Assembly (NCBI RefSeq): GCF_000017545.1
Contig: NC_009718.1
Location: 868,001-932,000 of the forward strand
Direction: 5' to 3'
DNA from: Fervidobacterium nodosum Rt17-B1
GTDB lineage: Bacteria; Thermotogota; Thermotogae; Thermotogales; Fervidobacteriaceae
DNA: 64,000 nucleotides
A model generated the notes under the pieces. It searched no databases. It had not been told where the DNA came from and saw only the letters and a list, made by a program, of their open reading frames with translations. Below, piece by piece: positions 1 to 64,000 of this stretch (position 1 is the first letter of the stretch; each line of letters begins with the position of its first letter). The position numbers were made by a program, and so were the translations under genes.

Positions 1-331
1 TTAGAAATTCAATTGCCTCTTTTTCGCTGTCAAAGATATTGAATATTCTGTCAAGCGAAGTCATTTTTAAAAGGTTTCTTATATTCGAATCAAAGTTAAT
101 TAAAACCAAAGCGCCTGCATTCATAAGTGTTTGCTTATGAATTGCAACGATTATTCCAAGACCTGTACTATCTATGTATCTGGTTTTAGAAAAGTCAAGG
201 ATAACTTTTTTATACCCTTTTTCAATAGATTCCTCGTAAACAGTTTTTTTAATCTCTTGTGAGTTCACTAAGTCAATTTCTTCAGGCATTTCAAATTTAA
301 TTATGTCGTTTTCTAATAATGATTTTTTCAT
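1..331 (-). CDS. STAS-domain anti-sigma factor antagonist (3' end cut by window)
   Basis: Reading from an ATG at 331 behind a GGAGGG site, 110 codons stay open to the window edge, so the C-terminus is missing. The protein has the SpoIIAA/RsbV-like STAS pattern: a beta strand ending in ILDFSK, then the loop DSTGLG at about residues 53-58, whose serine is the residue phosphorylated by a partner anti-sigma kinase in this family. The role would be partner switching with an anti-sigma factor in the cytoplasm. It is the last visible gene of the gyrA-archease-lexA series, 23 bases after lexA. Its partner kinase is not in the visible sequence. Confidence 0.85.
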   Translation of the reverse strand, partial: MKKSLLENDIIKFEMPEEIDLVNSQEIKKTVYEESIEKGYKKVILDFSKTRYIDSTGLGIIVAIHKQTLMNAGALVLINFDSNIRNLLKMTSLDRIFNIFDSEKEAIEFL

Positions 332-354
332 AATCTGCCCTCCATAATTTTAAT

Positions 355-951
355 CTATCTAAAAATTCTTATAAGTCCTACCATTTTTCCGATGATTCTT
401 ACTTTCTTTGGCTCACATACAATAGGTTGGTATGCATCGTTTTCTGGAATCAGTTCTATATGATCATCTTTTAATACCAATCTTTTAAGTGTTATTTTAT
501 CTTCTACAACAGCTGCGACTATGGAATTATTTTCCGCACTATACTGTCTTTTTATTACCACATAATCACCATCTAAAATGTGAGCATTTATCATACTATC
601 ACCTTGTACTTTTAAAGCAAAATACTCACCATAACCTTTAAGCATAGCCAATGGCACTTCTATTTCTTCATCAATTTGTTCAAACATTTCGATAGCTTGC
701 CCAGCTGCTATTTTCCCCTTCACGGGAACAACTATACTTTCCTTCCTATCCAAAAGTGAAATAGTCCTTGGACCTTTACCGCGTTTTATGTAACCTTTTT
801 TTTCAAGCGCGATAAGATGTAACTGCGCACCGCGTGGTGTCATTTTAAAATGACGAGATATATCACGTATTGATGGAGCATACCCCTTCATTATCATATA
901 GTCTTTTATAAAATCATATATGAGTTTCTGCCTTTCAGTTAATTCCCTCAT
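355..951 (-). CDS. lexA: LexA repressor, SOS regulator
   Basis: 198 residues, the usual LexA length. An N-terminal winged helix (residues 1-65) is followed by an S24 self-cleavage domain. The scissile Ala83-Gly84 lies in KIAAGQ, the nucleophile is Ser119 in GDSM and the general base is Lys156 in ITLK. In this family, RecA filaments on damaged DNA trigger self-cleavage and derepress repair genes. The ATG overlaps the archease stop by four bases (ATGA), which suggests translational coupling within gyrA-archease-lexA. I could not recognise an operator, because Thermotogales LexA boxes are not known to me. Confidence 0.95.
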   Translation of the reverse strand: MRELTERQKLIYDFIKDYMIMKGYAPSIRDISRHFKMTPRGAQLHLIALEKKGYIKRGKGPRTISLLDRKESIVVPVKGKIAAGQAIEMFEQIDEEIEVPLAMLKGYGEYFALKVQGDSMINAHILDGDYVVIKRQYSAENNSIVAAVVEDKITLKRLVLKDDHIELIPENDAYQPIVCEPKKVRIIGKMVGLIRIFR

Positions 952-1379
952 ACATCAAACACCATCCTAACGTATAATTTACCTTCATGGTATTTCATAC
1001 TGAGATTATGATAAGTTAAAGCCTTTATGGCAAGATTTATTCTTCTTTCACAAAAATAAACACAACCTTGCTCAGTTTTGAATGGATAAAATCCACTATC
1101 AATAAGAGATATTATCTCATTCACGGTATCAAATAACCAATCTAAAAATTCGTTGTTAGTGTTTACATTAGTTACGTCTATATTATAACATTTTTTAGTA
1201 AAATTTTTCAAACATTCTATTAATAATATATTTTTATTTTCAGAATATTTTTCCGAGCTGTTTTCAAGAAGTATCTTTACAATATCACTTAAAAGCTCGT
1301 CAACATTTTCTGCCACAATTTCGTAAAATAAATCCGCCTTGTGGTCTATTTCTCTGTACAAATTATTCCTCACCACCAA
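948..1379 (-). CDS. Archease family protein
   Basis: 143 residues. It matches the archease pattern: an N-terminal Asp in the motif IDHKAD (residues 11-16), a central [12 protein letters not shown] segment, and the C-terminal signature IKALTYHNL followed by MVFDV. Archease is the activating partner of the RNA ligase RtcB, promoting guanylation and metal loading. No rtcB gene is in this window. The start overlaps the end of gyrA by 17 bases and the stop overlaps lexA, so expression is tied to DNA gyrase and the SOS repressor. The assignment rests on motif order, not on a computed alignment. Confidence 0.8.
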
Positions 1380-3834
1380 TTACGGCGAAATCTGCAACAA
1401 TATCACCATCAGCTAAATTCATAACCTTTACTCCCTGCGCAGTTCTACTCCTGGTTGGTATATCGGATACCTTGAACTTTATACTTGCACCATCTTTTGT
1501 GAATAGCACAATTTCTTCATCGCCATTTACATAAGCTACTCCTACTATTGGACCTGTTTTTTCTATCTCACCTATGTTTTTAATTCCAAGACCGTCTCTT
1601 GATTGTTTTCTGTAATCACTAACTTCTGTAAGTTTTCCGTACCCGTTTTCTGTAATCGTTAAAATATAACCATTATCATTTTCAAGCACAGTTGATGATA
1701 TAACTTCATCACCTTCACGTAATCTTATACCCCTCACACCTGCAGCATTTCTTCCCATAGTTCTGACTTCTTCTATTCCAAATCTTATACTCATACCAAG
1801 CTTCGTTGAAATAAGCACAGTGTTACTTTCGGAATTTATTCTTAAAACAGAGACAAGTTCGTCACCGTCTTTAAATGTAATTGCTCTGATACCTTTCGAT
1901 GTTATGTTTTTAAAATCCTCAAGACTTGTACGTTTAACAACACCTTTTTTGGTTACAAAGAATAGTTCTCCAACGTAATCGGTTATATCGACCATAGCTA
2001 ATACTCTTTCTCCATTTTCAAGTTTTATGTATTTATTTATCGGTTTACCTTTGGTTCCTCTGTTGCTTTCTTCAATATCTAGATTTTCTATCTCGTACAC
2101 TTTACCAAGAGAAGTGAAAAATAGTGTCTTACTATGGAGTTTACTGTAAATTATTTGCGATATTATATCATCTTCCATTAAATTTGCTCCAATTACACCT
2201 TTCCCATTTCTCCTTTGAGTTCTGAAAGCATCTATATCCATAAGTTTTAGGAACCCTTTTTTCGTAAGTGTTATAACGATATCCTTGTTTGGTATGAGAT
2301 CTTTCTTATCAAATTTTGTCGCGGTCTCTTCGAGATCTGTAATTTCAGTTTTTCTTGGGTCACCATATTTTTTCTTAATTTCTTCAAGCTCCTCAATTAT
2401 TACTTCGTATACTTTATCGTCGTTCATAAGAAGTTCTTTTTCTTTCTCAAGTCTAACTAGAAGGTCTCTGTATTCTTGTTGTAAGTTTTGAGTTTCTAAG
2501 TTAGTTAATCTTCCAAGTCTCATGTCAAGAACAGCCTTTGCTTGCTCTTCGCTCATTTGTAGTATATCGACAAGTTGTGAAAGTGCTTCAGAAGAGTCTT
2601 TTGAGCTTCGAATTATACTTACAACAGTATCTATGGCTTTAGAAGCCTTTATTAATCCTTCAACTATATGCGCACGTTTAGAATCTTGTTGATATGCATA
2701 TTGAGTTCGCTTCCTGACTACTTCAAATCTGTGCTTAACGTAAGCTTCTATAAGTTGTTTTAGGTTCATTAACCTTGGTTGCTTGTCGCCATCTATGACT
2801 AAGAAATTCGCATTAAATCTTGTTTGCAAGTTCGTCTTTTGGTAAAGATTATTCAGTATAACTTCTTCTTTCACATCTTCTGGAAATTCAATAACAACTC
2901 TTAAACCATCTTTGTCGCTCTCATCTCTTAAATCTTTTACGGGTATTTCTTCTTCTTGCAAGTAATCAGCGATTTGTTTTATCAGTTCCGCCTTACTAAT
3001 ACCGTAAGGTATTTCTGTTATAATAATGCTTTTTTTCTTCTTTTCATGTTTTATTTCTGCTTTACCTCTGATTGTGAATCCACCTTTACCGGTGATATAC
3101 ATTTCCCTTATTCCAGATTTTCCTATTATTATTCCACCTGTTGGAAAATCAGGACCTTTTATTATATCAATTAACTCTTCCACAGATATATCACGATTCT
3201 TTATATAAGCAATCGTGGCATCAACTACATCGTTTAAGTTATGAGTCGGTATGTTCGTGGCCATACCAACTGCAATTCCACTAGCACCATTCAAAAGAAG
3301 GTTAGGTACCTTCGCCGGTAATACGTCCGGTTCTTGCAAACTTCCATCGAAGTTATCGAGCATTTTAACTGTTTGTTTATCAATATCCTCGACCATTTCT
3401 TCGGCTATTTTGTGTAATCTTGCTTCCGTGTAACGCATAGCAGCTGGTGGGTCACGGTCAATAGAACCAAAGTTACCTTGACCTTCAACTAATGAATATC
3501 TCATCAACCATGGTTGTGCCATTCTAACTAACGCTTCATATATAGAAGAATCACCGTGAGGATGGTACTTACCCATAACCTCACCAACAATACGTGCTGT
3601 CTTTTTAAATGGTTTATTGTGGAATAAGCCTAGTTCATACATCGAATAAATAATTCTTCTTTGAACAGGTTTTAAACCATCCCTGACATCTGGAATGGCA
3701 CGACCAATTATAACGCTCATGGAATAGCTTAAATATGATTTTACAAGCTCATCCTCAAGAACGCGCTCAAAGACGTTATTTTGTTCATTCGATTTTATTT
3801 CATTGTTAATTTCACTTTCAAAGTTCTTATCCAC
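1363..3834 (-). CDS. gyrA: DNA gyrase subunit A
   Basis: 823 residues, full length. The N-terminal breakage-reunion domain carries the catalytic Tyr135 in RYTEARL, and the C-terminal domain is the DNA-wrapping pinwheel. The GyrA box near residue 537 reads QRRNGKG, close to the consensus QRRGGKG, which favours gyrase over topoisomerase IV. With GyrB it introduces negative supercoils using ATP. GTG start at 3834, with AGGAGG about nine bases upstream. First gene of a run that continues into archease, lexA and a STAS gene. gyrB is not in the window. Confidence 0.97.
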
Positions 3835-3905
3835 TTACGAAAACCTCCTTGTGTTAATCGAATAATTAAACAACTAAATTAAATTTCAAATATTTCATAA
3901 GTATA

Positions 3906-3929
3906 TTATGAAATCTTTTATGAAATCTT
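3906..3929. repeat. Perfect 12-base tandem duplication at the metG stop codon
   Basis: The unit TTATGAAATCTT occurs twice back to back. On the minus strand the first copy encodes the last Lys-Ile-Ser and the TAA stop of metG; the second repeats it just after the stop. The neighbouring TTTCATAA (3893-3900) and TTATGAAA (3906-3913) can also pair as a weak AT-only hairpin, too AT-rich to call a terminator with confidence. Confidence 0.8.
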
Positions 3930-5870
3930 TGCTCCAGGTTCTATTTCAGAAGACACCGTTAAAAGTGTTAACTTATCATCTTTTTTGGCAGCAAGGAGCA
4001 TACCTCTTGATTCAATCCCCATCAATTTTGCTGGTTTGAGATTTGCGACAACTACTATTAACCTACCAACCAATTGTTCTGGTGTGTAGTATTTCGCAAT
4101 TCCAGCGACAATTTGCCTATGTCCAAGTTCGCCAAGATCAAGTTGTAATTTTACAAGCTTTTCTGACTTTTCTACTCTCTCCGCTTCAATTACCTTAGCA
4201 ACTCTTAAATCAATTTTTTTGAATGTATCAATATCTATTAATTCTTCCATAGTAACAACATTTTCTTGTTTTTCTGTAACTTTCTGGTCCATACCTTTTA
4301 CCTCCTGTTTCTTATCAGTCTTCTCTTCTTCTTTTCTCTCAGATTTCTCAAATTTTTTGAATAGAGGCTCGCCATGAATTATCTTATTTCCTTTAATTAT
4401 ATTCCAACCAGAGAGGAATTTTTCATCAAACTTTTCATTAACTGAGAGCCTTTTATAAACTTCCAATGAAGAATCTGGCATGACTGGTGAAACAAGGGTT
4501 GCTACCTTGAAAATACTCTCAGTTACAAGACTTAGAACCGTGCCAAGTCTTTCCTTATTCCCTTCTTTTGCTAGTACCCAAGGTTTTGTTTCATCAAAGT
4601 ATTTGTTAAGTTGCGAAATGAATTGCCATAATACTTCAAGTGCATCTGTTATCTTGTAAGAATCCATAAGTTCTATAAATTTATTTTTCACTAAATCATA
4701 GTCTTCTATTAATTTCTTATCTATTTCTTCAAGATTACCTACACCGGGTATAACAGAATCAAAATGTTTCTGAATCATAGCAAGTGTTCTGTGTAAAAGG
4801 TTTCCATAATCGTTAGCAAGGTCAGAATTGAGTCTTTTAATTAGGTTCTCTTCGGAAAAATCTCCATCTTTACCAAAAACTATGTCCCTTACAAGGTAAT
4901 ATCTGACAACATCATTTCCATATTTTCTTACGTACTCTCTTGGATCTATTGCGTTGCCAAGTGATTTACTAATTTTTTGACCGTTTACAGTTAACCATCC
5001 ATGAGCAAATACTTTCTTTGGCAATGGTAAACCAACTGACATAAGCATAGCAGGCCAAATGAGGCTGTGGAATCTATTTATTTCTTTACCTATAAGGTGC
5101 ACATCCGCAGGCCACCATTTGTTAAATTTATCCATGTCATTCGGATAACCAATTGCTGAAACATAATTTATCAAAGCATCAACCCAGACATAAATTACAT
5201 GTTCTGGGTCATTTGGCATCGGTATACCCCACTTTAGCGTTGTTCTTGTTATTGACAAATCTTTCAATCCAGATTCGAGGATTTTAAGCATTTCATTGCG
5301 CCTGAAATCTGGCTCAACAAAATCTGGATTTTCTTGGAAATGTTTTAACAATGCGTCGTTGTACTTCGATAACCTGAAAAAATAATTTTCTTCTCTTATG
5401 AGGTTAACTTCTCTTTTACAAGAAGGACAGATGTTATGACCATGTTCATCGTGTTCAAGTTCTTCCTCGTTCCAATAAGTTTCACACGGTACACAATACC
5501 AACCTTCATATATACCTTTATAAATATCCCCGTTTTCCATCATCTTAGAAACAAAATATTGAACTGTTTTCTCATGATTTTCATCCGTTGTTCGAATGAA
5601 GTAATCATTCGTTATTCCGAGATCCTTCCACAATTCTTTAAACTTCTCTGCAAGTGTATCACATAATTCTTTTGGTTCGAGTCCTTTTTCTCTCGCAGCT
5701 TGAGCTATTTTTTGCCCATGTTCATCTGTACCCGTCAAATAAAACACTTCATAGCCCATTAATCTCTTATATCTGGCTAAAATATCTCCTATGATAGTAG
5801 TATAGGAACTACCGATATGTGGCTCAGCATTAACATAATAAATAGGAGTCGTAATATAAAATTTCTTCAC
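3918..5870 (-). CDS. metG: Methionyl-tRNA synthetase
   Basis: 650 residues. A class I catalytic core carries HIGS near residue 18 (HIGH motif) and KISKS near residue 305 (KMSKS). A zinc-knuckle region with CxxC pairs follows the first part (CVPC, CPSC). After a highly charged linker, the last ~110 residues form an EMAP/Trbp111-type OB tRNA-binding domain (IDLRVAKVIEAE to the end). The enzyme charges initiator and elongator tRNA-Met. I chose the GTG at 5870, since GGAGGTG lies at 5877-5883 at ideal distance; a longer reading from a TTG at 5885 would overlap that site. No T-box is visible upstream. Confidence 0.96.
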   Translation of the reverse strand: MKKFYITTPIYYVNAEPHIGSSYTTIIGDILARYKRLMGYEVFYLTGTDEHGQKIAQAAREKGLEPKELCDTLAEKFKELWKDLGITNDYFIRTTDENHEKTVQYFVSKMMENGDIYKGIYEGWYCVPCETYWNEEELEHDEHGHNICPSCKREVNLIREENYFFRLSKYNDALLKHFQENPDFVEPDFRRNEMLKILESGLKDLSITRTTLKWGIPMPNDPEHVIYVWVDALINYVSAIGYPNDMDKFNKWWPADVHLIGKEINRFHSLIWPAMLMSVGLPLPKKVFAHGWLTVNGQKISKSLGNAIDPREYVRKYGNDVVRYYLVRDIVFGKDGDFSEENLIKRLNSDLANDYGNLLHRTLAMIQKHFDSVIPGVGNLEEIDKKLIEDYDLVKNKFIELMDSYKITDALEVLWQFISQLNKYFDETKPWVLAKEGNKERLGTVLSLVTESIFKVATLVSPVMPDSSLEVYKRLSVNEKFDEKFLSGWNIIKGNKIIHGEPLFKKFEKSERKEEEKTDKKQEVKGMDQKVTEKQENVVTMEELIDIDTFKKIDLRVAKVIEAERVEKSEKLVKLQLDLGELGHRQIVAGIAKYYTPEQLVGRLIVVVANLKPAKLMGIESRGMLLAAKKDDKLTLLTVSSEIEPGAKIS

Positions 5871-5952
5871 TATAAACACCTCCAAATATACCTACAAGTA
5901 TTTAATTAATTTATCAACTTTTTACTAAAATTATATCATAAATCTCAAAACA

Positions 5953-5983
5953 AAAAAGGTGGCTTCAAAAAAGCCACCTTTTT
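5953..5983 (-). terminator. Rho-independent terminator after the LysM/nucleotidase-like gene
   Basis: The 13-base arms AAAAAGGTGGCTT (5953-5965) and AAGCCACCTTTTT (5971-5983) form a perfect stem with a five-base loop, ending in a U tract in either direction. It lies 13 bases past the stop codon at 5996 and separates this operon from metG. Confidence 0.92.
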
Positions 5984-5995
5984 GTTTGGTTTAGT

Positions 5996-7735
5996 TTATT
6001 TTACTTCAAAGAATTCTCTGATTGGTGGTATTAAGTTTAGGTATTTCTTGTAATAAACAAGTTTCCAACCTGGTCTTATTAGATTGATATTCTTTATTAT
6101 TGGATTTAACTCAAGTAACTCAGAATCTGTCACGGCAAGTCTTTGTAAGATTTGGTTAAATGTATCCCCAGGTTTCACTTCATACTCAAGTTTCACGTAA
6201 ACAGAGTAATTCGAGTCCATTGCACCATCTATAACTCTGCCTTTTAAATTCTCAAATATAATCTGCTGAACAGGAATTTCAAAATCTTCAATTACCTCTC
6301 CTCTTAAAATTGGATTGGTACCGTATGTTCTTACAGATGGTACTGATACAATTACTTCTGAATTGTCATCTAAATCTCTGCCCAGGTATTTTATGCTTCT
6401 TATTTTATTCTCGTTCAAAACGACGCTGTAGTTTATGTTTTCAAACAAATCATAAAGCCAAGGTTTATTAGTCAAACTTTCATCAAACAAAATTCTTACA
6501 CCGTTATATTTCAAAAGTTTTGCTGAAGTCAAAATGTAATTCTTTATATCTGCGCCTGTCATTTTAACTAGTTTTACAGATGTCGTTTTTCCAACAAGTG
6601 AATACAAATCTCTTCTTGTAATTTCACCTTGTGGTATACCTGGACAATTGGCATTAAATACATTCCATATTCCTAGGTTTGAATTTGTGTAATTAATTAT
6701 CAACTTATTAACGAATTCTGTTACAAAATTATCATCTAACATTGCCATGTATTTGTTAAATCCAACAGAGATGTTAGATTGCGCAATTACTTCGTCTAAC
6801 CACTTATTAAAATCACCTTCAAATTTTTTTACTTGATTTAAGACAATTTCAGATGGTTCCACATTTGAAAGTAAAACTCTTTCTATCTTTACGCTTTTTA
6901 TCTTAAAAGATTTATCTTTTTCTACATTTAATGTAATCTTATTAACTCCCTTAGCTTCACTGCCAGTTACAGAATATATCTTGTTCGATTTTGAACCTGT
7001 ATATACGAAATCCTGATTACCAAACAAGAATATGTCAACATCTTTCGAAAATTCTCTTACAAGTTCATCACCTATATTTAACTCACTTCTAATTGCTATT
7101 TGTTTTCCAGTGATTGGATCATTTGTTATACCACCACTTGTTGCAAGAATAATCAAATCTGGATTCATTTTCTTTGCTGTATTCAGCGTATTCCTAACAC
7201 TTTCTATATAATCAACATACTTTTGTGAATCGTAGGGAACAACAACACCGATCATTGCAACCTTGAATCCGTTACTCATAGTTTTCACTTTGAAGCTTAC
7301 AACGTTACTTGGAAATACATTAGCCAAGTTAGCAGCCAAAACACTTGTTTTCAAATTTTTAAAAACACCTATAAGCCTTTCGGGAGAATAGTTCACCTCA
7401 AATGTCCCCGGAACAAATGCATCGTAATTAAGAAGATTAAAAGCGTTTATAACAGGATTATCTTCTTGCAAACTGGAATAATCACCAAATGGTGAACCAT
7501 AGAGCAAATTACCTGTATCTATTAAAATAGTGTCTGGATTTGAACTTCTTAAATTGTCAACATATGTCTTAAGAATAGCTAAACCTTTTGGCTGATACAT
7601 ATTGCTGAAATAATCATATGGCAAAACATTTCCATAAATGTTAGATGTGTGGAGTATAATAATTTGCGACGCTAAAACAAATGTTGAAAGAGCGAAAAGT
7701 ACGAACATAAACAGTGTGATAAATTTCTTACTCAT
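5996..7735 (-). CDS. Exported 5'-nucleotidase-fold protein with LysM tail, catalytic residues lost
   Basis: 579 residues with a signal peptide (1-23, ending VLAS). Residues 24-280 follow the metallophosphoesterase half of UshA/5'-nucleotidases, and about 320-500 follow the substrate-binding half. A LysM peptidoglycan-binding motif sits near 521-567 (KPGDTFNQIL ... RPGWKL). The metal ligands do not survive: HTNDxHG reads HTSNIYG (N32, Y34), the GD motif is GN (N76), GNHE is GTFE (T111, F112), the next His is S200, and GHxH is GNQD (N240, D242). I infer a non-catalytic wall- or periplasm-bound protein. The ATG overlaps the tdk stop (ATGA), with GAGGAGGG just upstream. Confidence 0.8.
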   Translation of the reverse strand: MSKKFITLFMFVLFALSTFVLASQIIILHTSNIYGNVLPYDYFSNMYQPKGLAILKTYVDNLRSSNPDTILIDTGNLLYGSPFGDYSSLQEDNPVINAFNLLNYDAFVPGTFEVNYSPERLIGVFKNLKTSVLAANLANVFPSNVVSFKVKTMSNGFKVAMIGVVVPYDSQKYVDYIESVRNTLNTAKKMNPDLIILATSGGITNDPITGKQIAIRSELNIGDELVREFSKDVDIFLFGNQDFVYTGSKSNKIYSVTGSEAKGVNKITLNVEKDKSFKIKSVKIERVLLSNVEPSEIVLNQVKKFEGDFNKWLDEVIAQSNISVGFNKYMAMLDDNFVTEFVNKLIINYTNSNLGIWNVFNANCPGIPQGEITRRDLYSLVGKTTSVKLVKMTGADIKNYILTSAKLLKYNGVRILFDESLTNKPWLYDLFENINYSVVLNENKIRSIKYLGRDLDDNSEVIVSVPSVRTYGTNPILRGEVIEDFEIPVQQIIFENLKGRVIDGAMDSNYSVYVKLEYEVKPGDTFNQILQRLAVTDSELLELNPIIKNINLIRPGWKLVYYKKYLNLIPPIREFFEVK

Positions 7736-8319
7736 ATTAATTTTCCCTCCTCTTTACTTTTTAATTCTTCATAACATTCTTTACATACAGCAATGTATTT
7801 TTCTTTACCACCAACATCAAATATCCCACCATTTGACTTTTTCTTATAAGACAAAGTCCCTTTATACTCCCCACAAACTTCGCACACGGCCCTTTTTTTA
7901 ATAACTTCGTCAGCAACAGCCATAAGCATTGCAGTAGTTTCAAAAGGATCCCAAAGATAATTCATATCCAAGCCCGCACAGTAAACATCTACGCCATCTT
8001 TAGTTATTTCTTTTACTAATTTTGTAAGTGAAGAATCAAAAAAATGTACTTCATCTATAAAAATTGCATCTGGCTTTTCATTTAAAGATTTATAATATTC
8101 TTCCATCTCTTGAACATCTTTAATTGCTCGTGCCGGCATTTTAAAAAATTTATGTGTTACAACATCATCTTTACTGTACCTTGTATCAATTTGTGGTTTA
8201 AGTATAAGTATTTTTTTCCGACCAAGCTCATATATCTCAGCATAGTTAAGAAGTTCTGTAGTTTTTCCAGAATACATTGGCCCAACTATTACCGTGAGTT
8301 TTCCTATCTTATTACTCAA
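7732..8319 (-). CDS. tdk: Thymidine kinase
   Basis: 195 residues from the TTG at 8319; in-frame sequence continues up to a TTG at 8358, but GGGGGGTG lies eight bases before 8319, so I chose the shorter form. Type II thymidine kinase: P-loop GPMYSGKTT near residues 14-22, the catalytic Glu in FIDEVHFF, and a C-terminal zinc site made of CEVC and CKEC. It phosphorylates thymidine with ATP for the salvage route to dTMP. It is coupled by four-base overlap to the LysM gene downstream. An insertion sequence sits about 80 bases upstream and may affect its promoter. Confidence 0.95.
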   Translation of the reverse strand: MSNKIGKLTVIVGPMYSGKTTELLNYAEIYELGRKKILILKPQIDTRYSKDDVVTHKFFKMPARAIKDVQEMEEYYKSLNEKPDAIFIDEVHFFDSSLTKLVKEITKDGVDVYCAGLDMNYLWDPFETTAMLMAVADEVIKKRAVCEVCGEYKGTLSYKKKSNGGIFDVGGKEKYIAVCKECYEELKSKEEGKLI

Positions 8320-8323
8320 ACCA

Positions 8324-8420
8324 ACACCCCCCAAAATATACGAGATTTTGTTAACCAAAGGTATTGATAAATTTCAAAAATCATATTATCTTCTTAAATA
8401 GGGGACACCCCCCAATATAC
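8324..8420. repeat. Pair of near-identical C-rich direct repeats
   Basis: ACACCCCCCAAAATATAC (8324-8341) recurs as ACACCCCCCAATATAC (8405-8420), the same apart from two missing A bases. The first copy, read on the minus strand, is the ribosome site of tdk; the second is the left edge of the transposase unit. Such C runs are rare in this AT-rich sequence. Confidence 0.7.
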
Positions 8421-8440
8421 TCTCAATAAGGAGGTATCCC
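8402..8440 (+). promoter_or_regulatory. Hairpin predicted to hide the transposase ribosome site
   Basis: GGGACACCCCC (8402-8412) can pair with GGAGGTATCCC (8430-8440), nine of eleven positions, around a 17-base loop. The right arm contains the GGAGG ribosome site of the transposase, whose ATG is at 8444. Insertion sequences often carry such structures to block translation from transcripts that read in from outside. The pairing is seen; the function is inferred. Confidence 0.55.
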
Positions 8441-8443
8441 GAC

Positions 8444-9382
8444 ATGACTAATATCCAACTCAAATGCCCTCATTGTGGCTCTTCTAACTTCATCAAAAAC
8501 GGTCATGATAAGTTCAAAAACCAAATCTTCTTTTGCAAAGACTGCAAGCGTTACTTTAAACTTTCTTTCACCAAAAAACACAAACTCTTCTCTTTCCCTT
8601 ACCCTCGTTGTGTTCATTGTAACCATGTCATGGAAATTTACAAAATCCGCCGTTATTTCGTTCGTTTCAGATGCAGAAAGTGCAACTTCAAAACTTCTGT
8701 TCCACTTTCTCTTCCTCAGCCTGTGCCTTTCAACTTTCATCCTTTCAAATTCTTCCGTTTCCCTATCTATATCATTCTCAAAGCTTTCATCTTGTACTTC
8801 AAATACAACCTTTCTCTTCGTGCTATTAAAGCTTGCTTGAATATCAATGTCTCTCATGTCGCTATTTACAAATGGATTATCAAGTTATCTTCTGTTATTT
8901 CGCTTTTTGAGTTTGAGAATGTATTTAAAGTTCACGGTGATGAAACAGTTATTGTATTTCGAGACAAAAAGTACTATGTGTGGCTATTAGTTGAGCATGG
9001 TACGAATTTAATAGTAGCTTGGCATGTATCAAGATATCGTGATATGTCACAAGTTAAGATATTGTTAGATAAATACTTTAGTCAAAGAAAACAAAACACA
9101 CAAATAGAGTTAATAACCGATGGACTAAAAGCGTACGAGATAGCAGTGAAACTAAATTTTGATAATGTTGAGCACAGAGAAGTAAGACTAGGTAAAAACA
9201 ACGAATGTGAATCGAAATTTTCGTTATTTAAGATGTTTGTTAGAGCGAAAAGGAGCTTCAAGAAATTTAGCAACATACGGTACTATGTAAATGGTTTTTG
9301 TGTAGTAAGGAACCTATGCAAGTTATATGAGAACGAAAATGAGATGATTACAGCTTTAGCTTCCATCATCACTACTAGTTAA
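8444..9382 (+). CDS. DDE transposase, IS6/IS240-like, with N-terminal zinc ribbons
   Basis: 312 residues. Two CxxC...CxxC zinc ribbons come first (C8, C11, C31, C34 and C56, C59, C77, C80). A helix-turn-helix-like stretch follows (LSLRAIKACLNINVSHVAI), then an RNase H-type core: first Asp166 in HGDET, second Asp226 in ITDGLKAY, and the Glu at 254 or 256 in NNECESK. The trailing NGFCVVRNL resembles the end of IS6-family enzymes. The frame is intact, so the enzyme may be active. Overlapping frames on both strands here are long but are only shadows of this gene. The family call is from motif pattern. Confidence 0.85.
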   Translation: MTNIQLKCPHCGSSNFIKNGHDKFKNQIFFCKDCKRYFKLSFTKKHKLFSFPYPRCVHCNHVMEIYKIRRYFVRFRCRKCNFKTSVPLSLPQPVPFNFHPFKFFRFPIYIILKAFILYFKYNLSLRAIKACLNINVSHVAIYKWIIKLSSVISLFEFENVFKVHGDETVIVFRDKKYYVWLLVEHGTNLIVAWHVSRYRDMSQVKILLDKYFSQRKQNTQIELITDGLKAYEIAVKLNFDNVEHREVRLGKNNECESKFSLFKMFVRAKRSFKKFSNIRYYVNGFCVVRNLCKLYENENEMITALASIITTS

Positions 9383-9408
9383 CAGCATCATATACGAAAT
9401 ATATTAAG

Positions 9409-9437
9409 TTCAAATTTAATCAAAAATCTGGTATAAT
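9409..9437 (+). promoter_or_regulatory. Predicted promoter for tatD-ruvA
   Basis: TTCAAA (9409-9414) and a perfect TATAAT (9432-9437) are 17 bases apart. It starts 27 bases after the transposase stop, so tatD keeps its own promoter despite the insertion. Confidence 0.55.
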
Positions 9438-9465
9438 TATAACATAAAAGGGAGGGTATGTACAG

Positions 9466-10290
9466 ATGAAAACGGAAAATCAGAAACTTCAAAATCTTAT
9501 AGATACTCACGCACACTTGCATATGAAACACTTTGAAAAGGATAGAGATGATGTCTTTAAAAGAGTAACACAAATGAAATTCGTACTAAACGTCTCAACA
9601 AGTATTGAAGACTTGAATGACACAATTAAGATAGCAAATATTTTGCCAAACGTATTTTTAGCTCTTGGAATACATCCGCACGATTCTGGAAATGTTCCAA
9701 ATGATTATATTGAAATCTTAGAAAATTTAGCACTCAAAAACAAGAAAGTTTTAGCGATAGGTGAAATTGGGTTAGATTATTTTAGAAATTTCTCACCTAT
9801 AGATACTCAAAAAAGAGTCTTCGCAGAACAGTTAATGCTTGCAAATAAACTTGGTAAACCTGTAATTTTGCATATCAGAGACGCTTACGAAGATGTCTAC
9901 GAAATAATAAAACTCATAGGTGCAGAAAATGGAGGAATTGTTCACGCGTTCAGCGGAGATGAGAATTGGGCTAAAAAGTTTGTAAAACTTGGTTTTAAAA
10001 TAGGAATCGGTGGACCAATAACATATCCAAAGAACGATTTACTTAGAAACGTAGTCAAAATAATAGGTGTGGAAAATGTCGTTACAGAAACAGATTGTCC
10101 TTACTTACCTCCACAACAGTATCGTGGAAAGAGAAATGAACCTATTTATGTATATTACGTCTTCGAGCAGTTAAACGAAATTTTTGGTCTTGACATAGAT
10201 ATATATGATATAATTTGGAAAAACACAAAGGAAATACTAAAAATAAACGAAGATTTGGCTAATTCATCAGTTGGTGATAACGATGATTGA
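9466..10290 (+). CDS. tatD: TatD family metal-dependent DNase
   Basis: 274 residues, usual for YcfH/TatD proteins. A TIM-barrel amidohydrolase-like fold is marked by DTHAHL (residues 13-18, metal ligands His15 and His17), the Glu in IGEIGLDYF, HIRDA, a central HAFSG, and the metal Asp in TETDCPYLPP near the end. The family hydrolyses DNA (3'-5' exonuclease and AP sites) in repair, though cellular substrates vary. GGGAGGG lies about ten bases before the ATG. The stop overlaps the ruvA start, tying it to recombination repair. Confidence 0.92.
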   Translation: MKTENQKLQNLIDTHAHLHMKHFEKDRDDVFKRVTQMKFVLNVSTSIEDLNDTIKIANILPNVFLALGIHPHDSGNVPNDYIEILENLALKNKKVLAIGEIGLDYFRNFSPIDTQKRVFAEQLMLANKLGKPVILHIRDAYEDVYEIIKLIGAENGGIVHAFSGDENWAKKFVKLGFKIGIGGPITYPKNDLLRNVVKIIGVENVVTETDCPYLPPQQYRGKRNEPIYVYYVFEQLNEIFGLDIDIYDIIWKNTKEILKINEDLANSSVGDNDD

Positions 10291-10849
10291 AATAATAGAA
10301 GGCATATATAAAGGTAGAAGCGAAGGTAAAATACTTGTTTCAATTAACGGAGTAGTATTCGGAATAATAACAGATGCGGAAAGTTTTTCCGAATTTAACG
10401 AAGGGGATAAAATTTTAGTTTACACAAAACTTATCGTGTCTCAAGAAGATATGACAATATACGGATTTGATTCAAAAGTAAAGAAAGAAACTTTCGAAAA
10501 ATTGATAAAAGTTTCAAAACTCGGTCCAAAAACAGCAATCAAAATTCTTTCATCAACAACTGTTGATTTTTTATCAAACGCAATCGCAACTGGAGATGTC
10601 GAAAAACTTTCATCTATTCCAGGAATAGGTAGAAAAACAGCCGAAAGAATGATTACAGAACTAAAAGATGAATTCGAGGTTGTTGAAGTAAATGAAGAGA
10701 TGCTTGAAGCAATAGAAGCTCTTGTATCTTTAGGTTACTCAAAAACGCAAGCAAGAAATGCTGTTTCCAAGGTTCTCAAAGAAAGTCCGAATATAAGCAA
10801 CGTTTCGAAAATAATAAAAGAAGCTTTAAAGATACTTGCAAAGATTTAA
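10283..10849 (+). CDS. ruvA: Holliday junction branch migration protein RuvA
   Basis: 188 residues from the ATG at 10283, which overlaps the tatD stop by eight bases; an in-frame TTG at 10271 lacks support. Domains in order: N-terminal OB fold (1-62), two helix-hairpin-helix motifs (KLGPKTAIKIL and SIPGIGRKTAERMI) for junction binding, and a C-terminal UBA-like helical domain (about 140-188) that contacts RuvB. RuvA tetramers hold the four-way junction while RuvB drives branch migration. ruvB and ruvC are not nearby. Confidence 0.95.
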   Translation: MIEIIEGIYKGRSEGKILVSINGVVFGIITDAESFSEFNEGDKILVYTKLIVSQEDMTIYGFDSKVKKETFEKLIKVSKLGPKTAIKILSSTTVDFLSNAIATGDVEKLSSIPGIGRKTAERMITELKDEFEVVEVNEEMLEAIEALVSLGYSKTQARNAVSKVLKESPNISNVSKIIKEALKILAKI

Positions 10850-10906
10850 ATAAAAAATCAATTTCAGCTCCAACTTGTCCACAAATATGGGTTAGGAGCG
10901 GTGTTT

Positions 10907-11458
10907 ATGGCAAGTACCATTAGTATTAACAATTCGCAAGGGCCTGTTATAGTAAATCCAACATTAGGTTACAAACTTGATCCAGGTGAACCTGGAATAC
11001 CTTCAGGTGCACCTGCAAGTAAAAGCGTTCTCAGGGTACTTGGTCAAGAACTCGCCAATTATATGGATTTCAAAAAGCAAGCAATGGAAAAAGGCGGCTT
11101 TATAATAGCCGGGGGAATATTTCTCGATATGCAAAAGAGAGGTTCATTCCTCGCTGCCGTTGCAGGGAAAACAAGAGTATTAATGTACATCCCTGGTGAA
11201 AAAAATCAAGTAAACGGTAAACCTGAACAACAAAATAACCAATTTGATACAATTGATTTTGAAAGCGATTTAAAAAAGTCAAAGATAGAACAAAAAATAG
11301 ATGAGTTATACAGGAAGCTCTCAACAACAAACGATCCTTTGGAAGCCGAAAAATTACAACAACAAATACTTATGCTTACAATGGCTATGAATGCCCTTAT
11401 GTTTGGAATGAAAATACCTGAATTACTTGTGGGGATGTTACTCAATACAACTGTTTAA
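10907..11458 (+). CDS. Hypothetical protein, 183 residues
   Basis: Not recognised. The ATG at 10907 is chosen because AGGAG lies eight bases upstream (10894-10898). The N-terminus is rich in Pro and Gly with a collagen-like LDPGEPGIPSGAPAS stretch. A hydrophobic middle follows (GGFIIAGGIFLDMQKRGSFLAAVAG), then a charged helical segment (about 115-150) and a Met-rich hydrophobic end (LMLTMAMNALMFGM). No signal peptide. It may be a structural or membrane-associated protein. It stands 57 bases after ruvA and 44 bases before the DRTGG gene, so it could belong to either unit. Confidence 0.7.
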   Translation: MASTISINNSQGPVIVNPTLGYKLDPGEPGIPSGAPASKSVLRVLGQELANYMDFKKQAMEKGGFIIAGGIFLDMQKRGSFLAAVAGKTRVLMYIPGEKNQVNGKPEQQNNQFDTIDFESDLKKSKIEQKIDELYRKLSTTNDPLEAEKLQQQILMLTMAMNALMFGMKIPELLVGMLLNTTV

Positions 11459-11502
11459 ATATAAAAACAAGAACAAATAAAAACATCTTGGAGGGATAGG
11501 GT

Positions 11503-11835
11503 GTGAAAATTTCTGAAATTGCAAATGCATTGGGTTTAAAAACCGTTTATTTTTGCAACGATTATGAAATTGAACATGGTTACGTTGGCGATTTACTTAG
11601 CATTGTTATGAGATCCGCCCAACAAAATTCAATATGGTTAACTGTACAAAGCCATGTGAATATTATCGCTGTCGCGTCACTTACAGGTATCAAAGCCATA
11701 GTTCTCTGTGAAGATCTTGAATTTCCTGACGAAACTATTCATAAAGCAAAAGAAGAAAACATAAATTTATTTGTATCGAAGGAAAATTCATATATAACCG
11801 CAGGGAGAATATACGAACTTGGTATCAAATGGTAA
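11503..11835 (+). CDS. DRTGG-domain protein
   Basis: 110 residues, a single alpha/beta DRTGG-like domain of the type also found in HPr kinase neighbours. The stretch LTGIKAIVLCEDLEFPDETIHKA and the end SYITAGRIYELG are typical. No catalytic residues are obvious, so a small-ligand or partner-binding role is likely. In other Thermotogales and in clostridia, a DRTGG gene, a PHP gene and a histidine-kinase-like ATPase cluster with NADH-linked [FeFe] hydrogenase genes. Here the same trio appears without hydrogenase genes in view. GGAGGGATAGG precedes the GTG start. Confidence 0.75.
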   Translation: MKISEIANALGLKTVYFCNDYEIEHGYVGDLLSIVMRSAQQNSIWLTVQSHVNIIAVASLTGIKAIVLCEDLEFPDETIHKAKEENINLFVSKENSYITAGRIYELGIKW

Positions 11836-12526
11836 ATTATATAAAGCCGATTTACATATTCATTCTTGTCTTTCACCGTGCGGGGATATAAGTATGCTCC
11901 CCTCCGTAATTTGTGAGAAACAGTTGGATGTAATATCAATAACTGACCATAATTCCGCTCGAAACGTAGCGGTTTTTATTAGTTTATGTAAAGACAAAAT
12001 AGTTGTTCCCGGAATAGAGATACACACAGTCGAGGATGTACACATATTAGGTTATTTTCCAGAATTAGAACATTGTTTAAAAGTTTCAAAAATTGTTGAA
12101 GAAAATCTTCCGAAATTTCCATACGACCCAGAAAAATTCGGATATCAAATAGTTATAAACGAAAACGAAGAATTTGTAAATACAATCGATGAGTACCTTG
12201 GCTTCCCTACTAATCTAACTATAGAAGACGCAATTGAAATAATACTATCCAATCACGGTTTGCCAGTTTTCGCACATGTTGATAGGAAATTTGGGGCTAT
12301 TTATCAACTTGGTTTATTACCGGAAGGGACTAACGTGGTTGAGGTTAAAAAGCGTGAAACTTATGAGGAACTGAAGAAAAATGGTTATATCGCACTCACA
12401 TCATCCGATGCACATTTGCCAGATGAAGTAGGCGTAAGGAAAATCTTTATGGAGGACAAACCAAAAAATTCGCAAGAAGTTATAGATATGATTTTAGAAA
12501 GGAGGTTTAAGACCATTTGGGATTGA
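11819..12526 (+). CDS. PHP-domain phosphoesterase
   Basis: 235 residues from a TTG at 11819, overlapping the DRTGG gene by 17 bases, with GGGAG 11 bases upstream. The polymerase-and-histidinol-phosphatase fold is shown by the metal ligands in ADLHIHS (residues 11-17), ITDHNS, GIEIHT, a His in FAHVDRK and the final SSDAH. These would bind a trinuclear metal centre that hydrolyses phosphoesters. The substrate is unknown; context suggests a regulatory role with the DRTGG protein and the ATPase. Its stop overlaps the next start. Confidence 0.88.
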   Translation: MVSNGKLYKADLHIHSCLSPCGDISMLPSVICEKQLDVISITDHNSARNVAVFISLCKDKIVVPGIEIHTVEDVHILGYFPELEHCLKVSKIVEENLPKFPYDPEKFGYQIVINENEEFVNTIDEYLGFPTNLTIEDAIEIILSNHGLPVFAHVDRKFGAIYQLGLLPEGTNVVEVKKRETYEELKKNGYIALTSSDAHLPDEVGVRKIFMEDKPKNSQEVIDMILERRFKTIWD

Positions 12527-13056
12527 TTACGATATCTGACCACATACACGACATTGCTGAAAACTCTATAAATGCAAAAGCAAAAAATGTAAAAATAACA
12601 ATAAAAGAAACAGATGACAAATTTTATTTTTCTGTAGAAGATGATGCTGGCGGGATAAGACCAGAAATACTTGAGAAAATATTTGACCCATTCGTTACAA
12701 CTCGAAAAAAAGAGATAAGAAGGGTTGGGCTTGGTTTACCATTTTTGAAACAAGCAACTGAATTAACAGGCGGATATACGAAAATTAACTCAGAAATAGG
12801 CAAAGGTACAAAAGTTGAGGCACTTTTTTACAAATCAAACATAGACTGCCAACCTGTTGGAGATTTAATTGGTACTTTTTTTACATTACTTTTAAACAGT
12901 TCTGTAAATTGGGAAATAGAAAGATGTTTAAACGAAGAATGCTATGTTGTAACCAGTGAATCCATTAAAACTTATCTTGGAGAAATAGATTCTCCGCAAA
13001 AAATGATGGTTCTAAAAGAACTAATAGAAGAATTAGAAAATTCAATAAAAACATAA
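12517..13056 (+). CDS. Histidine-kinase-like (GHKL) ATP-binding protein
   Basis: 179 residues from a TTG at 12517 behind GGAGGT (12501-12506). The first ~105 residues are a GHKL ATPase domain: N box HDIAENSINA, G1 box DDAGGI, F box IFDPFVT and G2 box VGLGLPFLKQA. There is no phosphoacceptor His domain, so it resembles anti-sigma kinases or a stand-alone ATPase module. The C-terminal ~70 residues carry no motif I know. It ends the DRTGG-PHP-ATPase set, 26 bases before bamA. Confidence 0.85.
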   Translation: MGLITISDHIHDIAENSINAKAKNVKITIKETDDKFYFSVEDDAGGIRPEILEKIFDPFVTTRKKEIRRVGLGLPFLKQATELTGGYTKINSEIGKGTKVEALFYKSNIDCQPVGDLIGTFFTLLLNSSVNWEIERCLNEECYVVTSESIKTYLGEIDSPQKMMVLKELIEELENSIKT

Positions 13057-13082
13057 TCATTTATATTTAGGAGGGACTAAAG

Positions 13083-15296
13083 ATGATTAGAAAAAGCATT
13101 TTTTCAGTGATTTTACTTTTTGTTATTTCGATTCTGTCATTTTCTTTCGTACTCGTAGATGTAAAGTTTGAAGGATTGAACAACGTTACCAAACAAGACC
13201 TTGAAAGTTACTATAAAGACTATATTGGAAAAAATGTGAATGAAAATGCTATAAACGATATAATAAGCTCTATCGATGAAACGGGATATTTTGAAGAAAT
13301 TCAATACAAACTAAACAACGTAGAAAATGACGAAAACAAAAAAATATTGAATATAAATGTAGTGGAATACCCACCTGTAAAAAAGGTAAATTACGATATT
13401 AAAGGTCCTGGAATAATTGACATTGAAACAATAAAAAAAGAAGTGACACTAAAGGAAGGAAAACCGCTTAGCTTTTCAAATTTCTGGGAAAGCATAAACA
13501 AAATAGCGGATTTATACTCTAGCAAAGGATATTTGGTTGCCACTCCAAGAAGCCAAAATAAAGATTTTGGCTTTGTTTACGTTAGTGGCACGATTTCAGA
13601 AGACAATGAAGTTACCTTCTCAATAAAAGAATACGTACTGTACAACATTGAATTTAACGTTGTAAGCAATGATGAAGAATTTAAAAATGCATTTAAAGAT
13701 GTAGTTAAAAGTGTATCATTCAAAAAGTACGCAGATTATGAAAAGAAAAATTGGTTTGAGAGAATTTTTGATTCCGAAAAAGATTACGTACCTTCTCAGC
13801 AAGTACTTCAAACAATTTTTCAAACACTCTCCAAATACGTATATGTGAAAGTTGTAGATTTATCGGTAGAAGAATCACAATCCAAATTCCCAGCAAAAAC
13901 CCTTTTAATAACAGTTACAGATAACACAATTACACAACAACCTTTAAAAATAAAAGGAATTAGAACAGTTGGTAATACACTCTTCACACAAAAAGAGTTA
14001 ATAGGTGATACCACTGAAGGAACGTACACAAACTTCCAGATACTTTCAAAAGTTCAACAAGTAAAAAATACATACGATAGTAAAGGTTATTTTATTGATC
14101 TTAATTTAGGAATGGATGAAGAGGGATATCTTAACATAAAGATAACAGAAATCAAAGTTGGACAAGTAAAAATTTCAGGAAACGACGTAACAAAAAATTA
14201 TGTTTTTGACGATGTCATAAGCATAAAACCTGGTAGTTTTCTAAATCGCGCAGAACTTCAAAATACCTATATCGAACTTACAAAATTAAATTTCTTCAAA
14301 AACGCTGATATAGGTATAGAACCTGTTGAAAATGATAACACTAAGGTTGATGTCGTTATAAAACTGACAGAAAAAGACAAAAAGTTTGATTTCAACGGAG
14401 GGGTTACATGGGGACCTGTGAAAGACAAACCGTGGTGGGACGGAATCGCCGCTCTACTTTCTATCTCAACAACAAATCCATTTGGATACGGTGAAAACTT
14501 CTCTGTCTCATTACAAAAAGCTCTTTCAACAACTGATCTTTCGTTAAGCGCTGGGATAAGAAAACCGTTCGAATTGCCAATTATCTTCAGCAACTCATTA
14601 ACTTACAAAAATTATCCATCCAACGATGGAAATGAATCAAAATTATCTTACTCAGTAAATGTGAACACACTTAAAACTCCACTTGGACAATTTGGAATAG
14701 GAACAAGTTATAACGACGTAACAATATCAGCAACTGATACTTCTGAATCTACAAATACAAAAACATTAGCACTTTCTGGAAATTATCTGTACGAAACTCT
14801 TGATAACCTTTACGTACCTATGAAAGGTTATTCGTTCTCAATCTATGGTACAAAATATTTCCCACTATCTGAAAATGGTTCTGACGCACTTAGTTATTTA
14901 TCCGAATTAACATTGCACATTCCAATTAGTTCTTCTGCTTCGTTTGCTACACGCTTAGTTGCAGGACAGGTATTCCAAATTTCTGGTGAACCTATAACTT
15001 ATGAGCTTGCAGGTATTAACCAAGTAAGAGGTGTCAAATCAACGGATAAAGGTCCTGTCATTGGCTTGAACAACAATGAAATTAGATTTAAGGCTCCTGA
15101 GCAAATGTTCTATATCTCACTCTTCTACGACTTAGGATTTGTAGATAGTGAGTATAGGTTAGATAAACTTGTCAGTTCAGCTGGTATAGAATTTGGACTT
15201 ACTGTACCTATGTTTGGACTTATAAGAGTAGGATGGGGAATTCCAATTCCTTCGACTAACCTGAATTTCTACTTTACATTTGGAAAGACATTCTAA
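13083..15296 (+). CDS. bamA: Outer membrane protein assembly factor BamA
   Basis: 737 residues. A signal peptide (1-22) is followed by several POTRA domains (about 25-420), each marked by short strands such as VDVKFEGLNNVT, KIKGIRTVGNTLFT and GQVKISGNDV. A surface-antigen beta barrel fills the last ~310 residues and ends in Phe (TFGKTF), the classic outer-membrane insertion signature. BamA folds barrel proteins into the outer membrane, here presumably the toga. AGGAGGGAC lies before the ATG. Confidence 0.93.
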   Translation: MIRKSIFSVILLFVISILSFSFVLVDVKFEGLNNVTKQDLESYYKDYIGKNVNENAINDIISSIDETGYFEEIQYKLNNVENDENKKILNINVVEYPPVKKVNYDIKGPGIIDIETIKKEVTLKEGKPLSFSNFWESINKIADLYSSKGYLVATPRSQNKDFGFVYVSGTISEDNEVTFSIKEYVLYNIEFNVVSNDEEFKNAFKDVVKSVSFKKYADYEKKNWFERIFDSEKDYVPSQQVLQTIFQTLSKYVYVKVVDLSVEESQSKFPAKTLLITVTDNTITQQPLKIKGIRTVGNTLFTQKELIGDTTEGTYTNFQILSKVQQVKNTYDSKGYFIDLNLGMDEEGYLNIKITEIKVGQVKISGNDVTKNYVFDDVISIKPGSFLNRAELQNTYIELTKLNFFKNADIGIEPVENDNTKVDVVIKLTEKDKKFDFNGGVTWGPVKDKPWWDGIAALLSISTTNPFGYGENFSVSLQKALSTTDLSLSAGIRKPFELPIIFSNSLTYKNYPSNDGNESKLSYSVNVNTLKTPLGQFGIGTSYNDVTISATDTSESTNTKTLALSGNYLYETLDNLYVPMKGYSFSIYGTKYFPLSENGSDALSYLSELTLHIPISSSASFATRLVAGQVFQISGEPITYELAGINQVRGVKSTDKGPVIGLNNNEIRFKAPEQMFYISLFYDLGFVDSEYRLDKLVSSAGIEFGLTVPMFGLIRVGWGIPIPSTNLNFYFTFGKTF

Positions 15297-15326
15297 AAAT
15301 CAGAAAATAAAGGAGAACCCTGTTAT

Positions 15327-15953
15327 ATGGAAAAAATAAAAGAGTTTATAGAAAAATTAAACGAAATACGAGAAGAAGCAAAGCCTGCTGTTGAAGCAAG
15401 ATGGGAAGAATTTGAGAATTTAAGAAAGAATGGTACGGAAGAAGATTTATTTTCAGAGTTAAGTTTTTGTATCCTCACAGCAAACTGGAGTGCACAAGGT
15501 GGTATAAAAGCTCAAAAAATAATAGGAAATGGTTTTGCTTATCTTTCAGAAGAAGAACTTTACAAAAAACTCAAAGAGGTCGGACATCGTTACCCAGAAG
15601 CAAGAGCAAAATACATAGTTTCAAACAGATGGATAATTGGCAAAATAAGAGAAATCATATCGCAAGATGACCCCAGAGAATTTTTTGTTGATAACATAAA
15701 AGGTCTTGGGTGGAAAGAAAGTTCACATTTTTTAAGAAATATCGCTTTCCCAAATTATGCCATTTTAGACAAACATGTACTAAGAATAATGAAACAATAC
15801 GGGTTAATAGACGAGCTTCCAAAAGGATGGACGAAAAAAAGATATCTAGAATACGAAGAACGGCTAAAAAAAGTAGCAGAACTCTTTGGGGAACATATAG
15901 GCAAATTTGACCTGTACCTATGGTATATGATAAAAAGGAAAGTAGAGAAATAA
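15327..15953 (+). CDS. ogg: 8-oxoguanine DNA glycosylase/AP lyase, Ogg2 type
   Basis: 208 residues, the short HhH-GPD form found in archaea and Thermotogales. The helix-hairpin-helix IKGLGWKESSHFLRNI contains the Schiff-base Lys130, and the catalytic Asp148 lies in AILDKHVLRIM. It removes 8-oxoguanine opposite C and cuts the abasic strand. Thirty bases after bamA with AAAGGAGAA before the ATG, so it is probably cotranscribed. Confidence 0.92.
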   Translation: MEKIKEFIEKLNEIREEAKPAVEARWEEFENLRKNGTEEDLFSELSFCILTANWSAQGGIKAQKIIGNGFAYLSEEELYKKLKEVGHRYPEARAKYIVSNRWIIGKIREIISQDDPREFFVDNIKGLGWKESSHFLRNIAFPNYAILDKHVLRIMKQYGLIDELPKGWTKKRYLEYEERLKKVAELFGEHIGKFDLYLWYMIKRKVEK

Positions 15954-15985
15954 TTTGCTAACATTCTAAAATGGGAGGGGCTAAA

Positions 15986-16897
15986 ATGAAACTTATCGAG
16001 AGCGTTCCAAATTTTAGCGAAGGTAGACGAGAAGAAATCGTCAGACAAATTATTGAGGAAGCAAATAAATATAAAAAAGTGCGCGTATTAGATTGGTCGA
16101 TGGACAGAGATCATAACAGGTCAGTTGTTACATTGGTTGGGGAACCTGAAGAAATTTTAGAAGCTTTATTTGATATGACAAAAAAAGCATCAGAACTAAT
16201 CGATCTAAGATACCATAAAGGTGAACATCCAAGAATGGGAGCAACAGACGTTATACCATTGGTTCCACTAGTCGGCACAAAGATGGAAGAATGTGTTGAA
16301 TGGTCAAAAAAACTTGGCGAAAGAATCGGAAGAGAATTAAACATACCAGTATACCTTTACGAAAGAAGCGCAACTTCTCCTGAGAGGGAAAACTTGTCTG
16401 AAATAAGAAAAGGTGAATTTGAAGGATTTTTCGAAAAAATAAAAGACCCAAAGTGGAAACCAGATTTTGGTCCAGATAAAGTACATGAAACAGCAGGTGT
16501 CACAGCAGTTGGCGCTCGCGAATTCCTTATAGCTTTCAACGTCAATTTGGGGACAAACAACATAGAGATTGCAGACAAAATAGCAAAAGCAGTAAGGCAC
16601 ATTAGTGGTGGTTATCGATACGTAAAAGCAATGGGAGTAGAACTCAAAGAAAAAGGAATAGTTCAAGTATCGATGAACCTCACTAACTACAAAAAATCTC
16701 CTATATTTAGAGTATTCGAAACAATCAAAAGAGAGGCAGAAAGATACGGTGTACCAGTAGTTGGAAGCGAAATAATAGGTATGGTACCATTACAGGCAAT
16801 AGTAGAAACATTCATGTGGTATCTCCAAATAGATGAATTCGGTCCAAACAGAGTAATTGAGCAAAAACTTCTTGAACAATTGACAAAAGAACAATAA
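15986..16897 (+). CDS. ftcD: Glutamate formimidoyltransferase
   Basis: 303 residues from the ATG at 15986; an upstream ATG at 15971 overlaps the GGGAGGGG ribosome site and is rejected. It matches the formiminotransferase half of FtcD: the start ESVPNFSEGR, the RMGATDVIPLVP loop, and folate-site features in FGPDKVHETAGVTAVGAR. The cyclodeaminase half is absent, as in other single-domain homologues. The enzyme moves the formimino group between formiminoglutamate and tetrahydrofolate in histidine breakdown. No hut genes are adjacent. Confidence 0.93.
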   Translation: MKLIESVPNFSEGRREEIVRQIIEEANKYKKVRVLDWSMDRDHNRSVVTLVGEPEEILEALFDMTKKASELIDLRYHKGEHPRMGATDVIPLVPLVGTKMEECVEWSKKLGERIGRELNIPVYLYERSATSPERENLSEIRKGEFEGFFEKIKDPKWKPDFGPDKVHETAGVTAVGAREFLIAFNVNLGTNNIEIADKIAKAVRHISGGYRYVKAMGVELKEKGIVQVSMNLTNYKKSPIFRVFETIKREAERYGVPVVGSEIIGMVPLQAIVETFMWYLQIDEFGPNRVIEQKLLEQLTKEQ

Positions 16898-16912
16898 GAG
16901 TTTTTATTTTAT

Positions 16913-16957
16913 AAAAGGGAGTGCGTAAAATTAAATTAGACAATTGCACTCCCTTTT
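16913..16957 (+). terminator. Terminator after ftcD
   Basis: AAAAGGGAGTGC (16913-16924) pairs perfectly with GCACTCCCTTTT (16946-16957) around a 21-base AT-rich loop, giving a U tract in both directions. The right arm overlaps the -35 region of the next promoter. Confidence 0.85.
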
Positions 16958-16972
16958 GTTTTGTGGTATAAT
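16944..16972 (+). promoter_or_regulatory. Predicted promoter for the aldo/keto reductase gene
   Basis: A perfect TATAAT (16967-16972) follows TTGCAC (16944-16949) by 17 bases. The -35 lies inside the terminator stem of ftcD. Confidence 0.5.
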
Positions 16973-17010
16973 AATTCGCAGTACGAACCAAAACGAAGGA
17001 GGTGGGCTTT

Positions 17011-17964
17011 ATGGAATACAGAAAAGTAGGTAAATGGGGCTTAAAAATCAGCGAAGTATCGCTTGGTTCATGGCTTACATTTGGCAATCAACTCGACTTA
17101 AATTCAACAAAACAAGTTGTCCGATACGCAGTAGAAAATGGTATTAATTTTATCGATACCGCTGAAGCTTATGCAAACGGTATAGCAGAAGCAATGCTTG
17201 GCATGGTGCTTAAAGAATACAGAAGAGAAGACTTGGTAATTTCAACAAAAATCTTCTGGGGTGGAGATGGTCCAAACCAGAAAGGGCTTTCGAGAAAACA
17301 CTTGCTCGAAGGTACATGGAATTCATTGAAGAGATTGCAACTTGATTATGTAGATATACTTTACTGTCACAGACCAGACCCAGAAGTCCCCATGGAAGAA
17401 GTAGTCTATACAATGGACCAAATACTAAAAAGTGGACTTGCATTTTATTGGGGAACGAGCGAATGGAGTGCGGAAGAAATTGAGCAAGCTTGCAAAGTTG
17501 CGGAAAAAATGAACGCGATGCCACCTGTAGTCGAACAACCACAGTACAATTTAATATTTAAAAAACGTGTTGAAGAAGAATACGCTCCAATATACGAAAA
17601 ATATGGTATCGGAACAACAATTTGGAGTCCACTTGCTTCAGGTGTGTTAAGTGGTAAATACCTCGAAGGCATTCCAGAAGGTTCTAGGTTAGATAGATGG
17701 CCATGGTTAAGGAAAACAATGGAAGAAAGAGGTATATTCCAAGAAGAAACACTTCAAAAATTAAAAAGAATAAAAGAAATCGCGGAAGGTTTAGGCGTAA
17801 CAATGGCTCAACTTTCAATTGCATGGTGCTTGAGGAATCCACACGTAAGTAGCGTTATACTCGGTGTAAGTTCATTAGACCAACTTAAAGAAAATATAAA
17901 GGCTGTTGAAGTAAAGAATTTGATAACTGATGAAATTTATTCGGAACTAAACTCATTATTTTGA
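17011..17964 (+). CDS. Aldo/keto reductase, potassium-channel beta-subunit-like
   Basis: 317 residues from the ATG at 17011, six bases after AAGGAGGTG; an upstream GTG overlaps that site. TIM-barrel NADPH-dependent oxidoreductase: Asp and Tyr of FIDTAEAYANG, Lys of ISTKIFWGG and His of ILYCHRPD form the catalytic tetrad. The cofactor region includes WGTSEW and the C-terminal SSVILGVSSLDQL. The motifs put it in the AKR6/Kv-beta-like branch (YghZ-type). The substrate cannot be read from sequence. It is flanked by terminators and is probably monocistronic. Confidence 0.92.
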   Translation: MEYRKVGKWGLKISEVSLGSWLTFGNQLDLNSTKQVVRYAVENGINFIDTAEAYANGIAEAMLGMVLKEYRREDLVISTKIFWGGDGPNQKGLSRKHLLEGTWNSLKRLQLDYVDILYCHRPDPEVPMEEVVYTMDQILKSGLAFYWGTSEWSAEEIEQACKVAEKMNAMPPVVEQPQYNLIFKKRVEEEYAPIYEKYGIGTTIWSPLASGVLSGKYLEGIPEGSRLDRWPWLRKTMEERGIFQEETLQKLKRIKEIAEGLGVTMAQLSIAWCLRNPHVSSVILGVSSLDQLKENIKAVEVKNLITDEIYSELNSLF

Positions 17965-17985
17965 TATTATCTAAAAAAACAAAGA

Positions 17986-18031
17986 AAAACACTCCCGAGG
18001 TGGTATGTCGAAACCACTGAGGGAGTGTTTT
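17986..18031 (+). terminator. Terminator after the aldo/keto reductase gene
   Basis: AAAACACTCCC (17986-17996) pairs with GGGAGTGTTTT (18021-18031), and an inner GTGGT/ACCAC adds a second helix. The rest of the gap up to nagA (18229) has no gene. It holds a TATAAT at 18055-18060 inside an inverted repeat, GTTTAT (18047-18052) and ATAAAC (18064-18069), which might be an operator. Confidence 0.88.
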
Positions 18032-18228
18032 ATATAGAATAAGTTCGTTTATAGTATAATTTAATAAACTATCTAGATTAAATATCCATTTCCATACTAA
18101 CTACGAGAAAACAAGTATGTAAAATTATCTTCTAGAGAATTTTTATCTGACATCTTTCGGTTTACCAAAATAAAAAGCGCAAGTGTACTAAAGATCTTGT
18201 TAAATCAGTTGTGTTGCGAGGTGATTAA

Positions 18229-19290
18229 ATGCTTCTAGAAGACGTTCTCATCGTTGATCCAGTCGATGGTGAATACGTTGGTACTATAGAGTTTGACAAA
18301 AAAGTGGAAAAGATAGTTCGTTCAAACAAAACACATTACAACTCTATAATTATGCCCGCCTTTGTTGATCCACACATCCATGGAATAATGGGAATAGATA
18401 CAATAGCATCTTCTTCGAATGATTTTCAAAAGTTTAAGGAATACGAAGCACTCGAAGGAGTTTTCTTATTTTTTCCAACGACGGTCACTTGTACTTTGGA
18501 AAAATTAAATGATATAAGTAATAATTTACCAGATGGGTTAAAGCTTCACATTGAAGGACCTTTCATCTCTGAAGAGCGTAAAGGCGCACATAACGAAAAA
18601 TATATAATCAATCCACCGAAAAACATCAGTGAATTGGAAAAATACATTCCGATAGAAAAAATTGGAATAATTACAATAGCACCTGAGAAAGAAAATTTTT
18701 TGTATTTTGCTGATAGTTGCAATGAAAAGGGGATAAGGATTTCACTTGGTCATTCAAATGCCAACTTCGAGACAGCTAAAATGGCATACGAGAAAGGCTA
18801 TAAAAGAATAACCCATTTTCCAAACGCACTGAGCCCAATGCATCACAGAGACTTGAATATGGTAGGTGCGGGTTTTTACTTTGATTTTATAGTTGAGATT
18901 ATAGCTGATGGTATACATTCCGCTCCAGAATTCGTGGATTTAGTCTACAAAATCAAAGGTGCAGATAAAATAATCTTGGTTACAGATAGTATATCAGCCA
19001 CAGGTTTAAAAGATGGAGATTATCTACTTGGTGATTTACCTGTAAAGGTTGTTGATGGTATTGCGAGATTGAGCAATGGAACGATTGCTGGAAGCACTTT
19101 AAGATTCTCACAAGCATTAAAGAATTTCCAAAAATTCACAAAATGCACATTGCAAGAACTCGCTAAAGTGACTTCTTACAATGCTTGTAAAGATTTAGGT
19201 TTGGATTGTGGCAGAATAGCTGAAGGTAAAGACGCAAAATTTGTACAATTAGACAACGAATTGAATATATTGAAAACTTGGAATTATTAG
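18229..19290 (+). CDS. nagA: N-acetylglucosamine-6-phosphate deacetylase
   Basis: 353 residues. Amidohydrolase fold: the first metal motif DPHIHG (His49, His51), the metal Glu of HIEGPF, GHSNAN, THFPNALSPMHHR with further His ligands, and the catalytic Asp of LVTDSIS. It removes acetate from GlcNAc-6-P to give glucosamine-6-P for cell-wall recycling or amino-sugar catabolism. GAGGTGA lies just before the ATG. nagB is not adjacent; glmS is elsewhere in the window. It faces the alpha-mannosidase gene tail to tail, sharing a terminator. Confidence 0.94.
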   Translation: MLLEDVLIVDPVDGEYVGTIEFDKKVEKIVRSNKTHYNSIIMPAFVDPHIHGIMGIDTIASSSNDFQKFKEYEALEGVFLFFPTTVTCTLEKLNDISNNLPDGLKLHIEGPFISEERKGAHNEKYIINPPKNISELEKYIPIEKIGIITIAPEKENFLYFADSCNEKGIRISLGHSNANFETAKMAYEKGYKRITHFPNALSPMHHRDLNMVGAGFYFDFIVEIIADGIHSAPEFVDLVYKIKGADKIILVTDSISATGLKDGDYLLGDLPVKVVDGIARLSNGTIAGSTLRFSQALKNFQKFTKCTLQELAKVTSYNACKDLGLDCGRIAEGKDAKFVQLDNELNILKTWNY

Positions 19291-19313
19291 TTGCAAGCTA
19301 ACGATAAAAAAGT

Positions 19314-19349
19314 AAAAAGGCTGATGAGAAAATTCTCATCAGCTTTTTT
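19314..19349 (+). terminator. Terminator between nagA and the alpha-mannosidase gene
   Basis: GCTGATGAGA (19320-19329) and TCTCATCAGC (19334-19343) form a 10-base stem with a four-base loop, then TTTTTT. The A run at 19314-19318 makes it usable from the minus strand too. Confidence 0.92.
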
Positions 19350-19370
19350 AATCAGTAGTTTTATCGAATT

Positions 19371-22300
19371 TCACAGTACAAATTCAATGGTGTAAATTTT
19401 AAAAGGTTTATAAGTCAATTCTATTTTGCCTTCTTTGAATTCAACTTCAGAAATTTTATTCTCTAAAATATCTACGAATTTCACTTCTTTAAAATTGATT
19501 CCTTCTAACTTTATCGTTGCTGTTCCACTGCTCCCAACGGTCTCTAAAATCCTTAAGTATATCTTTTCATCAACTTTTCTTAAAGACAACACACGCAATG
19601 AATCAGATGAAATATTTAAATTCCAACCTTTTGTTAATGGTTTACCGTTGAAGGCCTTTATTTTCTTATTCAATTTATCAGCTCTTGCGTAGAATTCTTT
19701 TACATCCTCAAAACCATGTAGGTATATTAAATAAATAAAACTTTGTTCTCCTTCGTCAGCAAAGAAATCAGGATATATACCTGCCTTAACTAAAGTCATT
19801 TCTATTGTTGAACCTTTCACAATATGTCCGTATTTTCCATTGTTTATAATGCATACACCATGGTCGTACTGTGAAACATCAATCCATCTGTGACCGAGCA
19901 CTTCAAAACGCGCTTGTTCAAAGTTGGTATTATCATGCGTTGGTCTTTGAATGTACCCACCATCTATATCGTATTTGGCATACCTTGATAAAACATTTGT
20001 TGGGAAGAGGACTTTAAGTATACTTCTTCTGTGGTGCCAATCGATTTTGGTTTCAACCTTTAACTCATCGGATTCATTTTCAAGAATCAAGTATTGCCAA
20101 ATTCTACTTCCCTCGTAATCGTAGAATATTTCCACCACTTTTCTTATCTCATTATCTTCAACAATCTTTATTTTTTCAGCTTTAAGAACAATATAATGGT
20201 TCCTCGTTCTGTAATCTATATCCCAATTTTCCCAATAGGCTGGTATATCTTTCGCTGTTACTAAGACATTCCCTTTTTCATTAAACGCCCACTTCTTTAA
20301 AACTTTATTGAATATATTTATACTTCCATCACGATAAATGTGTACAAGTAATAAACCATTCTCTATTGTATAATCATCAACGAATTTCTGAGTGTTATGG
20401 AATTCTGATTTTTCTCTTTGAACTTTAAACGACAATATTTCGAAAGGTTTTAGTTCATTTTCACTTACGCAAAGATAATTTCCACGGTACGTTTTGATTG
20501 TTTTTAAAGATTTATCGCAATCGTTTGTTTTTATAAAGTTGTTGTATTCAAATGAAATGCGTTGCTTAAAAGAAGATGGATTGAAAATAGTAATAATTTC
20601 ATCATTACCGTCGAAAAATGATTTTTGAATCACATCACATTGCTCTATAACATAATTAAGCTCTTTTTCTGTATCTTCGTAAACTTCTTTAATGGAAGAA
20701 CCTGGAAGTATATCATGGAATTCGTTCCTTAGTAACACCTTCCAGAGCTCGTCGATTTGCGCTTGTTTATCCCCCAAAAACAACGCGTTCAAAATTTCGG
20801 TTGTTCTTAGCTCATCTTCTGCGATTTTGTGAAGTATTTTTGTCCTACTTTGGGAAGTCAGAGTCCCTCTATGGAGTTCAAGATAAAGCTCCCCATCCCA
20901 AATTGGCAATTTAGCATTTGCCAAATCTTGCATCAAATCGCTGAAAAATCTTTCTGTGGTTGAATATTCAACTTCAGGCACTCCTGGTATCTCATTTAAC
21001 GGATTATAACTTTCGCACATTTCTTCCGAAGGGCCACCGCCACCATCACCGTATCCAAAGGAAATGAAAAACTTGTCGGTAAGTTCTTTTTGCCTGAAAT
21101 TAGAAAATGTATTAATCAACGATTTTGCACTAATTCTACCGTTGTAACCTTCTTCAAAATTTTTAAAGTTGTAATAAATAACCTCAGAGCCATCTATACC
21201 TCTCCACTTGCATATATCATAAGGAAAGTCATTTGCTTCATTCCAATTTAGTTTTGTGGTTACAAAATAATCTATTCCCGTTTGTTTAAGTATCTGTGGT
21301 AAAAACCAAGAAAAACCAAATACATCGGGTAACCACGCCACTTTGCTTATTTTTCCAAACTCTTTTTCAAAGAACTTCTGACCGTAATAAAACTGCCTGA
21401 TTAAAGATTCCACGCCAGGTACATTACAATCAGACTCAACCCACATACCGCCAACAGGTTCCCATTGACCATTCTTTACTAAATTCCTTATCTGCTCAAA
21501 AAGTTCTGGATAGAGACTTTTTAAATCTTCGTACATTTGCGCAGAAGATTGAATATAAACAAAGTTTTTATACTTTTTTGCCAATTGAACAGCATTTGCA
21601 AATGTTCTGACTATCTTCCTTTTTGTTTCGTGAACAGGCCAAAGCCACGCATAGTCTATATGTGCATGTCCAGCTACATAAGCCTTACCAAACTTTGGAA
21701 ATAAATTCCTTAGTGATTTCAGTTTTTCTCTGAAAATTTCAAAACCATTTAAAATGTTTTCTTTTACTTTTTTATCATAGACGCTTTCAAAATACGGAAA
21801 TTCAGCAGGTGACCAAACTGAACTTACCTGCTCAACAATCGCTGGATCACTTTTAACAGTCTTTATATAATTTTCCGTTGCGTGCGGGATATTCAATTTG
21901 GAAAGAAATTCATCTGCTAAATTTACAAGAGCATTCGCAAGTGATTCATTATTTGTTTCTTTTATGGTATCAATGACATTTTTTACGAAAAATATAACCT
22001 TTCGAATTTCATTGTCGTAAACAACTATCCTTGAATACTTAAAAACACTTTCTTCACGTGTCCCAAAAAGCCCGCGCGCAACTGTTTGAACTTCTATCTT
22101 GTGTTCTTCACCATCGCAGAATGGTGTTATATTCAATTCTTTATGGTATGCGTTAATTTCTCCGTAGGGTTCTTCGTCAATTAAAACTAAACTCTCTCCA
22201 CCAAACCATGCTTGGATATAAACATCTTCGAAATCATTTTTTCTTAAAATACTGAACTTATTTGAGAAAACCACATGATTAATCCCATTGTAATTCCAAG

Positions 22301-22433
22301 CGAATGGTAAATCAATATTTTTTCCCTCATAGATCCAACCACTAAAATTAAAATTTTCAATCATAGAATATGGTACTAATTCGCCTAATAATCTGTACAA
22401 TCTTCGAACTTCAAAATCTTTACTTCTTTTCAT
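19371..22433 (-). CDS. Alpha-mannosidase, glycoside hydrolase family 38
   Basis: 1,020 residues. The N-terminal ~240 residues form a beta-rich domain. The GH38 catalytic barrel then begins with GHAHIDYAWLWP (zinc ligands His and Asp), followed by GGMWVESDCN, and WLPDVFGFSW carrying the nucleophile Asp. The middle helical domain holds HDILPGSSI, and a large beta-sandwich tail completes it. No signal peptide, so it would act in the cytoplasm on imported mannosides or recycled glycans. GGGGGAGAGC precedes the ATG. Monocistronic. Confidence 0.94.
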   Translation of the reverse strand: MKRSKDFEVRRLYRLLGELVPYSMIENFNFSGWIYEGKNIDLPFAWNYNGINHVVFSNKFSILRKNDFEDVYIQAWFGGESLVLIDEEPYGEINAYHKELNITPFCDGEEHKIEVQTVARGLFGTREESVFKYSRIVVYDNEIRKVIFFVKNVIDTIKETNNESLANALVNLADEFLSKLNIPHATENYIKTVKSDPAIVEQVSSVWSPAEFPYFESVYDKKVKENILNGFEIFREKLKSLRNLFPKFGKAYVAGHAHIDYAWLWPVHETKRKIVRTFANAVQLAKKYKNFVYIQSSAQMYEDLKSLYPELFEQIRNLVKNGQWEPVGGMWVESDCNVPGVESLIRQFYYGQKFFEKEFGKISKVAWLPDVFGFSWFLPQILKQTGIDYFVTTKLNWNEANDFPYDICKWRGIDGSEVIYYNFKNFEEGYNGRISAKSLINTFSNFRQKELTDKFFISFGYGDGGGGPSEEMCESYNPLNEIPGVPEVEYSTTERFFSDLMQDLANAKLPIWDGELYLELHRGTLTSQSRTKILHKIAEDELRTTEILNALFLGDKQAQIDELWKVLLRNEFHDILPGSSIKEVYEDTEKELNYVIEQCDVIQKSFFDGNDEIITIFNPSSFKQRISFEYNNFIKTNDCDKSLKTIKTYRGNYLCVSENELKPFEILSFKVQREKSEFHNTQKFVDDYTIENGLLLVHIYRDGSINIFNKVLKKWAFNEKGNVLVTAKDIPAYWENWDIDYRTRNHYIVLKAEKIKIVEDNEIRKVVEIFYDYEGSRIWQYLILENESDELKVETKIDWHHRRSILKVLFPTNVLSRYAKYDIDGGYIQRPTHDNTNFEQARFEVLGHRWIDVSQYDHGVCIINNGKYGHIVKGSTIEMTLVKAGIYPDFFADEGEQSFIYLIYLHGFEDVKEFYARADKLNKKIKAFNGKPLTKGWNLNISSDSLRVLSLRKVDEKIYLRILETVGSSGTATIKLEGINFKEVKFVDILENKISEVEFKEGKIELTYKPFKIYTIEFVL

Positions 22434-22591
22434 GGATGCTCTCCCCCTAATTTATTGAAATTGTTGTTTTGATTATAAACTTTAAAATGTTTTAATTCCA
22501 ATATTGATTATAAGATGTATTCTTTTTTATTTTTTATTTTTTTCTATTTAATGGTAATTTTCAGTCAATATCAAAATCCAATTAGTTATTC

Positions 22592-22620
22592 TTGGATTTT
22601 TTCATTTTGTAGGTTATAAT
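22592..22620 (+). promoter_or_regulatory. Predicted promoter for the DUF6485-MoxR operon
   Basis: TTGGAT (22592-22597) and a perfect TATAAT (22615-22620) are 17 bases apart. The remaining gap between the mannosidase start and this site is very AT-rich and shows nothing else. Confidence 0.55.
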
Positions 22621-22671
22621 CTATAAGTGAAGAGCTTAAAAATTTGAAAAATTTAAGGGGAGGTATGGTTT

Positions 22672-22878
22672 ATGGTATCTTGTCCAAACGTGCAGAAAAA
22701 CTTGCAAAATTGTACATGTACATATACTTCGTGCGATAAGAGAGGAAAGTGCTGTGAGTGTGTTGCTTACCATAGAAGTTTAGGTGAGATTCCAGGTTGT
22801 TTCTTTTCAAAGGAAGGAGAGCGCACGTGGGATAGGTCAATAGAAAACTTTATAAGGGATAAAACAAAGAACAGATGA
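22672..22878 (+). CDS. Small cysteine-rich protein, DUF6485 family
   Basis: 68 residues with eight cysteines, seven of them within residues 4-30 (C4, NCTCTY, SCDKRGKCCEC) and one in PGCFF. The pattern with KGKCCECVAYH and a C-terminal TWDRS matches the DUF6485 family as I know it. The cysteine spacing suggests metal binding; the function is unknown. First gene of the operon with MoxR, whose possible ATG overlaps this stop (ATGA). Confidence 0.8.
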   Translation: MVSCPNVQKNLQNCTCTYTSCDKRGKCCECVAYHRSLGEIPGCFFSKEGERTWDRSIENFIRDKTKNR

Positions 22879-22901
22879 AAAAATTATTTGGAGGGATAAT
22901 T

Positions 22902-23834
22902 TTGTTGCATGAAAATATTGTAGAAAACGTTAAGAAAGTTATCAAGGGAAAAGACAAAAAAATAAAAATAGTCCTTGCTGCGATGTATGCAGGTGGTCAT
23001 GTGCTTTTAGAAGATGTGCCAGGAGTTGGGAAAACTATTTTGGCACGCGCGATAGCCATATCATTGGGACTTGATTTTAAAAGAATTCAATTTACACCTG
23101 ATTTGCTTCCAACTGATTTAACAGGGTTGTCCATTTACGACAGGAAAGAAGATGCATTCAAATTTAGACCTGGACCGATATTTACTGATATTCTATTGGC
23201 TGATGAAATCAACCGTGCAACTCCACGAACACAATCTGCTCTCCTTGAAGCGATGGCGGAAGGACAAGTTACAGTGGATGGTATCACTCACAAACTTTCC
23301 AGTAATTTCTTTGTTATCGCAACACAAAACCCTATTGAATATGAAGGGACATTCCCACTCCCAGAAGCACAACTTGATAGGTTTATGGCGAGAGTTTCAC
23401 TTGGTTATCCAGATAAGGAAAGCGAAATGGAGATACTGACTACTCAAAAGATAAAACATCCGATAGAAGACTTGAGGCCAGTTGGAACTCCTGAAGAGTT
23501 CAGTCAAGAGAAGAAAAATGTAAGGCAAGTAAAAATAAGTGAGGATGTGAAAAGGTACATAGTAGATATCATCGAAGCAACTCGAAACCATGAATCATTA
23601 AAGTATGGAGCAAGCCCAAGAGCAAGCATTTCATTAATGCACATGAGTATGGCATGGGCTTATTTGAATCAAAGAGACTTTGTCTTACCGGATGATGTTA
23701 AGGAAATCGTACCGTATGTACTAACACATAGAATCATCCAGACAACCGAATCAAAAATCTTGAGAGAAACAAAGGAAGAAATAATAGAATCTATTCTTAA
23801 AAAAGTCCCTGTTGTTGAAAATGAGAACGCTTGA
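22902..23834 (+). CDS. MoxR-family AAA+ ATPase
   Basis: 310 residues from the TTG at 22902, six bases after GGAGGG (22890-22895); an ATG at 22875 overlapping the previous stop is possible but lacks a ribosome site. Walker A GVPGVGKT, Walker B LADEINRA, sensor 1 ATQNPIEYEGTFPLPEAQLDRF and a lid domain with PRAS are all in place. MoxR ATPases act as chaperones that mature partner enzymes, usually with DUF58 and VWA proteins. A DUF58 gene lies 3 kb away on the other strand. Confidence 0.92.
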   Translation: MLHENIVENVKKVIKGKDKKIKIVLAAMYAGGHVLLEDVPGVGKTILARAIAISLGLDFKRIQFTPDLLPTDLTGLSIYDRKEDAFKFRPGPIFTDILLADEINRATPRTQSALLEAMAEGQVTVDGITHKLSSNFFVIATQNPIEYEGTFPLPEAQLDRFMARVSLGYPDKESEMEILTTQKIKHPIEDLRPVGTPEEFSQEKKNVRQVKISEDVKRYIVDIIEATRNHESLKYGASPRASISLMHMSMAWAYLNQRDFVLPDDVKEIVPYVLTHRIIQTTESKILRETKEEIIESILKKVPVVENENA

Positions 23835-23869
23835 TATATCTGTATTATCAATATCAGGAGATGAAAAGC

Positions 23870-24616
23870 ATGAAAGAAAAAAGAACAAAAAGATTATTTA
23901 GTGCTTTAATTTTATTAGCAATTTTAGTTGTTTTGTTCGTATGGTTGTTTAATTATTTGAATTATAAACCAGAAGAAATTGTCAAAAATTACTTAGTTTC
24001 AAGTGAAAAAGTTAGCGTAAAAATTGAAAGAGAATTTATCGTATTTTCTCCAGTAAGTTCAACAGACAAAACGAAGATAGACATTATTTTCTATCCCGGG
24101 GGTTTTGTGTATCCAGAAGCTTATTCGCCATTATGCTATAAAATTTCTGAAAATGGCTACAGGGTATTTTTAGCCAAAATGCCATTAAACCTTGCTGTAT
24201 TAAAACCAAACATCGCGGGTGAAATTGTAAAAGAATACAATTTGAAGAAAGTGGTTCTTGCTGGTCATTCATTAGGCGGTGCTATGGCCGCAAAATTCGC
24301 ATACGATAATCCAGATAAAGTAACTGGATTGATTTTGCTTGGAGCCTATCCAGCAAAGCAGAATAATCTGTCCAACTCAAATATTAAAGTTTTATCATTA
24401 TTTGGAGAACTCGATGGGCTTGCCACTGTTGAAAAAATTGAAAAATACAAAGAATTGCTTCCAAAAGACACAAAGTACTTTATGATTCTTGGTGGGAATC
24501 ACTCAAATTTTGGATATTACGGCTTTCAAAAAAAGGATAATCCTTCGAAAATAACGAAGGAAGAACAGCAAAGTATAATTTTGGAAAAAATTTTGGAATT
24601 TTTAGATAAGCTCTAA
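23870..24616 (+). CDS. Membrane-anchored alpha/beta hydrolase
   Basis: 248 residues from the ATG at 23870, nine bases after AGGAG. One N-terminal membrane helix (about residues 7-30, LFSALILLAILVVLFVWLF) anchors an extracytoplasmic hydrolase domain. The nucleophile elbow is GHSLGG, an acid Asp probably lies in GELDGLA, and the final His is in GGNHSNFG. It resembles the short alpha/beta-hydrolase family 5. The substrate is unknown. Third gene of the DUF6485-MoxR unit. Confidence 0.85.
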   Translation: MKEKRTKRLFSALILLAILVVLFVWLFNYLNYKPEEIVKNYLVSSEKVSVKIEREFIVFSPVSSTDKTKIDIIFYPGGFVYPEAYSPLCYKISENGYRVFLAKMPLNLAVLKPNIAGEIVKEYNLKKVVLAGHSLGGAMAAKFAYDNPDKVTGLILLGAYPAKQNNLSNSNIKVLSLFGELDGLATVEKIEKYKELLPKDTKYFMILGGNHSNFGYYGFQKKDNPSKITKEEQQSIILEKILEFLDKL

Positions 24617-24632
24617 TATCTGATATCTAATT

Positions 24633-24674
24633 AAAAAACTGAGGCTTTAATAAAGATAAGAGCCTCAGTTTTTT
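24633..24674 (+). terminator. Bidirectional terminator between the hydrolase and GIY-YIG genes
   Basis: AAAAAACTGAGGCT (24633-24646) pairs with AGCCTCAGTTTTTT (24661-24674) around a 14-base loop. It serves the plus operon and, with its A run, the minus operon that ends at 24725. Confidence 0.9.
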
Positions 24675-24707
24675 AGTTTTTATAATTCATATCATTTACT
24701 TCTTTGA

Positions 24708-24727
24708 TAGGTTATTATAGGTTATTA
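24708..24727. repeat. 10-base tandem duplication at the GIY-YIG stop codon
   Basis: TAGGTTATTA occurs twice in a row; the second copy includes the stop codon (TTA at 24725-24727) of the GIY-YIG gene. It is the second case in the window of a short tandem copy of a gene's last bases. Confidence 0.75.
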
Positions 24728-25108
24728 ATGTAATATAGAATTCAAATATTCTGAAACCAATCTCATAAATTTTTCAAAATCGTCTATGTAGTATAAGTTT
24801 GTTTCTACATCTAAATCAGTGCTACCAAATCCTTTTGGTCCAGAAAATTCTTTTGAAAATTGTTTTGATATTTCTTCTTCAATTTTTTTGTTCGATGAAA
24901 TCATAAAAATATATTTCACGGTTGCATGTTCTAAAAGATAATCAATATGCCAATGAAACTTCTTTTTAGATGAAAGATGCCTTTGTATCCTTTTTTCCAT
25001 ATTATTCATAGCTGAACCTACATAGACATACAAACCTCTTTTTAAATCCCACTTGTAAATTTTCCTATCTTCGGAAAGCTCTAAAACTAAAATGTAGCTT
25101 CCTTTCAT
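24725..25108 (-). CDS. GIY-YIG domain protein, DUF123 family
   Basis: 127 residues from the ATG at 25108 behind GGGGGA; earlier starts overlap the upstream gene. The motif GLYVYVGSAMNNMEKRIQRH is a GIY-YIG variant (LYVYVGSA), followed by the invariant HWHIDYLL and the end GPKGFGSTD, as in DUF123 proteins. The fold is that of UvrC-type nucleases, but the family's activity is not established. Last gene of the DUF58-DUF4129 operon. Confidence 0.85.
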   Translation of the reverse strand: MKGSYILVLELSEDRKIYKWDLKRGLYVYVGSAMNNMEKRIQRHLSSKKKFHWHIDYLLEHATVKYIFMISSNKKIEEEISKQFSKEFSGPKGFGSTDLDVETNLYYIDDFEKFMRLVSEYLNSILH

Positions 25109-25127
25109 CTTAGTCCCCCAAAATCTT

Positions 25128-26549
25128 TCAATTTTCAAAATTAGCTTTTTGACAAATTTTTATGAATATATTTTTCAATTCAGCTAATTCATCTAAAGAA
25201 AAAGTCTTTCTCAATGCGTATTTGAGATTAACGTACGCATTTGTTATCTTTCTTAACTCATCGCTTAGAGCCTCTGACCTTTGTAAGAGCATTTCATACA
25301 GTTCATAAGGTGTCAGATAATCGTATTCTGGATAAAAAGTCTTTCTTACGTACAAATAACTGTGTTCTACAAATTCATTATCGTTTAGTTTGAGTATCTC
25401 ATCGTAAGAGTAATTCGTAGTATAAACAGTTGCTTCGCTTATTGTATTATTTTCCTCATTTTCTTGGACTTTTTCCATCATAGCTTTGAAGAATTTCTTA
25501 GTCGTATACCATATAGCGATAAACATTGAAAAACCAACTATTGAATATCCTATAATGGATAAAGTTAATATCACGTTTGGATTTTTGAATGATTCTTTAA
25601 GTCTATTCGATGCGCTTGGATTTTCCACGTTATTTCTTTCTTTAAATACTTCTTTCAGTGAATTACTTGATTCACTATTATAAGATTTTTCTTGATATTG
25701 GTTTATAGAAATGGGCAGCACATTCTTGCTCATTTCGGTAAATAGAGCGTTTAATACAGCGAAAGATAATATCAAAATAATATTTGTGATAAAAAATGCA
25801 GTCCAGATTTTTGGTCTATCTTTCTTGTCAGCTTTGAATGTAAGAAAAATTGTGTACAAAGCTAGTAAACCAGAGAATATTATCGCTAACGCTTTTGACA
25901 TTTTTGAAAGTTTGTCTTGAATTGTAATATCAAAATTGCTTAGAGCTTTTTGTTGATTAACTTTATTTTCTTGAGTTCTAAGTGTTTTATTTTCTTCTAT
26001 ATTAGCTTGATTTTCAGTACTTATGGAAGTTTTTTGGTTGTATTCGACAGATTTACTTACTTGAAAACTTTTAGATAAATTTTCTATCTTTAATCCAAGT
26101 TGTGGAAGGGGTAATAATAGTAAAATAGCCAATAAAGTTAATAAAACAAACCTTTTTTTAGTATTTATATATTCACCAAATTTGTTTAAGTTAAATAGAA
26201 CGAATGCAAAAGCCATAAACGGAGTAATCATGTTGTTGAAAATAGCAATAGTCATAAAGTAAAATGTGAGGTTTATCAACTCGTTGCTATTTCTTTTTTT
26301 CATAATGTAAATAAGAATAGATGCAAGTAATAAAACTATACCAACATTAGTAAATGTGAATGAGTAAAGTAACCCAAAACCAAGTATTATGAGAGAGATT
26401 ATTTCTTCCCTTACAAGAGTAGATATGACAAAAGCACTTAATACAAAAACTAAATGCGGTGTGAATTTTAGATTTTCAACAGGTAAGACAGAGAGTAAAA
26501 CTATTATGGTGTTTATTAAGTTTTTTAAAATTACGGAAATAAAGACCAC
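25128..26549 (-). CDS. Multi-pass membrane protein with C-terminal DUF4129 domain
   Basis: 473 residues. The first ~150 residues hold about five hydrophobic segments, then a polar, Asn/Gln-rich loop, another helix near 215-240, a second polar loop and a last helix near 320-345. The C-terminal ~90 residues (from SYDEILKLND) match DUF4129, typical of membrane partners of DUF58/transglutaminase systems. The GTG at 26549 abuts the AGGAG site, which is too close; the true start may be slightly downstream, where an ATT lies at ideal spacing. Follows the DUF58 gene by 27 bases. Confidence 0.8.
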   Translation of the reverse strand: MVFISVILKNLINTIIVLLSVLPVENLKFTPHLVFVLSAFVISTLVREEIISLIILGFGLLYSFTFTNVGIVLLLASILIYIMKKRNSNELINLTFYFMTIAIFNNMITPFMAFAFVLFNLNKFGEYINTKKRFVLLTLLAILLLLPLPQLGLKIENLSKSFQVSKSVEYNQKTSISTENQANIEENKTLRTQENKVNQQKALSNFDITIQDKLSKMSKALAIIFSGLLALYTIFLTFKADKKDRPKIWTAFFITNIILILSFAVLNALFTEMSKNVLPISINQYQEKSYNSESSNSLKEVFKERNNVENPSASNRLKESFKNPNVILTLSIIGYSIVGFSMFIAIWYTTKKFFKAMMEKVQENEENNTISEATVYTTNYSYDEILKLNDNEFVEHSYLYVRKTFYPEYDYLTPYELYEMLLQRSEALSDELRKITNAYVNLKYALRKTFSLDELAELKNIFIKICQKANFEN

Positions 26550-26576
26550 TCCTTGCTTTTTGTATTTTATATTTCT

Positions 26577-27860
26577 TCACCATTCTTCTTGGATATTGAT
26601 TAAACCTTCATTCAAACTTACATTCTCGTGCCATATCTCTACTATCACATTCTCGTCTCTCAGAACTTTCGCGTATTTATAAAGTTCTCTGATTTCTATC
26701 GGTACGTCATAATACGATTTAAATTTTTTGGTTTTCTCGTCTCGATATCCGTAAGGCATCACAAGTACTATAACTCTTCCACATCTCCCTCTAAGTTCTA
26801 TTATCTTTTTTACTTCTTCCTTGGTCAAAAACATACTTATGATTATCACCGTATCAACGGGCTGAACTGTCGTTAGTAACTCAGCTACAAAATCCGTTGT
26901 GTCTTTCTCATTTTCTATTGTTCCTTCCGCATCGGAAAGATAATCGAAGTAAATTACGTAATCTTTCTCTATTATTTTTCTAAAACCTTTCTTATCGGAT
27001 AAAAGCAAATTAATTTTTTCGTGTTTTGTTGAGAAGTAATGTATCAAACCTGTTGTAGCTTTTATGGCGTCCTCTTCGTATTTTTTGCGTATGTAAAGCC
27101 AAGCATTTTTCGAATATATCGCACCGGGAAGGTTTAGATCGAGTAATATGTATAAATTTGCCGTTCCTGCGTATTCGTAATCTTTAACTATAAGCTTATC
27201 GTATTTAGCGGAGTTTTTCCAATGGATTTTGTTTAAAGGTTCATTGTTGTAATCCCTTAAGTCTTTTATGTAAGACACATCTTCAGATAGTTTGTAATTA
27301 CTCTTTAACACAGGTATGGCCTCAAGTATTCTTTCCAGAAAAACGTTGACTTCTTCCATACTAGGAAGCACCTTTATGTCAGAATCTATAAATTCGTTTC
27401 TAATCAATGCAAATAAATTACCAAAACCGCTTATCTTTATGGAATAAGCTCCTAATTTTTTCGTTCCCCTTGTGCCAAGTTTAGATGAGTAAATTACTTC
27501 TTCCTCTTTATTCGGAAATAGTTCTATAAATTTCGGCTCCTTGTTTATAATCAATGGTGGAGTTAAGGTAAGTTTTACATAATATGGTGATTTTATTTTG
27601 AACTTAATGTAAAACTCTTCGTTTGCAAATACTCTACCACGGGCATCTACAGATATTTCAATTTCCTCAACTACCCTTTTCTTTCTGAAGTAATCATAAA
27701 ACACATAAATTACCAATGCGTCAGCTAAAATAATGTACTTGTTGAGCCAAAATATGTTCACAACGAACAATGCAAATAAAAGAAAATACAGAAACGGTGA
27801 GTATTTTGCCCAAATTTTTTTATTAACTTCAACCTGTTTAGCTGCACTATTTGCGTTCAT
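26577..27860 (-). CDS. DUF58 domain protein
   Basis: 427 residues. Two N-terminal membrane helices (about 19-55) are followed by a beta domain and the DUF58 signature DYNNEPLNKIHWKNSAK near residue 215, with a VWA-like region after it (LYILLDLNLPG). Proteins of this type work with MoxR ATPases in maturation or envelope functions that are still poorly defined. AAAAGGAGATT lies before the ATG. The operon continues with the DUF4129 membrane protein and a GIY-YIG gene. Confidence 0.9.
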   Translation of the reverse strand: MNANSAAKQVEVNKKIWAKYSPFLYFLLFALFVVNIFWLNKYIILADALVIYVFYDYFRKKRVVEEIEISVDARGRVFANEEFYIKFKIKSPYYVKLTLTPPLIINKEPKFIELFPNKEEEVIYSSKLGTRGTKKLGAYSIKISGFGNLFALIRNEFIDSDIKVLPSMEEVNVFLERILEAIPVLKSNYKLSEDVSYIKDLRDYNNEPLNKIHWKNSAKYDKLIVKDYEYAGTANLYILLDLNLPGAIYSKNAWLYIRKKYEEDAIKATTGLIHYFSTKHEKINLLLSDKKGFRKIIEKDYVIYFDYLSDAEGTIENEKDTTDFVAELLTTVQPVDTVIIISMFLTKEEVKKIIELRGRCGRVIVLVMPYGYRDEKTKKFKSYYDVPIEIRELYKYAKVLRDENVIVEIWHENVSLNEGLINIQEEW

Positions 27861-28002
27861 ACCTGAAAATCTCCTTTTAGATTATTTTGTATATATGGCT
27901 GTTCTTCTCAATTATATCCTTTTTGGCTAGTGAATCAACATTCCTTTTTACAATAAATATAATTTAACTTGGTGCTATAATATTTTTTTAGAAGGTGATA
28001 GT

Positions 28003-30507
28003 ATGGAATCAACCAAAATGATAATTACTCTTTTAATCATTCTATTATCAATTCAAAGTCTAATCTTCAGCATTGATTACGTACTTTACGGGCACAAAGA
28101 TACCATTTGGGAGATTGTTTCAGATGGTAAGAATATATATTCAGTTGGCGCGGATGGAATGTTGAAAGTTTGGGATGAAAAATTGCGAATTATTCAAAGT
28201 TTTTCCACCCATGATTCTTGGGCTCGGTGCGTCGCTGTTAATGATAAATACATAGCGGTTGGAGGGTATAAGCCGGACAATACGATAAAGGTATTTGATA
28301 AAATCTCTGGAAGTCTTTTATACAATCTCACAGGTCACAGTGCATCAATTTTTAGCCTAATTTTTTATAAAGATTACTTGATATCAGGTAGTTCAGATAA
28401 CAGTATAATTATTTGGAAAGATTTTAAAATAATGAAAATTTTGAAAATACACGATAGTTGGGTAAGGAAAGTATCTGTAATCAACGATAAATTAATTAGT
28501 GGTGATGAGAACGGCCGATTAAATATCGTTGATTTTAAAAATTTTAAATTGCTTAAGACGTATGAACTAAAAAGTATGATAATATCTTTTATTTCATTTA
28601 ATGATAATATCTTCATTGGAACGTCTAATGGAGAGCTGTACAAAGTTGAACTGAAAAATCTTAAAATAAGTTTGCTGAAAAAACTTGAGAATGATATATA
28701 CGCAATTCACGTAATAGATAATAAACTATTCATTTCTCAGCTTGGTGACGTTATGGTAATTGATTTAAATACCTTAAAAGAGATTAAAAAATTCTCCGTT
28801 TCTCCTTCAGAAATAACCTCAATCACTTACCTCGATAATCTTCTTTTCTTATCCAACCGTCAAGGCGAAATTTTCGCATACACACCGGAAGGAAAGTATA
28901 TTTCAAAATCCTCAAGGCACTTTTATTCCGCTATGAAATTAGCATTAGATGAAAAATATTTATACGTCGCAAGAGAGAATGGTTTATTAGAATCCTACGA
29001 GAGAAATACAAGCAAGAAGATATGGAATTATCAGTTCAGTACTCCAATAAGAAGTATTTATGTTTACAAGCAAAATATCGCAGTTACAACATCTAACGGC
29101 GAGTTAGCGCTTTTAAATAACGGGAAAATCACACAGTTAATTAAGCTAAACAACGTCGGTATCTCGATGATTCAGTATAACGATAATTTGATTATAGGCG
29201 GTTATGAAATATTGTACAGCTATTCAGCTGGTAAGTTAGATAAAATCCTTGAGTTGAAAAATAAATGGATAACCGCTCTTGATTATGATAAAACTATTTC
29301 AGACAAGTTATTTATTGGCACAAATACGGGCGAGATATTTGAATACAATCTGAAAACAAAAAAGCTTTCTGAAATATTCCAATTGCCAAGTGTTGTAGTC
29401 AAGTTGATGTATAAAAATAGTTCAATAATTGCTCTTTACCTTGATGGAACTGTTGCTGAAATAAATAAAGACAATATTAAATCTTACAAATCAAGTGTTC
29501 TCCCACTTTACGATGGCATTTTAGAAAATTCAAAACTTGTTTTAGTAGGTGAAAACCTAAAAATTGACAACAAAGAAATAAATTTTGAATCACAGATAGT
29601 TAGTATCGTTGCTAGTAAAAGTTCAATATACATTGGCTTATCAAATGGAAGAGTTATAGAAATGCAAAATTACAATCCGGTTCGCCAGTTCTCATCACAA
29701 ATTGGTAAGATTTCCACGCTATTTGCAGGTGAAATAGTTATATCCGGTCACGAGGACGGTAAAATCACCATATGGGAGAAGGATAAAGACGGCAATTACG
29801 TTATCACTAAAATTTTGGATGACCATTTAGATAGTGTGAAGAAAATCGTAAAATACAAAGATAAGATATTCTCTGCCTCAAGTGATAGGACGATAAAAGT
29901 ATGGGACCTAAAAAGTGGGAAATTATTAAACACATTAGCTGGTCATAAAGGCTATGTTTGGAGCTTATATATTACTGGTGATTATTTAATTAGCGGAGGG
30001 TGGGACGGAAGGGTCATAGTATGGGATATCAATAGTTACAAACCAGTGAAAATTTACGAAACAGGGTTTTCTATAACCGATATTTGGTCAAATTCTAAAG
30101 ATGAAATATATGTATCTTCATTAGAAGGTTACGTTGCAAAAGTTTCCCCAAATGGTATCGTTAAGAAAAAAATATCTAAAGATACACTATGGTCTATAGA
30201 TAGCTTTAGTGGTAAAATAGTAAATATCTACACAGCTGGATGGGATGGAAATGTTTATGTTTTAAATAGAGATTTAGAAGTAATTAAAACACATAAGTGT
30301 CATAATTCTACGGTATTTAAAATTATGATTTTTAGAAATAATATAGTAACGGCTGGGTCTGACAATACGATTAAAATATGGAATAATGATTTCAAACTTA
30401 TTATGGAATATTCAAATTTTAGGCAATCAATTCTTTCAATAGCAATCTCAGATTTAACCGGCGAGATAATAACAACAAATGGAGAAAGAATTATCGTTGT
30501 AAAATAA
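28003..30507 (+). CDS. Exported WD40-repeat protein
   Basis: 834 residues. A signal peptide (about 1-24, LLIILLSIQSLIFS) is followed by WD40-type repeats over the whole length. The clearest are at both ends: GHKDTIWEIV...LKVWD, GHSASIFSL...IIIWK, HLDSVKKIV...IKVWD, GHKGYVWSLY...VIVWD and CHNSTVFKI...IKIWN. Central repeats are more degenerate. At about 42 residues per blade there is room for two or more propellers. No enzyme domain is seen, so a scaffold role in the periplasm is likely. A weak GAAGGTGA site precedes the ATG. Confidence 0.88.
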   Translation: MESTKMIITLLIILLSIQSLIFSIDYVLYGHKDTIWEIVSDGKNIYSVGADGMLKVWDEKLRIIQSFSTHDSWARCVAVNDKYIAVGGYKPDNTIKVFDKISGSLLYNLTGHSASIFSLIFYKDYLISGSSDNSIIIWKDFKIMKILKIHDSWVRKVSVINDKLISGDENGRLNIVDFKNFKLLKTYELKSMIISFISFNDNIFIGTSNGELYKVELKNLKISLLKKLENDIYAIHVIDNKLFISQLGDVMVIDLNTLKEIKKFSVSPSEITSITYLDNLLFLSNRQGEIFAYTPEGKYISKSSRHFYSAMKLALDEKYLYVARENGLLESYERNTSKKIWNYQFSTPIRSIYVYKQNIAVTTSNGELALLNNGKITQLIKLNNVGISMIQYNDNLIIGGYEILYSYSAGKLDKILELKNKWITALDYDKTISDKLFIGTNTGEIFEYNLKTKKLSEIFQLPSVVVKLMYKNSSIIALYLDGTVAEINKDNIKSYKSSVLPLYDGILENSKLVLVGENLKIDNKEINFESQIVSIVASKSSIYIGLSNGRVIEMQNYNPVRQFSSQIGKISTLFAGEIVISGHEDGKITIWEKDKDGNYVITKILDDHLDSVKKIVKYKDKIFSASSDRTIKVWDLKSGKLLNTLAGHKGYVWSLYITGDYLISGGWDGRVIVWDINSYKPVKIYETGFSITDIWSNSKDEIYVSSLEGYVAKVSPNGIVKKKISKDTLWSIDSFSGKIVNIYTAGWDGNVYVLNRDLEVIKTHKCHNSTVFKIMIFRNNIVTAGSDNTIKIWNNDFKLIMEYSNFRQSILSIAISDLTGEIITTNGERIIVVK

Positions 30508-30546
30508 AATTTCCAAAATATTTTTTATTAGGGGGTAAGGAAATCT

Positions 30547-31089
30547 ATGGAAAAGACGATAACTACTTCGGTGATATTTAACGGTATGTTACTAAGGGTT
30601 TTAAAAGATGAAGTTGTACTCGAAAATGGCGTTGTAACAACAAGGGAATACGTTCAACATCCTGGCGCAGTAGCAGTTGTACCGGTAACTGACGATGGAA
30701 AGATAATACTAGTTGAGCAATACAGATACCCAATAAAACAGATGCTCTTAGAGATTCCCGCAGGGAAATTTGATAAGCCTGGAGAAAATCCGTTGGAATG
30801 CGCAAAGAGAGAATTGGAAGAAGAAACGGGCTACAGAGCTCAAGAATACACGTACCTCGGATATATACACACAACACCAGGCTTCTCTAATGAAGTTATT
30901 CATTTATACTTAGCAAGAAAACTTTACAAAGGCACTTTTACAATGGATCCTGATGAGGATGAAATTTTAAAGGTACACATTAAGGATTTCGATGAGACAG
31001 TACAGAAATGTATTAATGGAGAGATAACCGATGTCAAAACAATAGTAGGGATTATGAGAGCATATTTTAAATTAAGAGGTGAGAAGTAA
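30547..31089 (+). CDS. NUDIX hydrolase, ADP-ribose pyrophosphatase type
   Basis: 180 residues. The complete Nudix box GKFDKPGENPLECAKRELEE followed by ETGY sits near residues 76-99, and the arrangement matches ADP-ribose pyrophosphatases (for example the early VEQYRYP and the later TTPGFSNEVIHLYLA). It would split ADP-ribose to AMP and ribose-5-P. GGGGGTAAGG precedes the ATG. Its TAA shares a base with the next ATG (TAATG). Confidence 0.92.
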   Translation: MEKTITTSVIFNGMLLRVLKDEVVLENGVVTTREYVQHPGAVAVVPVTDDGKIILVEQYRYPIKQMLLEIPAGKFDKPGENPLECAKRELEEETGYRAQEYTYLGYIHTTPGFSNEVIHLYLARKLYKGTFTMDPDEDEILKVHIKDFDETVQKCINGEITDVKTIVGIMRAYFKLRGEK

Positions 31090-31682
31090 TGATAAGAGCT
31101 ATCATCAACGGAGAAGAAAAAGTCTATAATTCTAATGACTTTGAAAATTTTGGCGCGTTTTTAAGTAAAATGTTGCCAAGCGGTATGGTTTTGAAGAGTT
31201 TGAAAATAAATGATAAAGATATACCAATTTCATTTGTAGAAGAGCTAAAAGGAGCTAAAATAGATGAAGACATAAAAATAGAAATGGAGTTTGTAAATAC
31301 TGTGGAATTCCTCAAAGAGACTCTTAACGATGTACTTGGATACATAAACAACGTTAAAGTTTTACTCCCACAAGTTGCTAGTAGCTTAATAGTTGGAAAC
31401 GAAAGTGGTTGGAAGGCAATCACAGACCTTTCCGACGGATTAGCAGCTATGGAAAATTTGAGAAATTCCACACAGCAGATAACAAAACTATCGGAAGAAG
31501 AACTTAATTTATCAAAAAATAGAGAAGAAATAGCTAATACTCTTAGAGAGCTACTAAATTCTCTGAGTAACCGGGATAACATTGAAATATCAGATATTGT
31601 TGAAAACAAGATACCAGATGTTTTAGACTATTACATAGAATACTTCTCTAAAGTTTTAGAAGCACTCAAAAAAGTAAATTGA
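31089..31682 (+). CDS. Hypothetical protein upstream of fliS
   Basis: 197 residues, not recognised. The first ~72 residues alternate in a way that suggests a small beta-grasp-like domain (IRAIINGEEKVY ... GMVLKSLKINDKDI). The remainder is predicted helical with coiled-coil character (EELNLSKNREEIANTLREL). It begins at the stop codon of the NUDIX gene and ends 38 bases before fliS, so it may be a flagellar accessory protein; that is an inference from position only. Confidence 0.7.
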   Translation: MIRAIINGEEKVYNSNDFENFGAFLSKMLPSGMVLKSLKINDKDIPISFVEELKGAKIDEDIKIEMEFVNTVEFLKETLNDVLGYINNVKVLLPQVASSLIVGNESGWKAITDLSDGLAAMENLRNSTQQITKLSEEELNLSKNREEIANTLRELLNSLSNRDNIEISDIVENKIPDVLDYYIEYFSKVLEALKKVN

Positions 31683-31720
31683 ATTGAACGTAAAAAAAGC
31701 AGTGAAAAGGAGGCAACTTC

Positions 31721-32128
31721 ATGGATTATTTGGAACAGATGGTAATGACAGCAAGCCCTGCTAAACTTATAGAACTTTTGATTGAAAAAGCTATAAGTGT
31801 ACTTGAAGAAGCAAAAGTTTTTATTGATGAAAAAGATTACGTAAAGGCTAACGAAAAAATCGTTAGAGCACAAGATATAGTTATGGAACTTAATTTGGCA
31901 CTCGATTTGGAAAAAGGTGGAGATATCGCAAAAAGCCTTCGCGCTCTGTACAATTATATGTACAGAACACTCGTAGAAGCTAACATAAAAAAAGACAAAG
32001 ATATGATTGATGATGTAAAAACGCTCCTCTCAGATTTACTCTCCACTTGGCGAGAGGCTATGAAACTTGCTGGAAGTACCGCAAGTCAGATAGATGTTAA
32101 CAAGCCAAGAATTAATTTGAGCTTTTAA
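31721..32128 (+). CDS. fliS: Flagellar export chaperone FliS
   Basis: 135 residues of four-helix type. The N-terminal MDYLEQMVMTASPAKLIELL is the FliS pattern (usually Y...V.TASP..L...LY), with a later LYNYMYRTLVEANIKKD matching the conserved YxYmxxrLxxAN motif. It binds the C-terminus of flagellin (FliC) to prevent polymerisation before export. AAAGGAGGCAA lies before the ATG. Flagellin and FliD are not in the window. Confidence 0.92.
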   Translation: MDYLEQMVMTASPAKLIELLIEKAISVLEEAKVFIDEKDYVKANEKIVRAQDIVMELNLALDLEKGGDIAKSLRALYNYMYRTLVEANIKKDKDMIDDVKTLLSDLLSTWREAMKLAGSTASQIDVNKPRINLSF

Positions 32129-32165
32129 ATTTCATTAGCTAATTAATTCAATCGAGGAGGTTTTT

Positions 32166-32378
32166 ATGAAGATATCTTTTGTCATCTCAAATATCTTCTT
32201 TATAGCTTTTGTCATAGCACTTGCTATTACGATAATATTTTTTGAAATAGGATTAAGAGCTTTCAGAAAAAGCAACGAGAAAAAATCCAAGGAAAGCAAT
32301 GCACTTGGTTTTAGATGGTTAATAATATCCTTAGTACTTTTAGCCATTTCGATATTGTTTTCATTTTTCAAATTCTAG
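32166..32378 (+). CDS. Small two-helix membrane protein
   Basis: 70 residues. Two hydrophobic segments (about 6-28 and 48-68) flank a basic loop KSNEKKSKESN. A strong GAGGAGG lies before the ATG, which supports translation. No family recognised. It may be cotranscribed with fliS, 37 bases upstream. Confidence 0.7.
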   Translation: MKISFVISNIFFIAFVIALAITIIFFEIGLRAFRKSNEKKSKESNALGFRWLIISLVLLAISILFSFFKF

Positions 32379-32470
32379 GTATTTATTTATACACTCTAAA
32401 TGTACAAAAACGATAAATATATGATAAAATATTCTATAGAATTTAAAAATTAAAATCCGGGGGTGATTTA

Positions 32471-32923
32471 ATGGAACTCAAATTTCTAACATTCCATCTT
32501 GACAAAGAAATTTTTGCAATTAACATAATGAAGGTAGAAAGGGTAAAAGAGTACGAAAAAACAACAAAAATGCCAAATATAGCTGAATACGTTGAAGGAA
32601 TCATAAACTTAATGGGTGAGATTGTTCCAATAATAAACCTTCGCAAAAAATTTATGCTACCGGATTTCGAAAATAAAGAAAAAACTAAGATAATAGTTGT
32701 AAAATTGGAAAATAATAAGAAAGTAGGTTTTCTTGTCGATGATGTTAGAGAAGTACTAACAGTTACAGAAGATAAAATAGATGAGCCTCCTGCGCACATC
32801 GGTGGTATGTCAAATGTAAAATTTATCTCTGGAGTTATAAAATTAGAGAACGAAATGATTTTAACTCTCGAGGTTGATAATCTACTAACAAGTGAAGAAA
32901 AACTTGCGCTCGCAAATATTTAA
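32471..32923 (+). CDS. cheW: Chemotaxis coupling protein CheW
   Basis: 150 residues with the CheW fold: an initial FLTFHLDKEIFAINI, the highly typical MPNIAEYVEGIINLMGEIVPIINLRKKF, and GFLVDDVREVL followed by FISGVIKLENEMI. It links chemoreceptors to CheA. CCGGGGGTGA precedes the ATG. cheA and cheY are not here; cheX lies 3.6 kb away on the other strand. Confidence 0.93.
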   Translation: MELKFLTFHLDKEIFAINIMKVERVKEYEKTTKMPNIAEYVEGIINLMGEIVPIINLRKKFMLPDFENKEKTKIIVVKLENNKKVGFLVDDVREVLTVTEDKIDEPPAHIGGMSNVKFISGVIKLENEMILTLEVDNLLTSEEKLALANI

Positions 32924-32942
32924 TAAAAAATAGAGAATTATC

Positions 32943-32971
32943 TTGAAATAAACCAAATAATATGTTAAAAT
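32943..32971 (+). promoter_or_regulatory. Predicted promoter for tRNA-Val
   Basis: TTGAAA (32943-32948) and TAAAAT (32966-32971) are exactly 17 bases apart. A short hairpin lies between this promoter and the tRNA. Confidence 0.6.
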
Positions 32972-32975
32972 ATAT

Positions 32976-33008
32976 AAGCTTCCTTGTTTTTCAGAAGAAG
33001 CTTTTTGT
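32976..33008 (+). terminator. Short hairpin with U tract, either cheW terminator or tRNA leader
   Basis: AAGCTTC (32976-32982) pairs with GAAGCTT (32997-33003) around a 14-base loop, followed by TTT and further T-rich sequence. It lies downstream of the likely tRNA promoter, so it may act as a leader structure or attenuator rather than a plain terminator. Confidence 0.5.
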
Positions 33009-33023
33009 TTGTGTTTAATCATC

Positions 33024-33098
33024 GGGTGTGTAGCTCAGTGGAAGAGCACTTCCCTCACGAGGAAGGGGTCGTAGGTTCAATTCCTACCACACCCACCA
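33024..33098 (+). tRNA. tRNA-Val (anticodon CAC)
   Basis: 75 bases including an encoded CCA. Acceptor GGGTGTG pairs with CACACCC. D arm GCTC...GAGC, anticodon stem CTTCC/GGAAG with loop CTCACGA (anticodon CAC, reading GUG) and T arm GTAGG TTCAATT CCTAC are all sound. Confidence 0.97.
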
Positions 33099-33101
33099 AA
33101 T

Positions 33102-33139
33102 AAAAAAGCCCGTAATGTTTTTTAATTACGGGCTTTTTT
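33102..33139 (+). terminator. Bidirectional terminator between tRNA-Val and the DUF5693 gene
   Basis: AAAAAAGCCCGTAAT (33102-33116) pairs with ATTACGGGCTTTTTT (33125-33139), a perfect 15-base stem with an eight-base loop. It ends the tRNA transcript and also the long minus-strand run whose last stop is at 33164. Confidence 0.95.
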
Positions 33140-33163
33140 ATTTTTAAACAAACTTAAATTTTA

Positions 33164-34432
33164 TCACTCTTTTCCTGTCCAAATATTTATGAGCTTTATA
33201 AAAGTAACTACAAAGAAGTAAATAGTTACACCAATTAGTATTGTAATAGTTTCACGGTAAGTCAAAACATATATTGGCGCTTTTATGTGACAAAACGAGT
33301 TAAAAATCGAAACAAGAGCAAAAGTTCCAAAAAATGAGAATAGTGCTTTTGTAAATGCGTTTTCAAACTCCGTTGACAACAATAGTATAGGTATGAAAAT
33401 AATTTCTTTTGTTCGCGGCCTTACGATGAATATATTCTCCAGTAGAAGTCTAATATCTTCTTCAAACTTTGTTACAAAACCATAATTTCCACTTCTTAAA
33501 ATCATATACGAAATACTCAGTAAGCCAATTATTGAAAAAGTTATAATGTGACTTTTTTTGAAAATATTCTCTTTACCTAACTTCGTAAAAATAATCACAG
33601 CCAATAACGATGGTAACAATACAAGTGAAATTTTTACCCCACGGTAAATTTCAAGGTCATTAAGATATTGAAATGAATACAAAGAAAAGTTAGTAAGGAT
33701 TCCTAATAAAGCAAAGTTCACTATTCTAAAGAAATTATTTTTTGCCGAAAAATAACAACCAATAGTTCCAAGTATACTCACTAAACTAACGTAAAACCAA
33801 TAATCCTTAAAGAAAAGAAAAGACAAAACTGCAAAAGGCATTTGAAGTGTTACGTATATTCCTAACAATATTCCAAAAATCTTATTATTCCAAGTCGTAT
33901 CGTCTGGTTTAGGTATTCGCATACTCACTTGAAAGAAATTACTAAAGATTTTGTACGCTTCTACAGAAGTCTCAGAATTTGGTACAACTATAACCTCAAC
34001 ACTTCTTTCAACAACCGCCCTCCAAAACCTTTTGAAAAGTCTGAAAGCATCATACTTTGGTATTTCTTCGGGCTTTATATAATGAACCTTTACAATTTTC
34101 TTGTAACCTGTCTTTTTGTAAAATTCTTTGACAAAATCTGTCGTGCCGTAAAATTCCATATTCCCAACGTATTTACCGTTTACCTTCTTTAAGAAATCCT
34201 GCGGAGATTCTTTGATATCTCCCATTGGAATTATCAATTCAACATTATCTTCTATTTTTTCATTACCAGTGTAAAAAAGTACGCGGCTATCATCTTCAAA
34301 GAAAAAAGTAACAGCGGTGTTTTCTTTATCTATTGGAACTCGAAAGAATATAGAGAGTAATAAAATAACGGAAAACACTGTAATCAGTATTTCGACATAT
34401 TTCTCGTTTTTTGGAAAGATGTGTATCTTCAA
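33164..34432 (-). CDS. Multi-pass membrane protein, DUF5693-like
   Basis: 422 residues from a TTG that overlaps the pseudouridine synthase stop (TTGA). One N-terminal membrane helix (about 13-31) leads an extracytoplasmic domain of ~150 residues, then eight or so hydrophobic segments. The motif LLENIFIVRPRTKEIIF near residue 340 is characteristic of DUF5693 proteins as I recall them. The function is unknown. Last gene of the ten-gene minus-strand run. Confidence 0.75.
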   Translation of the reverse strand: MKIHIFPKNEKYVEILITVFSVILLLSIFFRVPIDKENTAVTFFFEDDSRVLFYTGNEKIEDNVELIIPMGDIKESPQDFLKKVNGKYVGNMEFYGTTDFVKEFYKKTGYKKIVKVHYIKPEEIPKYDAFRLFKRFWRAVVERSVEVIVVPNSETSVEAYKIFSNFFQVSMRIPKPDDTTWNNKIFGILLGIYVTLQMPFAVLSFLFFKDYWFYVSLVSILGTIGCYFSAKNNFFRIVNFALLGILTNFSLYSFQYLNDLEIYRGVKISLVLLPSLLAVIIFTKLGKENIFKKSHIITFSIIGLLSISYMILRSGNYGFVTKFEEDIRLLLENIFIVRPRTKEIIFIPILLLSTEFENAFTKALFSFFGTFALVSIFNSFCHIKAPIYVLTYRETITILIGVTIYFFVVTFIKLINIWTGKE

Positions 34433-35382
34433 TCTTTACCACTCTCCGCATTAAGATATTTAATAACTGTGGTAAGATCTTTGGGAAGCTGGGCCAAGAT
34501 ATTATAATTTCTTCCATTGAAAACAAATTTCATCTGTTTACAATGAAGAAAATGCCTTTTCAAACCAAAATTCTTTGAAAATTCTCTGTTTAATCTGAAA
34601 TTTCCATAATCTTTATCGCCAACTATTGGACAATTTATTGATGAAAGGTGTTTTCTAATTTGGTGCTTCCTTCCTGTTTCTATTTCAACTTCAAGGAAAC
34701 TTAACTCAACACTTATACCATTCAATTTAACTCTAAAATATTCGATTGGAATTATGTGGCTTACAGCATCTTGACCATCTATAGGCGTGTTTATTGTGAC
34801 TTTCTGCACCTTACCAAAAACCAAAGCATTATATATTTTTTCAACATTTCGTGAAGAGATAATTTCACTTAGCTCTCTTGCCACACTTCTATCCTTTGCA
34901 ACAATTAACACACCGGATGTCTCTTTATCTAACCTGTGTACAAGGAAAGGTTCAAAACCATTTTCTTTACCATAATGTATAAGCCCTTCAATAATGGAAG
35001 GCTTATTAACATTCTTTCCTGGATGCACTGATACCCCGGCAGGCTTATTTATAGCAATTATAAGCTCATCTTCGTAAATAATATCTAAATCCATTTTTAC
35101 AGGCTTTAACTCTAAGTATTCTCGACTGTAATTATCTAAAGACTCTTCAATTAATTCTATAACATCACCAATGTTTAACTTGGTTGAAGGGTCTTTTACC
35201 TTTTTACCGTTTATTTTTACCTTACCTGTACGTAAAAACTTGTAAATTGCACTTAATGGTACATTCTTCAGCATTTTTCTTAAAAATTTATCTACTCTTG
35301 AAAAGTAATTGCTCTCATTTACAGTCCAAACTTTTACATTGGAATTATTTTGTAAATCGTTTCTATTATCCCTCTCTTTCAA
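34429..35382 (-). CDS. RluA-family 23S rRNA pseudouridine synthase
   Basis: 317 residues from the TTG at 35382, since TAGGTG lies about seven bases upstream; a GTG at 35391 would overlap that site. An S4 RNA-binding domain (about 25-80) precedes the catalytic domain with HRLDKETSGVLIVAKD, where the Asp is the catalytic residue, and ETGRKHQIRKHL. It isomerises uridines in large-subunit rRNA (RluC/RluD type). Which positions are modified cannot be read from the sequence. Confidence 0.92.
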   Translation of the reverse strand: MKERDNRNDLQNNSNVKVWTVNESNYFSRVDKFLRKMLKNVPLSAIYKFLRTGKVKINGKKVKDPSTKLNIGDVIELIEESLDNYSREYLELKPVKMDLDIIYEDELIIAINKPAGVSVHPGKNVNKPSIIEGLIHYGKENGFEPFLVHRLDKETSGVLIVAKDRSVARELSEIISSRNVEKIYNALVFGKVQKVTINTPIDGQDAVSHIIPIEYFRVKLNGISVELSFLEVEIETGRKHQIRKHLSSINCPIVGDKDYGNFRLNREFSKNFGLKRHFLHCKQMKFVFNGRNYNILAQLPKDLTTVIKYLNAESGKD

Positions 35383-35411
35383 GGAAAGCACCTACTTTCA
35401 CTATGCATGAA

Positions 35412-36059
35412 CTATAATATGTGTTTATCCAAAAGCTCGGAAACTATTGTCGATGGAAGACTTGAGAATTTTCTGAAATTTTGTTCATATTCAGTGTGTG
35501 CTTGTTCTTCGCTGGTGTCAACGATAACCTTTAGAGAGCAGAATTCCACCCCATTTTCTTTACATACCTTCGATATTGCGGCACTATCCATATCGACTGC
35601 TAAAGCTTTGTATTTATCATAAAGCATCTCCTTCATTTTTTTATCACTTACAATAAGATCCCCACTAACCATTGGACCAAAAGCAACGTATTTATAAACA
35701 TCAGCAATTTTCTCAAGAAGTACGTTTGAAGCCTCTATTGGCATAATATTGCCACCTTGAAAATCATGCTCGTAATAGGTGGTACCACACACAATATCAC
35801 CTATCTTTAAATTCGGATCTATTGCTCCAGCAGAACCACAATGTATAATATACTTAGGATTAAATTTATCTATTATCGCTTGAGTTATCATAGCGCTTTC
35901 AACTTTACCTATAAAACCATATATCGTCACAACTTCATTTCCGCCAATGATTCCTCTTGAAAAATTTCTTTTAATTAACTCACCATTTTCAAGAAGCGGG
36001 AGCAATTCTCTGAAAACACCTACTATTTCTTCCTTAAGTACACCGGTTACAACTACCAT
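35412..36059 (-). CDS. mtnN: 5'-methylthioadenosine/S-adenosylhomocysteine nucleosidase family
   Basis: 215 residues with the phosphorylase/nucleosidase fold: IIHCGSAGAIDPNLKIGDIV and the ribose-binding AVDMDSAAISKVC (consensus VEMExAA). The later Asp is in IVDTSEE. It would cleave adenine from MTA and SAH in methyl-group recycling. The substitution of Asp for Glu in the VDMDS motif leaves some doubt about the exact substrate. It sits between cheX and the pseudouridine synthase with gaps of about 29 bases. Confidence 0.8.
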   Translation of the reverse strand: MVVVTGVLKEEIVGVFRELLPLLENGELIKRNFSRGIIGGNEVVTIYGFIGKVESAMITQAIIDKFNPKYIIHCGSAGAIDPNLKIGDIVCGTTYYEHDFQGGNIMPIEASNVLLEKIADVYKYVAFGPMVSGDLIVSDKKMKEMLYDKYKALAVDMDSAAISKVCKENGVEFCSLKVIVDTSEEQAHTEYEQNFRKFSSLPSTIVSELLDKHIL

Positions 36060-36087
36060 CTTATCTCCACCTCAATTTTTTAATTCC

Positions 36088-36555
36088 CTATTTTCCTCCA
36101 CGAACACCAATGTGAAGTTCCAAATCGTCTTCTTCAAAAAGATTCACTGGAAGTCTTATAATCATCCCTTCAGTCGTTATTTTCATTCCCTCGCCAGTTA
36201 TAACTGTCGGAGGTGTTATATCTATTTTGTAACCAAGTTTCTCAAGATTCATGGCAATACTTCCTGAGGTCATATTCCCAAGCTCACCTATCGCGCTAAG
36301 AGCAAGTTCATCCAATGTTCCATATTCCATTCCCATCATTTTTGAAACTATTTTAAGCGCTGTTGCTTCGCTAAAAGAGTATATAAAATTTCCTTCAATG
36401 TCTCCAGTGAAACCTATAACCGTTACTATATTGTACTTTGGCACAACATCTTTTACCGCCTGTGGTTTACCAAAATTTGTTTTTAGTTGAAGTACCATTT
36501 CATAAGTATTTTGCGCAGAAGTCAAAACAGAGTTTATAATTCTCACGTCAATCAT
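36088..36555 (-). CDS. cheX: CheY-P phosphatase CheX
   Basis: 155 residues, the same size as Thermotoga CheX. The catalytic motif ELGNMTSG holds Glu91 and Asn94, which in the CheX/CheC/FliY family remove phosphate from CheY-P. The start overlaps the rbgA stop by eight bases. CheC and CheD, usual partners, are not in view. Confidence 0.92.
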   Translation of the reverse strand: MIDVRIINSVLTSAQNTYEMVLQLKTNFGKPQAVKDVVPKYNIVTVIGFTGDIEGNFIYSFSEATALKIVSKMMGMEYGTLDELALSAIGELGNMTSGSIAMNLEKLGYKIDITPPTVITGEGMKITTEGMIIRLPVNLFEEDDLELHIGVRGGK

Positions 36556-37348
36556 TTTTCACAACCTCCCAAAATTTGTTAAAGTCTGTATCATAAGTAA
36601 ACTGTCCCATTTTGCCCTCCGATAATTCTTTGAAAAATAACATCTTTGCTTTTTCAAAATCAACGGTTCCACCTTTTTTTAACAATCCTCTTTTTTTACC
36701 AAATTCCTCCAAGAAAGTGTAAAAATCTTTATCAATTTCTGCCACGTTTTTGTAGATGTTAAAAGCTATCTCATATATCTCATCGTTTAAGTTCTCAACA
36801 GGTATAGAACCAATAAGCAATAGTTTCGCAGCTATTTCTTTCGAATATATCTCAGAATACAAAATACCAGGCGAATCCAATACTACGATACCATCAATGC
36901 TAACCCACTGAACTCCACGGGTAATACCAGGCTGGGAACCTGTTTTTGCCCTGTGCCTTCCTATAATTTTATTTATAATCGTAGATTTTCCAACGTTAGG
37001 AACACCAACTACCGCTAAATGTGGATTTTCTTTCTTCGAAGAACTTTTTACAAGGTTTATTATGCTCTTCCCACTCGTTTCCTTACCCATGAGCAAAACT
37101 GGAAAAGACTTTGATATCTCATTTTTCCACAAAATATTGTAATTCTTATTGGCAAGGTCAGATTTATTAAGAATAATTATCTTTTCTTTATCCCTAAAAA
37201 TATTCATCTCAAAACTTGTCGTCGTGACTGGTGCTCTTGCGTCTAGGACAAAAATAACCGTATCTATCTTCTTTAAATTTTCCTTTATCTGCCTTTTCGC
37301 TTTCTGAACATGTCCAGGGTACCATGCACTCACTTTATCGTTATCCAT
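36548..37348 (-). CDS. rbgA: Ribosome biogenesis GTPase RbgA (YlqF)
   Basis: 266 residues. Circularly permuted GTPase order: G4 LNKSD first, then G1 GVPNVGKST, a G2 threonine in PGITRG, and G3 DSPG. The N-terminal WYPGHVQKAKRQI is the typical RbgA start, and a C-terminal helical domain binds rRNA. It acts late in 50S assembly. It lies 28 bases after pyrH. Confidence 0.94.
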   Translation of the reverse strand: MDNDKVSAWYPGHVQKAKRQIKENLKKIDTVIFVLDARAPVTTTSFEMNIFRDKEKIIILNKSDLANKNYNILWKNEISKSFPVLLMGKETSGKSIINLVKSSSKKENPHLAVVGVPNVGKSTIINKIIGRHRAKTGSQPGITRGVQWVSIDGIVVLDSPGILYSEIYSKEIAAKLLLIGSIPVENLNDEIYEIAFNIYKNVAEIDKDFYTFLEEFGKKRGLLKKGGTVDFEKAKMLFFKELSEGKMGQFTYDTDFNKFWEVVKND

Positions 37349-37376
37349 TTATTTATCACTCATCCTTTGAAAACTT

Positions 37377-38081
37377 TTAAACTTTTGGAACAACAAGTGT
37401 ACCTACATTTTCACCTTTTATAGCTTTAAGAAGATTTCCGTTTTCAAAGAAATTCATAACAAGTATCTTCATATTATATCTCTTACATATAGAAAAAGCT
37501 TCTGTATCCATTATCTTTAGATTCTTTTCTATGGCTTCGTCGTAAGTTATAACGTTATATTTTTTTGCATCGCTGTATTTTTTAGGATCCTTATCATATA
37601 TACCACAGACCTTCGTACCTTTAATCAAAAGTTCTGCTTTCATCTCAACTGCCCTTAGTGCAGCACCAGTGTCTGTTGTAAAGAAAGGATTGCTTGTACC
37701 ACCCGCAAATATAACTACGTAACCTGCGTCAAAGTAAAGGTCAATATCGTCATAATTGATTAATTTAACTGAAGGTAATGTTACTATCTGCGACACAATA
37801 ACAGTCCTAATGCCAGCATTCTCAAATCTATCTTTAAGATAAAGCGCGTTTATAACAGTACCGAGCATCCCTATCTGATCAGAAATAGTTGGCCTAAGAC
37901 CCTCAAAATCCCTTCCCCTGAAAATATTCCCAGCGCCTATAACTATTCCAAGCTTTGTTCCATATTCGGATATACCCTTTATTTCCTTAATAAGATATTC
38001 AACATGCTCTTCGTTGAATCCTTTTTGATCCTCTCCGCTTAGAACTTCGCCACTTAATTTTAAGAGAACTCTTTTGTACAT
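37377..38081 (-). CDS. pyrH: UMP kinase
   Basis: 234 residues, amino-acid kinase fold: KLSGEVLSGEDQKGF at the phosphate loop, GIVIGAGNIFRG, and the UMP-binding VIFAGGTSNPFFTTDTGAALRA. It makes UDP from UMP with ATP and is the bacterial hexameric type. It starts two bases after the YhaN-like gene. The usual neighbours tsf and frr are absent. Confidence 0.96.
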   Translation of the reverse strand: MYKRVLLKLSGEVLSGEDQKGFNEEHVEYLIKEIKGISEYGTKLGIVIGAGNIFRGRDFEGLRPTISDQIGMLGTVINALYLKDRFENAGIRTVIVSQIVTLPSVKLINYDDIDLYFDAGYVVIFAGGTSNPFFTTDTGAALRAVEMKAELLIKGTKVCGIYDKDPKKYSDAKKYNVITYDEAIEKNLKIMDTEAFSICKRYNMKILVMNFFENGNLLKAIKGENVGTLVVPKV

Positions 38082-38083
38082 TA

Positions 38084-40537
38084 TTACCCCTCCAAGTATA
38101 ATACATTTGTGTTTTTATGAAAATGCTTAATTATTCTTTTATCACTCGTTAAAAGTATTATCTGTCTATAATTTGACTCCTCCTTAAGATATTCACAAAT
38201 TCTTTTGAGTCTCTCGTCATCAAAACGAATTAACGTGTTATCTATAACAAGAGGAATGTTTCCATCATAAAATGATTTGTAGAGTGCGTTCTTAATACCA
38301 AAAATTAGAAGGTCTTTAGTGGACCCACTCAGGTATTCAGAAGGATCTTTTAAATCCCCTTCAACCAATATCTTCACAGAAAGTTCCGGGGTTACAAAGA
38401 AATTCTTAGTTTGTCCAGAAACATAATTGAAAAATTTAATAAATTCATCACTGAAATTTTTGTAATAGCTTTCAACAAATTTTGAATAACTATCTTTAAG
38501 GTGTTCAAAAAGTCTTGGGATATAACTTCCTATCAAATTTATCAGTGATAACTTAAACTCTAATTCATCTTTCTTTACTAGAAGTTCAGAGAGAAGTTCT
38601 TTGTTGACACTATTTTCTTCAATTTTTTTACAAATATCTTGATACATTTGCTCAAGTTCATTGATAATCTTAATTTGATTTTCGACAGACAACTTGCATG
38701 AATGAATTTCTCTATCCAAATCTTCATTTTCAAGACTATTCTCCAAATCTTTTAGCGTGGTAATATTATCCGAAAGTTCTGACTTAAGTTTTAGATAATT
38801 TTCAAAATCGGTACGATAATTTTCTATATCTTGTTTAGAAACACCATTTGTCTTTAGTGATTCTTCAAGATGATTATGCAACAGATTAAGTTCTTTTTGT
38901 TTAGAAACATATTCGCCACGAACCTGTGTAAGCTTCCTTTCGAGAGTTTCTTTTTCATAAATAAGTTCTTGAACTTCATTAAATGTCCTTTGTAAATTCT
39001 CGACTGCGGAAACAACCATTTGAGCGTAACCATTTACATTAAACTTGGAAAGCTCTTTTATAATCTCCTGTTCTATCTCTTTCAATTCTATAATTTTCTT
39101 TTGCTTTTCAACATTCGCTGCTTTCCATTCGAGAAATTCTGAATATTTCTTCCGCAAATCCCTAATATTCTTAACACCGTATTGACTGAGCAATTTCCAA
39201 ACTTGAGGCTGCTCAGTTTGATGCATCATTAGTTCCACAAGTTTTTCCTGAAGAACCGATAGCTTTGAAATATTATTCCTAGATTTTAGTAAAAGCAAAA
39301 CAGCAAAGCCCAAAAACAAAACCGATGGCAAATACATAAATAAAGCTATTTTATTAAACAATAAACCAAGCGCTAACAACACTACGCCTGCTATACCTGA
39401 TAGTATAGATAAATCCTTTGAATATTTCGCGCTTCCCTCAAGTTTTTCTATTTGATTTTGAATGTCTATTTTTTCTTTCTCGATAGCATTTTTTATTTCT
39501 TGATATTTTTGTTCTTCATCTTCAGCACGTTCAATTATAGATGGATCCTGAATAAAGATATGCCAAAGAGGTTCTTCTTCTTCAGTTTGACTAATTCCCT
39601 CACCATACATCTTTGAAAGTAGAGAAAGATGTTTTAACCTCAAACTTATGCTTTCTAAATCCTTTTCAGACGTTGCTCCTAACAATTTAAGCTTTGAATT
39701 TATCTCATTGTCTTTGGTATTAATAATCTCTACAAGAGATTTTTCCTCTTCTTCCAATTTATCAATTTCTTCTTTCACATTATCTATTTTTTTAATTAAT
39801 CCATAGATTTCGAACACAACATTCTGATCTATACGTTCCACCCAAGACAATTTTGAAAGTTTCGATTTTATTTCATCGATTTTCATCTGAACTTTGGTTA
39901 TTTCGTTTTTCAATTCTTCTTTTTTCTTTTTTCTTAGATTTTCTAACTCAACTTGCAAGTTTTCCAGTTCGTCACGTGCTTTTTCTAAACGTTTTGAAAT
40001 ATCATTCTTCTTTAAATATAGTTTATTTCTAACAACTATAATTGATTTTAATTTTTCAATTTCCTCTTTTACGCCATTCAAATCAGAGGAAATTTTATTT
40101 ACACACTTATCTATTTGAAATTCTTCAAGGCCTTTCATGACCCCTTTTATAATTCTTCCCATCTCGGTTTTCTCGCTCTTTTTCTTAAGAGAACTTTCGA
40201 TTATACTTTTATCTATTTTCAAACTCTCAAGTTCATCGTCTTCCATAAGGAAAGCTATACTCTCCAGAAAATTTTTATCTTGCTTTTCCTCCGAACTTTC
40301 GCCAAAGATAAATGTTCCATCTGAAGTTTCCAAAAATCCACCAAATTCTTCACCGTTCCAAGGTTTATATTTAAGTGCCTCGTTGCTTGGATTAGAAAGT
40401 GTGTAAAGTATAAATCTGGCAAGCGTAGTCTTGCCACTCTCATTTGGACCAAATACTATATTCATTCCTGGCGTAAAATTAAATTGCCTATCTATTAGCT
40501 TGCCAAATCCATTTATCTTAGCTTTTTTTAGAAACAT
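38084..40537 (-). CDS. YhaN/SMC-like AAA ATPase with mid-protein membrane hairpin
   Basis: 817 residues. Walker A is GPNESGKTT (30-38). Long coiled coils on either side surround two adjacent hydrophobic helices (about 372-415, LSGIAGVVLLALGLLF and LPSVLFLGFAVLLLL), as in YhaN. The C-terminal half of the nucleotide site has the signature YLSGSTKDLLIFGI and a D-loop region PLVIDNTLIRFDDERL, with the Walker B acid being Asp in VIDN. YhaN usually pairs with the metallophosphoesterase YhaO; none is adjacent. Its start overlaps an unrecognised gene by ten bases. Confidence 0.85.
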   Translation of the reverse strand: MFLKKAKINGFGKLIDRQFNFTPGMNIVFGPNESGKTTLARFILYTLSNPSNEALKYKPWNGEEFGGFLETSDGTFIFGESSEEKQDKNFLESIAFLMEDDELESLKIDKSIIESSLKKKSEKTEMGRIIKGVMKGLEEFQIDKCVNKISSDLNGVKEEIEKLKSIIVVRNKLYLKKNDISKRLEKARDELENLQVELENLRKKKKEELKNEITKVQMKIDEIKSKLSKLSWVERIDQNVVFEIYGLIKKIDNVKEEIDKLEEEEKSLVEIINTKDNEINSKLKLLGATSEKDLESISLRLKHLSLLSKMYGEGISQTEEEEPLWHIFIQDPSIIERAEDEEQKYQEIKNAIEKEKIDIQNQIEKLEGSAKYSKDLSILSGIAGVVLLALGLLFNKIALFMYLPSVLFLGFAVLLLLKSRNNISKLSVLQEKLVELMMHQTEQPQVWKLLSQYGVKNIRDLRKKYSEFLEWKAANVEKQKKIIELKEIEQEIIKELSKFNVNGYAQMVVSAVENLQRTFNEVQELIYEKETLERKLTQVRGEYVSKQKELNLLHNHLEESLKTNGVSKQDIENYRTDFENYLKLKSELSDNITTLKDLENSLENEDLDREIHSCKLSVENQIKIINELEQMYQDICKKIEENSVNKELLSELLVKKDELEFKLSLINLIGSYIPRLFEHLKDSYSKFVESYYKNFSDEFIKFFNYVSGQTKNFFVTPELSVKILVEGDLKDPSEYLSGSTKDLLIFGIKNALYKSFYDGNIPLVIDNTLIRFDDERLKRICEYLKEESNYRQIILLTSDKRIIKHFHKNTNVLYLEG

Positions 40538-41076
40538 AACTCTTCACCTCTAATAAGTTTCAAAACTACGTACTTTTCAGCAATAGTATTAAGATTGCTT
40601 GTAATATTAGATTCAGCAAAGTTTCTCGGTTTTACATCAACAACATAACTAAGTGTATTTTCTCCCATATCTTCAGTTAAGAAATTTTCAATTAAGTAGA
40701 AACAATTCGTGTAGTCACACTTTAGATTACTTGCCGTCAATAGCCTATAAAGACCTATAGTTTCAGCATTATCCAATTTTTGGACTACACCATCCACCCT
40801 AATTTCTGGAACATTGTTTACAGGCGAAGAGTTGAAATCTAGGTCTATTTCCTCATAAACAACTTCAAATTCGTGAAAAAAACCTTCCAAGACCTCCTCA
40901 AGGTCTTCAATAAGTCCAAATTCACCTAATGCGTTGTAAAAAACAAACTTCGCATCGGTAAATGTTTTAGAAAGGTGTGCAAGTAAATTTACCTTACACC
41001 TAAAAATATTATCTCTAAACTTTTCAAAACCGCTGTAGTGTTCATACAAAGCCAGATTATTTACTTCTACGATCAC
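40528..41076 (-). CDS. Unrecognised gene coupled to the YhaN-like ATPase
   Basis: 182 residues from a GTG at 41076 with GGGGGA about eight bases upstream. The protein is acidic in the middle (EDLEEVLEGFFHEFEVVYEEIDLDF) with a possible beta-rich second half (GENTLSYVVDVKPRNF). It has no D-x-H, GNHE or GHxH motifs, so it is not a metallophosphoesterase. Three cysteines at 28, 125 and 131 do not form a known site, and another lies next to the C-terminus. The overlap with the ATPase start suggests the two proteins act together. I do not recognise a family. Confidence 0.7.
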   Translation of the reverse strand: MIVEVNNLALYEHYSGFEKFRDNIFRCKVNLLAHLSKTFTDAKFVFYNALGEFGLIEDLEEVLEGFFHEFEVVYEEIDLDFNSSPVNNVPEIRVDGVVQKLDNAETIGLYRLLTASNLKCDYTNCFYLIENFLTEDMGENTLSYVVDVKPRNFAESNITSNLNTIAEKYVVLKLIRGEELCF

Positions 41077-41110
41077 CTAAGATTCCCCCTAATTACAAAA
41101 TTTGTAAAAT

Positions 41111-42349
41111 TTATAAAATTTCAGCGGCTATTGTTGCCAATTCAGATCTTTCGCCTTTACTTAGTATAATATGGCATGATATTTTTTGCCCACGGAATTT
41201 TGAAGCTGCATGGACAAGACCATTGCTACTTTCGTCAAGATATGGTGTATCTATCTGATATGGATCACCTGTTAAAACGACTTTTGTTCCTTCGCCAGCT
41301 CTTGTAAGTATCGTTTTTACTTCAAGAGGCGTTAGATTTTGAGCTTCGTCAATTATTATATACTGTCTCGGAATGGAACGCCCTCTTATGTAAGTCAAAG
41401 CTTCCAATTCGATTATTTCCTTCTTCATTATCTCTTTGAAACTAAGATTATTTAATCTACATAGATACTCCAAATTATCCATAATACCGCCCATCCATGG
41501 AGAAATCTTCTCTTCAAGCGCTCCGGGTAGATAACCAATATCCTTTCCACCCATTGGCACCAATGGTCTTGCTACAACGATATTATCATACACCCCTTCT
41601 TGTAATGTCTTTTGCAAAGCAGCAGCTAATGCTAAGAAAGTCTTACCGGTACCTGCTATACCTATCAGAGAAACCACCTTAATATCATCATTTAAAAGTG
41701 CATCAAGGCTGAATAGTTGTTCTTTATTCCTTGGACTAACGTTAAAAACTTTAATTTTTGGATTAACCTCAACAAAATTCTCTCCATCAAATCTATAATA
41801 ACCATTCTCGCATTCAATATATTCGTTTGGAAAAATTTTACTCGTATCAACACCCTTAAGATTTTTAACGGTAATATAACCAGGCGGCAGTAAAGAAAGG
41901 TCATTTTTGTCAGTGAGATAATCTTCGGCAGGTATTCCCAAAGCAGCAGCTTTAATTCTTAAACTTATATCCTTTGAAACTATAATTGTTGGTTCCGGTC
42001 GATGACTTTTCAGATACATAGAATATGCGATTATCCAATTATCAACATATTTTTCAAAAAGGAATTTTACTTGATGCTTATCAAAGTCAGACTCGTTTAA
42101 CACAGGTATCGTTAAAGTCCCACCACTCCTAAGTTTTACTCCTTGGTGTATATCGCCAGTTTTTCTTACTTCATCGAGTACACGTATCGCCAATCTAGCA
42201 TTTTTACCAACTCTTCCTTGTTCTCTCTTAAGCTTATCTAATTCTTCAATCACAGGGAGCGGTATAAATATATTGTTATCTTCGAATGAATATATAGCTT
42301 CTGGATCATGTATAAGAACATTTGTATCAAGTATAAAATTTTTAACCAT
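41111..42349 (-). CDS. PIN-PhoH fusion ATPase
   Basis: 412 residues from the ATG at 42349 with GGGAG ten bases upstream; a longer frame upstream overlaps the exonuclease gene. An N-terminal PIN domain (1-130; FILDTNVLIHDP, DNWIIAY, VSKDISLR with acidic residues) is joined to a C-terminal PhoH P-loop domain (Walker A GIAGTGKTF, RPLVPMGGKDIGYLPG, Walker B IIDEAQNL). The PIN fold is a metal-dependent RNase, and PhoH resembles an SF1-type helicase core. Such YlaK-like proteins are thought to act on RNA. Confidence 0.92.
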   Translation of the reverse strand: MVKNFILDTNVLIHDPEAIYSFEDNNIFIPLPVIEELDKLKREQGRVGKNARLAIRVLDEVRKTGDIHQGVKLRSGGTLTIPVLNESDFDKHQVKFLFEKYVDNWIIAYSMYLKSHRPEPTIIVSKDISLRIKAAALGIPAEDYLTDKNDLSLLPPGYITVKNLKGVDTSKIFPNEYIECENGYYRFDGENFVEVNPKIKVFNVSPRNKEQLFSLDALLNDDIKVVSLIGIAGTGKTFLALAAALQKTLQEGVYDNIVVARPLVPMGGKDIGYLPGALEEKISPWMGGIMDNLEYLCRLNNLSFKEIMKKEIIELEALTYIRGRSIPRQYIIIDEAQNLTPLEVKTILTRAGEGTKVVLTGDPYQIDTPYLDESSNGLVHAASKFRGQKISCHIILSKGERSELATIAAEIL

Positions 42350-42353
42350 TTTA

Positions 42354-42920
42354 TCAATACTCCCTTCCCATCCAACGTTTGAGGAACTCATGGATAACTT
42401 CCCAACCCAACATATCGAAAAACCTAATAAAAACATTTGCGGTTACAAAAGCGTCGTCGTAAGCTCTATGAGTAACTTTGTGTGATATTTTCATCTCTTG
42501 AGCTAGGCTCTCAAGTTTTCTTCTCCTACCGTAAACCGCCTTTGATATATCAAGAGTATCGATATAATACACATCTAATGGCAATTGCCCAACTTCCTTT
42601 GCCGCATAATCAAGAAAAGTTAAATCAAACTTAGCATTATGAAAGACCATAATAGTATCTTTAGAATATTTCCTAACAACAGAAATTATTTCATCAAGCT
42701 CTGGCGCATTTTCAATATCTGAGTTACTTATCTTGTGAACACTTTGAGCATATGCTTGGATGTTAACTTTTGGGTTAACTAAGGAAGTATAAATCCATTC
42801 TTTAACAATTTTCCCTTTATAGATTGGTATTATCGCGATTTCAATGATTCTATCGCCCATTGAAGGGTCAATACCAGTGGTCTCTATATCAACACAACAA
42901 TAAACATTCTCGTCCCACAT
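42354..42920 (-). CDS. DnaQ-like 3'-5' exonuclease
   Basis: 188 residues. DEDDh exonuclease motifs are complete: Exo I VDIETTGIDP (Asp11, Glu13), Exo II FHNAKFDLTFL, Exo III HRAYDDA with the His and Asp. It resembles the proofreading epsilon subunit or a stand-alone RNase T-like enzyme; which it is cannot be told from sequence. First gene of the minus-strand run, four bases from the PIN-PhoH start. Confidence 0.9.
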   Translation of the reverse strand: MWDENVYCCVDIETTGIDPSMGDRIIEIAIIPIYKGKIVKEWIYTSLVNPKVNIQAYAQSVHKISNSDIENAPELDEIISVVRKYSKDTIMVFHNAKFDLTFLDYAAKEVGQLPLDVYYIDTLDISKAVYGRRRKLESLAQEMKISHKVTHRAYDDAFVTANVFIRFFDMLGWEVIHEFLKRWMGREY

Positions 42921-43004
42921 GTACGATGTTCCTTTCTTAGATATTATAACATTTTTGAATGTTATACTGAGACAAATCGCTACAATTAATATTACTATAT
43001 ATTA

Positions 43005-44015
43005 CTATGTGATAAGCTCTTCGCCTCCGCCACGGGAGATAACGATTTCTCCAGCTTCTTCTAGCCTTCTTATTATATTTATTATCTTCTGCTGAGCTTC
43101 CTCGACATCTTTAACTCTCACAGGTCCCATAAATTCCATTTCGTCTTTGAGTAACTGTTGGGCACGCTTTGACATATTGTTGAGAATCTTTTGCTTTAGC
43201 TCTTCTGATGCACCTTTAAGTGCAACCGCCAAATCTTGCATGTTGACTTCTCTAAGGACAAGCTGTACAGCTCTATCATCAATTTTTAGGATATCTTCAA
43301 AGACAAACATTCTCCTTCTAATTTCTTCTGCAAGTTCCGGTGATTCATAAGTAAGGCGCTCCATAATCGTCTTTTCAGTTGAACGATCCAAACTGTTCAT
43401 AATTTCAGCAGCTGTTTCAAGTCCACCAACTGCACTCATTGTCTGTGTTGCAACTCCAGCGAATTTCTTTTCAAGCAATTTTTCAACTTCTTTTACGACA
43501 TCCGGAGAAGCACGTTCAAGTAGTGATATTCTCTTTATAACTTCGATTTGTAAGTTTTCAGGTAATGCTCCGAGAACTTGTGCAGCCGTTCTTGGATCAA
43601 GAAAGCTAAGCACCAACGCTATTGTCTGTGGGTGCTCAGATTGAAGGAAGTTCACTATTTGAACAACATCAGCTGTCCTCATGAATTCGAAAGGTTTTAC
43701 AGCAAGGTTCGATACCAATCTTTCGATAATTTGCATAGCCTTTTCTGGTCCAAACGCTTTTATAAGCATCTCTTTTGCGTAGTCTATGCCACCTGTAATT
43801 AAAAGTTCACGTGCCTTAGTAAGATTTTGAAATTCTTCTAAGACTATTTTTCTTTCTTCGTTACTCACCTTACCAAGATTCGCTATTTCTATTGTCAATG
43901 CTTCAACTTCCGAATCTTCGAGGTTTTTAAGAACCTTTGCAGCCCTCTCAGGTCCCATAGTTACAAGCAATATCGCCGCTTTTCTTCTTCCATTAAGTGT
44001 TTTTCTTTCGGCCAT
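43005..44015 (-). CDS. fliG: Flagellar motor switch protein FliG
   Basis: 336 residues, full length. The N-terminal domain starts RRKAAILLVTMGPERAAKVL, the middle domain has the EHPQTIALVLSFL motif, and the C-terminal domain carries the torque charges region (RRRMFVFEDILKIDDRAVQLVLREV). It forms the rotor ring that contacts MotA. It follows fliF by 42 bases with GGAAGGAAG before the ATG. fliH, fliI and fliM are not adjacent. Confidence 0.97.
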   Translation of the reverse strand: MAERKTLNGRRKAAILLVTMGPERAAKVLKNLEDSEVEALTIEIANLGKVSNEERKIVLEEFQNLTKARELLITGGIDYAKEMLIKAFGPEKAMQIIERLVSNLAVKPFEFMRTADVVQIVNFLQSEHPQTIALVLSFLDPRTAAQVLGALPENLQIEVIKRISLLERASPDVVKEVEKLLEKKFAGVATQTMSAVGGLETAAEIMNSLDRSTEKTIMERLTYESPELAEEIRRRMFVFEDILKIDDRAVQLVLREVNMQDLAVALKGASEELKQKILNNMSKRAQQLLKDEMEFMGPVRVKDVEEAQQKIINIIRRLEEAGEIVISRGGGEELIT

Positions 44016-44057
44016 AATCTCTTCCTTCCTTCAAATGCTCACTTAATCAATTTCTCT

Positions 44058-45665
44058 TCATTTCTCGCTTATCCATACCTTTAGCACGGTAGCAACTTCT
44101 TCTGGAGAAGCTTCGGAAACCTGTTGTAAGTATTCTTTGAGTTGCTCAAGTATAGCCTCTTCCTCTCCGCCTGGTTGTACCTCTTCTGCTTGTTCAATGG
44201 CTTCCAATGCTCGTTGTGCTTCTTCTTGTAACAATTTGTACCTTTCTTGAATCATCTTCCTTGCTTTTATTTTTCTAAATTGAATAAGACCAAGGTAAGA
44301 AGCGAAGAATATAAGTATAGAAGCAAGTAATACCAATATCAACCTTGTTCTAAGTTTTTGTATTTCAGTAGTAGTTTGCAATTCTTTATAAAACTGCTCC
44401 TGAATTTCTCTACTAAATGGCAAAAATGCAACAGCATAAGTTACGCTACCGTTTGGAGTATTAGCTGATATACTCTTTTCGATGATGGTTTTAATGTAAT
44501 TTTGCACTTCATCCTTTGAGGTCCTTTCAAGAACAGTGGAAGATGAATCTATAACAACAGATACCGTTATATTTTCTATTTCTCCTTCAGTATTTTTAAC
44601 AATGTTCTCAATAACTTGATTAAGTTCGTAATTAACTATCTCATGGCTTTTTTGATAGGTAGTTACTCCTGTTCCTTCAGTTGATTCGTAAGTTGTTGGT
44701 GGAATATTAGACTCTGTACCAACGGGGCCGCCAGCTCCTTGACTTGTTGTAGAATACTCAGATTCCGTTTCTTTACTCCTTACCAATCCCTCTTTTTTAT
44801 TTGGAGCAGTGTATGTGGTTATCTGTTTTTCAACTTTTTCCCAATTTAATTTAACGTCTGGTATAACTTCCACTCTACCTGGCCCAAAAATATTTTCAAG
44901 TGGAACTTTTATCTTTTGCTTATAATAATTTTCAAGGTTAACTTTAAGTTCCATTTTTGTGGAGGCAAGCGCAGTTGATTGATCCAAATTCAACATAGCG
45001 GTTAGGTCTTGTCCCGTTTGATCGATAATCTTTATGTTTTCAGTCTTTATCCCTTCAACAGCTCCCTGGATCAATGAAACAATACCCTTTACTTGTTCTT
45101 TACTTAGACTTTGACCGGGATCCATAACAACCATAACCGAAGCTCTCGGCTCCGACATTTCACCACGTACATAGTAAGTATATTTCGGAAGTGTAAGTAC
45201 AACCCTTGAACTTTGTACACCTTTTATCGTTGAAATAGTTCTTTCTAATTCACCTTGAAGTGCTATTTGATATCTGACCTGCTTATCAAAACTTGTTGCA
45301 CCAAGTGAAGTCTGATCAAGAATTTCAAATCCTCTTGAAGAACCAGAAAGAATTCCAGTAGAAGCCAATCTCATTCTAACTTCGTAAACGTTATAACTCG
45401 ATGGGATCAATATCCTGTTACCAGCTTCAACTTTGTAGGGTATTCCCAATGTTTCAAGTTGTTGTATAACACTTCCAGCATCTTGTTCAGTTCGCGTTGT
45501 CAAAAGCAAAACATACTTTGGTGCATTTACAATGGCAAGAAGAATTATAGCCAAAATCACAGATGCTATTATCATTATAATCACTAATTTTTGTCCTTTT
45601 TGCAAAGCTTTCCATTTTTCAGGAAACTTTGCAAACCAATCTACAAATTTCCTAAACCAATCCAC
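44058..45665 (-). CDS. fliF: Flagellar MS-ring protein FliF
   Basis: 535 residues, GTG start with GGGGTGA seven bases upstream. A first membrane helix (about 29-48), two ring-building motifs, a poorly conserved Thr/Ser/Gly-rich stretch (295-335), and a second helix near 440-460 before the cytoplasmic tail that binds FliG. FliF builds the MS ring in the inner membrane and starts flagellar assembly. Directly upstream of fliG. Confidence 0.96.
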   Translation of the reverse strand: MDWFRKFVDWFAKFPEKWKALQKGQKLVIIMIIASVILAIILLAIVNAPKYVLLLTTRTEQDAGSVIQQLETLGIPYKVEAGNRILIPSSYNVYEVRMRLASTGILSGSSRGFEILDQTSLGATSFDKQVRYQIALQGELERTISTIKGVQSSRVVLTLPKYTYYVRGEMSEPRASVMVVMDPGQSLSKEQVKGIVSLIQGAVEGIKTENIKIIDQTGQDLTAMLNLDQSTALASTKMELKVNLENYYKQKIKVPLENIFGPGRVEVIPDVKLNWEKVEKQITTYTAPNKKEGLVRSKETESEYSTTSQGAGGPVGTESNIPPTTYESTEGTGVTTYQKSHEIVNYELNQVIENIVKNTEGEIENITVSVVIDSSSTVLERTSKDEVQNYIKTIIEKSISANTPNGSVTYAVAFLPFSREIQEQFYKELQTTTEIQKLRTRLILVLLASILIFFASYLGLIQFRKIKARKMIQERYKLLQEEAQRALEAIEQAEEVQPGGEEEAILEQLKEYLQQVSEASPEEVATVLKVWISEK

Positions 45666-45723
45666 ATCAATTCACCCCAAATTGCAATAGTTTGATAAAA
45701 TCAGCAAAAGGGCTCACTTAAAA

Positions 45724-45732
45724 ATTATACCA
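45724..45732 (-). promoter_or_regulatory. Predicted extended -10 promoter for fliF-fliG
   Basis: On the minus strand TGGTATAAT gives an extended -10 (TGnTATAAT) about 60 bases before the fliF start. No good -35 is seen. It is divergent from the yceD promoter. Confidence 0.5.
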
Positions 45733-45774
45733 TACAAATATACAAAAATTTACACTATATTAATTTTTTGTAAG

Positions 45775-45802
45775 TTAACATTTTTCGAAAAAGTACTATA
45801 AT
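45775..45802 (+). promoter_or_regulatory. Predicted promoter for yceD-rpmF-plsX
   Basis: TTAACA (45775-45780) and TATAAT (45797-45802) are 16 bases apart; a second TATAAT overlaps at 45803-45808. Confidence 0.6.
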
Positions 45803-45831
45803 TATAATACCAAAGTCCCGAGGTGATTGCA

Positions 45832-46371
45832 ATGTGGAAAATTAGCGTTAAGGAATTAATTAATGAAAAAAGGAAAATCATAGAAGATATTTATGCAATT
45901 GATGAGATAGAATTGCATACAGGAACTTACAAGGTTGTTAATGGTGGCTTCAAAGTAAAATTAGTACTTACTTACGCCGATAATAAAATACTACTTGGTG
46001 GATACGCAAGAGGATACGTAGAACGTCCATGTGACAGGTGTTTAAAAATTTCAGAAATGTACATTGACGGAATCGTCGAAGCAGTGTATACTTTTGAGAA
46101 GAAAATTACTCACAAAACAGAAGAGCTTAAAGATTTATCGAATGAAATATTGATTACAGATGATATAATAGACCTTGAGGAAAGAATAATTGAAGGAATA
46201 GTTAGCAGTGCACCAGATGTTTTTGTATGTAGTGAAGACTGCAAAGGTTTGTGCCCATATTGTGGTGCGGACTTAAATGAAGAGCCTGACCATAAATGTG
46301 ATAAAATGGAAGAGAAAATTGATCCAAGATTCGAAATATTACTTAAAATCAAGCATACACAGGAGGGATAA
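45832..46371 (+). CDS. yceD: YceD/DUF177 family protein
   Basis: 179 residues from the ATG at 45832 with GAGGTG six bases upstream; a GTG nine bases earlier overlaps that site. The DUF177 pattern is shown by ERPCDRCLKIS in the middle and the later CSEDCKGLCPYCGADLNE, with four-cysteine spacing suggestive of zinc. In plants and bacteria this family takes part in 23S rRNA processing. The neighbours rpmF and plsX are the conserved ones. Confidence 0.92.
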   Translation: MWKISVKELINEKRKIIEDIYAIDEIELHTGTYKVVNGGFKVKLVLTYADNKILLGGYARGYVERPCDRCLKISEMYIDGIVEAVYTFEKKITHKTEELKDLSNEILITDDIIDLEERIIEGIVSSAPDVFVCSEDCKGLCPYCGADLNEEPDHKCDKMEEKIDPRFEILLKIKHTQEG

Positions 46372-46373
46372 CT

Positions 46374-46556
46374 ATGGCAGTACCAAAGCAGAAGCGTTCA
46401 AGCAGCAGAACACACCACAAAAGAGCAAAGATTTACAAAGCATTCAGCGTTGCGGTAACCACATGTCCAAACTGTGGCGCACCAAAACAACCACATAGAG
46501 TTTGCTTAAGATGTGGCTATTACGGTAAGAAGCAGGTGTTTGAGGTAGCGAAATGA
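46374..46556 (+). CDS. rpmF: 50S ribosomal protein L32
   Basis: 60 residues. Starts AVPKQKRSSSRTHHKRA; the zinc ribbon CPNCGAPKQPHRVCLRCGYY is intact, so it is a zinc-binding C+ form. Two bases after yceD; its stop overlaps the plsX ATG (ATGA). Confidence 0.97.
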   Translation: MAVPKQKRSSSRTHHKRAKIYKAFSVAVTTCPNCGAPKQPHRVCLRCGYYGKKQVFEVAK

Positions 46557-47557
46557 TTCGCATAGCGCTGGACTTAATGGGCGGAGATAGGGCGCCGGAG
46601 GAAATAAAAGCCGGCGCTCTTATGTATTTGCAAAATGTGAAAAAAACTGGTCGAAAAGTCCAACTCGTGCTTGTTGGTTTAGCTGATACTCTAAAAGAAT
46701 TTGAACATTTTAAAAGTGAAGGATTAGTAGAACTTGTTGAAGCACAAGAAGCCTTGCCAATGGATGTAAAACCAACGGATGCATTAAGAAGAAAAAATAG
46801 TTCGATGTATATAGCATCTCAGTTAGTAAAAGAAAAGAAAGCAGAAGCTATCGTCAGCGCTGGTAACACAGGTGCTTTACTATCCTGTGCAACACTCGTT
46901 GTTGGAAGATTACCAGGTGTAGATAGACCGGCTTTGGCAGTACCTGTACCGAGTTTAAATGATTTTACTATACTCATAGACGCTGGAGCAAATGCCGAAG
47001 TCAAACATGAATGGTTAATCCAATTTGCCGCAATGGGTATAGAGTACGCTAAAATACTTGGCAAGAGAAATCCAAAAGTTGGATTATTGAACGTTGGAAC
47101 TGAAGAAAACAAGGGTACAGAATTAGAAAAACAAGCGTACCAATTACTAAAACAAGCTTTCAATGAAAGTTTTTATGGAAATGTCGAAGGAAACGATATA
47201 AATATTGGTACTGTTGACGTTGTTGTAACTAACGGATTTTCTGGTAACATAGCTATGAAAACAATGGAAGGAGTTGCAAAACTCATTTCACATACAATTA
47301 AGCAAGAAGCCAAAAAAAGCTTGGATGGAATTTTAGGTGCTTTGCTATTCTCAAGAACTTTAAAGAAATTAAAGAAAAAACTCGACCCAAGAACATACGG
47401 TGGTTCGTTCTTCTTAGGAGTAGATGGAATTGTTGTAAAAGCGCATGGGAATTCAGATAGAATAGCTATATACAACGCCATAGACGTAGCAGTCAGAGGT
47501 GTGGAAGGTAAACTGGTAGAACAATTAAATGAAAGATTAAAAGTGTATAATAAATAA
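46553..47557 (+). CDS. plsX: Phosphate acyltransferase PlsX
   Basis: 334 residues. MIRIALDLMGGDRAPEE is the family start, and AIVSAGNTGALL, LIDAGANAE and VTNGFSGNIAMKTMEG are all present. It converts acyl-ACP to acyl-phosphate, the first step of phospholipid synthesis with PlsY. Coupled to rpmF by a four-base overlap. The fab genes that often follow are missing; glmS comes next. Confidence 0.97.
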   Translation: MIRIALDLMGGDRAPEEIKAGALMYLQNVKKTGRKVQLVLVGLADTLKEFEHFKSEGLVELVEAQEALPMDVKPTDALRRKNSSMYIASQLVKEKKAEAIVSAGNTGALLSCATLVVGRLPGVDRPALAVPVPSLNDFTILIDAGANAEVKHEWLIQFAAMGIEYAKILGKRNPKVGLLNVGTEENKGTELEKQAYQLLKQAFNESFYGNVEGNDINIGTVDVVVTNGFSGNIAMKTMEGVAKLISHTIKQEAKKSLDGILGALLFSRTLKKLKKKLDPRTYGGSFFLGVDGIVVKAHGNSDRIAIYNAIDVAVRGVEGKLVEQLNERLKVYNK

Positions 47558-47602
47558 AGCTCTTCTATGTCTTCAAAGCAATTTTTAAAGGAGTGATTTA
47601 AA

Positions 47603-49414
47603 ATGTGTGGTATCGTTGGAATAATTGGTCATGAATTTAAAGTAAGTGATTTAATAGATGGTCTTAAAAAACTTGAGTACCGTGGATATGATTCAGCAGG
47701 AGTTGCTGTTATAGACCAAAATGGTCTTTACGTTAGCAAAAGTGTCGGTAGGATAGATAATTTGAAAAGCGTTGTTGAAACTGAGAAAGTAGTCCATGGA
47801 GGTATTGCGCACACAAGGTGGGCAACACATGGTGCACCAAGTGATAAAAACGCTCATCCTCATACCGATTGTAGTGGAAAAATCGCGGTTGTACACAACG
47901 GAATAATAGAAAATTACCAAGAATTGAAAAATGAATTAATAGAAAAGGGGCACAAATTTAAATCAGACACAGATACAGAAGTTATAAGTCACCTCATCGA
48001 AGAAAACTTTCAAGGCGATTTATACAAAGCAGTTTTGGAAGCATTGAAAAAACTAAAAGGGGCATTCGCGATTGCAGTAATACACTCGGATATTCCAAAT
48101 ATCATGGTAGGTGCAAGAAAAGGTAGTCCACTCGTTTTAGGTTGCAACGATGAGAGATGCATACTTGCATCAGACGTTACTCCTATAATTAAATACACTC
48201 GTGACGTTATATTCCTTGAAGATGGTGATGTTGTTTACATAGAGGGGAATAAAGCAAAGGTAACAGACTTTTCTGGAAATGTTGTCATCAGAAAACACAC
48301 GCACATTTCTTGGGACGAATCAGCTGCAGAAAAAGGCGGATTTAAACACTTTATGCTCAAAGAAATACACGAAGTTCCAGAAGCTATAGAAAGCGCACTT
48401 GTCGGAAGATTTGATGAAGATTTAAAACCAAATCTTAAAGAACTTGATGAATTCAATCTAGAAAAAGTTAAAAGGATACTCCTTGTTGCATGCGGTACAA
48501 GTTATCACGCGGGTCTTGTGTTCAAATACTTTGCGGAAAAATATCTCGATGTTGATGTACTTATAGATGTTGCATCAGAGTTTAGATATAGACCTATAAG
48601 GATAGATGATAATACGTTAACAATAGCTATCTCCCAATCTGGTGAAACGGCGGATACTCTTGAGAGTGTGAGAGCAGTTAAAAAAGCAGGTGGTAAAGTT
48701 ATCGCAATAACCAATGTTGTTGGTTCAACGATAACAAGAGAAAGTGACATAACATTGTTCATGAACGCAGGACCAGAGATAGGAGTTGCTGCTTCAAAAA
48801 CTTACGTTAACCAACTAATAATTCTATACACACTAGGTTTGTACATGATGAAAAAAAGAGGGATCTGGTCAGAAGAACATAATATAATATCAAAACAATT
48901 GAATGAATCACCAAAAATTGTTAGAAAGATAATTAACAACGAAAAAATAAATCAACTAGCTGATTATTACAAAAACTACCATCATTTCATGTACATAGGT
49001 CGTGGAATAAATACAGCAACAGCAATGGAAGGTGCATTGAAACTAAAAGAGATAAGTTACATAAACGCAGTAGCGTACCCAGCAGGCGAATTAAAACACG
49101 GACCAATAGCATTACTTGATCCAACTTTCCCAGTCTTCGCGATTGCACCAAAAGACAGCTTGTATGAAAAAATGAGAAGCAATATCGAAGAATCGAGGGC
49201 AAGAAACGCAAGAATACTTTCAATAGCAACAGAAGGCGATGAAGAAATCAAAAAAATATCGCATGACGTGATATACATCCCAGAAGCACATGAAGATTTA
49301 TATCCGTTAATAATCGCACCGGTAATCCAACTATTCGCATACTACATAGCTGACAAGCGTGGTTACGACCCGGATAAACCAAGAAACCTTGCGAAAAGCG
49401 TAACAGTTGAATAA
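47603..49414 (+). CDS. glmS: Glutamine-fructose-6-phosphate aminotransferase (isomerising)
   Basis: 603 residues. Cys2 (MCGIVGIIG) is the glutaminase nucleophile and HTRWATHG is in place. Two SIS domains follow (LLVACGTSYHAG, ISQSGETADTL and YIGRGINTATAMEGALKLKEISY), and the C-terminus is the usual DKPRNLAKSVTVE. It makes glucosamine-6-P for peptidoglycan. Only 45 bases separate it from plsX, which leaves no room for a glmS ribozyme. Confidence 0.98.
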   Translation: MCGIVGIIGHEFKVSDLIDGLKKLEYRGYDSAGVAVIDQNGLYVSKSVGRIDNLKSVVETEKVVHGGIAHTRWATHGAPSDKNAHPHTDCSGKIAVVHNGIIENYQELKNELIEKGHKFKSDTDTEVISHLIEENFQGDLYKAVLEALKKLKGAFAIAVIHSDIPNIMVGARKGSPLVLGCNDERCILASDVTPIIKYTRDVIFLEDGDVVYIEGNKAKVTDFSGNVVIRKHTHISWDESAAEKGGFKHFMLKEIHEVPEAIESALVGRFDEDLKPNLKELDEFNLEKVKRILLVACGTSYHAGLVFKYFAEKYLDVDVLIDVASEFRYRPIRIDDNTLTIAISQSGETADTLESVRAVKKAGGKVIAITNVVGSTITRESDITLFMNAGPEIGVAASKTYVNQLIILYTLGLYMMKKRGIWSEEHNIISKQLNESPKIVRKIINNEKINQLADYYKNYHHFMYIGRGINTATAMEGALKLKEISYINAVAYPAGELKHGPIALLDPTFPVFAIAPKDSLYEKMRSNIEESRARNARILSIATEGDEEIKKISHDVIYIPEAHEDLYPLIIAPVIQLFAYYIADKRGYDPDKPRNLAKSVTVE

Positions 49415-49454
49415 TATAAAAAAGATTGGGCAAGGTTGAATAAGGAGGTATTTC

Positions 49455-50687
49455 ATGGCACAAAAGTTTTGTTCATTCTGTGGAAGAGCATCAGACAAAG
49501 TTGAAAAACTTATAGCAGGGCCTGGAAATGTGTATATATGTAGTGAATGTGTTGAGCTATTTCACGACATATTACAAAGTGACAAAAAAATAAAACCGAT
49601 GGGTTTTGGACCAAAAGACCGAAGAGAACTGCCAACACCATCAAAGATAAAGCAAGAATTGGACAAATACGTTATAGGCCAAGAGAGAGTAAAGAAAATA
49701 CTATCGGTAGCTGTGTACAACCATTACAAAAGAGTATTCTTCGGTAAGGACACCAATGACGTTGAAATCGAAAAATCAAATATAATACTCATCGGTCCTA
49801 CCGGAAGCGGTAAAACGCTTATGGCAAGAATTCTGGCTAAAATCCTTGATGTTCCATTCGCGATAGCAGATGCAACACCATTAACGGAAGCTGGCTATGT
49901 CGGTGAAGATGTTGAAAACGTAGTACTTAGATTACTCGAAGTAACAAATTTCGACGTTGAAAGGGCACAGTATGGAATCATTTACATCGATGAAATAGAT
50001 AAAATAGCCAGAAAATCACCAAATCCATCTATTACAAGGGATGTAAGTGGTGAAGGCGTGCAAAAAGGATTACTAAAAATCGTTGAGGGAACTATCGCAA
50101 ACGTTCCACCACAAGGTGGTAGAAAACACCCATACCAAGAATTCATAAAAGTTGACACAACAAACATATTATTTATTGTTGGTGGAGCTTTTGATGGTCT
50201 TGATGAGATAATCAAAAGAAGAATTGAAGGAAGCACAATAGGATTCAACGCGCCTGTCAAAAGCAAAGAACAAATGAGATTAGGTGAAATTTTACAGCAC
50301 GTTACCCCAGATGACCTTGTCCAATACGGATTGATGCCAGAATTTGTTGGAAGATTCCCGGTTATAGGCACGTTAGATGATTTGAGTGTAGATGATTTGG
50401 TAAGAATCCTAAAAGAACCAAAGAACGCCGTACTCAAACAATACAAAAAACTCTTTGAAATCGATGGAGTAACATTAGAAATTGAAGAGCAAGCACTATA
50501 TGCTATCGCGAAAGAAGCTTTACGCAGAGGAACGGGAGCAAGGGCGCTCAAGAGTGTGTTCGAAGAAGTAATGATAGACATTATGTTCGATATACCAGAT
50601 TTAAAAGCTGTTGAAAAGGTTATAATAACAGAAGAATGCGTAACGAAGAAAGAAAAGCCAAAGATTTACATGAAAGAAACAGCGTAA
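49455..50687 (+). CDS. clpX: ATP-dependent Clp protease ATP-binding subunit ClpX
   Basis: 410 residues. An N-terminal zinc-binding domain (C6, C9, C29, C32) is followed by the AAA+ module: Walker A GPTGSGKT, Walker [11 protein letters not shown], the pore loop GYVGEDVE, and sensor 2 [12 protein letters not shown]. It unfolds tagged substrates for ClpP, which is not adjacent. The LGF-type loop needed to dock ClpP appears as TIGF near residue 258. A strong AAGGAGG lies before the ATG. Confidence 0.98.
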
Positions 50688-50703
50688 AAGTAAGAGGTGT
50701 CAC

Positions 50704-51717
50704 ATGATAGTTTTAGGAATAGAAACAAGCTGTGACGAAACATCGGTAGCACTCGTTGAAGATAATACCGTTATCGCTAATTTGGTTTATTCACAGATAC
50801 AAATCCATAAGAAATTTGGCGGTGTTGTACCAGAAATAGCTGCGAGGGAGCATTTAAAAAGGCTCCCCATTCTTTTTTCTGAACTCATTAGTCAAACAAA
50901 TATAAACATTGAGAGAATAGATGGTATAGCAGTTACAAAAGGTCCAGGATTAATAGGTGCTTTACTCGTAGGTGTTTCTTTTGCAAAAGGTCTTGCGTTG
51001 AGATATAAAAAGCCTTTAGTAGGCATTAATCATATAATCGGGCACGTTTATTCAAATTACCTTGCATATCCAGACTTAAAGCCACCGTATATTGTCCTTA
51101 TGGTTTCTGGTGGCCACACACTTATATTAAAAGTTGAAGAAAATAACAACGTAACAATACTTGGGCGCAGTGTAGACGACGCAGTTGGAGAAGCATTTGA
51201 TAAAATCGCGCGCTTGCTTGGTCTTGGTTATCCAGGTGGTCCGGAAATAGATAAAATTTCTAAGAACGGCAATCCTAACGCTTTCAATTTCCCAAAACCA
51301 AAGATGTACGATCCAGATTATAACTTTAGCTTTTCTGGGCTTAAAACAGCTGTGTTGTATGAAATAAAACGATTAACTAAAAGTGGCTACAGCGAGAATA
51401 ACCTTCCAATACCGGATTTAGCCGCGAGTGCCCAAGAAGTTATGATAGACGTACTTCTGCATAAAGTTACAAAAGCGGCAAGAGATAATAATCTAAAAAA
51501 TATTGTTTTAGCAGGAGGCGTAGCCGCTAACAGTAGACTAAGAGAGAAAATTAGAGCTTTATCTGAAGAATTCAACTTTTACATCCCACCTTTGGAATAT
51601 TGTTCGGATAATGCCGCAATGATTGCACGAGCCGGATTGGAAAGAATAAAATCAGGAGAGAATGATGGATTAAATTTCGAACCTGTACCAAACTTTTTTG
51701 AAATGATGAGCACATAA
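50704..51717 (+). CDS. tsaD: tRNA threonylcarbamoyltransferase TsaD
   Basis: 337 residues, ASKHA fold. Metal ligands lie in GINHIIGHVYSN (the HxxxH pair) with the ATP motif LMVSGGHT, and the conserved start is VLGIETSCDETSVALVE. With TsaB and TsaE it transfers the threonylcarbamoyl group to A37 of ANN-reading tRNAs. Seventeen bases after clpX with GAGGTGT. Confidence 0.98.
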   Translation: MIVLGIETSCDETSVALVEDNTVIANLVYSQIQIHKKFGGVVPEIAAREHLKRLPILFSELISQTNINIERIDGIAVTKGPGLIGALLVGVSFAKGLALRYKKPLVGINHIIGHVYSNYLAYPDLKPPYIVLMVSGGHTLILKVEENNNVTILGRSVDDAVGEAFDKIARLLGLGYPGGPEIDKISKNGNPNAFNFPKPKMYDPDYNFSFSGLKTAVLYEIKRLTKSGYSENNLPIPDLAASAQEVMIDVLLHKVTKAARDNNLKNIVLAGGVAANSRLREKIRALSEEFNFYIPPLEYCSDNAAMIARAGLERIKSGENDGLNFEPVPNFFEMMST

Positions 51718-51764
51718 TCACATAATTACATGGAGGTTATTAAAAATAGTTACGAGGTGTACCC

Positions 51765-52868
51765 ATGGGAAGTTTTACAATAGAAATCGATGCGGAAAAA
51801 TTAAAAGATATATTGAAAAAAGCTGATAGAGTATGTGGTACACTTGAGCCATCAAATAGAAAATTAACGTTCTTCCCACAAGAAGGAAAATTGTACCTAA
51901 TGGCCTCAGATAGTTGCTTTAGAGGTTATTTTGAACTCTCACCATATCTTTTTTCTAAACCATTCCAACCTTTCCAGATATCACTTGATGTTGTAAAACA
52001 ATTCTCTTCGGAATTGTTAGGAAGAGTTAATCTACTTTTCCAAGATGGTATTGTAACCTTCAAATGCCAGAATGAGATTCTACGTTTGCGTGTCAATTAT
52101 ATAGAAAATATGGCTATCCAAAAAGTCCCGGAAAAAATGGTATTAGTTTCTAAGAAAAAATTTCTTAGTGATTTTGATCTAGCCTCATGTTTTATCGAAG
52201 AGGGTAGCAACGTTGATATATTCATTAGTCCAAATAACATAGAGTTAATATCACACCACTCTGGTATGTTATCGTACATAAAACTGGGAACACAAAACAT
52301 TGAAGAATCGGAAGAAAAAGGAACATTTGAATTTAAGCCGGGAAGCTTTTCTACGAGTATTCCTTATGTTTCAGCAAGGCATATTATAAAAACATTTGAT
52401 TTAGAGGAAATCGAAGAAATAAAGATACATTTTGATGAACTTGACCAGAAAATGTACATTTTAGGAAATGATATTTTCACCGTATGTGGTGATAAACCAA
52501 CAGAAACTCCAGAAAAAATAAGAAATCTTTGCAACAGATTTCAAATGCAAGCTAAAATAAACGCAGCTCAACTTCAAAAACTATTAAGAAGGTCACTTAT
52601 ATCCGGTCGCTTCTCCGATACCCAACTTTACACTCGAAACGGAGAGCTTGTTGTAGTATCACAATACGGAGGAATAGCTTACAAAGGAGGAATAAATACA
52701 GAAATTAATGTGAATTTTTCTATAAAAATAAAGGCACACCTTTTAAGGAGTGCCCTAAACCGTATGGGAAGTCAAAATGTGTTAATTAGCATTGTTGAAG
52801 ATTTCGTCCTCTTCTCTTCTCCATCACTCACCAGATTCCTGATTTTGAGAAATGAGAGAGTTGAGTAA
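51765..52868 (+). CDS. Divergent DNA polymerase sliding-clamp (DnaN-like) protein
   Basis: 367 residues, the length of a bacterial beta clamp. Three segments of ~120 residues each follow the clamp plan. Domain 1 starts FTIEIDAEKLKDILKKADRV and holds KLYLMASDSCFRGY (compare LxATDxE). Domain 2 spans about 120-245, with SIPYVSARHIIKTF and a following strand pair. Domain 3 begins QMQAKINAAQLQKLLRRSL and ends near FLILRNE in place of the usual YxxMPxR end. Identity with typical clamps is low, and the clamp's usual LMP-type end is changed. GAGGTG lies before the ATG. The genuine dnaN would be elsewhere. Function unknown. Confidence 0.75.
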   Translation: MGSFTIEIDAEKLKDILKKADRVCGTLEPSNRKLTFFPQEGKLYLMASDSCFRGYFELSPYLFSKPFQPFQISLDVVKQFSSELLGRVNLLFQDGIVTFKCQNEILRLRVNYIENMAIQKVPEKMVLVSKKKFLSDFDLASCFIEEGSNVDIFISPNNIELISHHSGMLSYIKLGTQNIEESEEKGTFEFKPGSFSTSIPYVSARHIIKTFDLEEIEEIKIHFDELDQKMYILGNDIFTVCGDKPTETPEKIRNLCNRFQMQAKINAAQLQKLLRRSLISGRFSDTQLYTRNGELVVVSQYGGIAYKGGINTEINVNFSIKIKAHLLRSALNRMGSQNVLISIVEDFVLFSSPSLTRFLILRNERVE

Positions 52869-53270
52869 CTTTAGAGCTTCCGTTCTATAAGTCGTATTCT
52901 TCGCAGAATTTATACTCTCTGTGTTTTCTTTTCCTCCTAAACTCCTGTAAATCATATCAGATAAATCTTTTAAATCCGTTTTCGCTGTCTTTAATGCGTA
53001 TTGTTGCAAAAGCATTTCTCTAAACCAACGCTCACCAAAACTCTCCTGTATTAATCCACTCTTAGGTACAGTATTATACATCTTTTTAAAAATCTCGTAT
53101 ATGTACCACGCTGCAAACTCTTCGGAAACTTTTTTGAGTTGTTTTTGATAATTTTCTGCGTCTTTAGAATTGTTTACATTATCAATATTCAACTGCTTGT
53201 TATTATTTTGAGGTAAATTCAAAGTTGTTCTAGAAAGGTTCAAAGGTTTAAGTTCCACATTATCACCCAC
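52824..53270 (-). CDS. Flagellar rod-binding protein, FlgJ N-terminal domain only
   Basis: 148 residues. The middle (about 40-110, EEFAAWYIYEIFKKMYNTVPKSGLI ... ERWFREMLLQQYAL, split here) matches the rod-binding domain PF10135. No muramidase domain follows. It probably caps rod assembly in the periplasm, downstream of flgI. Its last 45 bases overlap the end of the DnaN-like gene, tail to tail. Confidence 0.8.
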   Translation of the reverse strand: MGDNVELKPLNLSRTTLNLPQNNNKQLNIDNVNNSKDAENYQKQLKKVSEEFAAWYIYEIFKKMYNTVPKSGLIQESFGERWFREMLLQQYALKTAKTDLKDLSDMIYRSLGGKENTESINSAKNTTYRTEALKLLNSLISQNQESGE

Positions 53271-53295
53271 TTTTACTCAGCAAAAATTTTATAGC

Positions 53296-54297
53296 CTACA
53301 TAATTTTGAGCTGAGCAAAAATAACTCCAGCTTTGTACAATTCCTGTACAACCGCGATTATATCTTGTGGAGTAGCGCCTAAGGATTTGAGAGCAGTTAT
53401 TAAGTTCCCAATAGTAGCCTTTTTATCTCCAATCTGTCCGTTGGAAATTGTTATAACAAAATTTCCGTACGAAAGCACAAAATCAGCTATCCCAATGTCG
53501 CCACCAAAAACTACGGTTCCTGTGCGTTCATTGATAACTACCTGAGCTACAACATCAACCGGAACCTCTATTTCTTCAAGTAGTGCGAGAAAGGAAATAA
53601 CGTCATCCGAAAATACATTTGGAATATTTACTTTAACACTTGCACCATCCAACGCTTTCGCAATGTTAGTACCAAATTTCGTGTTTATAGCTAGTGCCGT
53701 TCTTGCCGCGGTTGTAAAATCTGGTTTATTTAGAAGAATAGTTACAGAATTACCGTCAACAATGCTAAATGGTATTTCCCTTTCAACAAGCGCACCTTCT
53801 GGTATATATCCAACAACGGGAAATCTTTTTTGTAGATTAACACTCCCTTTAACATCTTCCCCTCCAACGGAAACAGGACCTTGCGCTACTGCGTATACAT
53901 TTCCATCTGCACCGTACAACGGTGTTTGAAGTAATATACCATTTCTAAGACTTTTTGCGTCGTTGATACTCGCAACTTCAACGTCAAGTCTCATGCCGGG
54001 CTTATAAAATGGTGGGATGTCTGCAACAACCATAACAAGGGCAGCATTTTTTGTTTTTAAATCATTTGGATTGACTGCAACGCCAAAGTTTTTAAGCATG
54101 TTAGAAAGTAAAGTTGAATTCAGCGTCCCACTATCACCTGTTCCATTCAAACCAACCACTATACCAACACCAAATAATTGGTTATCTCTCGCACCTCTGA
54201 ACTTTGCAAAATCTTTAATGCGAACATTGACGGCAAATATTGAAGAGTAAATTATTAATGTGATAAATAAAAACATGCTCAATATATTCCTACGCAT
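53296..54297 (-). CDS. flgI: Flagellar P-ring protein FlgI
   Basis: 333 residues with a signal peptide (about 1-22). VRIKDFAKFRGARDNQLFGVGIVVGLNGTGDSG (split by length here) is the strongly conserved P-ring start, and GEDVKGSVNLQKRFPVVGYIPEGALVERE and VVINERTGTVVFGG follow. FlgI forms the ring around the flagellar rod in the peptidoglycan layer. It lies 28 bases after flgH and 25 bases before the rod-binding gene. Confidence 0.96.
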   Translation of the reverse strand: MRRNILSMFLFITLIIYSSIFAVNVRIKDFAKFRGARDNQLFGVGIVVGLNGTGDSGTLNSTLLSNMLKNFGVAVNPNDLKTKNAALVMVVADIPPFYKPGMRLDVEVASINDAKSLRNGILLQTPLYGADGNVYAVAQGPVSVGGEDVKGSVNLQKRFPVVGYIPEGALVEREIPFSIVDGNSVTILLNKPDFTTAARTALAINTKFGTNIAKALDGASVKVNIPNVFSDDVISFLALLEEIEVPVDVVAQVVINERTGTVVFGGDIGIADFVLSYGNFVITISNGQIGDKKATIGNLITALKSLGATPQDIIAVVQELYKAGVIFAQLKIM

Positions 54298-54325
54298 TTT
54301 CCTTCCTCCTGCATGTCATTGAAAA

Positions 54326-54937
54326 TTATTTAAACAAACCAACAATTGCCGATAGTAATAAGCCAAGCCATGTACTCTGTTGTGGATCATCCTGAAAAAC
54401 AACCTTACCATTTTCCCAAATTTGTGCATTTATCAAATCAGTGGAATTAACTATATTTCCTGGTTTAATAGCTTGAGGATGTACCCAACCCGTTATTATT
54501 ATCTCTCTTAAATCGTTACCTACCTTTATTTGCTTTTTACCTTCGACAAACATCTTTCCAGTTGAATCGACTTGTTTAACAACAGCGGTTAATTCAACAA
54601 CAGCGTTAGCTTGACTTTTGTTATCCCTCTTATCAGTTGGCGAGCTATTTGTTGGCAAATACTTACTCAAATCAAGACCTACAAGTTTCGTGCCAGTGTT
54701 TATTGCATTTATAAAAGCACCTGTAATGGAATTGACCTGTGAAGATGTAGATATACGAGGTGATTCATATACAACAATCGTAATCGCATCGCCAACCTTA
54801 GAAGCTTTGTATGTTCCCATTAAGTTTTGGAATTGAGGATTTGCGGAACTTGTATATAAAGAAGTTGAAAACGAAAAAACACTAATAAATATTGAAATGA
54901 TTGTAATTGCTTTTACCAATCTAATTAACTTAAACAC
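54326..54937 (-). CDS. flgH: Flagellar L-ring protein FlgH
   Basis: 203 residues. Signal peptide (about 1-28), then the L-ring pattern: KVGDAITIVVYESPRIS and later VEGKKQIKVGNDLREIIITGWV. The whole protein has no cysteine, so it cannot be the usual lipoprotein (lipobox LxxC). This L-ring would sit in the toga by another means. It lies one base after flgA. Confidence 0.92.
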   Translation of the reverse strand: MFKLIRLVKAITIISIFISVFSFSTSLYTSSANPQFQNLMGTYKASKVGDAITIVVYESPRISTSSQVNSITGAFINAINTGTKLVGLDLSKYLPTNSSPTDKRDNKSQANAVVELTAVVKQVDSTGKMFVEGKKQIKVGNDLREIIITGWVHPQAIKPGNIVNSTDLINAQIWENGKVVFQDDPQQSTWLGLLLSAIVGLFK

Positions 54938-55903
54938 TTATTTCACCTCCAAAACAATTATCGTTCCATCTTCTTGAATAGTTCCTTTTATAATAACTCC
55001 ATTCTCAAGATTTTTGACACTGATGACTTTTCCAACATTTCCATTCTCTAAAGCTTGAACAAGTGTTGAAACCATCACTCCACCCACGATGCTAATAGCT
55101 TTTACTACTTGACCTTTTACAATCAGTGGAACATCGCTAATATACTTTCCATCTATAATTTCGCCTTTTTGAAAAACTTTATCAGCCATCACGGGTAAAT
55201 CTTCTTCGAAAACAGGCATTTTATTTAAACTATATATATTGTATTCGACGAATTCAACATCATTCAAACCTATTATCTCTTCCTTCTCTATTCTTCTCTT
55301 ACTAACCGCTATTTTCCTAATCCAAATTGCCTCATATTGAAGTGAAATATATCCAGCTGCCCTTCCTGATTTTTTGAGAGTAATCCTAACAAATGGGTTA
55401 GCTCTGTTAGTTATTTGAACTGAAATTGAGTAATTATCGTGTTCAACAAGAGAACCACTTCGCCACTTTAAATTAAAACTAGTACCATTCAGGTAATATT
55501 TACTCAATTCATTAATTACGATATTTTGAATTTCACTCTCAACTAAAATTTTTTCTGATAATTCCAAAGAACTATTTGTAACTTTATCAGACACAATAAC
55601 AATGGGCACGTCATCAATTACTCCATCAACGTTACCGACACGTTTTTTAATTAAATTGACTAAATAGCGCTTATTTAAAGTCAATTTTGAATTATAAGGC
55701 ATGTAAGCAACTACTATTTTTTCAAGTACCTCACTTGACATATCTGTTTCTTCAACAAGTTCATTCATAGTGACTACCCCTGGAATAACAGATACTTCCG
55801 CTTTAAATGAAACGTAATAACCAAAACTTTTAGTTGTAATAAATAAAGTCAAAACAAAAAACAAAAAATATACCTTTTTTAATTTTATCCAAATCACAGT
55901 CAC
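54938..55903 (-). CDS. flgA: Flagellar P-ring chaperone FlgA
   Basis: 321 residues, GTG start. Signal/anchor segment about 8-28 (KKVYFLFFVLTLFIT). The C-terminal SAF-like part has IRKIAVSKRRIEKEEIIG, then VFQKGEIIDGKYI, and the ending KVISVKNLENGVIIKGTIQEDGTI (split here), typical of FlgA. It helps FlgI assemble in the periplasm. First gene of flgA-flgH-flgI-rod-binding. Confidence 0.9.
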   Translation of the reverse strand: MTVIWIKLKKVYFLFFVLTLFITTKSFGYYVSFKAEVSVIPGVVTMNELVEETDMSSEVLEKIVVAYMPYNSKLTLNKRYLVNLIKKRVGNVDGVIDDVPIVIVSDKVTNSSLELSEKILVESEIQNIVINELSKYYLNGTSFNLKWRSGSLVEHDNYSISVQITNRANPFVRITLKKSGRAAGYISLQYEAIWIRKIAVSKRRIEKEEIIGLNDVEFVEYNIYSLNKMPVFEEDLPVMADKVFQKGEIIDGKYISDVPLIVKGQVVKAISIVGGVMVSTLVQALENGNVGKVISVKNLENGVIIKGTIQEDGTIIVLEVK

Positions 55904-55999
55904 ATCACCACTTTAAATTTCAGAATTTATTCATCTGCATTATTATATCATCTAAAAACTACGATTTCCTAAAAATTATCAAAAGAATTTCAGAAAGAA

Positions 56000-56029
56000 A
56001 AAAGCGGAAGGTGTACACCCTCCGCTTTT
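56000..56029 (-). terminator. Terminator after rplA
   Basis: AAAAGCGGA (56000-56008) pairs with TCCGCTTTT (56021-56029), with an inner GGTG/CACC after a single mismatch. It closes the secE-nusG-rplK-rplA unit, so rplJ-rplL-rpoBC do not follow. Confidence 0.85.
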
Positions 56030-56052
56030 GAGTTTATTAATTTTGTTCTAAA

Positions 56053-56760
56053 TTATCTCTTTCCTTCTGCTAAAACGTTAAGATCAAGTTTTATTCCAGG
56101 TCCCATTGTTGTTGCAACAACTGCCTTCTTTATAAAGTGCCCTTTAACACCTGCTGGTCTGAGAGAAAGTATCTGTTCATATGCTGATTTAATATTTTCC
56201 TTAAGTTTATCGGGCTCAAAAGAAGCTTTTCCTACTGGGAAGTGGAGGTTACCTGTCTTATCTGTTCTAACCTCAACCTTACCCTTCTTAAATTCGGAAA
56301 CAGCTGCTGCTATATCTTCTGTAACGGTTCCAGTCTTTGGGTTTGGCATAAGTCCTCTTGGACCTAAAACCTTACCAAGCTTACCAATTACTTTCATCAT
56401 ATCTGGTGTTGCGATCGCAACATCGAAATCAACAAACCCTTCGTTCGCAATTTTATCTGCAAGTTCTTCTGCTCCAACGTAATCTGCGCCTGCTTGTTTT
56501 GCTTCCTCTGCCTTTTCACCTTTTGCGAAAACAAGGACTCTTACACTCTTACCAGTCCCGTGAGGAAGGGATATTGTACTTCTTATATTTTGTTCACTCT
56601 TTCTGTAATCAATATTTGTCTTGATGTGGAATTCAACTGTTTCATCAAATTTCGCTGTCGCTGTTTTCTTTAAGAGTTCAACTGCTTCATCTAAAGTGTA
56701 TGCCTTTTCGCTATCAACAAGCTTTCTTATTTCGTTGTATCTTTTGGAGTGTTTAGGCAT
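56053..56760 (-). CDS. rplA: 50S ribosomal protein L1
   Basis: 235 residues. [20 protein letters not shown] at the start, [24 protein letters not shown] (the L1 signature, split here), and the end [16 protein letters not shown] are diagnostic. It forms the L1 stalk near the ribosomal E site and acts as a translational repressor of its own operon in several bacteria. A leader of the matching form lies before rplK. It follows rplK by 24 bases. Confidence 0.98.
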
Positions 56761-56784
56761 ATTCTAAGCCTCCTCCCTTCCGCT

Positions 56785-57210
56785 TCAATCTACAACTTCC
56801 AGACCCATGCTGCGTGCGGTTCCTTCGATAATCTTCATCGCAGCTTCCAGGTCATTGGCGTTGAGATCTTGCATTTTTAGTTCGGCGATTTCTTTAATCT
56901 GTTGTCTTGTGACTTTTCCTGCAACTTTTCTCTTTGGCTCACTTGAGCCAGAGTTAATCTTTGCTGCTCTCTTGAGCAAGAAGCTTGCAGGAGGAGTTTT
57001 TGTAATAAATGTGAACGACCTATCGTCGTAAACTGTTACAATGACAGGAATAAGAAGTCCTGCTTTGTCGGCTGTAACAGCGTTGAACTTCTTACAGAAT
57101 TCCATCAAATTAACTCCTCTTTGACCAAGAGCTGGTCCTACTGGAGGAGCTGGTGTTGCTTTTCCGGCTTCAAGCACAAGTCTTACCTGTGCAACAACTT
57201 TTTTAGCCAT
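56785..57210 (-). CDS. rplK: 50S ribosomal protein L11
   Basis: 141 residues. [33 protein letters not shown] (proline-rich family start, split here) and the C-terminal [26 protein letters not shown] are diagnostic. It binds the GTPase-associated centre of 23S rRNA. GAAGGAGGTAAG lies before the ATG. Confidence 0.98.
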
Positions 57211-57228
57211 AACAACTTACCTCCTTCT

Positions 57229-57262
57229 GTGGTTTAAAATCTTTCGGGCTATGCCCTCCCAC
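57229..57262 (-). promoter_or_regulatory. L1-binding mRNA leader of rplK-rplA
   Basis: On the minus strand GTGGGAGGGCATAGCCC (about 57262-57246) forms an inner GGGC/GCCC helix with an outer GTGG pairing to CCAC at 57229-57232. This is the widespread 'GTGGGAGG...ACCAC' motif before rplK, a mimic of the L1 site on 23S rRNA by which L1 represses translation. The motif is seen; regulation here is inferred from that known system. Confidence 0.75.
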
Positions 57263-57310
57263 TTTTTGAAAAAACCTAAAAAATTATCAAAATTTACAAC
57301 ACATTATGTA

Positions 57311-58375
57311 TTATATTTTTTCTACTTCGTTCAAATGCACTGTAACAGGAGTTTCTCTACCGAATATGGTAACATTTACCTTAAGTTCTTGCTTTTCTTC
57401 ATCAACTTCTTTCACTATACCGCTAAATCCTTCGAATGGACCTGTGATAATCTTTACAGCGTCTCCCGGTTGAATTTCAAGCTCAACCTTCGCAACTTGA
57501 GGTTTTGCTTGAACTGTTTCTTCGAGTCCTGCCATCCTCAGTATGTAATGCACTTCCTCTGGCTTTAATGGAAGAGGTCTTCCACCTGCCGATACAAACC
57601 CCATAACAAATGGCGTACCTCTAACAAATTCCCATGTGTGATCATTCATTATCATTTCAACGAATAAATAACCCGGATATAACTTTTTCTTCTTTGTTTT
57701 TTGAATTACAATTTCCCTTCTTGTTGCGAAATCAACAACACTAACTCTTCCTGTACTCTTTGAAAATATCTTTTTACCCTCAGCCAAAATTTGTCCAGCT
57801 TTTAATTGAACACCTTTTTTTACAACAGCCGAATTATATACATCAGCAGGTATAATATAAACATCTTCATCACCAAAAGAGGTTCTGACAACAACTTTCT
57901 TTACCTTCTCATTTACAATGACTCTTCCATCCATATCACAAATAAATTCATCGCTTGCGGCAAGAAACGTTCCTTGGAAAACGTTAGAACCAACTCTTAA
58001 TCCGGTAACTGGTTTAGCCGATTCTGGAATTATATATGTCCTCGAAAATTTTTTATCCATCGTTTCAACAATTATTCTTCTTGCGTTTATAACTTCAGAA
58101 ATAATTCCATCACGTCTAACTTTGATAGAAGGTTCTTCAGCTAACAAATCTCCTTTTTCAACATCGGCTCCGTTGTTCACGTGAAGCTTAACCTCATGTG
58201 TAACAACGTGTCTTTCAAGTGATTTACTTGAAGTATCTATAACAGTCTCTTCTAAAACAATAACACGCGATACAAGATTACGATAACCTTGGGCCTCTAT
58301 CTTTGCCTCAAGGTTCTCTTTAACTTTGTTTTCATACCCGGTAATGGTATGAATTATATACCATTCTTTTTTCAT
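57311..58375 (-). CDS. nusG: Transcription termination/antitermination factor NusG, long form
   Basis: 354 residues against about 180 in most bacteria. The NGN domain is split: residues 1-45 and about 234-285, with a large insertion between. The C-terminal KOW domain (about 300-354) has GDAVKIITGPFEGFSGIV. The insertion is a known Thermotogales feature and contains three degenerate repeats (64-117, 126-176, 185-234), each with a G..V..G.LA core and ending near YIIP or LYP. NusG binds RNA polymerase and Rho or S10. Sits 12 bases after secE. Confidence 0.97.
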   Translation of the reverse strand: MKKEWYIIHTITGYENKVKENLEAKIEAQGYRNLVSRVIVLEETVIDTSSKSLERHVVTHEVKLHVNNGADVEKGDLLAEEPSIKVRRDGIISEVINARRIIVETMDKKFSRTYIIPESAKPVTGLRVGSNVFQGTFLAASDEFICDMDGRVIVNEKVKKVVVRTSFGDEDVYIIPADVYNSAVVKKGVQLKAGQILAEGKKIFSKSTGRVSVVDFATRREIVIQKTKKKKLYPGYLFVEMIMNDHTWEFVRGTPFVMGFVSAGGRPLPLKPEEVHYILRMAGLEETVQAKPQVAKVELEIQPGDAVKIITGPFEGFSGIVKEVDEEKQELKVNVTIFGRETPVTVHLNEVEKI

Positions 58376-58387
58376 TTTTTAATCACC

Positions 58388-58579
58388 TCAGAATTTTTGA
58401 AGCAAGGCACCCAACGTTCCGGAGAACAACAAGTCAACAAGGAAAAGATAAACAGCTGATACAGCAAGAATAAATAAAACAACTCCTGTAGACGCCAAGA
58501 GTTCTTCTCTGTTTGGCCATGTTGTTTTCTTTGCTTCTGACTTTACTTCGGCGAAGAATTTCTTGAGTTTTTCAAGCAT
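58388..58579 (-). CDS. secE: Protein translocase subunit SecE
   Basis: 63 residues with one membrane helix (about 29-51, ASTGVVLFILAVSAVYLFLV). The conserved amphipathic start FFAEVKSEAKKTTWPNREELL is present. It stabilises SecY in the inner membrane. Position before nusG is the usual one. Confidence 0.96.
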   Translation of the reverse strand: MLEKLKKFFAEVKSEAKKTTWPNREELLASTGVVLFILAVSAVYLFLVDLLFSGTLGALLQKF

Positions 58580-58643
58580 CTAATTCACCCCTCAGCAACA
58601 ACTCTTTCATCAAATCATTTACAAAACAATAAAAAATAAAAAC

Positions 58644-58719
58644 TGGCAGGGGCGGCAGGACTTGAACCCGCAACACCCGATTTTGGAGACCGGTGCTCTG
58701 CCAGTTGAGCTACGCCCCT
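58644..58719 (-). tRNA. tRNA-Trp (anticodon CCA)
   Basis: 76 bases with encoded CCA. Acceptor AGGGGCG/CGCCCCT, anticodon stem CCGGT/ATCGG around CTCCAAA, T arm GCGGG/CCTGC. It lies in front of secE, as in many bacteria. Confidence 0.97.
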
Positions 58720-58770
58720 GCGGGTATCGAAAAATTCAGACTCCAAAAGTTGACTAATTATCTTAAAATA

Positions 58771-58920
58771 TTAGACCTTTGTTTCTGTGTGGAATGTATG
58801 CTTATTGCACTTTGGGCAGTACTTTTTTAATCTAAGCTTATCTTTTTTGCTTTTCTCTTTTGTTGTGTAGTAGTTTCTGTTTCCACATTCTTCACACTTG
58901 AGCCCTACTTGAACTCTCAT
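58771..58920 (-). CDS. rpmG: 50S ribosomal protein L33
   Basis: 49 residues read by hand from ATG at 58920 to TAA at 58771. It begins [20 protein letters not shown] and ends [18 protein letters not shown]. The four cysteines (CEEC and CPKC) mark the zinc-binding form. TAGGAGGCTG lies before the ATG. It lies between tRNA-Tyr and tRNA-Trp. Confidence 0.96.
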
Positions 58921-58950
58921 CTTCGTTCAGCCTCCTAATTATAAAAATAT

Positions 58951-59037
58951 TGGTGGTGAGGGAAGGATTTGAACCTTCGAAGGCATTCTGCCAGCGGATT
59001 TACAGTCCGCCCCCTTTGGCCACTCGGGCACCTCACC
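58951..59037 (-). tRNA. tRNA-Tyr (anticodon GTA)
   Basis: 87 bases with encoded CCA and the long variable arm of a class II tRNA. Acceptor GGTGAGG/CCTCACC, anticodon loop CTGTAAA between GCGGA and TCCGC, T arm GAAGG/CCTTC. Confidence 0.97.
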
Positions 59038-59068
59038 ACGCAAACATAAAAAACTTGAGTCGGGATTT

Positions 59069-59144
59069 TGGAGCCAACGGAGGGACTTGAACCCTCAACC
59101 TGCTGATTACAAGTCAGCCGCTCTGCCGGTTGAGCTACGTTGGC
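59069..59144 (-). tRNA. tRNA-Thr (anticodon TGT)
   Basis: 76 bases with encoded CCA. Acceptor GCCAACG/CGTTGGC, anticodon stem GCTGA/TCAGC around CTTGTAA, T arm GAGGG/CCCTC. First gene behind the strong promoter at 59172-59200. Confidence 0.97.
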
Positions 59145-59171
59145 TCGCTTTAAATCACGTTTGCGTTACTT

Positions 59172-59200
59172 ATTATAACTGAGACCTTCAATTTTGTCAA
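59172..59200 (-). promoter_or_regulatory. Perfect consensus promoter for the tRNA-rpmG-secE-nusG-rplKA unit
   Basis: On the minus strand TTGACA (59200-59195) and TATAAT (59177-59172) are 17 bases apart, an exact sigma-70 consensus. It begins 28 bases before tRNA-Thr. Nothing else is visible in the gap up to 59330 except AT-rich sequence. Confidence 0.85.
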
Positions 59201-59330
59201 CATTTCAGTTATGTTGATTATTGTTAAATTTTTTTCACAGACCTTTTTACCCGTTCAAATGTTTTCAAATGCCGTTGAATATAATACCATAGTTTGTAGA
59301 TTTTTCAAGAGTTTTTTTAAAGATTATAAA

Positions 59331-59756
59331 TCATTCATATACAATCTCGTGGGAAAATTCTGGTACAGCTTTCTTTAGCATAGCGGAGACCCCACAGTAC
59401 TTTTCTTGAGATAAATTGACAGCTTTTTCAACTTGTTCCCTTGGTGGTTCACCATTGAATTTGAATATGTACTTCAAGTGTATCTTAGTATAAACTTTTG
59501 GATGTTCCTGTGATTGTTCGTACTCAACTTCTATCCTAAAGCTTTCCATATTTTCTATAACTCTCATCTTCCTAAGCAAAGACACAACATCCATTCCTGT
59601 GCATCCCATCAGAGAATAGAGAAGCAATTCTTTTGGCCTCGGTCCGGCATCCCTTCCACCAACAGAAGGGTCAGCATCAATAATCAAATCATGCCCTGAT
59701 AACGTCTTGGAATAAAAGAGCATACCTGAATAAAAATCCATTCTTGCTGTAGCCAT
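59331..59756 (-). CDS. OsmC/Ohr family peroxiredoxin-like protein
   Basis: 141 residues from the ATG at 59756, with GGAGG (59765-59769) just upstream; an earlier start overlaps that site. Two redox cysteines, C52 in MGCTGMD and C122 in KYCGVS, match the OsmC fold. Residues [17 protein letters not shown] form the active-site helix region. It may reduce organic hydroperoxides. It stands 27 bases after ccdA in the thiol-redox region. Confidence 0.88.
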
Positions 59757-59783
59757 ATAAAACACCTCCACAGTTTTATCTTT

Positions 59784-60431
59784 TTAAACTTTCATTTTGC
59801 CAAGTATGACGAGTAATCCCATCAATATTATAAATCCTCCACCTATGAATTTCATCCACTTTTCCCAAGATGGTGTCCCAAAACCTCTTGTCAAAATTCG
59901 CGCTACCAAAGTACCTATTGTGAGAAAAGGTACAGAAATCCCAAGTGAATACACAAACAATAAAATCATACCCTTCAACAAACTTTTCTGAGCCGCAATT
60001 AGTAAAATTGACGCAAGAACAGGGCTGCTACAGGGTATCCAAACAAAGCCAATCGCAAGTCCTAATATCAAACCACCTAATAATCCAGATCCCTTGAACT
60101 TCCATATATTTAAAGATTTGCCTTTAAAAAGCTGTATCTCCAACATATAAAGTATACCAAATATTATAATCGCTATACCTATAATTTTTTCGATTATTCC
60201 ACCAAATTTTACCAAAAAACTCCCAAGAAAAGAAGAAAATGCGCCAAGTAAGGTAAACATAAACGAAAAACCTACAAAAAATCCTATAAGCCTTTGAAAC
60301 TTTTTGTCACCACCTAAAACGATGCCTATGAAACCAGGAATTAATGGAAGAACGCATGGACTAAAAAACGAAAGTAACCCGGAGACTATCGCAACAAATA
60401 CAGAGATATCTGGAGTAGAAAGAAGATTCAT
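59784..60431 (-). CDS. ccdA: CcdA-type thiol-disulfide transporter
   Basis: 215 residues from the ATG at 60431 with GAGGTG upstream; an earlier GTG overlaps that site. Six predicted membrane helices. The redox pair is C26 in FFSPCVLP and C134 in VWIPCSSPVL, placed in the first and fourth helices as in CcdA. It passes electrons from cytoplasmic thioredoxin to extracytoplasmic partners. The exported thioredoxin gene lies immediately upstream (stop ten bases away). Confidence 0.93.
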   Translation of the reverse strand: MNLLSTPDISVFVAIVSGLLSFFSPCVLPLIPGFIGIVLGGDKKFQRLIGFFVGFSFMFTLLGAFSSFLGSFLVKFGGIIEKIIGIAIIIFGILYMLEIQLFKGKSLNIWKFKGSGLLGGLILGLAIGFVWIPCSSPVLASILLIAAQKSLLKGMILLFVYSLGISVPFLTIGTLVARILTRGFGTPSWEKWMKFIGGGFIILMGLLVILGKMKV

Positions 60432-60441
60432 TTTCGGCACC

Positions 60442-61116
60442 TCACTTTACAAGAAGCACCCTTATAGCTCCTAATTCAACAAGTTTCTTAGCAACGTCTT
60501 CATCTTTTGTAACGTAAACTTTGTATACGTCGATATCTTTTGGTAAATCACTAACTAATTGCGCGTTTTTATCATATTTTAAAATATATTCACTATTAGC
60601 TTTGTCAACATTTACTATCTTTGGATAACCTTTCAGATCATCAGATTTCTTTGAGTAGCTGTCGAAAGGTTCTTTGTAATTTTTTTCAACAACTCTGATA
60701 ATGTATTTAAGTGCTTTTAGAAAATCTTCAGCTGGCATGTAGCCCGGGACTTGAGTTATTGATTCTTTATTCCTTATAAACACAAACGTTGGAGTACCTC
60801 TAACTCCGAAAGCAGAAAATAAATCATTGTTTGTGTAACTCTTTCCCAAAAAAGTTGTCTTATAGCTTGATGGTTCAATTTTGACAAAAACATAATTTCC
60901 CCTTAAAAATTCTTGAACCGATTTGTTTGTAATAACATCTTTGTCAAACAGCTTACAATAGTAACAACTTGGGGAAGAGAACATTATTAACAAAATTTTA
61001 TCTTCAATTTGTGAAATTCTGTGCGCTATTCCCAAGTCACTATATGTGTAATCATAGCCAAATAAAGAACTAACAAATAAAAGTGATAATAATAAATAAA
61101 AAATAATTTTTCTCAT
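60442..61116 (-). CDS. Exported thioredoxin-fold protein with extra C-terminal domain
   Basis: 224 residues from the ATG at 61116, behind GGTGAG; earlier in-frame codons lack a ribosome site. Signal peptide about 1-20 (KIIFYLLLSLLFVSSLFG). The thioredoxin part carries SCYYCKLF and RGTPTFVFI (cis-Pro). The last ~80 residues (from about 145) extend past the fold, are rich in Asp and Lys, and match nothing I know. Probably the periplasmic partner of CcdA. Confidence 0.85.
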   Translation of the reverse strand: MRKIIFYLLLSLLFVSSLFGYDYTYSDLGIAHRISQIEDKILLIMFSSPSCYYCKLFDKDVITNKSVQEFLRGNYVFVKIEPSSYKTTFLGKSYTNNDLFSAFGVRGTPTFVFIRNKESITQVPGYMPAEDFLKALKYIIRVVEKNYKEPFDSYSKKSDDLKGYPKIVNVDKANSEYILKYDKNAQLVSDLPKDIDVYKVYVTKDEDVAKKLVELGAIRVLLVK

Positions 61117-61235
61117 AGTTTTCTCACCTTGATAACCTTGAATTTTTTCATAAATAATCTTGATAAAAACCTCAAAATTGGGCAACTGATTTTCATAATC
61201 TCACCTCTTGTAAAATTAATTAATCATCAATAAAT

Positions 61236-61268
61236 ATAGGGTAGATGGTATTTTCCCATCTACCCTAT
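61236..61268 (-). terminator. Strong hairpin after the glutaredoxin gene
   Basis: ATAGGGTAGATGG (61236-61248) pairs perfectly with CCATCTACCCTAT (61256-61268), seven-base loop. On the minus strand only a short mixed T stretch follows, so termination is probable, not certain. It separates the glutaredoxin gene from the exported thioredoxin gene. Confidence 0.7.
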
Positions 61269-61281
61269 TATCTTTTGATTT

Positions 61282-61524
61282 TTAGCTAATTCCAAGGATT
61301 CTATCAATTTTTGCTTTGTCAAAGCCAACAATTATCTGGTTCCCAATTTCAATGACAGGGACACCCATCTGACCTGATTTTCTAACCATTTCTTCCGCGC
61401 CTTTTCGATCTTTTGATACGTCAACTTCTGTAAAAGATATGCCCAGCTGTTTAAAATATTCTTTTGCCCTTTTGCACCATGGACAAGTTGGTGTTGTGTA
61501 TATCTTTATTTTATATGTTGGCAT
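61282..61524 (-). CDS. Glutaredoxin-like protein
   Basis: 80 residues, single domain. Active site TCPWC (C14, C17), the cis-Pro in GVPVIEIG, and the end GFDKAKIDRIL. It is a dithiol member of the NrdH/glutaredoxin type and would be reduced by TrxB or PDO. GGAGG precedes the ATG. It follows trxB by 44 bases. Confidence 0.93.
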   Translation of the reverse strand: MPTYKIKIYTTPTCPWCKRAKEYFKQLGISFTEVDVSKDRKGAEEMVRKSGQMGVPVIEIGNQIIVGFDKAKIDRILGIS

Positions 61525-61568
61525 ATGCGATACCTCCTTTTCATATTTCTATATTAAATAATTAGAAA

Positions 61569-62519
61569 TTAGAAATATTTCTTTGCTGCATGTTCAACTG
61601 CGATTGCGCCATCTGCTGCTGCTGTAACAATTTGTCTGAGTCCTTTAATTCTAATATCTCCAACAGCGTAAACTCCTGGAACATTTGTTTCCATATTTTC
61701 ATCTGTAATTATGTAACCGTAATCATTCATATTTACAAAGCCTTTGAATATCTCAGTTTTTGGAACTAAACCAACGTATATAAATACACCATCTGCTTTT
61801 AAAACTTTTTCTTCTTTCGTTTCATTGTTCACAATAATAACTTCTTCCACTTTATTCGTACCTCTAATTTCCTTAACAATATGATTTGTTATAACCTTTA
61901 TCTTTGGATTGTTAAGAACTCTCTCCTGCAATACCTTAGCTGCCGTTAAGTATGGTAAGTTCTGAACCATTGTAATGCTATTTACTATCTTTGAAAGGAA
62001 ATGAGACTCATCGCAAGCACTGTCTCCTCCACCAACGACAACAACATCTTTGTCTTTAAATAGATATCCATCACAAGCCGCGCAGTATGTAACCCCTCTG
62101 CCTCTAAACTCTGCTTCACCTGGCACTCCAAGCTTTCTTGGCTCCGTTCCTGTAGCTATAATAAGTACTCTACCTTTTACCTTATTGCCATCATCTAACT
62201 CAACAACCTTGTAATCACCATCTACGTAAACTTTTTGTGCGAACGCGTAGTGAATCTCTGCACCAAAATGTTTTGCATGGTCGGCAAACTTTTGCCCTAA
62301 AGCTTGACCTTCTATACTTATCTCACCTGGCCAATTCTCTACAACATGGGTTTGTGTAACTGCTCCACCTTCGATAGCTTTTTCAATAACGAGAGCCGTT
62401 AAGCCTGCTCTTCTTGCGTAAATTGCTGCGGTCAAACCTGCTGGTCCTGCACCAATTATAATCACATCGTAATATTCTTTAAGTTCACTTCCAGCTGAGC
62501 CAATATCAAATAAACCCAT
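61569..62519 (-). CDS. trxB: Thioredoxin reductase
   Basis: 316 residues. FAD-binding GAGPAGLTAA (23-32), the redox pair CAACD (C146, C149), the NADPH-binding GGGDSACDE, and the end VYAVGDIR. A ~17-residue N-terminal stretch precedes the FAD motif. It reduces thioredoxin-type proteins using NADPH. GGAGG precedes the ATG at 62519. The 156-base gap before it contains a structured element and a terminator-like hairpin. Confidence 0.96.
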   Translation of the reverse strand: MGLFDIGSAGSELKEYYDVIIIGAGPAGLTAAIYARRAGLTALVIEKAIEGGAVTQTHVVENWPGEISIEGQALGQKFADHAKHFGAEIHYAFAQKVYVDGDYKVVELDDGNKVKGRVLIIATGTEPRKLGVPGEAEFRGRGVTYCAACDGYLFKDKDVVVVGGGDSACDESHFLSKIVNSITMVQNLPYLTAAKVLQERVLNNPKIKVITNHIVKEIRGTNKVEEVIIVNNETKEEKVLKADGVFIYVGLVPKTEIFKGFVNMNDYGYIITDENMETNVPGVYAVGDIRIKGLRQIVTAAADGAIAVEHAAKKYF

Positions 62520-62574
62520 ACAAATACCTCCTTTCGTTATTTTTTCTATAATTTTTGATAAAATTTCCTAAAAA

Positions 62575-62599
62575 TTCAGGGCACATAGAGTGCCCTGAA
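62575..62599 (-). terminator. Terminator-like hairpin between PDO and trxB
   Basis: TTCAGGGCAC (62575-62584) pairs with GTGCCCTGAA (62590-62599) around a five-base loop; on the minus strand the stem is followed by TTTTT. It lies 55 bases before the trxB start, so it could end the PDO transcript or attenuate trxB. Confidence 0.85.
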
Positions 62600-62655
62600 A
62601 TGTTTGGGGGATGGCTGGCCAATTAGCAACAGCTATCGGCTCATTAATTTAAATT
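62600..62655 (-). ncRNA. GC-rich structured stretch, candidate leader or small RNA
   Basis: Of 40 bases at 62601-62640, 23 are G or C, much richer than the AT-rich surroundings. On the minus strand GCC-GA-TAGC-TGTT-GCTA-ATT-GGC can fold as a hairpin with an internal loop, followed by GGCCAGCCATCCCCC and then the terminator at 62575-62599. No reading frame fits. No known RNA family recognised; it could be a trxB attenuator leader or the 3' end of the PDO messenger. Confidence 0.35.
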
Positions 62656-62675
62656 GAGAAAATTACTAAGCCAAA

Positions 62676-63326
62676 TTATTCAGCCAAATCAAGAACTTGT
62701 TGTAAAAATTGTGGTTCTGGATAAGCACCTATAAAGAACCTATCAGGATTTCTGTTGATAGCAATATGCGGAACTGAAGAAACTCCAAATTGTTCACTAA
62801 GGTCGAAGAATTCATTCGCTTCAACAACTTCTGCCGTTACCTTGTCACTTGCAAGGGCCATATTATGTGCTGTTAAAGCCGCTCTTGGACAATATGGACA
62901 CGTTGGTGTAACGAAAACACTGATTTTAACTGGTTTATCCAAGTTCTTCAACTTTTCAATAGTTTCAGGCGAAAGTTGTGGCTTTGCGCCTTTACCGAAT
63001 GTGATAATGTCTTGAATAAGGGTGCTAAATTCATGACCTGAAGGGATACCGTAAAACCTTACACCTCTATCTACTCCATCTGAAAGCGTAAGTATAAGGG
63101 CAGGTGCGTATTCAACATTGTATTCTTTACCCTTTTCGCTGTCTTTATGATATTTTTCGACAACAATCTTATCTGAAAGCTCTTTTACTTCATCAAGAAG
63201 TTGGCTTTCTAAATCACAGTATTCACAATCTTCTCCGTGGAAGAATAAAAGCTTCACTTCATTTTCTAACTCTTTTGCAAATAAATCAACCAAGTACTTC
63301 CTATCTTTTTCTGATAATAAACCCAT
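62676..63326 (-). CDS. Protein disulfide oxidoreductase (PDO), two thioredoxin folds
   Basis: 216 residues from the ATG at 63326 behind GGAGGTG; an earlier ATG overlaps that region. Two fused thioredoxin folds with active sites CEYC (C34, C37) and CPYC (C143, C146), and the cis-Pro in SSVPHIA near the end. Such PDOs form or reshuffle disulfides in the cytoplasm of hyperthermophiles and can be reduced by a TrxB. The neighbour trxB fits. Confidence 0.93.
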   Translation of the reverse strand: MGLLSEKDRKYLVDLFAKELENEVKLLFFHGEDCEYCDLESQLLDEVKELSDKIVVEKYHKDSEKGKEYNVEYAPALILTLSDGVDRGVRFYGIPSGHEFSTLIQDIITFGKGAKPQLSPETIEKLKNLDKPVKISVFVTPTCPYCPRAALTAHNMALASDKVTAEVVEANEFFDLSEQFGVSSVPHIAINRNPDRFFIGAYPEPQFLQQVLDLAE

Positions 63327-63403
63327 GTAAAACACCTCCAAATTCATGTTCGTTTTTATTATACACCACTTTTCCAGAATTAGGGTTACCTTAATGTTAA
63401 AAT

Positions 63404-63420
63404 TAGACAAAATTTGTCTA
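63404..63420. promoter_or_regulatory. Perfect 17-base palindrome upstream of PDO
   Basis: TAGACAAAATTTGTCTA has eight-base arms around one central base. It lies 78 bases before the PDO start and about 40 bases before a TATAAT (63363-63358 on the minus strand). It could be an operator, or a weak AT-rich terminator for the hydrolase gene at 63442. Confidence 0.5.
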
Positions 63421-63441
63421 TTTTTATTTTACCATTTTCTC

Positions 63442-64000
63442 CTATGCCTCAATACCCAAGAACCAATTTTTAACAGCTTCCGTAACCGCTTCTTTCTCAA
63501 TATCGTTGCTTAACACATGACCGGAACGTTCAAACACCAAGAGTTTTCTTCTCTCTGATCGAATGTTATTATAAATAAATTCTGCAGCACTTAAGGGAAC
63601 AGTATTATCGTTTCTTGCCGCAACTACCAAGGTATCAGAAATAATTTGTGTAACACTTTTTCTTGAGATTTTCATCAACTTATAAAGCTCTGCGGCTTGT
63701 TTGGGCCAGTTGTAAGACCAGTATTCTTTTCTGAGATATTCCAAATCTGGATCCTCGTACTTTTCGTTATTTTCACGTGGCATTTTTTCTTTAAACAAGG
63801 CTAGCAAAGGTGTAAGTTTTATTCGATTATCAAATACATGCGTAGCGGCAGCTAATGTGACTAATTTTTTTGGTTTTAATTGAGCTGCCATGATGAGGCT
63901 AATTACTCCTCCCATAGATAGACCACAAATATATACTTCTTTACACATCCCTTGCAAATCATAATACGCATCAAAAGCTCTTCTTAGCCAATCGTCTGCG
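63442..64000 (-). CDS. Alpha/beta hydrolase, esterase/lipase-like (5' end cut by window)
   Basis: The frame is open to the window edge, so the N-terminus is missing; about 185 residues are seen. The nucleophile elbow is CGLSMGG, the acid Asp is in ARNDNTVP, and the His is in RSGHVLS. This resembles Est30/monoacylglycerol lipase-type carboxylesterases. A lid-like insertion (about residues 60-100 of the visible part) covers the active site. The substrate is unknown. Confidence 0.85.
   Translation of the reverse strand, partial: ADDWLRRAFDAYYDLQGMCKEVYICGLSMGGVISLIMAAQLKPKKLVTLAAATHVFDNRIKLTPLLALFKEKMPRENNEKYEDPDLEYLRKEYWSYNWPKQAAELYKLMKISRKSVTQIISDTLVVAARNDNTVPLSAAEFIYNNIRSERRKLLVFERSGHVLSNDIEKEAVTEAVKNWFLGIEA

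Follow-up and report, generated by a model that had tools for sequence, protein, structure and literature searches.

Bacteria are thought to run both replication and repair on one beta sliding clamp, DnaN, which offers its clients one shared peptide groove. Clamps also occur in phages. DnaN proper is captured by the Pfam families PF00712, PF02767 and PF02768 and by TIGR00663, and is represented by structures such as 2POL (E. coli) and 1VPK (T. maritima). A second chromosomal clamp gene in addition to dnaN has been described in Bacillus, where it is called DnaN-2 (PMC3290774). Among the clients of the clamp is PolC, a polymerase limited to Firmicutes, Fusobacteria, Tenericutes and Thermotogae (PMC3919608), and the interaction of its QxxLF tail with the clamp is essential in B. 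subtilis (PMC12309361). Here, we describe a second, highly divergent clamp homologue from Fervidobacterium nodosum, referred to below as clamp2. A search of mostly open-access literature found no earlier description of this family.

A divergent homologue of the beta clamp

The window analyzed here is a stretch of 64,000 nucleotides from the F. nodosum Rt17-B1 genome (1,948,941 bases, a single contig). The clamp2 ORF is intact from ATG to stop, encodes 367 amino acids at 51765-52868 (+ strand, as are all clamp2 features given below), and is preceded by a ribosome-binding-site-like GAGGTG at 51754-51759. It comes after glmS, clpX (49455-50687, +) and tsaD (50704-51717, +) on the same strand, with a gap of about 47 bases to tsaD. 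Its 3' end overlaps by 45 bases (52824-52868) that of a convergent ORF (52824-53270, −), named as flagellar (rod-binding, FlgJ-like) from a reading of its sequence and from its flgI/flgH-like neighbors, without a profile. The initial annotation had set this position after clpX and tsaD against the usual company of dnaA or recF. The position itself is correct, but it is not distinctive, as the authentic dnaN of the same genome (G000:C1:1295672-1296790; 373 amino acids, ending in VLPVRA) adjoins neither dnaA nor recF within the 3.3 kb of sequence read at its locus. The presence of this gene, which the annotation had advised looking for, also means that clamp2 is not the sole clamp. Elsewhere in the window, a NusG-like ORF of 354 amino acids (57311-58375, −) contains an insert that makes it well above the usual length, a feature known for Thermotoga NusG.

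As a single sequence, clamp2 matched no family in Pfam or NCBIfam and no clamp in the PDB, a single-protein scan of the genome collection recovered no relatives, and clamp2 and the DnaN of its own genome did not retrieve each other in a pairwise genome search. Homology emerged from family profiles only. A profile of 22 clamp2 sequences had a single match among all PDB sequences, a beta sliding clamp (E = 1.2e-5). With a 34-sequence profile the top 14 PDB matches were beta clamps, the best being T. maritima 1VPK (E = 3.8e-6), and beyond beta clamps there was no match below E = 0.4. PF00712 was matched by 7 of the 22 members and PF02768 by 3, TIGR00663 was touched by only 1 of 34, and the window protein failed the curated DnaN models (0 families). 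PHROG 947, a family of phage DNA polymerase processivity factors, was matched weakly by 16 of the 34 (best E = 6.8e-8). Aligned with hhalign, clamp2 and Thermotogota DnaN are co-linear over their full length (316-344 columns, 98%).

An AF2 model, for which the input was the window clamp2 plus seven relatives from the genome collection, reached a pLDDT of 87 and a pTM of 0.85 and repeats the same strand/helix order three times. This order places domain 1 at residues 1-112 (51765-52100), domain 2 at residues 122-245 (52128-52499) and domain 3 at residues 258-367 (52536-52865), all with approximate boundaries. Foldseek searches with the model matched E. coli and mycobacterial clamps with a TM score of 0.78 (E = 1.7e-20), and each of the best 50 matches was either a beta clamp or an entry containing one (TM, normalized by query length, 0.73-0.78). 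Phage clamps were also matched, with E values down to 5e-20, and were no nearer than cellular ones. The LMASD segment, previously flagged as an ATD-like turn, indeed aligns with the ATD turn found in domain 1 of DnaN. Both profiles and the structure prediction point to the same fold, and we regard it as virtually certain that clamp2 is a homologue of DnaN over its whole length and has the three-domain beta-clamp fold predicted for it, which bears out the earlier reading of a DnaN paralogue with a three-part clamp plan. Clamp2 is a member of the beta-clamp fold family but falls outside DnaN proper, since it does not pass the curated models and lacks the canonical peptide groove, as discussed below.

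Distribution in Thermotogota and linkage to polC

The initial annotation considered a second clamp unusual. Clamp2 does stand beside an ordinary dnaN, but it is no oddity of one strain. Clamp2 is present in 39 of 41 genomes of the window's own order. The first profile (E ≤ 0.01) found it in 97 of 103 Thermotogota genomes, mostly as a single copy, and a wider profile raised the latter count to 98 by adding a clamp2 fragment in a draft genome (G072) whose polC reaches the contig end. Five genomes (G036, G043, G044, G096 and G097) have no clamp2 detectable with the wider profile, the gene being either absent or diverged past detection. The first profile found no match at 1e-6 in 287 genomes of other phyla; the wider one gave a few matches there (best E = 3.9e-11) with scores below that of the best Thermotogota DnaN, which are presumed to be the ordinary dnaN of those genomes. 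Phage and plasmid records in the collections searched contained no close relative of clamp2. Ordinary DnaN was also present in 39 of the 40 relatives, the exception being a genome that is 60% complete (G005) and yielded a chance match only.

The clamp2 tree sets off nearly all family groups by a single branch each, and close pairs have dN/dS values of 0.04-0.20, indicating purifying selection. We consider it very nearly certain that clamp2 is an ortholog family spanning the Thermotogota, and its phylum distribution, family-keeping tree and low dN/dS identify it as an old, functional and vertically inherited gene. Within the genus its sequences share 49-59% identity versus 78-85% for DnaN. At one Thermotogales locus (G028:C1:11000-13600, f2), an almost complete clamp2 whose end is altered is immediately followed by a partial second copy (197 amino acids, the last half) that is identical over most of its length; this pair is a recent tandem duplication. 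A Thermosipho MAG carries an extra DnaN-like gene beside dnaN and clamp2 (G018:C23:20508-21593), 29% identical to Fervidobacterium DnaN and perhaps derived from a mobile element.

In 30 genomes from the Kosmotogaceae and most Petrotogaceae, clamp2 lies directly after polC on the same strand, in the order ruvC-polC-clamp2. With polC called by TIGR01405 and adjacency taken from clamp2 and polC coordinates, the arrangement occurs in 16/16 Kosmotogaceae-like genomes (f9) with intact clamp2 and in 14/21 Petrotogaceae-like genomes (f10). In five such loci that were read, polC and clamp2 are separated by 5-11 bases or overlap by 11 where measurable, and an ORF of 163-170 amino acids reading as RuvC precedes polC in four. 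Fervidobacteriaceae, the family of the window, show no such adjacency, nor do Thermotogaceae or the remaining families. Because one Petrotoga-like locus (L118) carries clpX-tsaD just beyond polC-clamp2, the Fervidobacterium order clpX-tsaD-clamp2 looks like the remnant of one ancestral cluster. In a T. maritima-like genome (G031) clamp2 sits between alaS- and hslO-like ORFs, and we take this gene to be TM1395 of T. maritima. A role for clamp2 linked to PolC is plausible, if somewhat short of probable; adjacency to polC, even if conserved, need not signify physical partnership.

Petrotogaceae-like genomes also contain a second, shorter PolC-like gene of roughly 900-1020 amino acids (G089:C1:1984984-1987356, with counterparts in G076-G078, G087, G088, G090-G092, G094 and G095). 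This is perhaps the extra, exonuclease-less PolC of Thermotogae that has been mentioned previously (PMC3919608).

Groove and predicted subunit interface and pore of clamp2

Seven residues of the canonical QxxLF-binding groove (L155, R176, F241, P242, N320, P363 and R365) that are fixed in 14/14 DnaN sequences are not kept in clamp2, with L155 of the DnaN groove having no aligned partner at all. The C-terminal FLILRNE (52836-52856) aligns with VVMPMR of beta and retains neither the groove proline nor the arginine, in keeping with the replacement of the MPxR end already annotated from the sequence. If PolC had switched clamps, with clamp2 as its private clamp, loss of the clamp-binding tail of PolC would be expected. 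This loss was not seen, and the idea was dropped: the C-terminus of Thermotogota PolC reads QxxLF in 10 of 12 sequences, with QIQMF in one of the remaining sequences and QITLI in the last. With the groove gone from clamp2 but the tail kept in PolC, the clamp bound by PolC is probably still DnaN, and clamp2 would use a site elsewhere.

Conserved residues outside the groove suggest where that site may be. Glu28 (51846-51848) is near-invariant (54/55 E, 1 D). D49-x-C51 (51909-51917), which is D-G-C in most members and was positioned from DSSP order, appears in the model to take the place, within domain 1, that the TDGHRL turn has in domain 2 of DnaN; Asp49 is kept in 53/55 clamp2 sequences and the aligned Asp of the DnaN ATD turn in 14/14. 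Cys241 (52485-52487; 51/55) is at the end of the last domain-2 strand, which by strand order would be the counterpart of the strand bearing MPMR, with Glu28 nearby. This arrangement points to a putative client site where domains 1 and 2 meet, a placement that, like ring closure and pore geometry, rests on alignment to E. coli beta.

The salt-bridge residues of the standard DnaN interface are replaced in clamp2. Of the 20 top co-varying column pairs, 5 join the domain-1 and domain-3 interface faces where 0.34 would be expected, and 5 remain when Petrotogaceae are omitted; hypergeometric figures for this enrichment ignore relatedness. The first-ranked of 55,664 pairs links Glu104 on the domain-1 edge strand (52074-52076) with Tyr306 on the domain-3 edge strand (52680-52682), and falls to rank 412 without Petrotogaceae. 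These positions hold E/D/Q with Y/F in 45 sequences and M/I/L with I/L in 10, with no mixed cases, but the switch represents only about two changes on the tree, on which a sign test has no power. In E. coli, the corresponding residues are on the strands where two subunits touch, as are those changed in the R103C/I305C mutant (3PWE). The co-variation of E104 and Y306 is suggestive of a subunit contact, although not proof of one, and the pattern as a whole favors a self-assembling clamp2 ring. The hydrophobic form of the 104/306 switch, common to Petrotogaceae, was also observed in short (323-329 amino acids), very divergent clamp2 proteins from two Thermotogaceae-side genera (L111 and L112; f3, g8 and g12).

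The six pore-lining helices per chain, assigned by analogy with E. coli beta, have a mean net charge of +9.6 in clamp2 (n = 55) versus +1.7 in DnaN (n = 14) and +5 in E. coli, and the contrast between clamp2 and DnaN is stable to window shifts of up to two residues. The most conserved residues (P200, R205, K209, H206 and R333) are on or beside these helices. The motif P200-Y-x-x-x-R205-H206-x-x-K209 (52362-52391) lies on or beside the second helix of domain 2 (helix 201-212), which lines the pore in clamps, and its P200, R205 and K209 are present in 55/55 sequences. The second helix of domain 3, also pore-lining in clamps, contributes R328 to R333 (52746-52763), with R333 in 52/55 and R328 in 44/55. 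The positively charged pore named by the annotation as a supporting feature is thus predicted here in a form stronger than that of DnaN, and the option it had raised of a lost DNA role is made unlikely by these basic helices. Clamp2 is likely to form a DNA-encircling ring, and we think it reasonably probable that it pairs with itself rather than with DnaN.

Proposed role and comparison with known clamps

On balance, the explanation we favor, as more probable than not, is an ancient second sliding clamp, specific to Thermotogota, that would pair with itself, have its own client site and act in a PolC-linked or repair step. Two subunits, or an equivalent number, would form a six-domain ring by head-to-tail contact at a self-specific interface, and the strongly basic pore of this ring would surround double-stranded DNA and grip it through PYxSxRHxxK. 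The client would be bound at a different conserved patch, probably the domain 1/2 junction with Glu28, Asp49-Gly-Cys51 and Cys241, and not at a QxxLF groove. The ruvC-polC-clamp2 operon suggests that this client would most likely act in replication, repair or recombination in connection with PolC. The QxxLF proteins, PolC included, would remain clients of ordinary DnaN. Loss of the groove, if real, would be hard to square with loading by the standard clamp loader and counts against the proposal. The more specific version, two-clamp replisomes in which a clamp2 ring with its new domain 1/2 site is dedicated to PolC or to PolC-linked repair, is tentative.

The alternatives differ in which of these features they can accommodate. 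Some archaea have heterotrimeric PCNA, and by this model clamp2 and DnaN, which share a genome and a fold, might assemble into a mixed ring, which would have a single canonical groove together with a single new site; the altered salt-bridge residues would even allow for a special interface. However, the basic and acidic residues that DnaN would need opposite its own are gone from clamp2, and the co-variation links the domain-1 and domain-3 faces of clamp2 itself, which a mixed ring would not require. A heteromer consequently seems unlikely. The fast divergence of clamp2 and its lost canonical groove could instead indicate an inactive regulator, a clamp fold kept off DNA that acts on PolC, the clamp loader or repair factors by competing for them or sequestering them. 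The predicted pore is the opposite of what this would entail, with helices more basic than those of DnaN and holding the most conserved residues, and we judge such a regulator quite unlikely.

Alternatively, the Thermotogota ancestor could have domesticated a phage clamp, which then supplemented a host function. This would fit the PHROG 947 matches and the structural matches to phage clamps, but phage clamps do not match the fold any better than cellular clamps do, and no phage or plasmid record in the collections searched holds a close relative. This explanation, which we consider improbable, would in any case address the origin of clamp2 and not its present role. Bacillus provides a precedent for simple redundancy, in which clamp2 would be a spare DnaN whose function overlaps that of the first, yet there DnaN-2 is about 40% similar to DnaN-1 (PMC3290774), whereas clamp2 and DnaN have no pairwise match. 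The missing QxxLF groove residues and the retention of clamp2 for the age of the phylum with conserved residues of its own further argue against redundancy, making a back-up copy very improbable.

If the two-clamp replisome version is correct, Thermotogota would be the first bacterial phylum with a near-universal two-clamp system. A phylum-wide clamp with its groove removed and its pore strengthened would show that clamp duties are divisible in bacteria, and would provide a natural setting in which to ask why bacteria with PolC have 2 replicative polymerases. Clamp2 would also supply thermostable clamps for biochemistry. Its identification corrects annotation as well, as curated models miss this gene, which is also present in the T. 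maritima-like genome.

Compared with known systems, clamp2 resembles PHROG 947 through weak, repeated profile matches, and differs in being chromosomal, vertically inherited and without a close phage relative in the collections searched. With Bacillus DnaN-2 it has in common a second chromosomal clamp gene in addition to dnaN, but DnaN-2 is a recognizable copy, whereas clamp2 is ancient, phylum-wide and past pairwise recognition. With DnaN itself, clamp2 shares the three-domain fold, order and length, the ATD turn, the basic pore helices and an alignable C-terminal hydrophobic strand. It departs from DnaN in lacking a curated profile match (for the window protein), the QxxLF groove residues and the MPxR end, in its replaced interface salt-bridge residues and far more basic pore helices, and in motifs of its own, GTxEP, DGC and PYxSxRHxxK.
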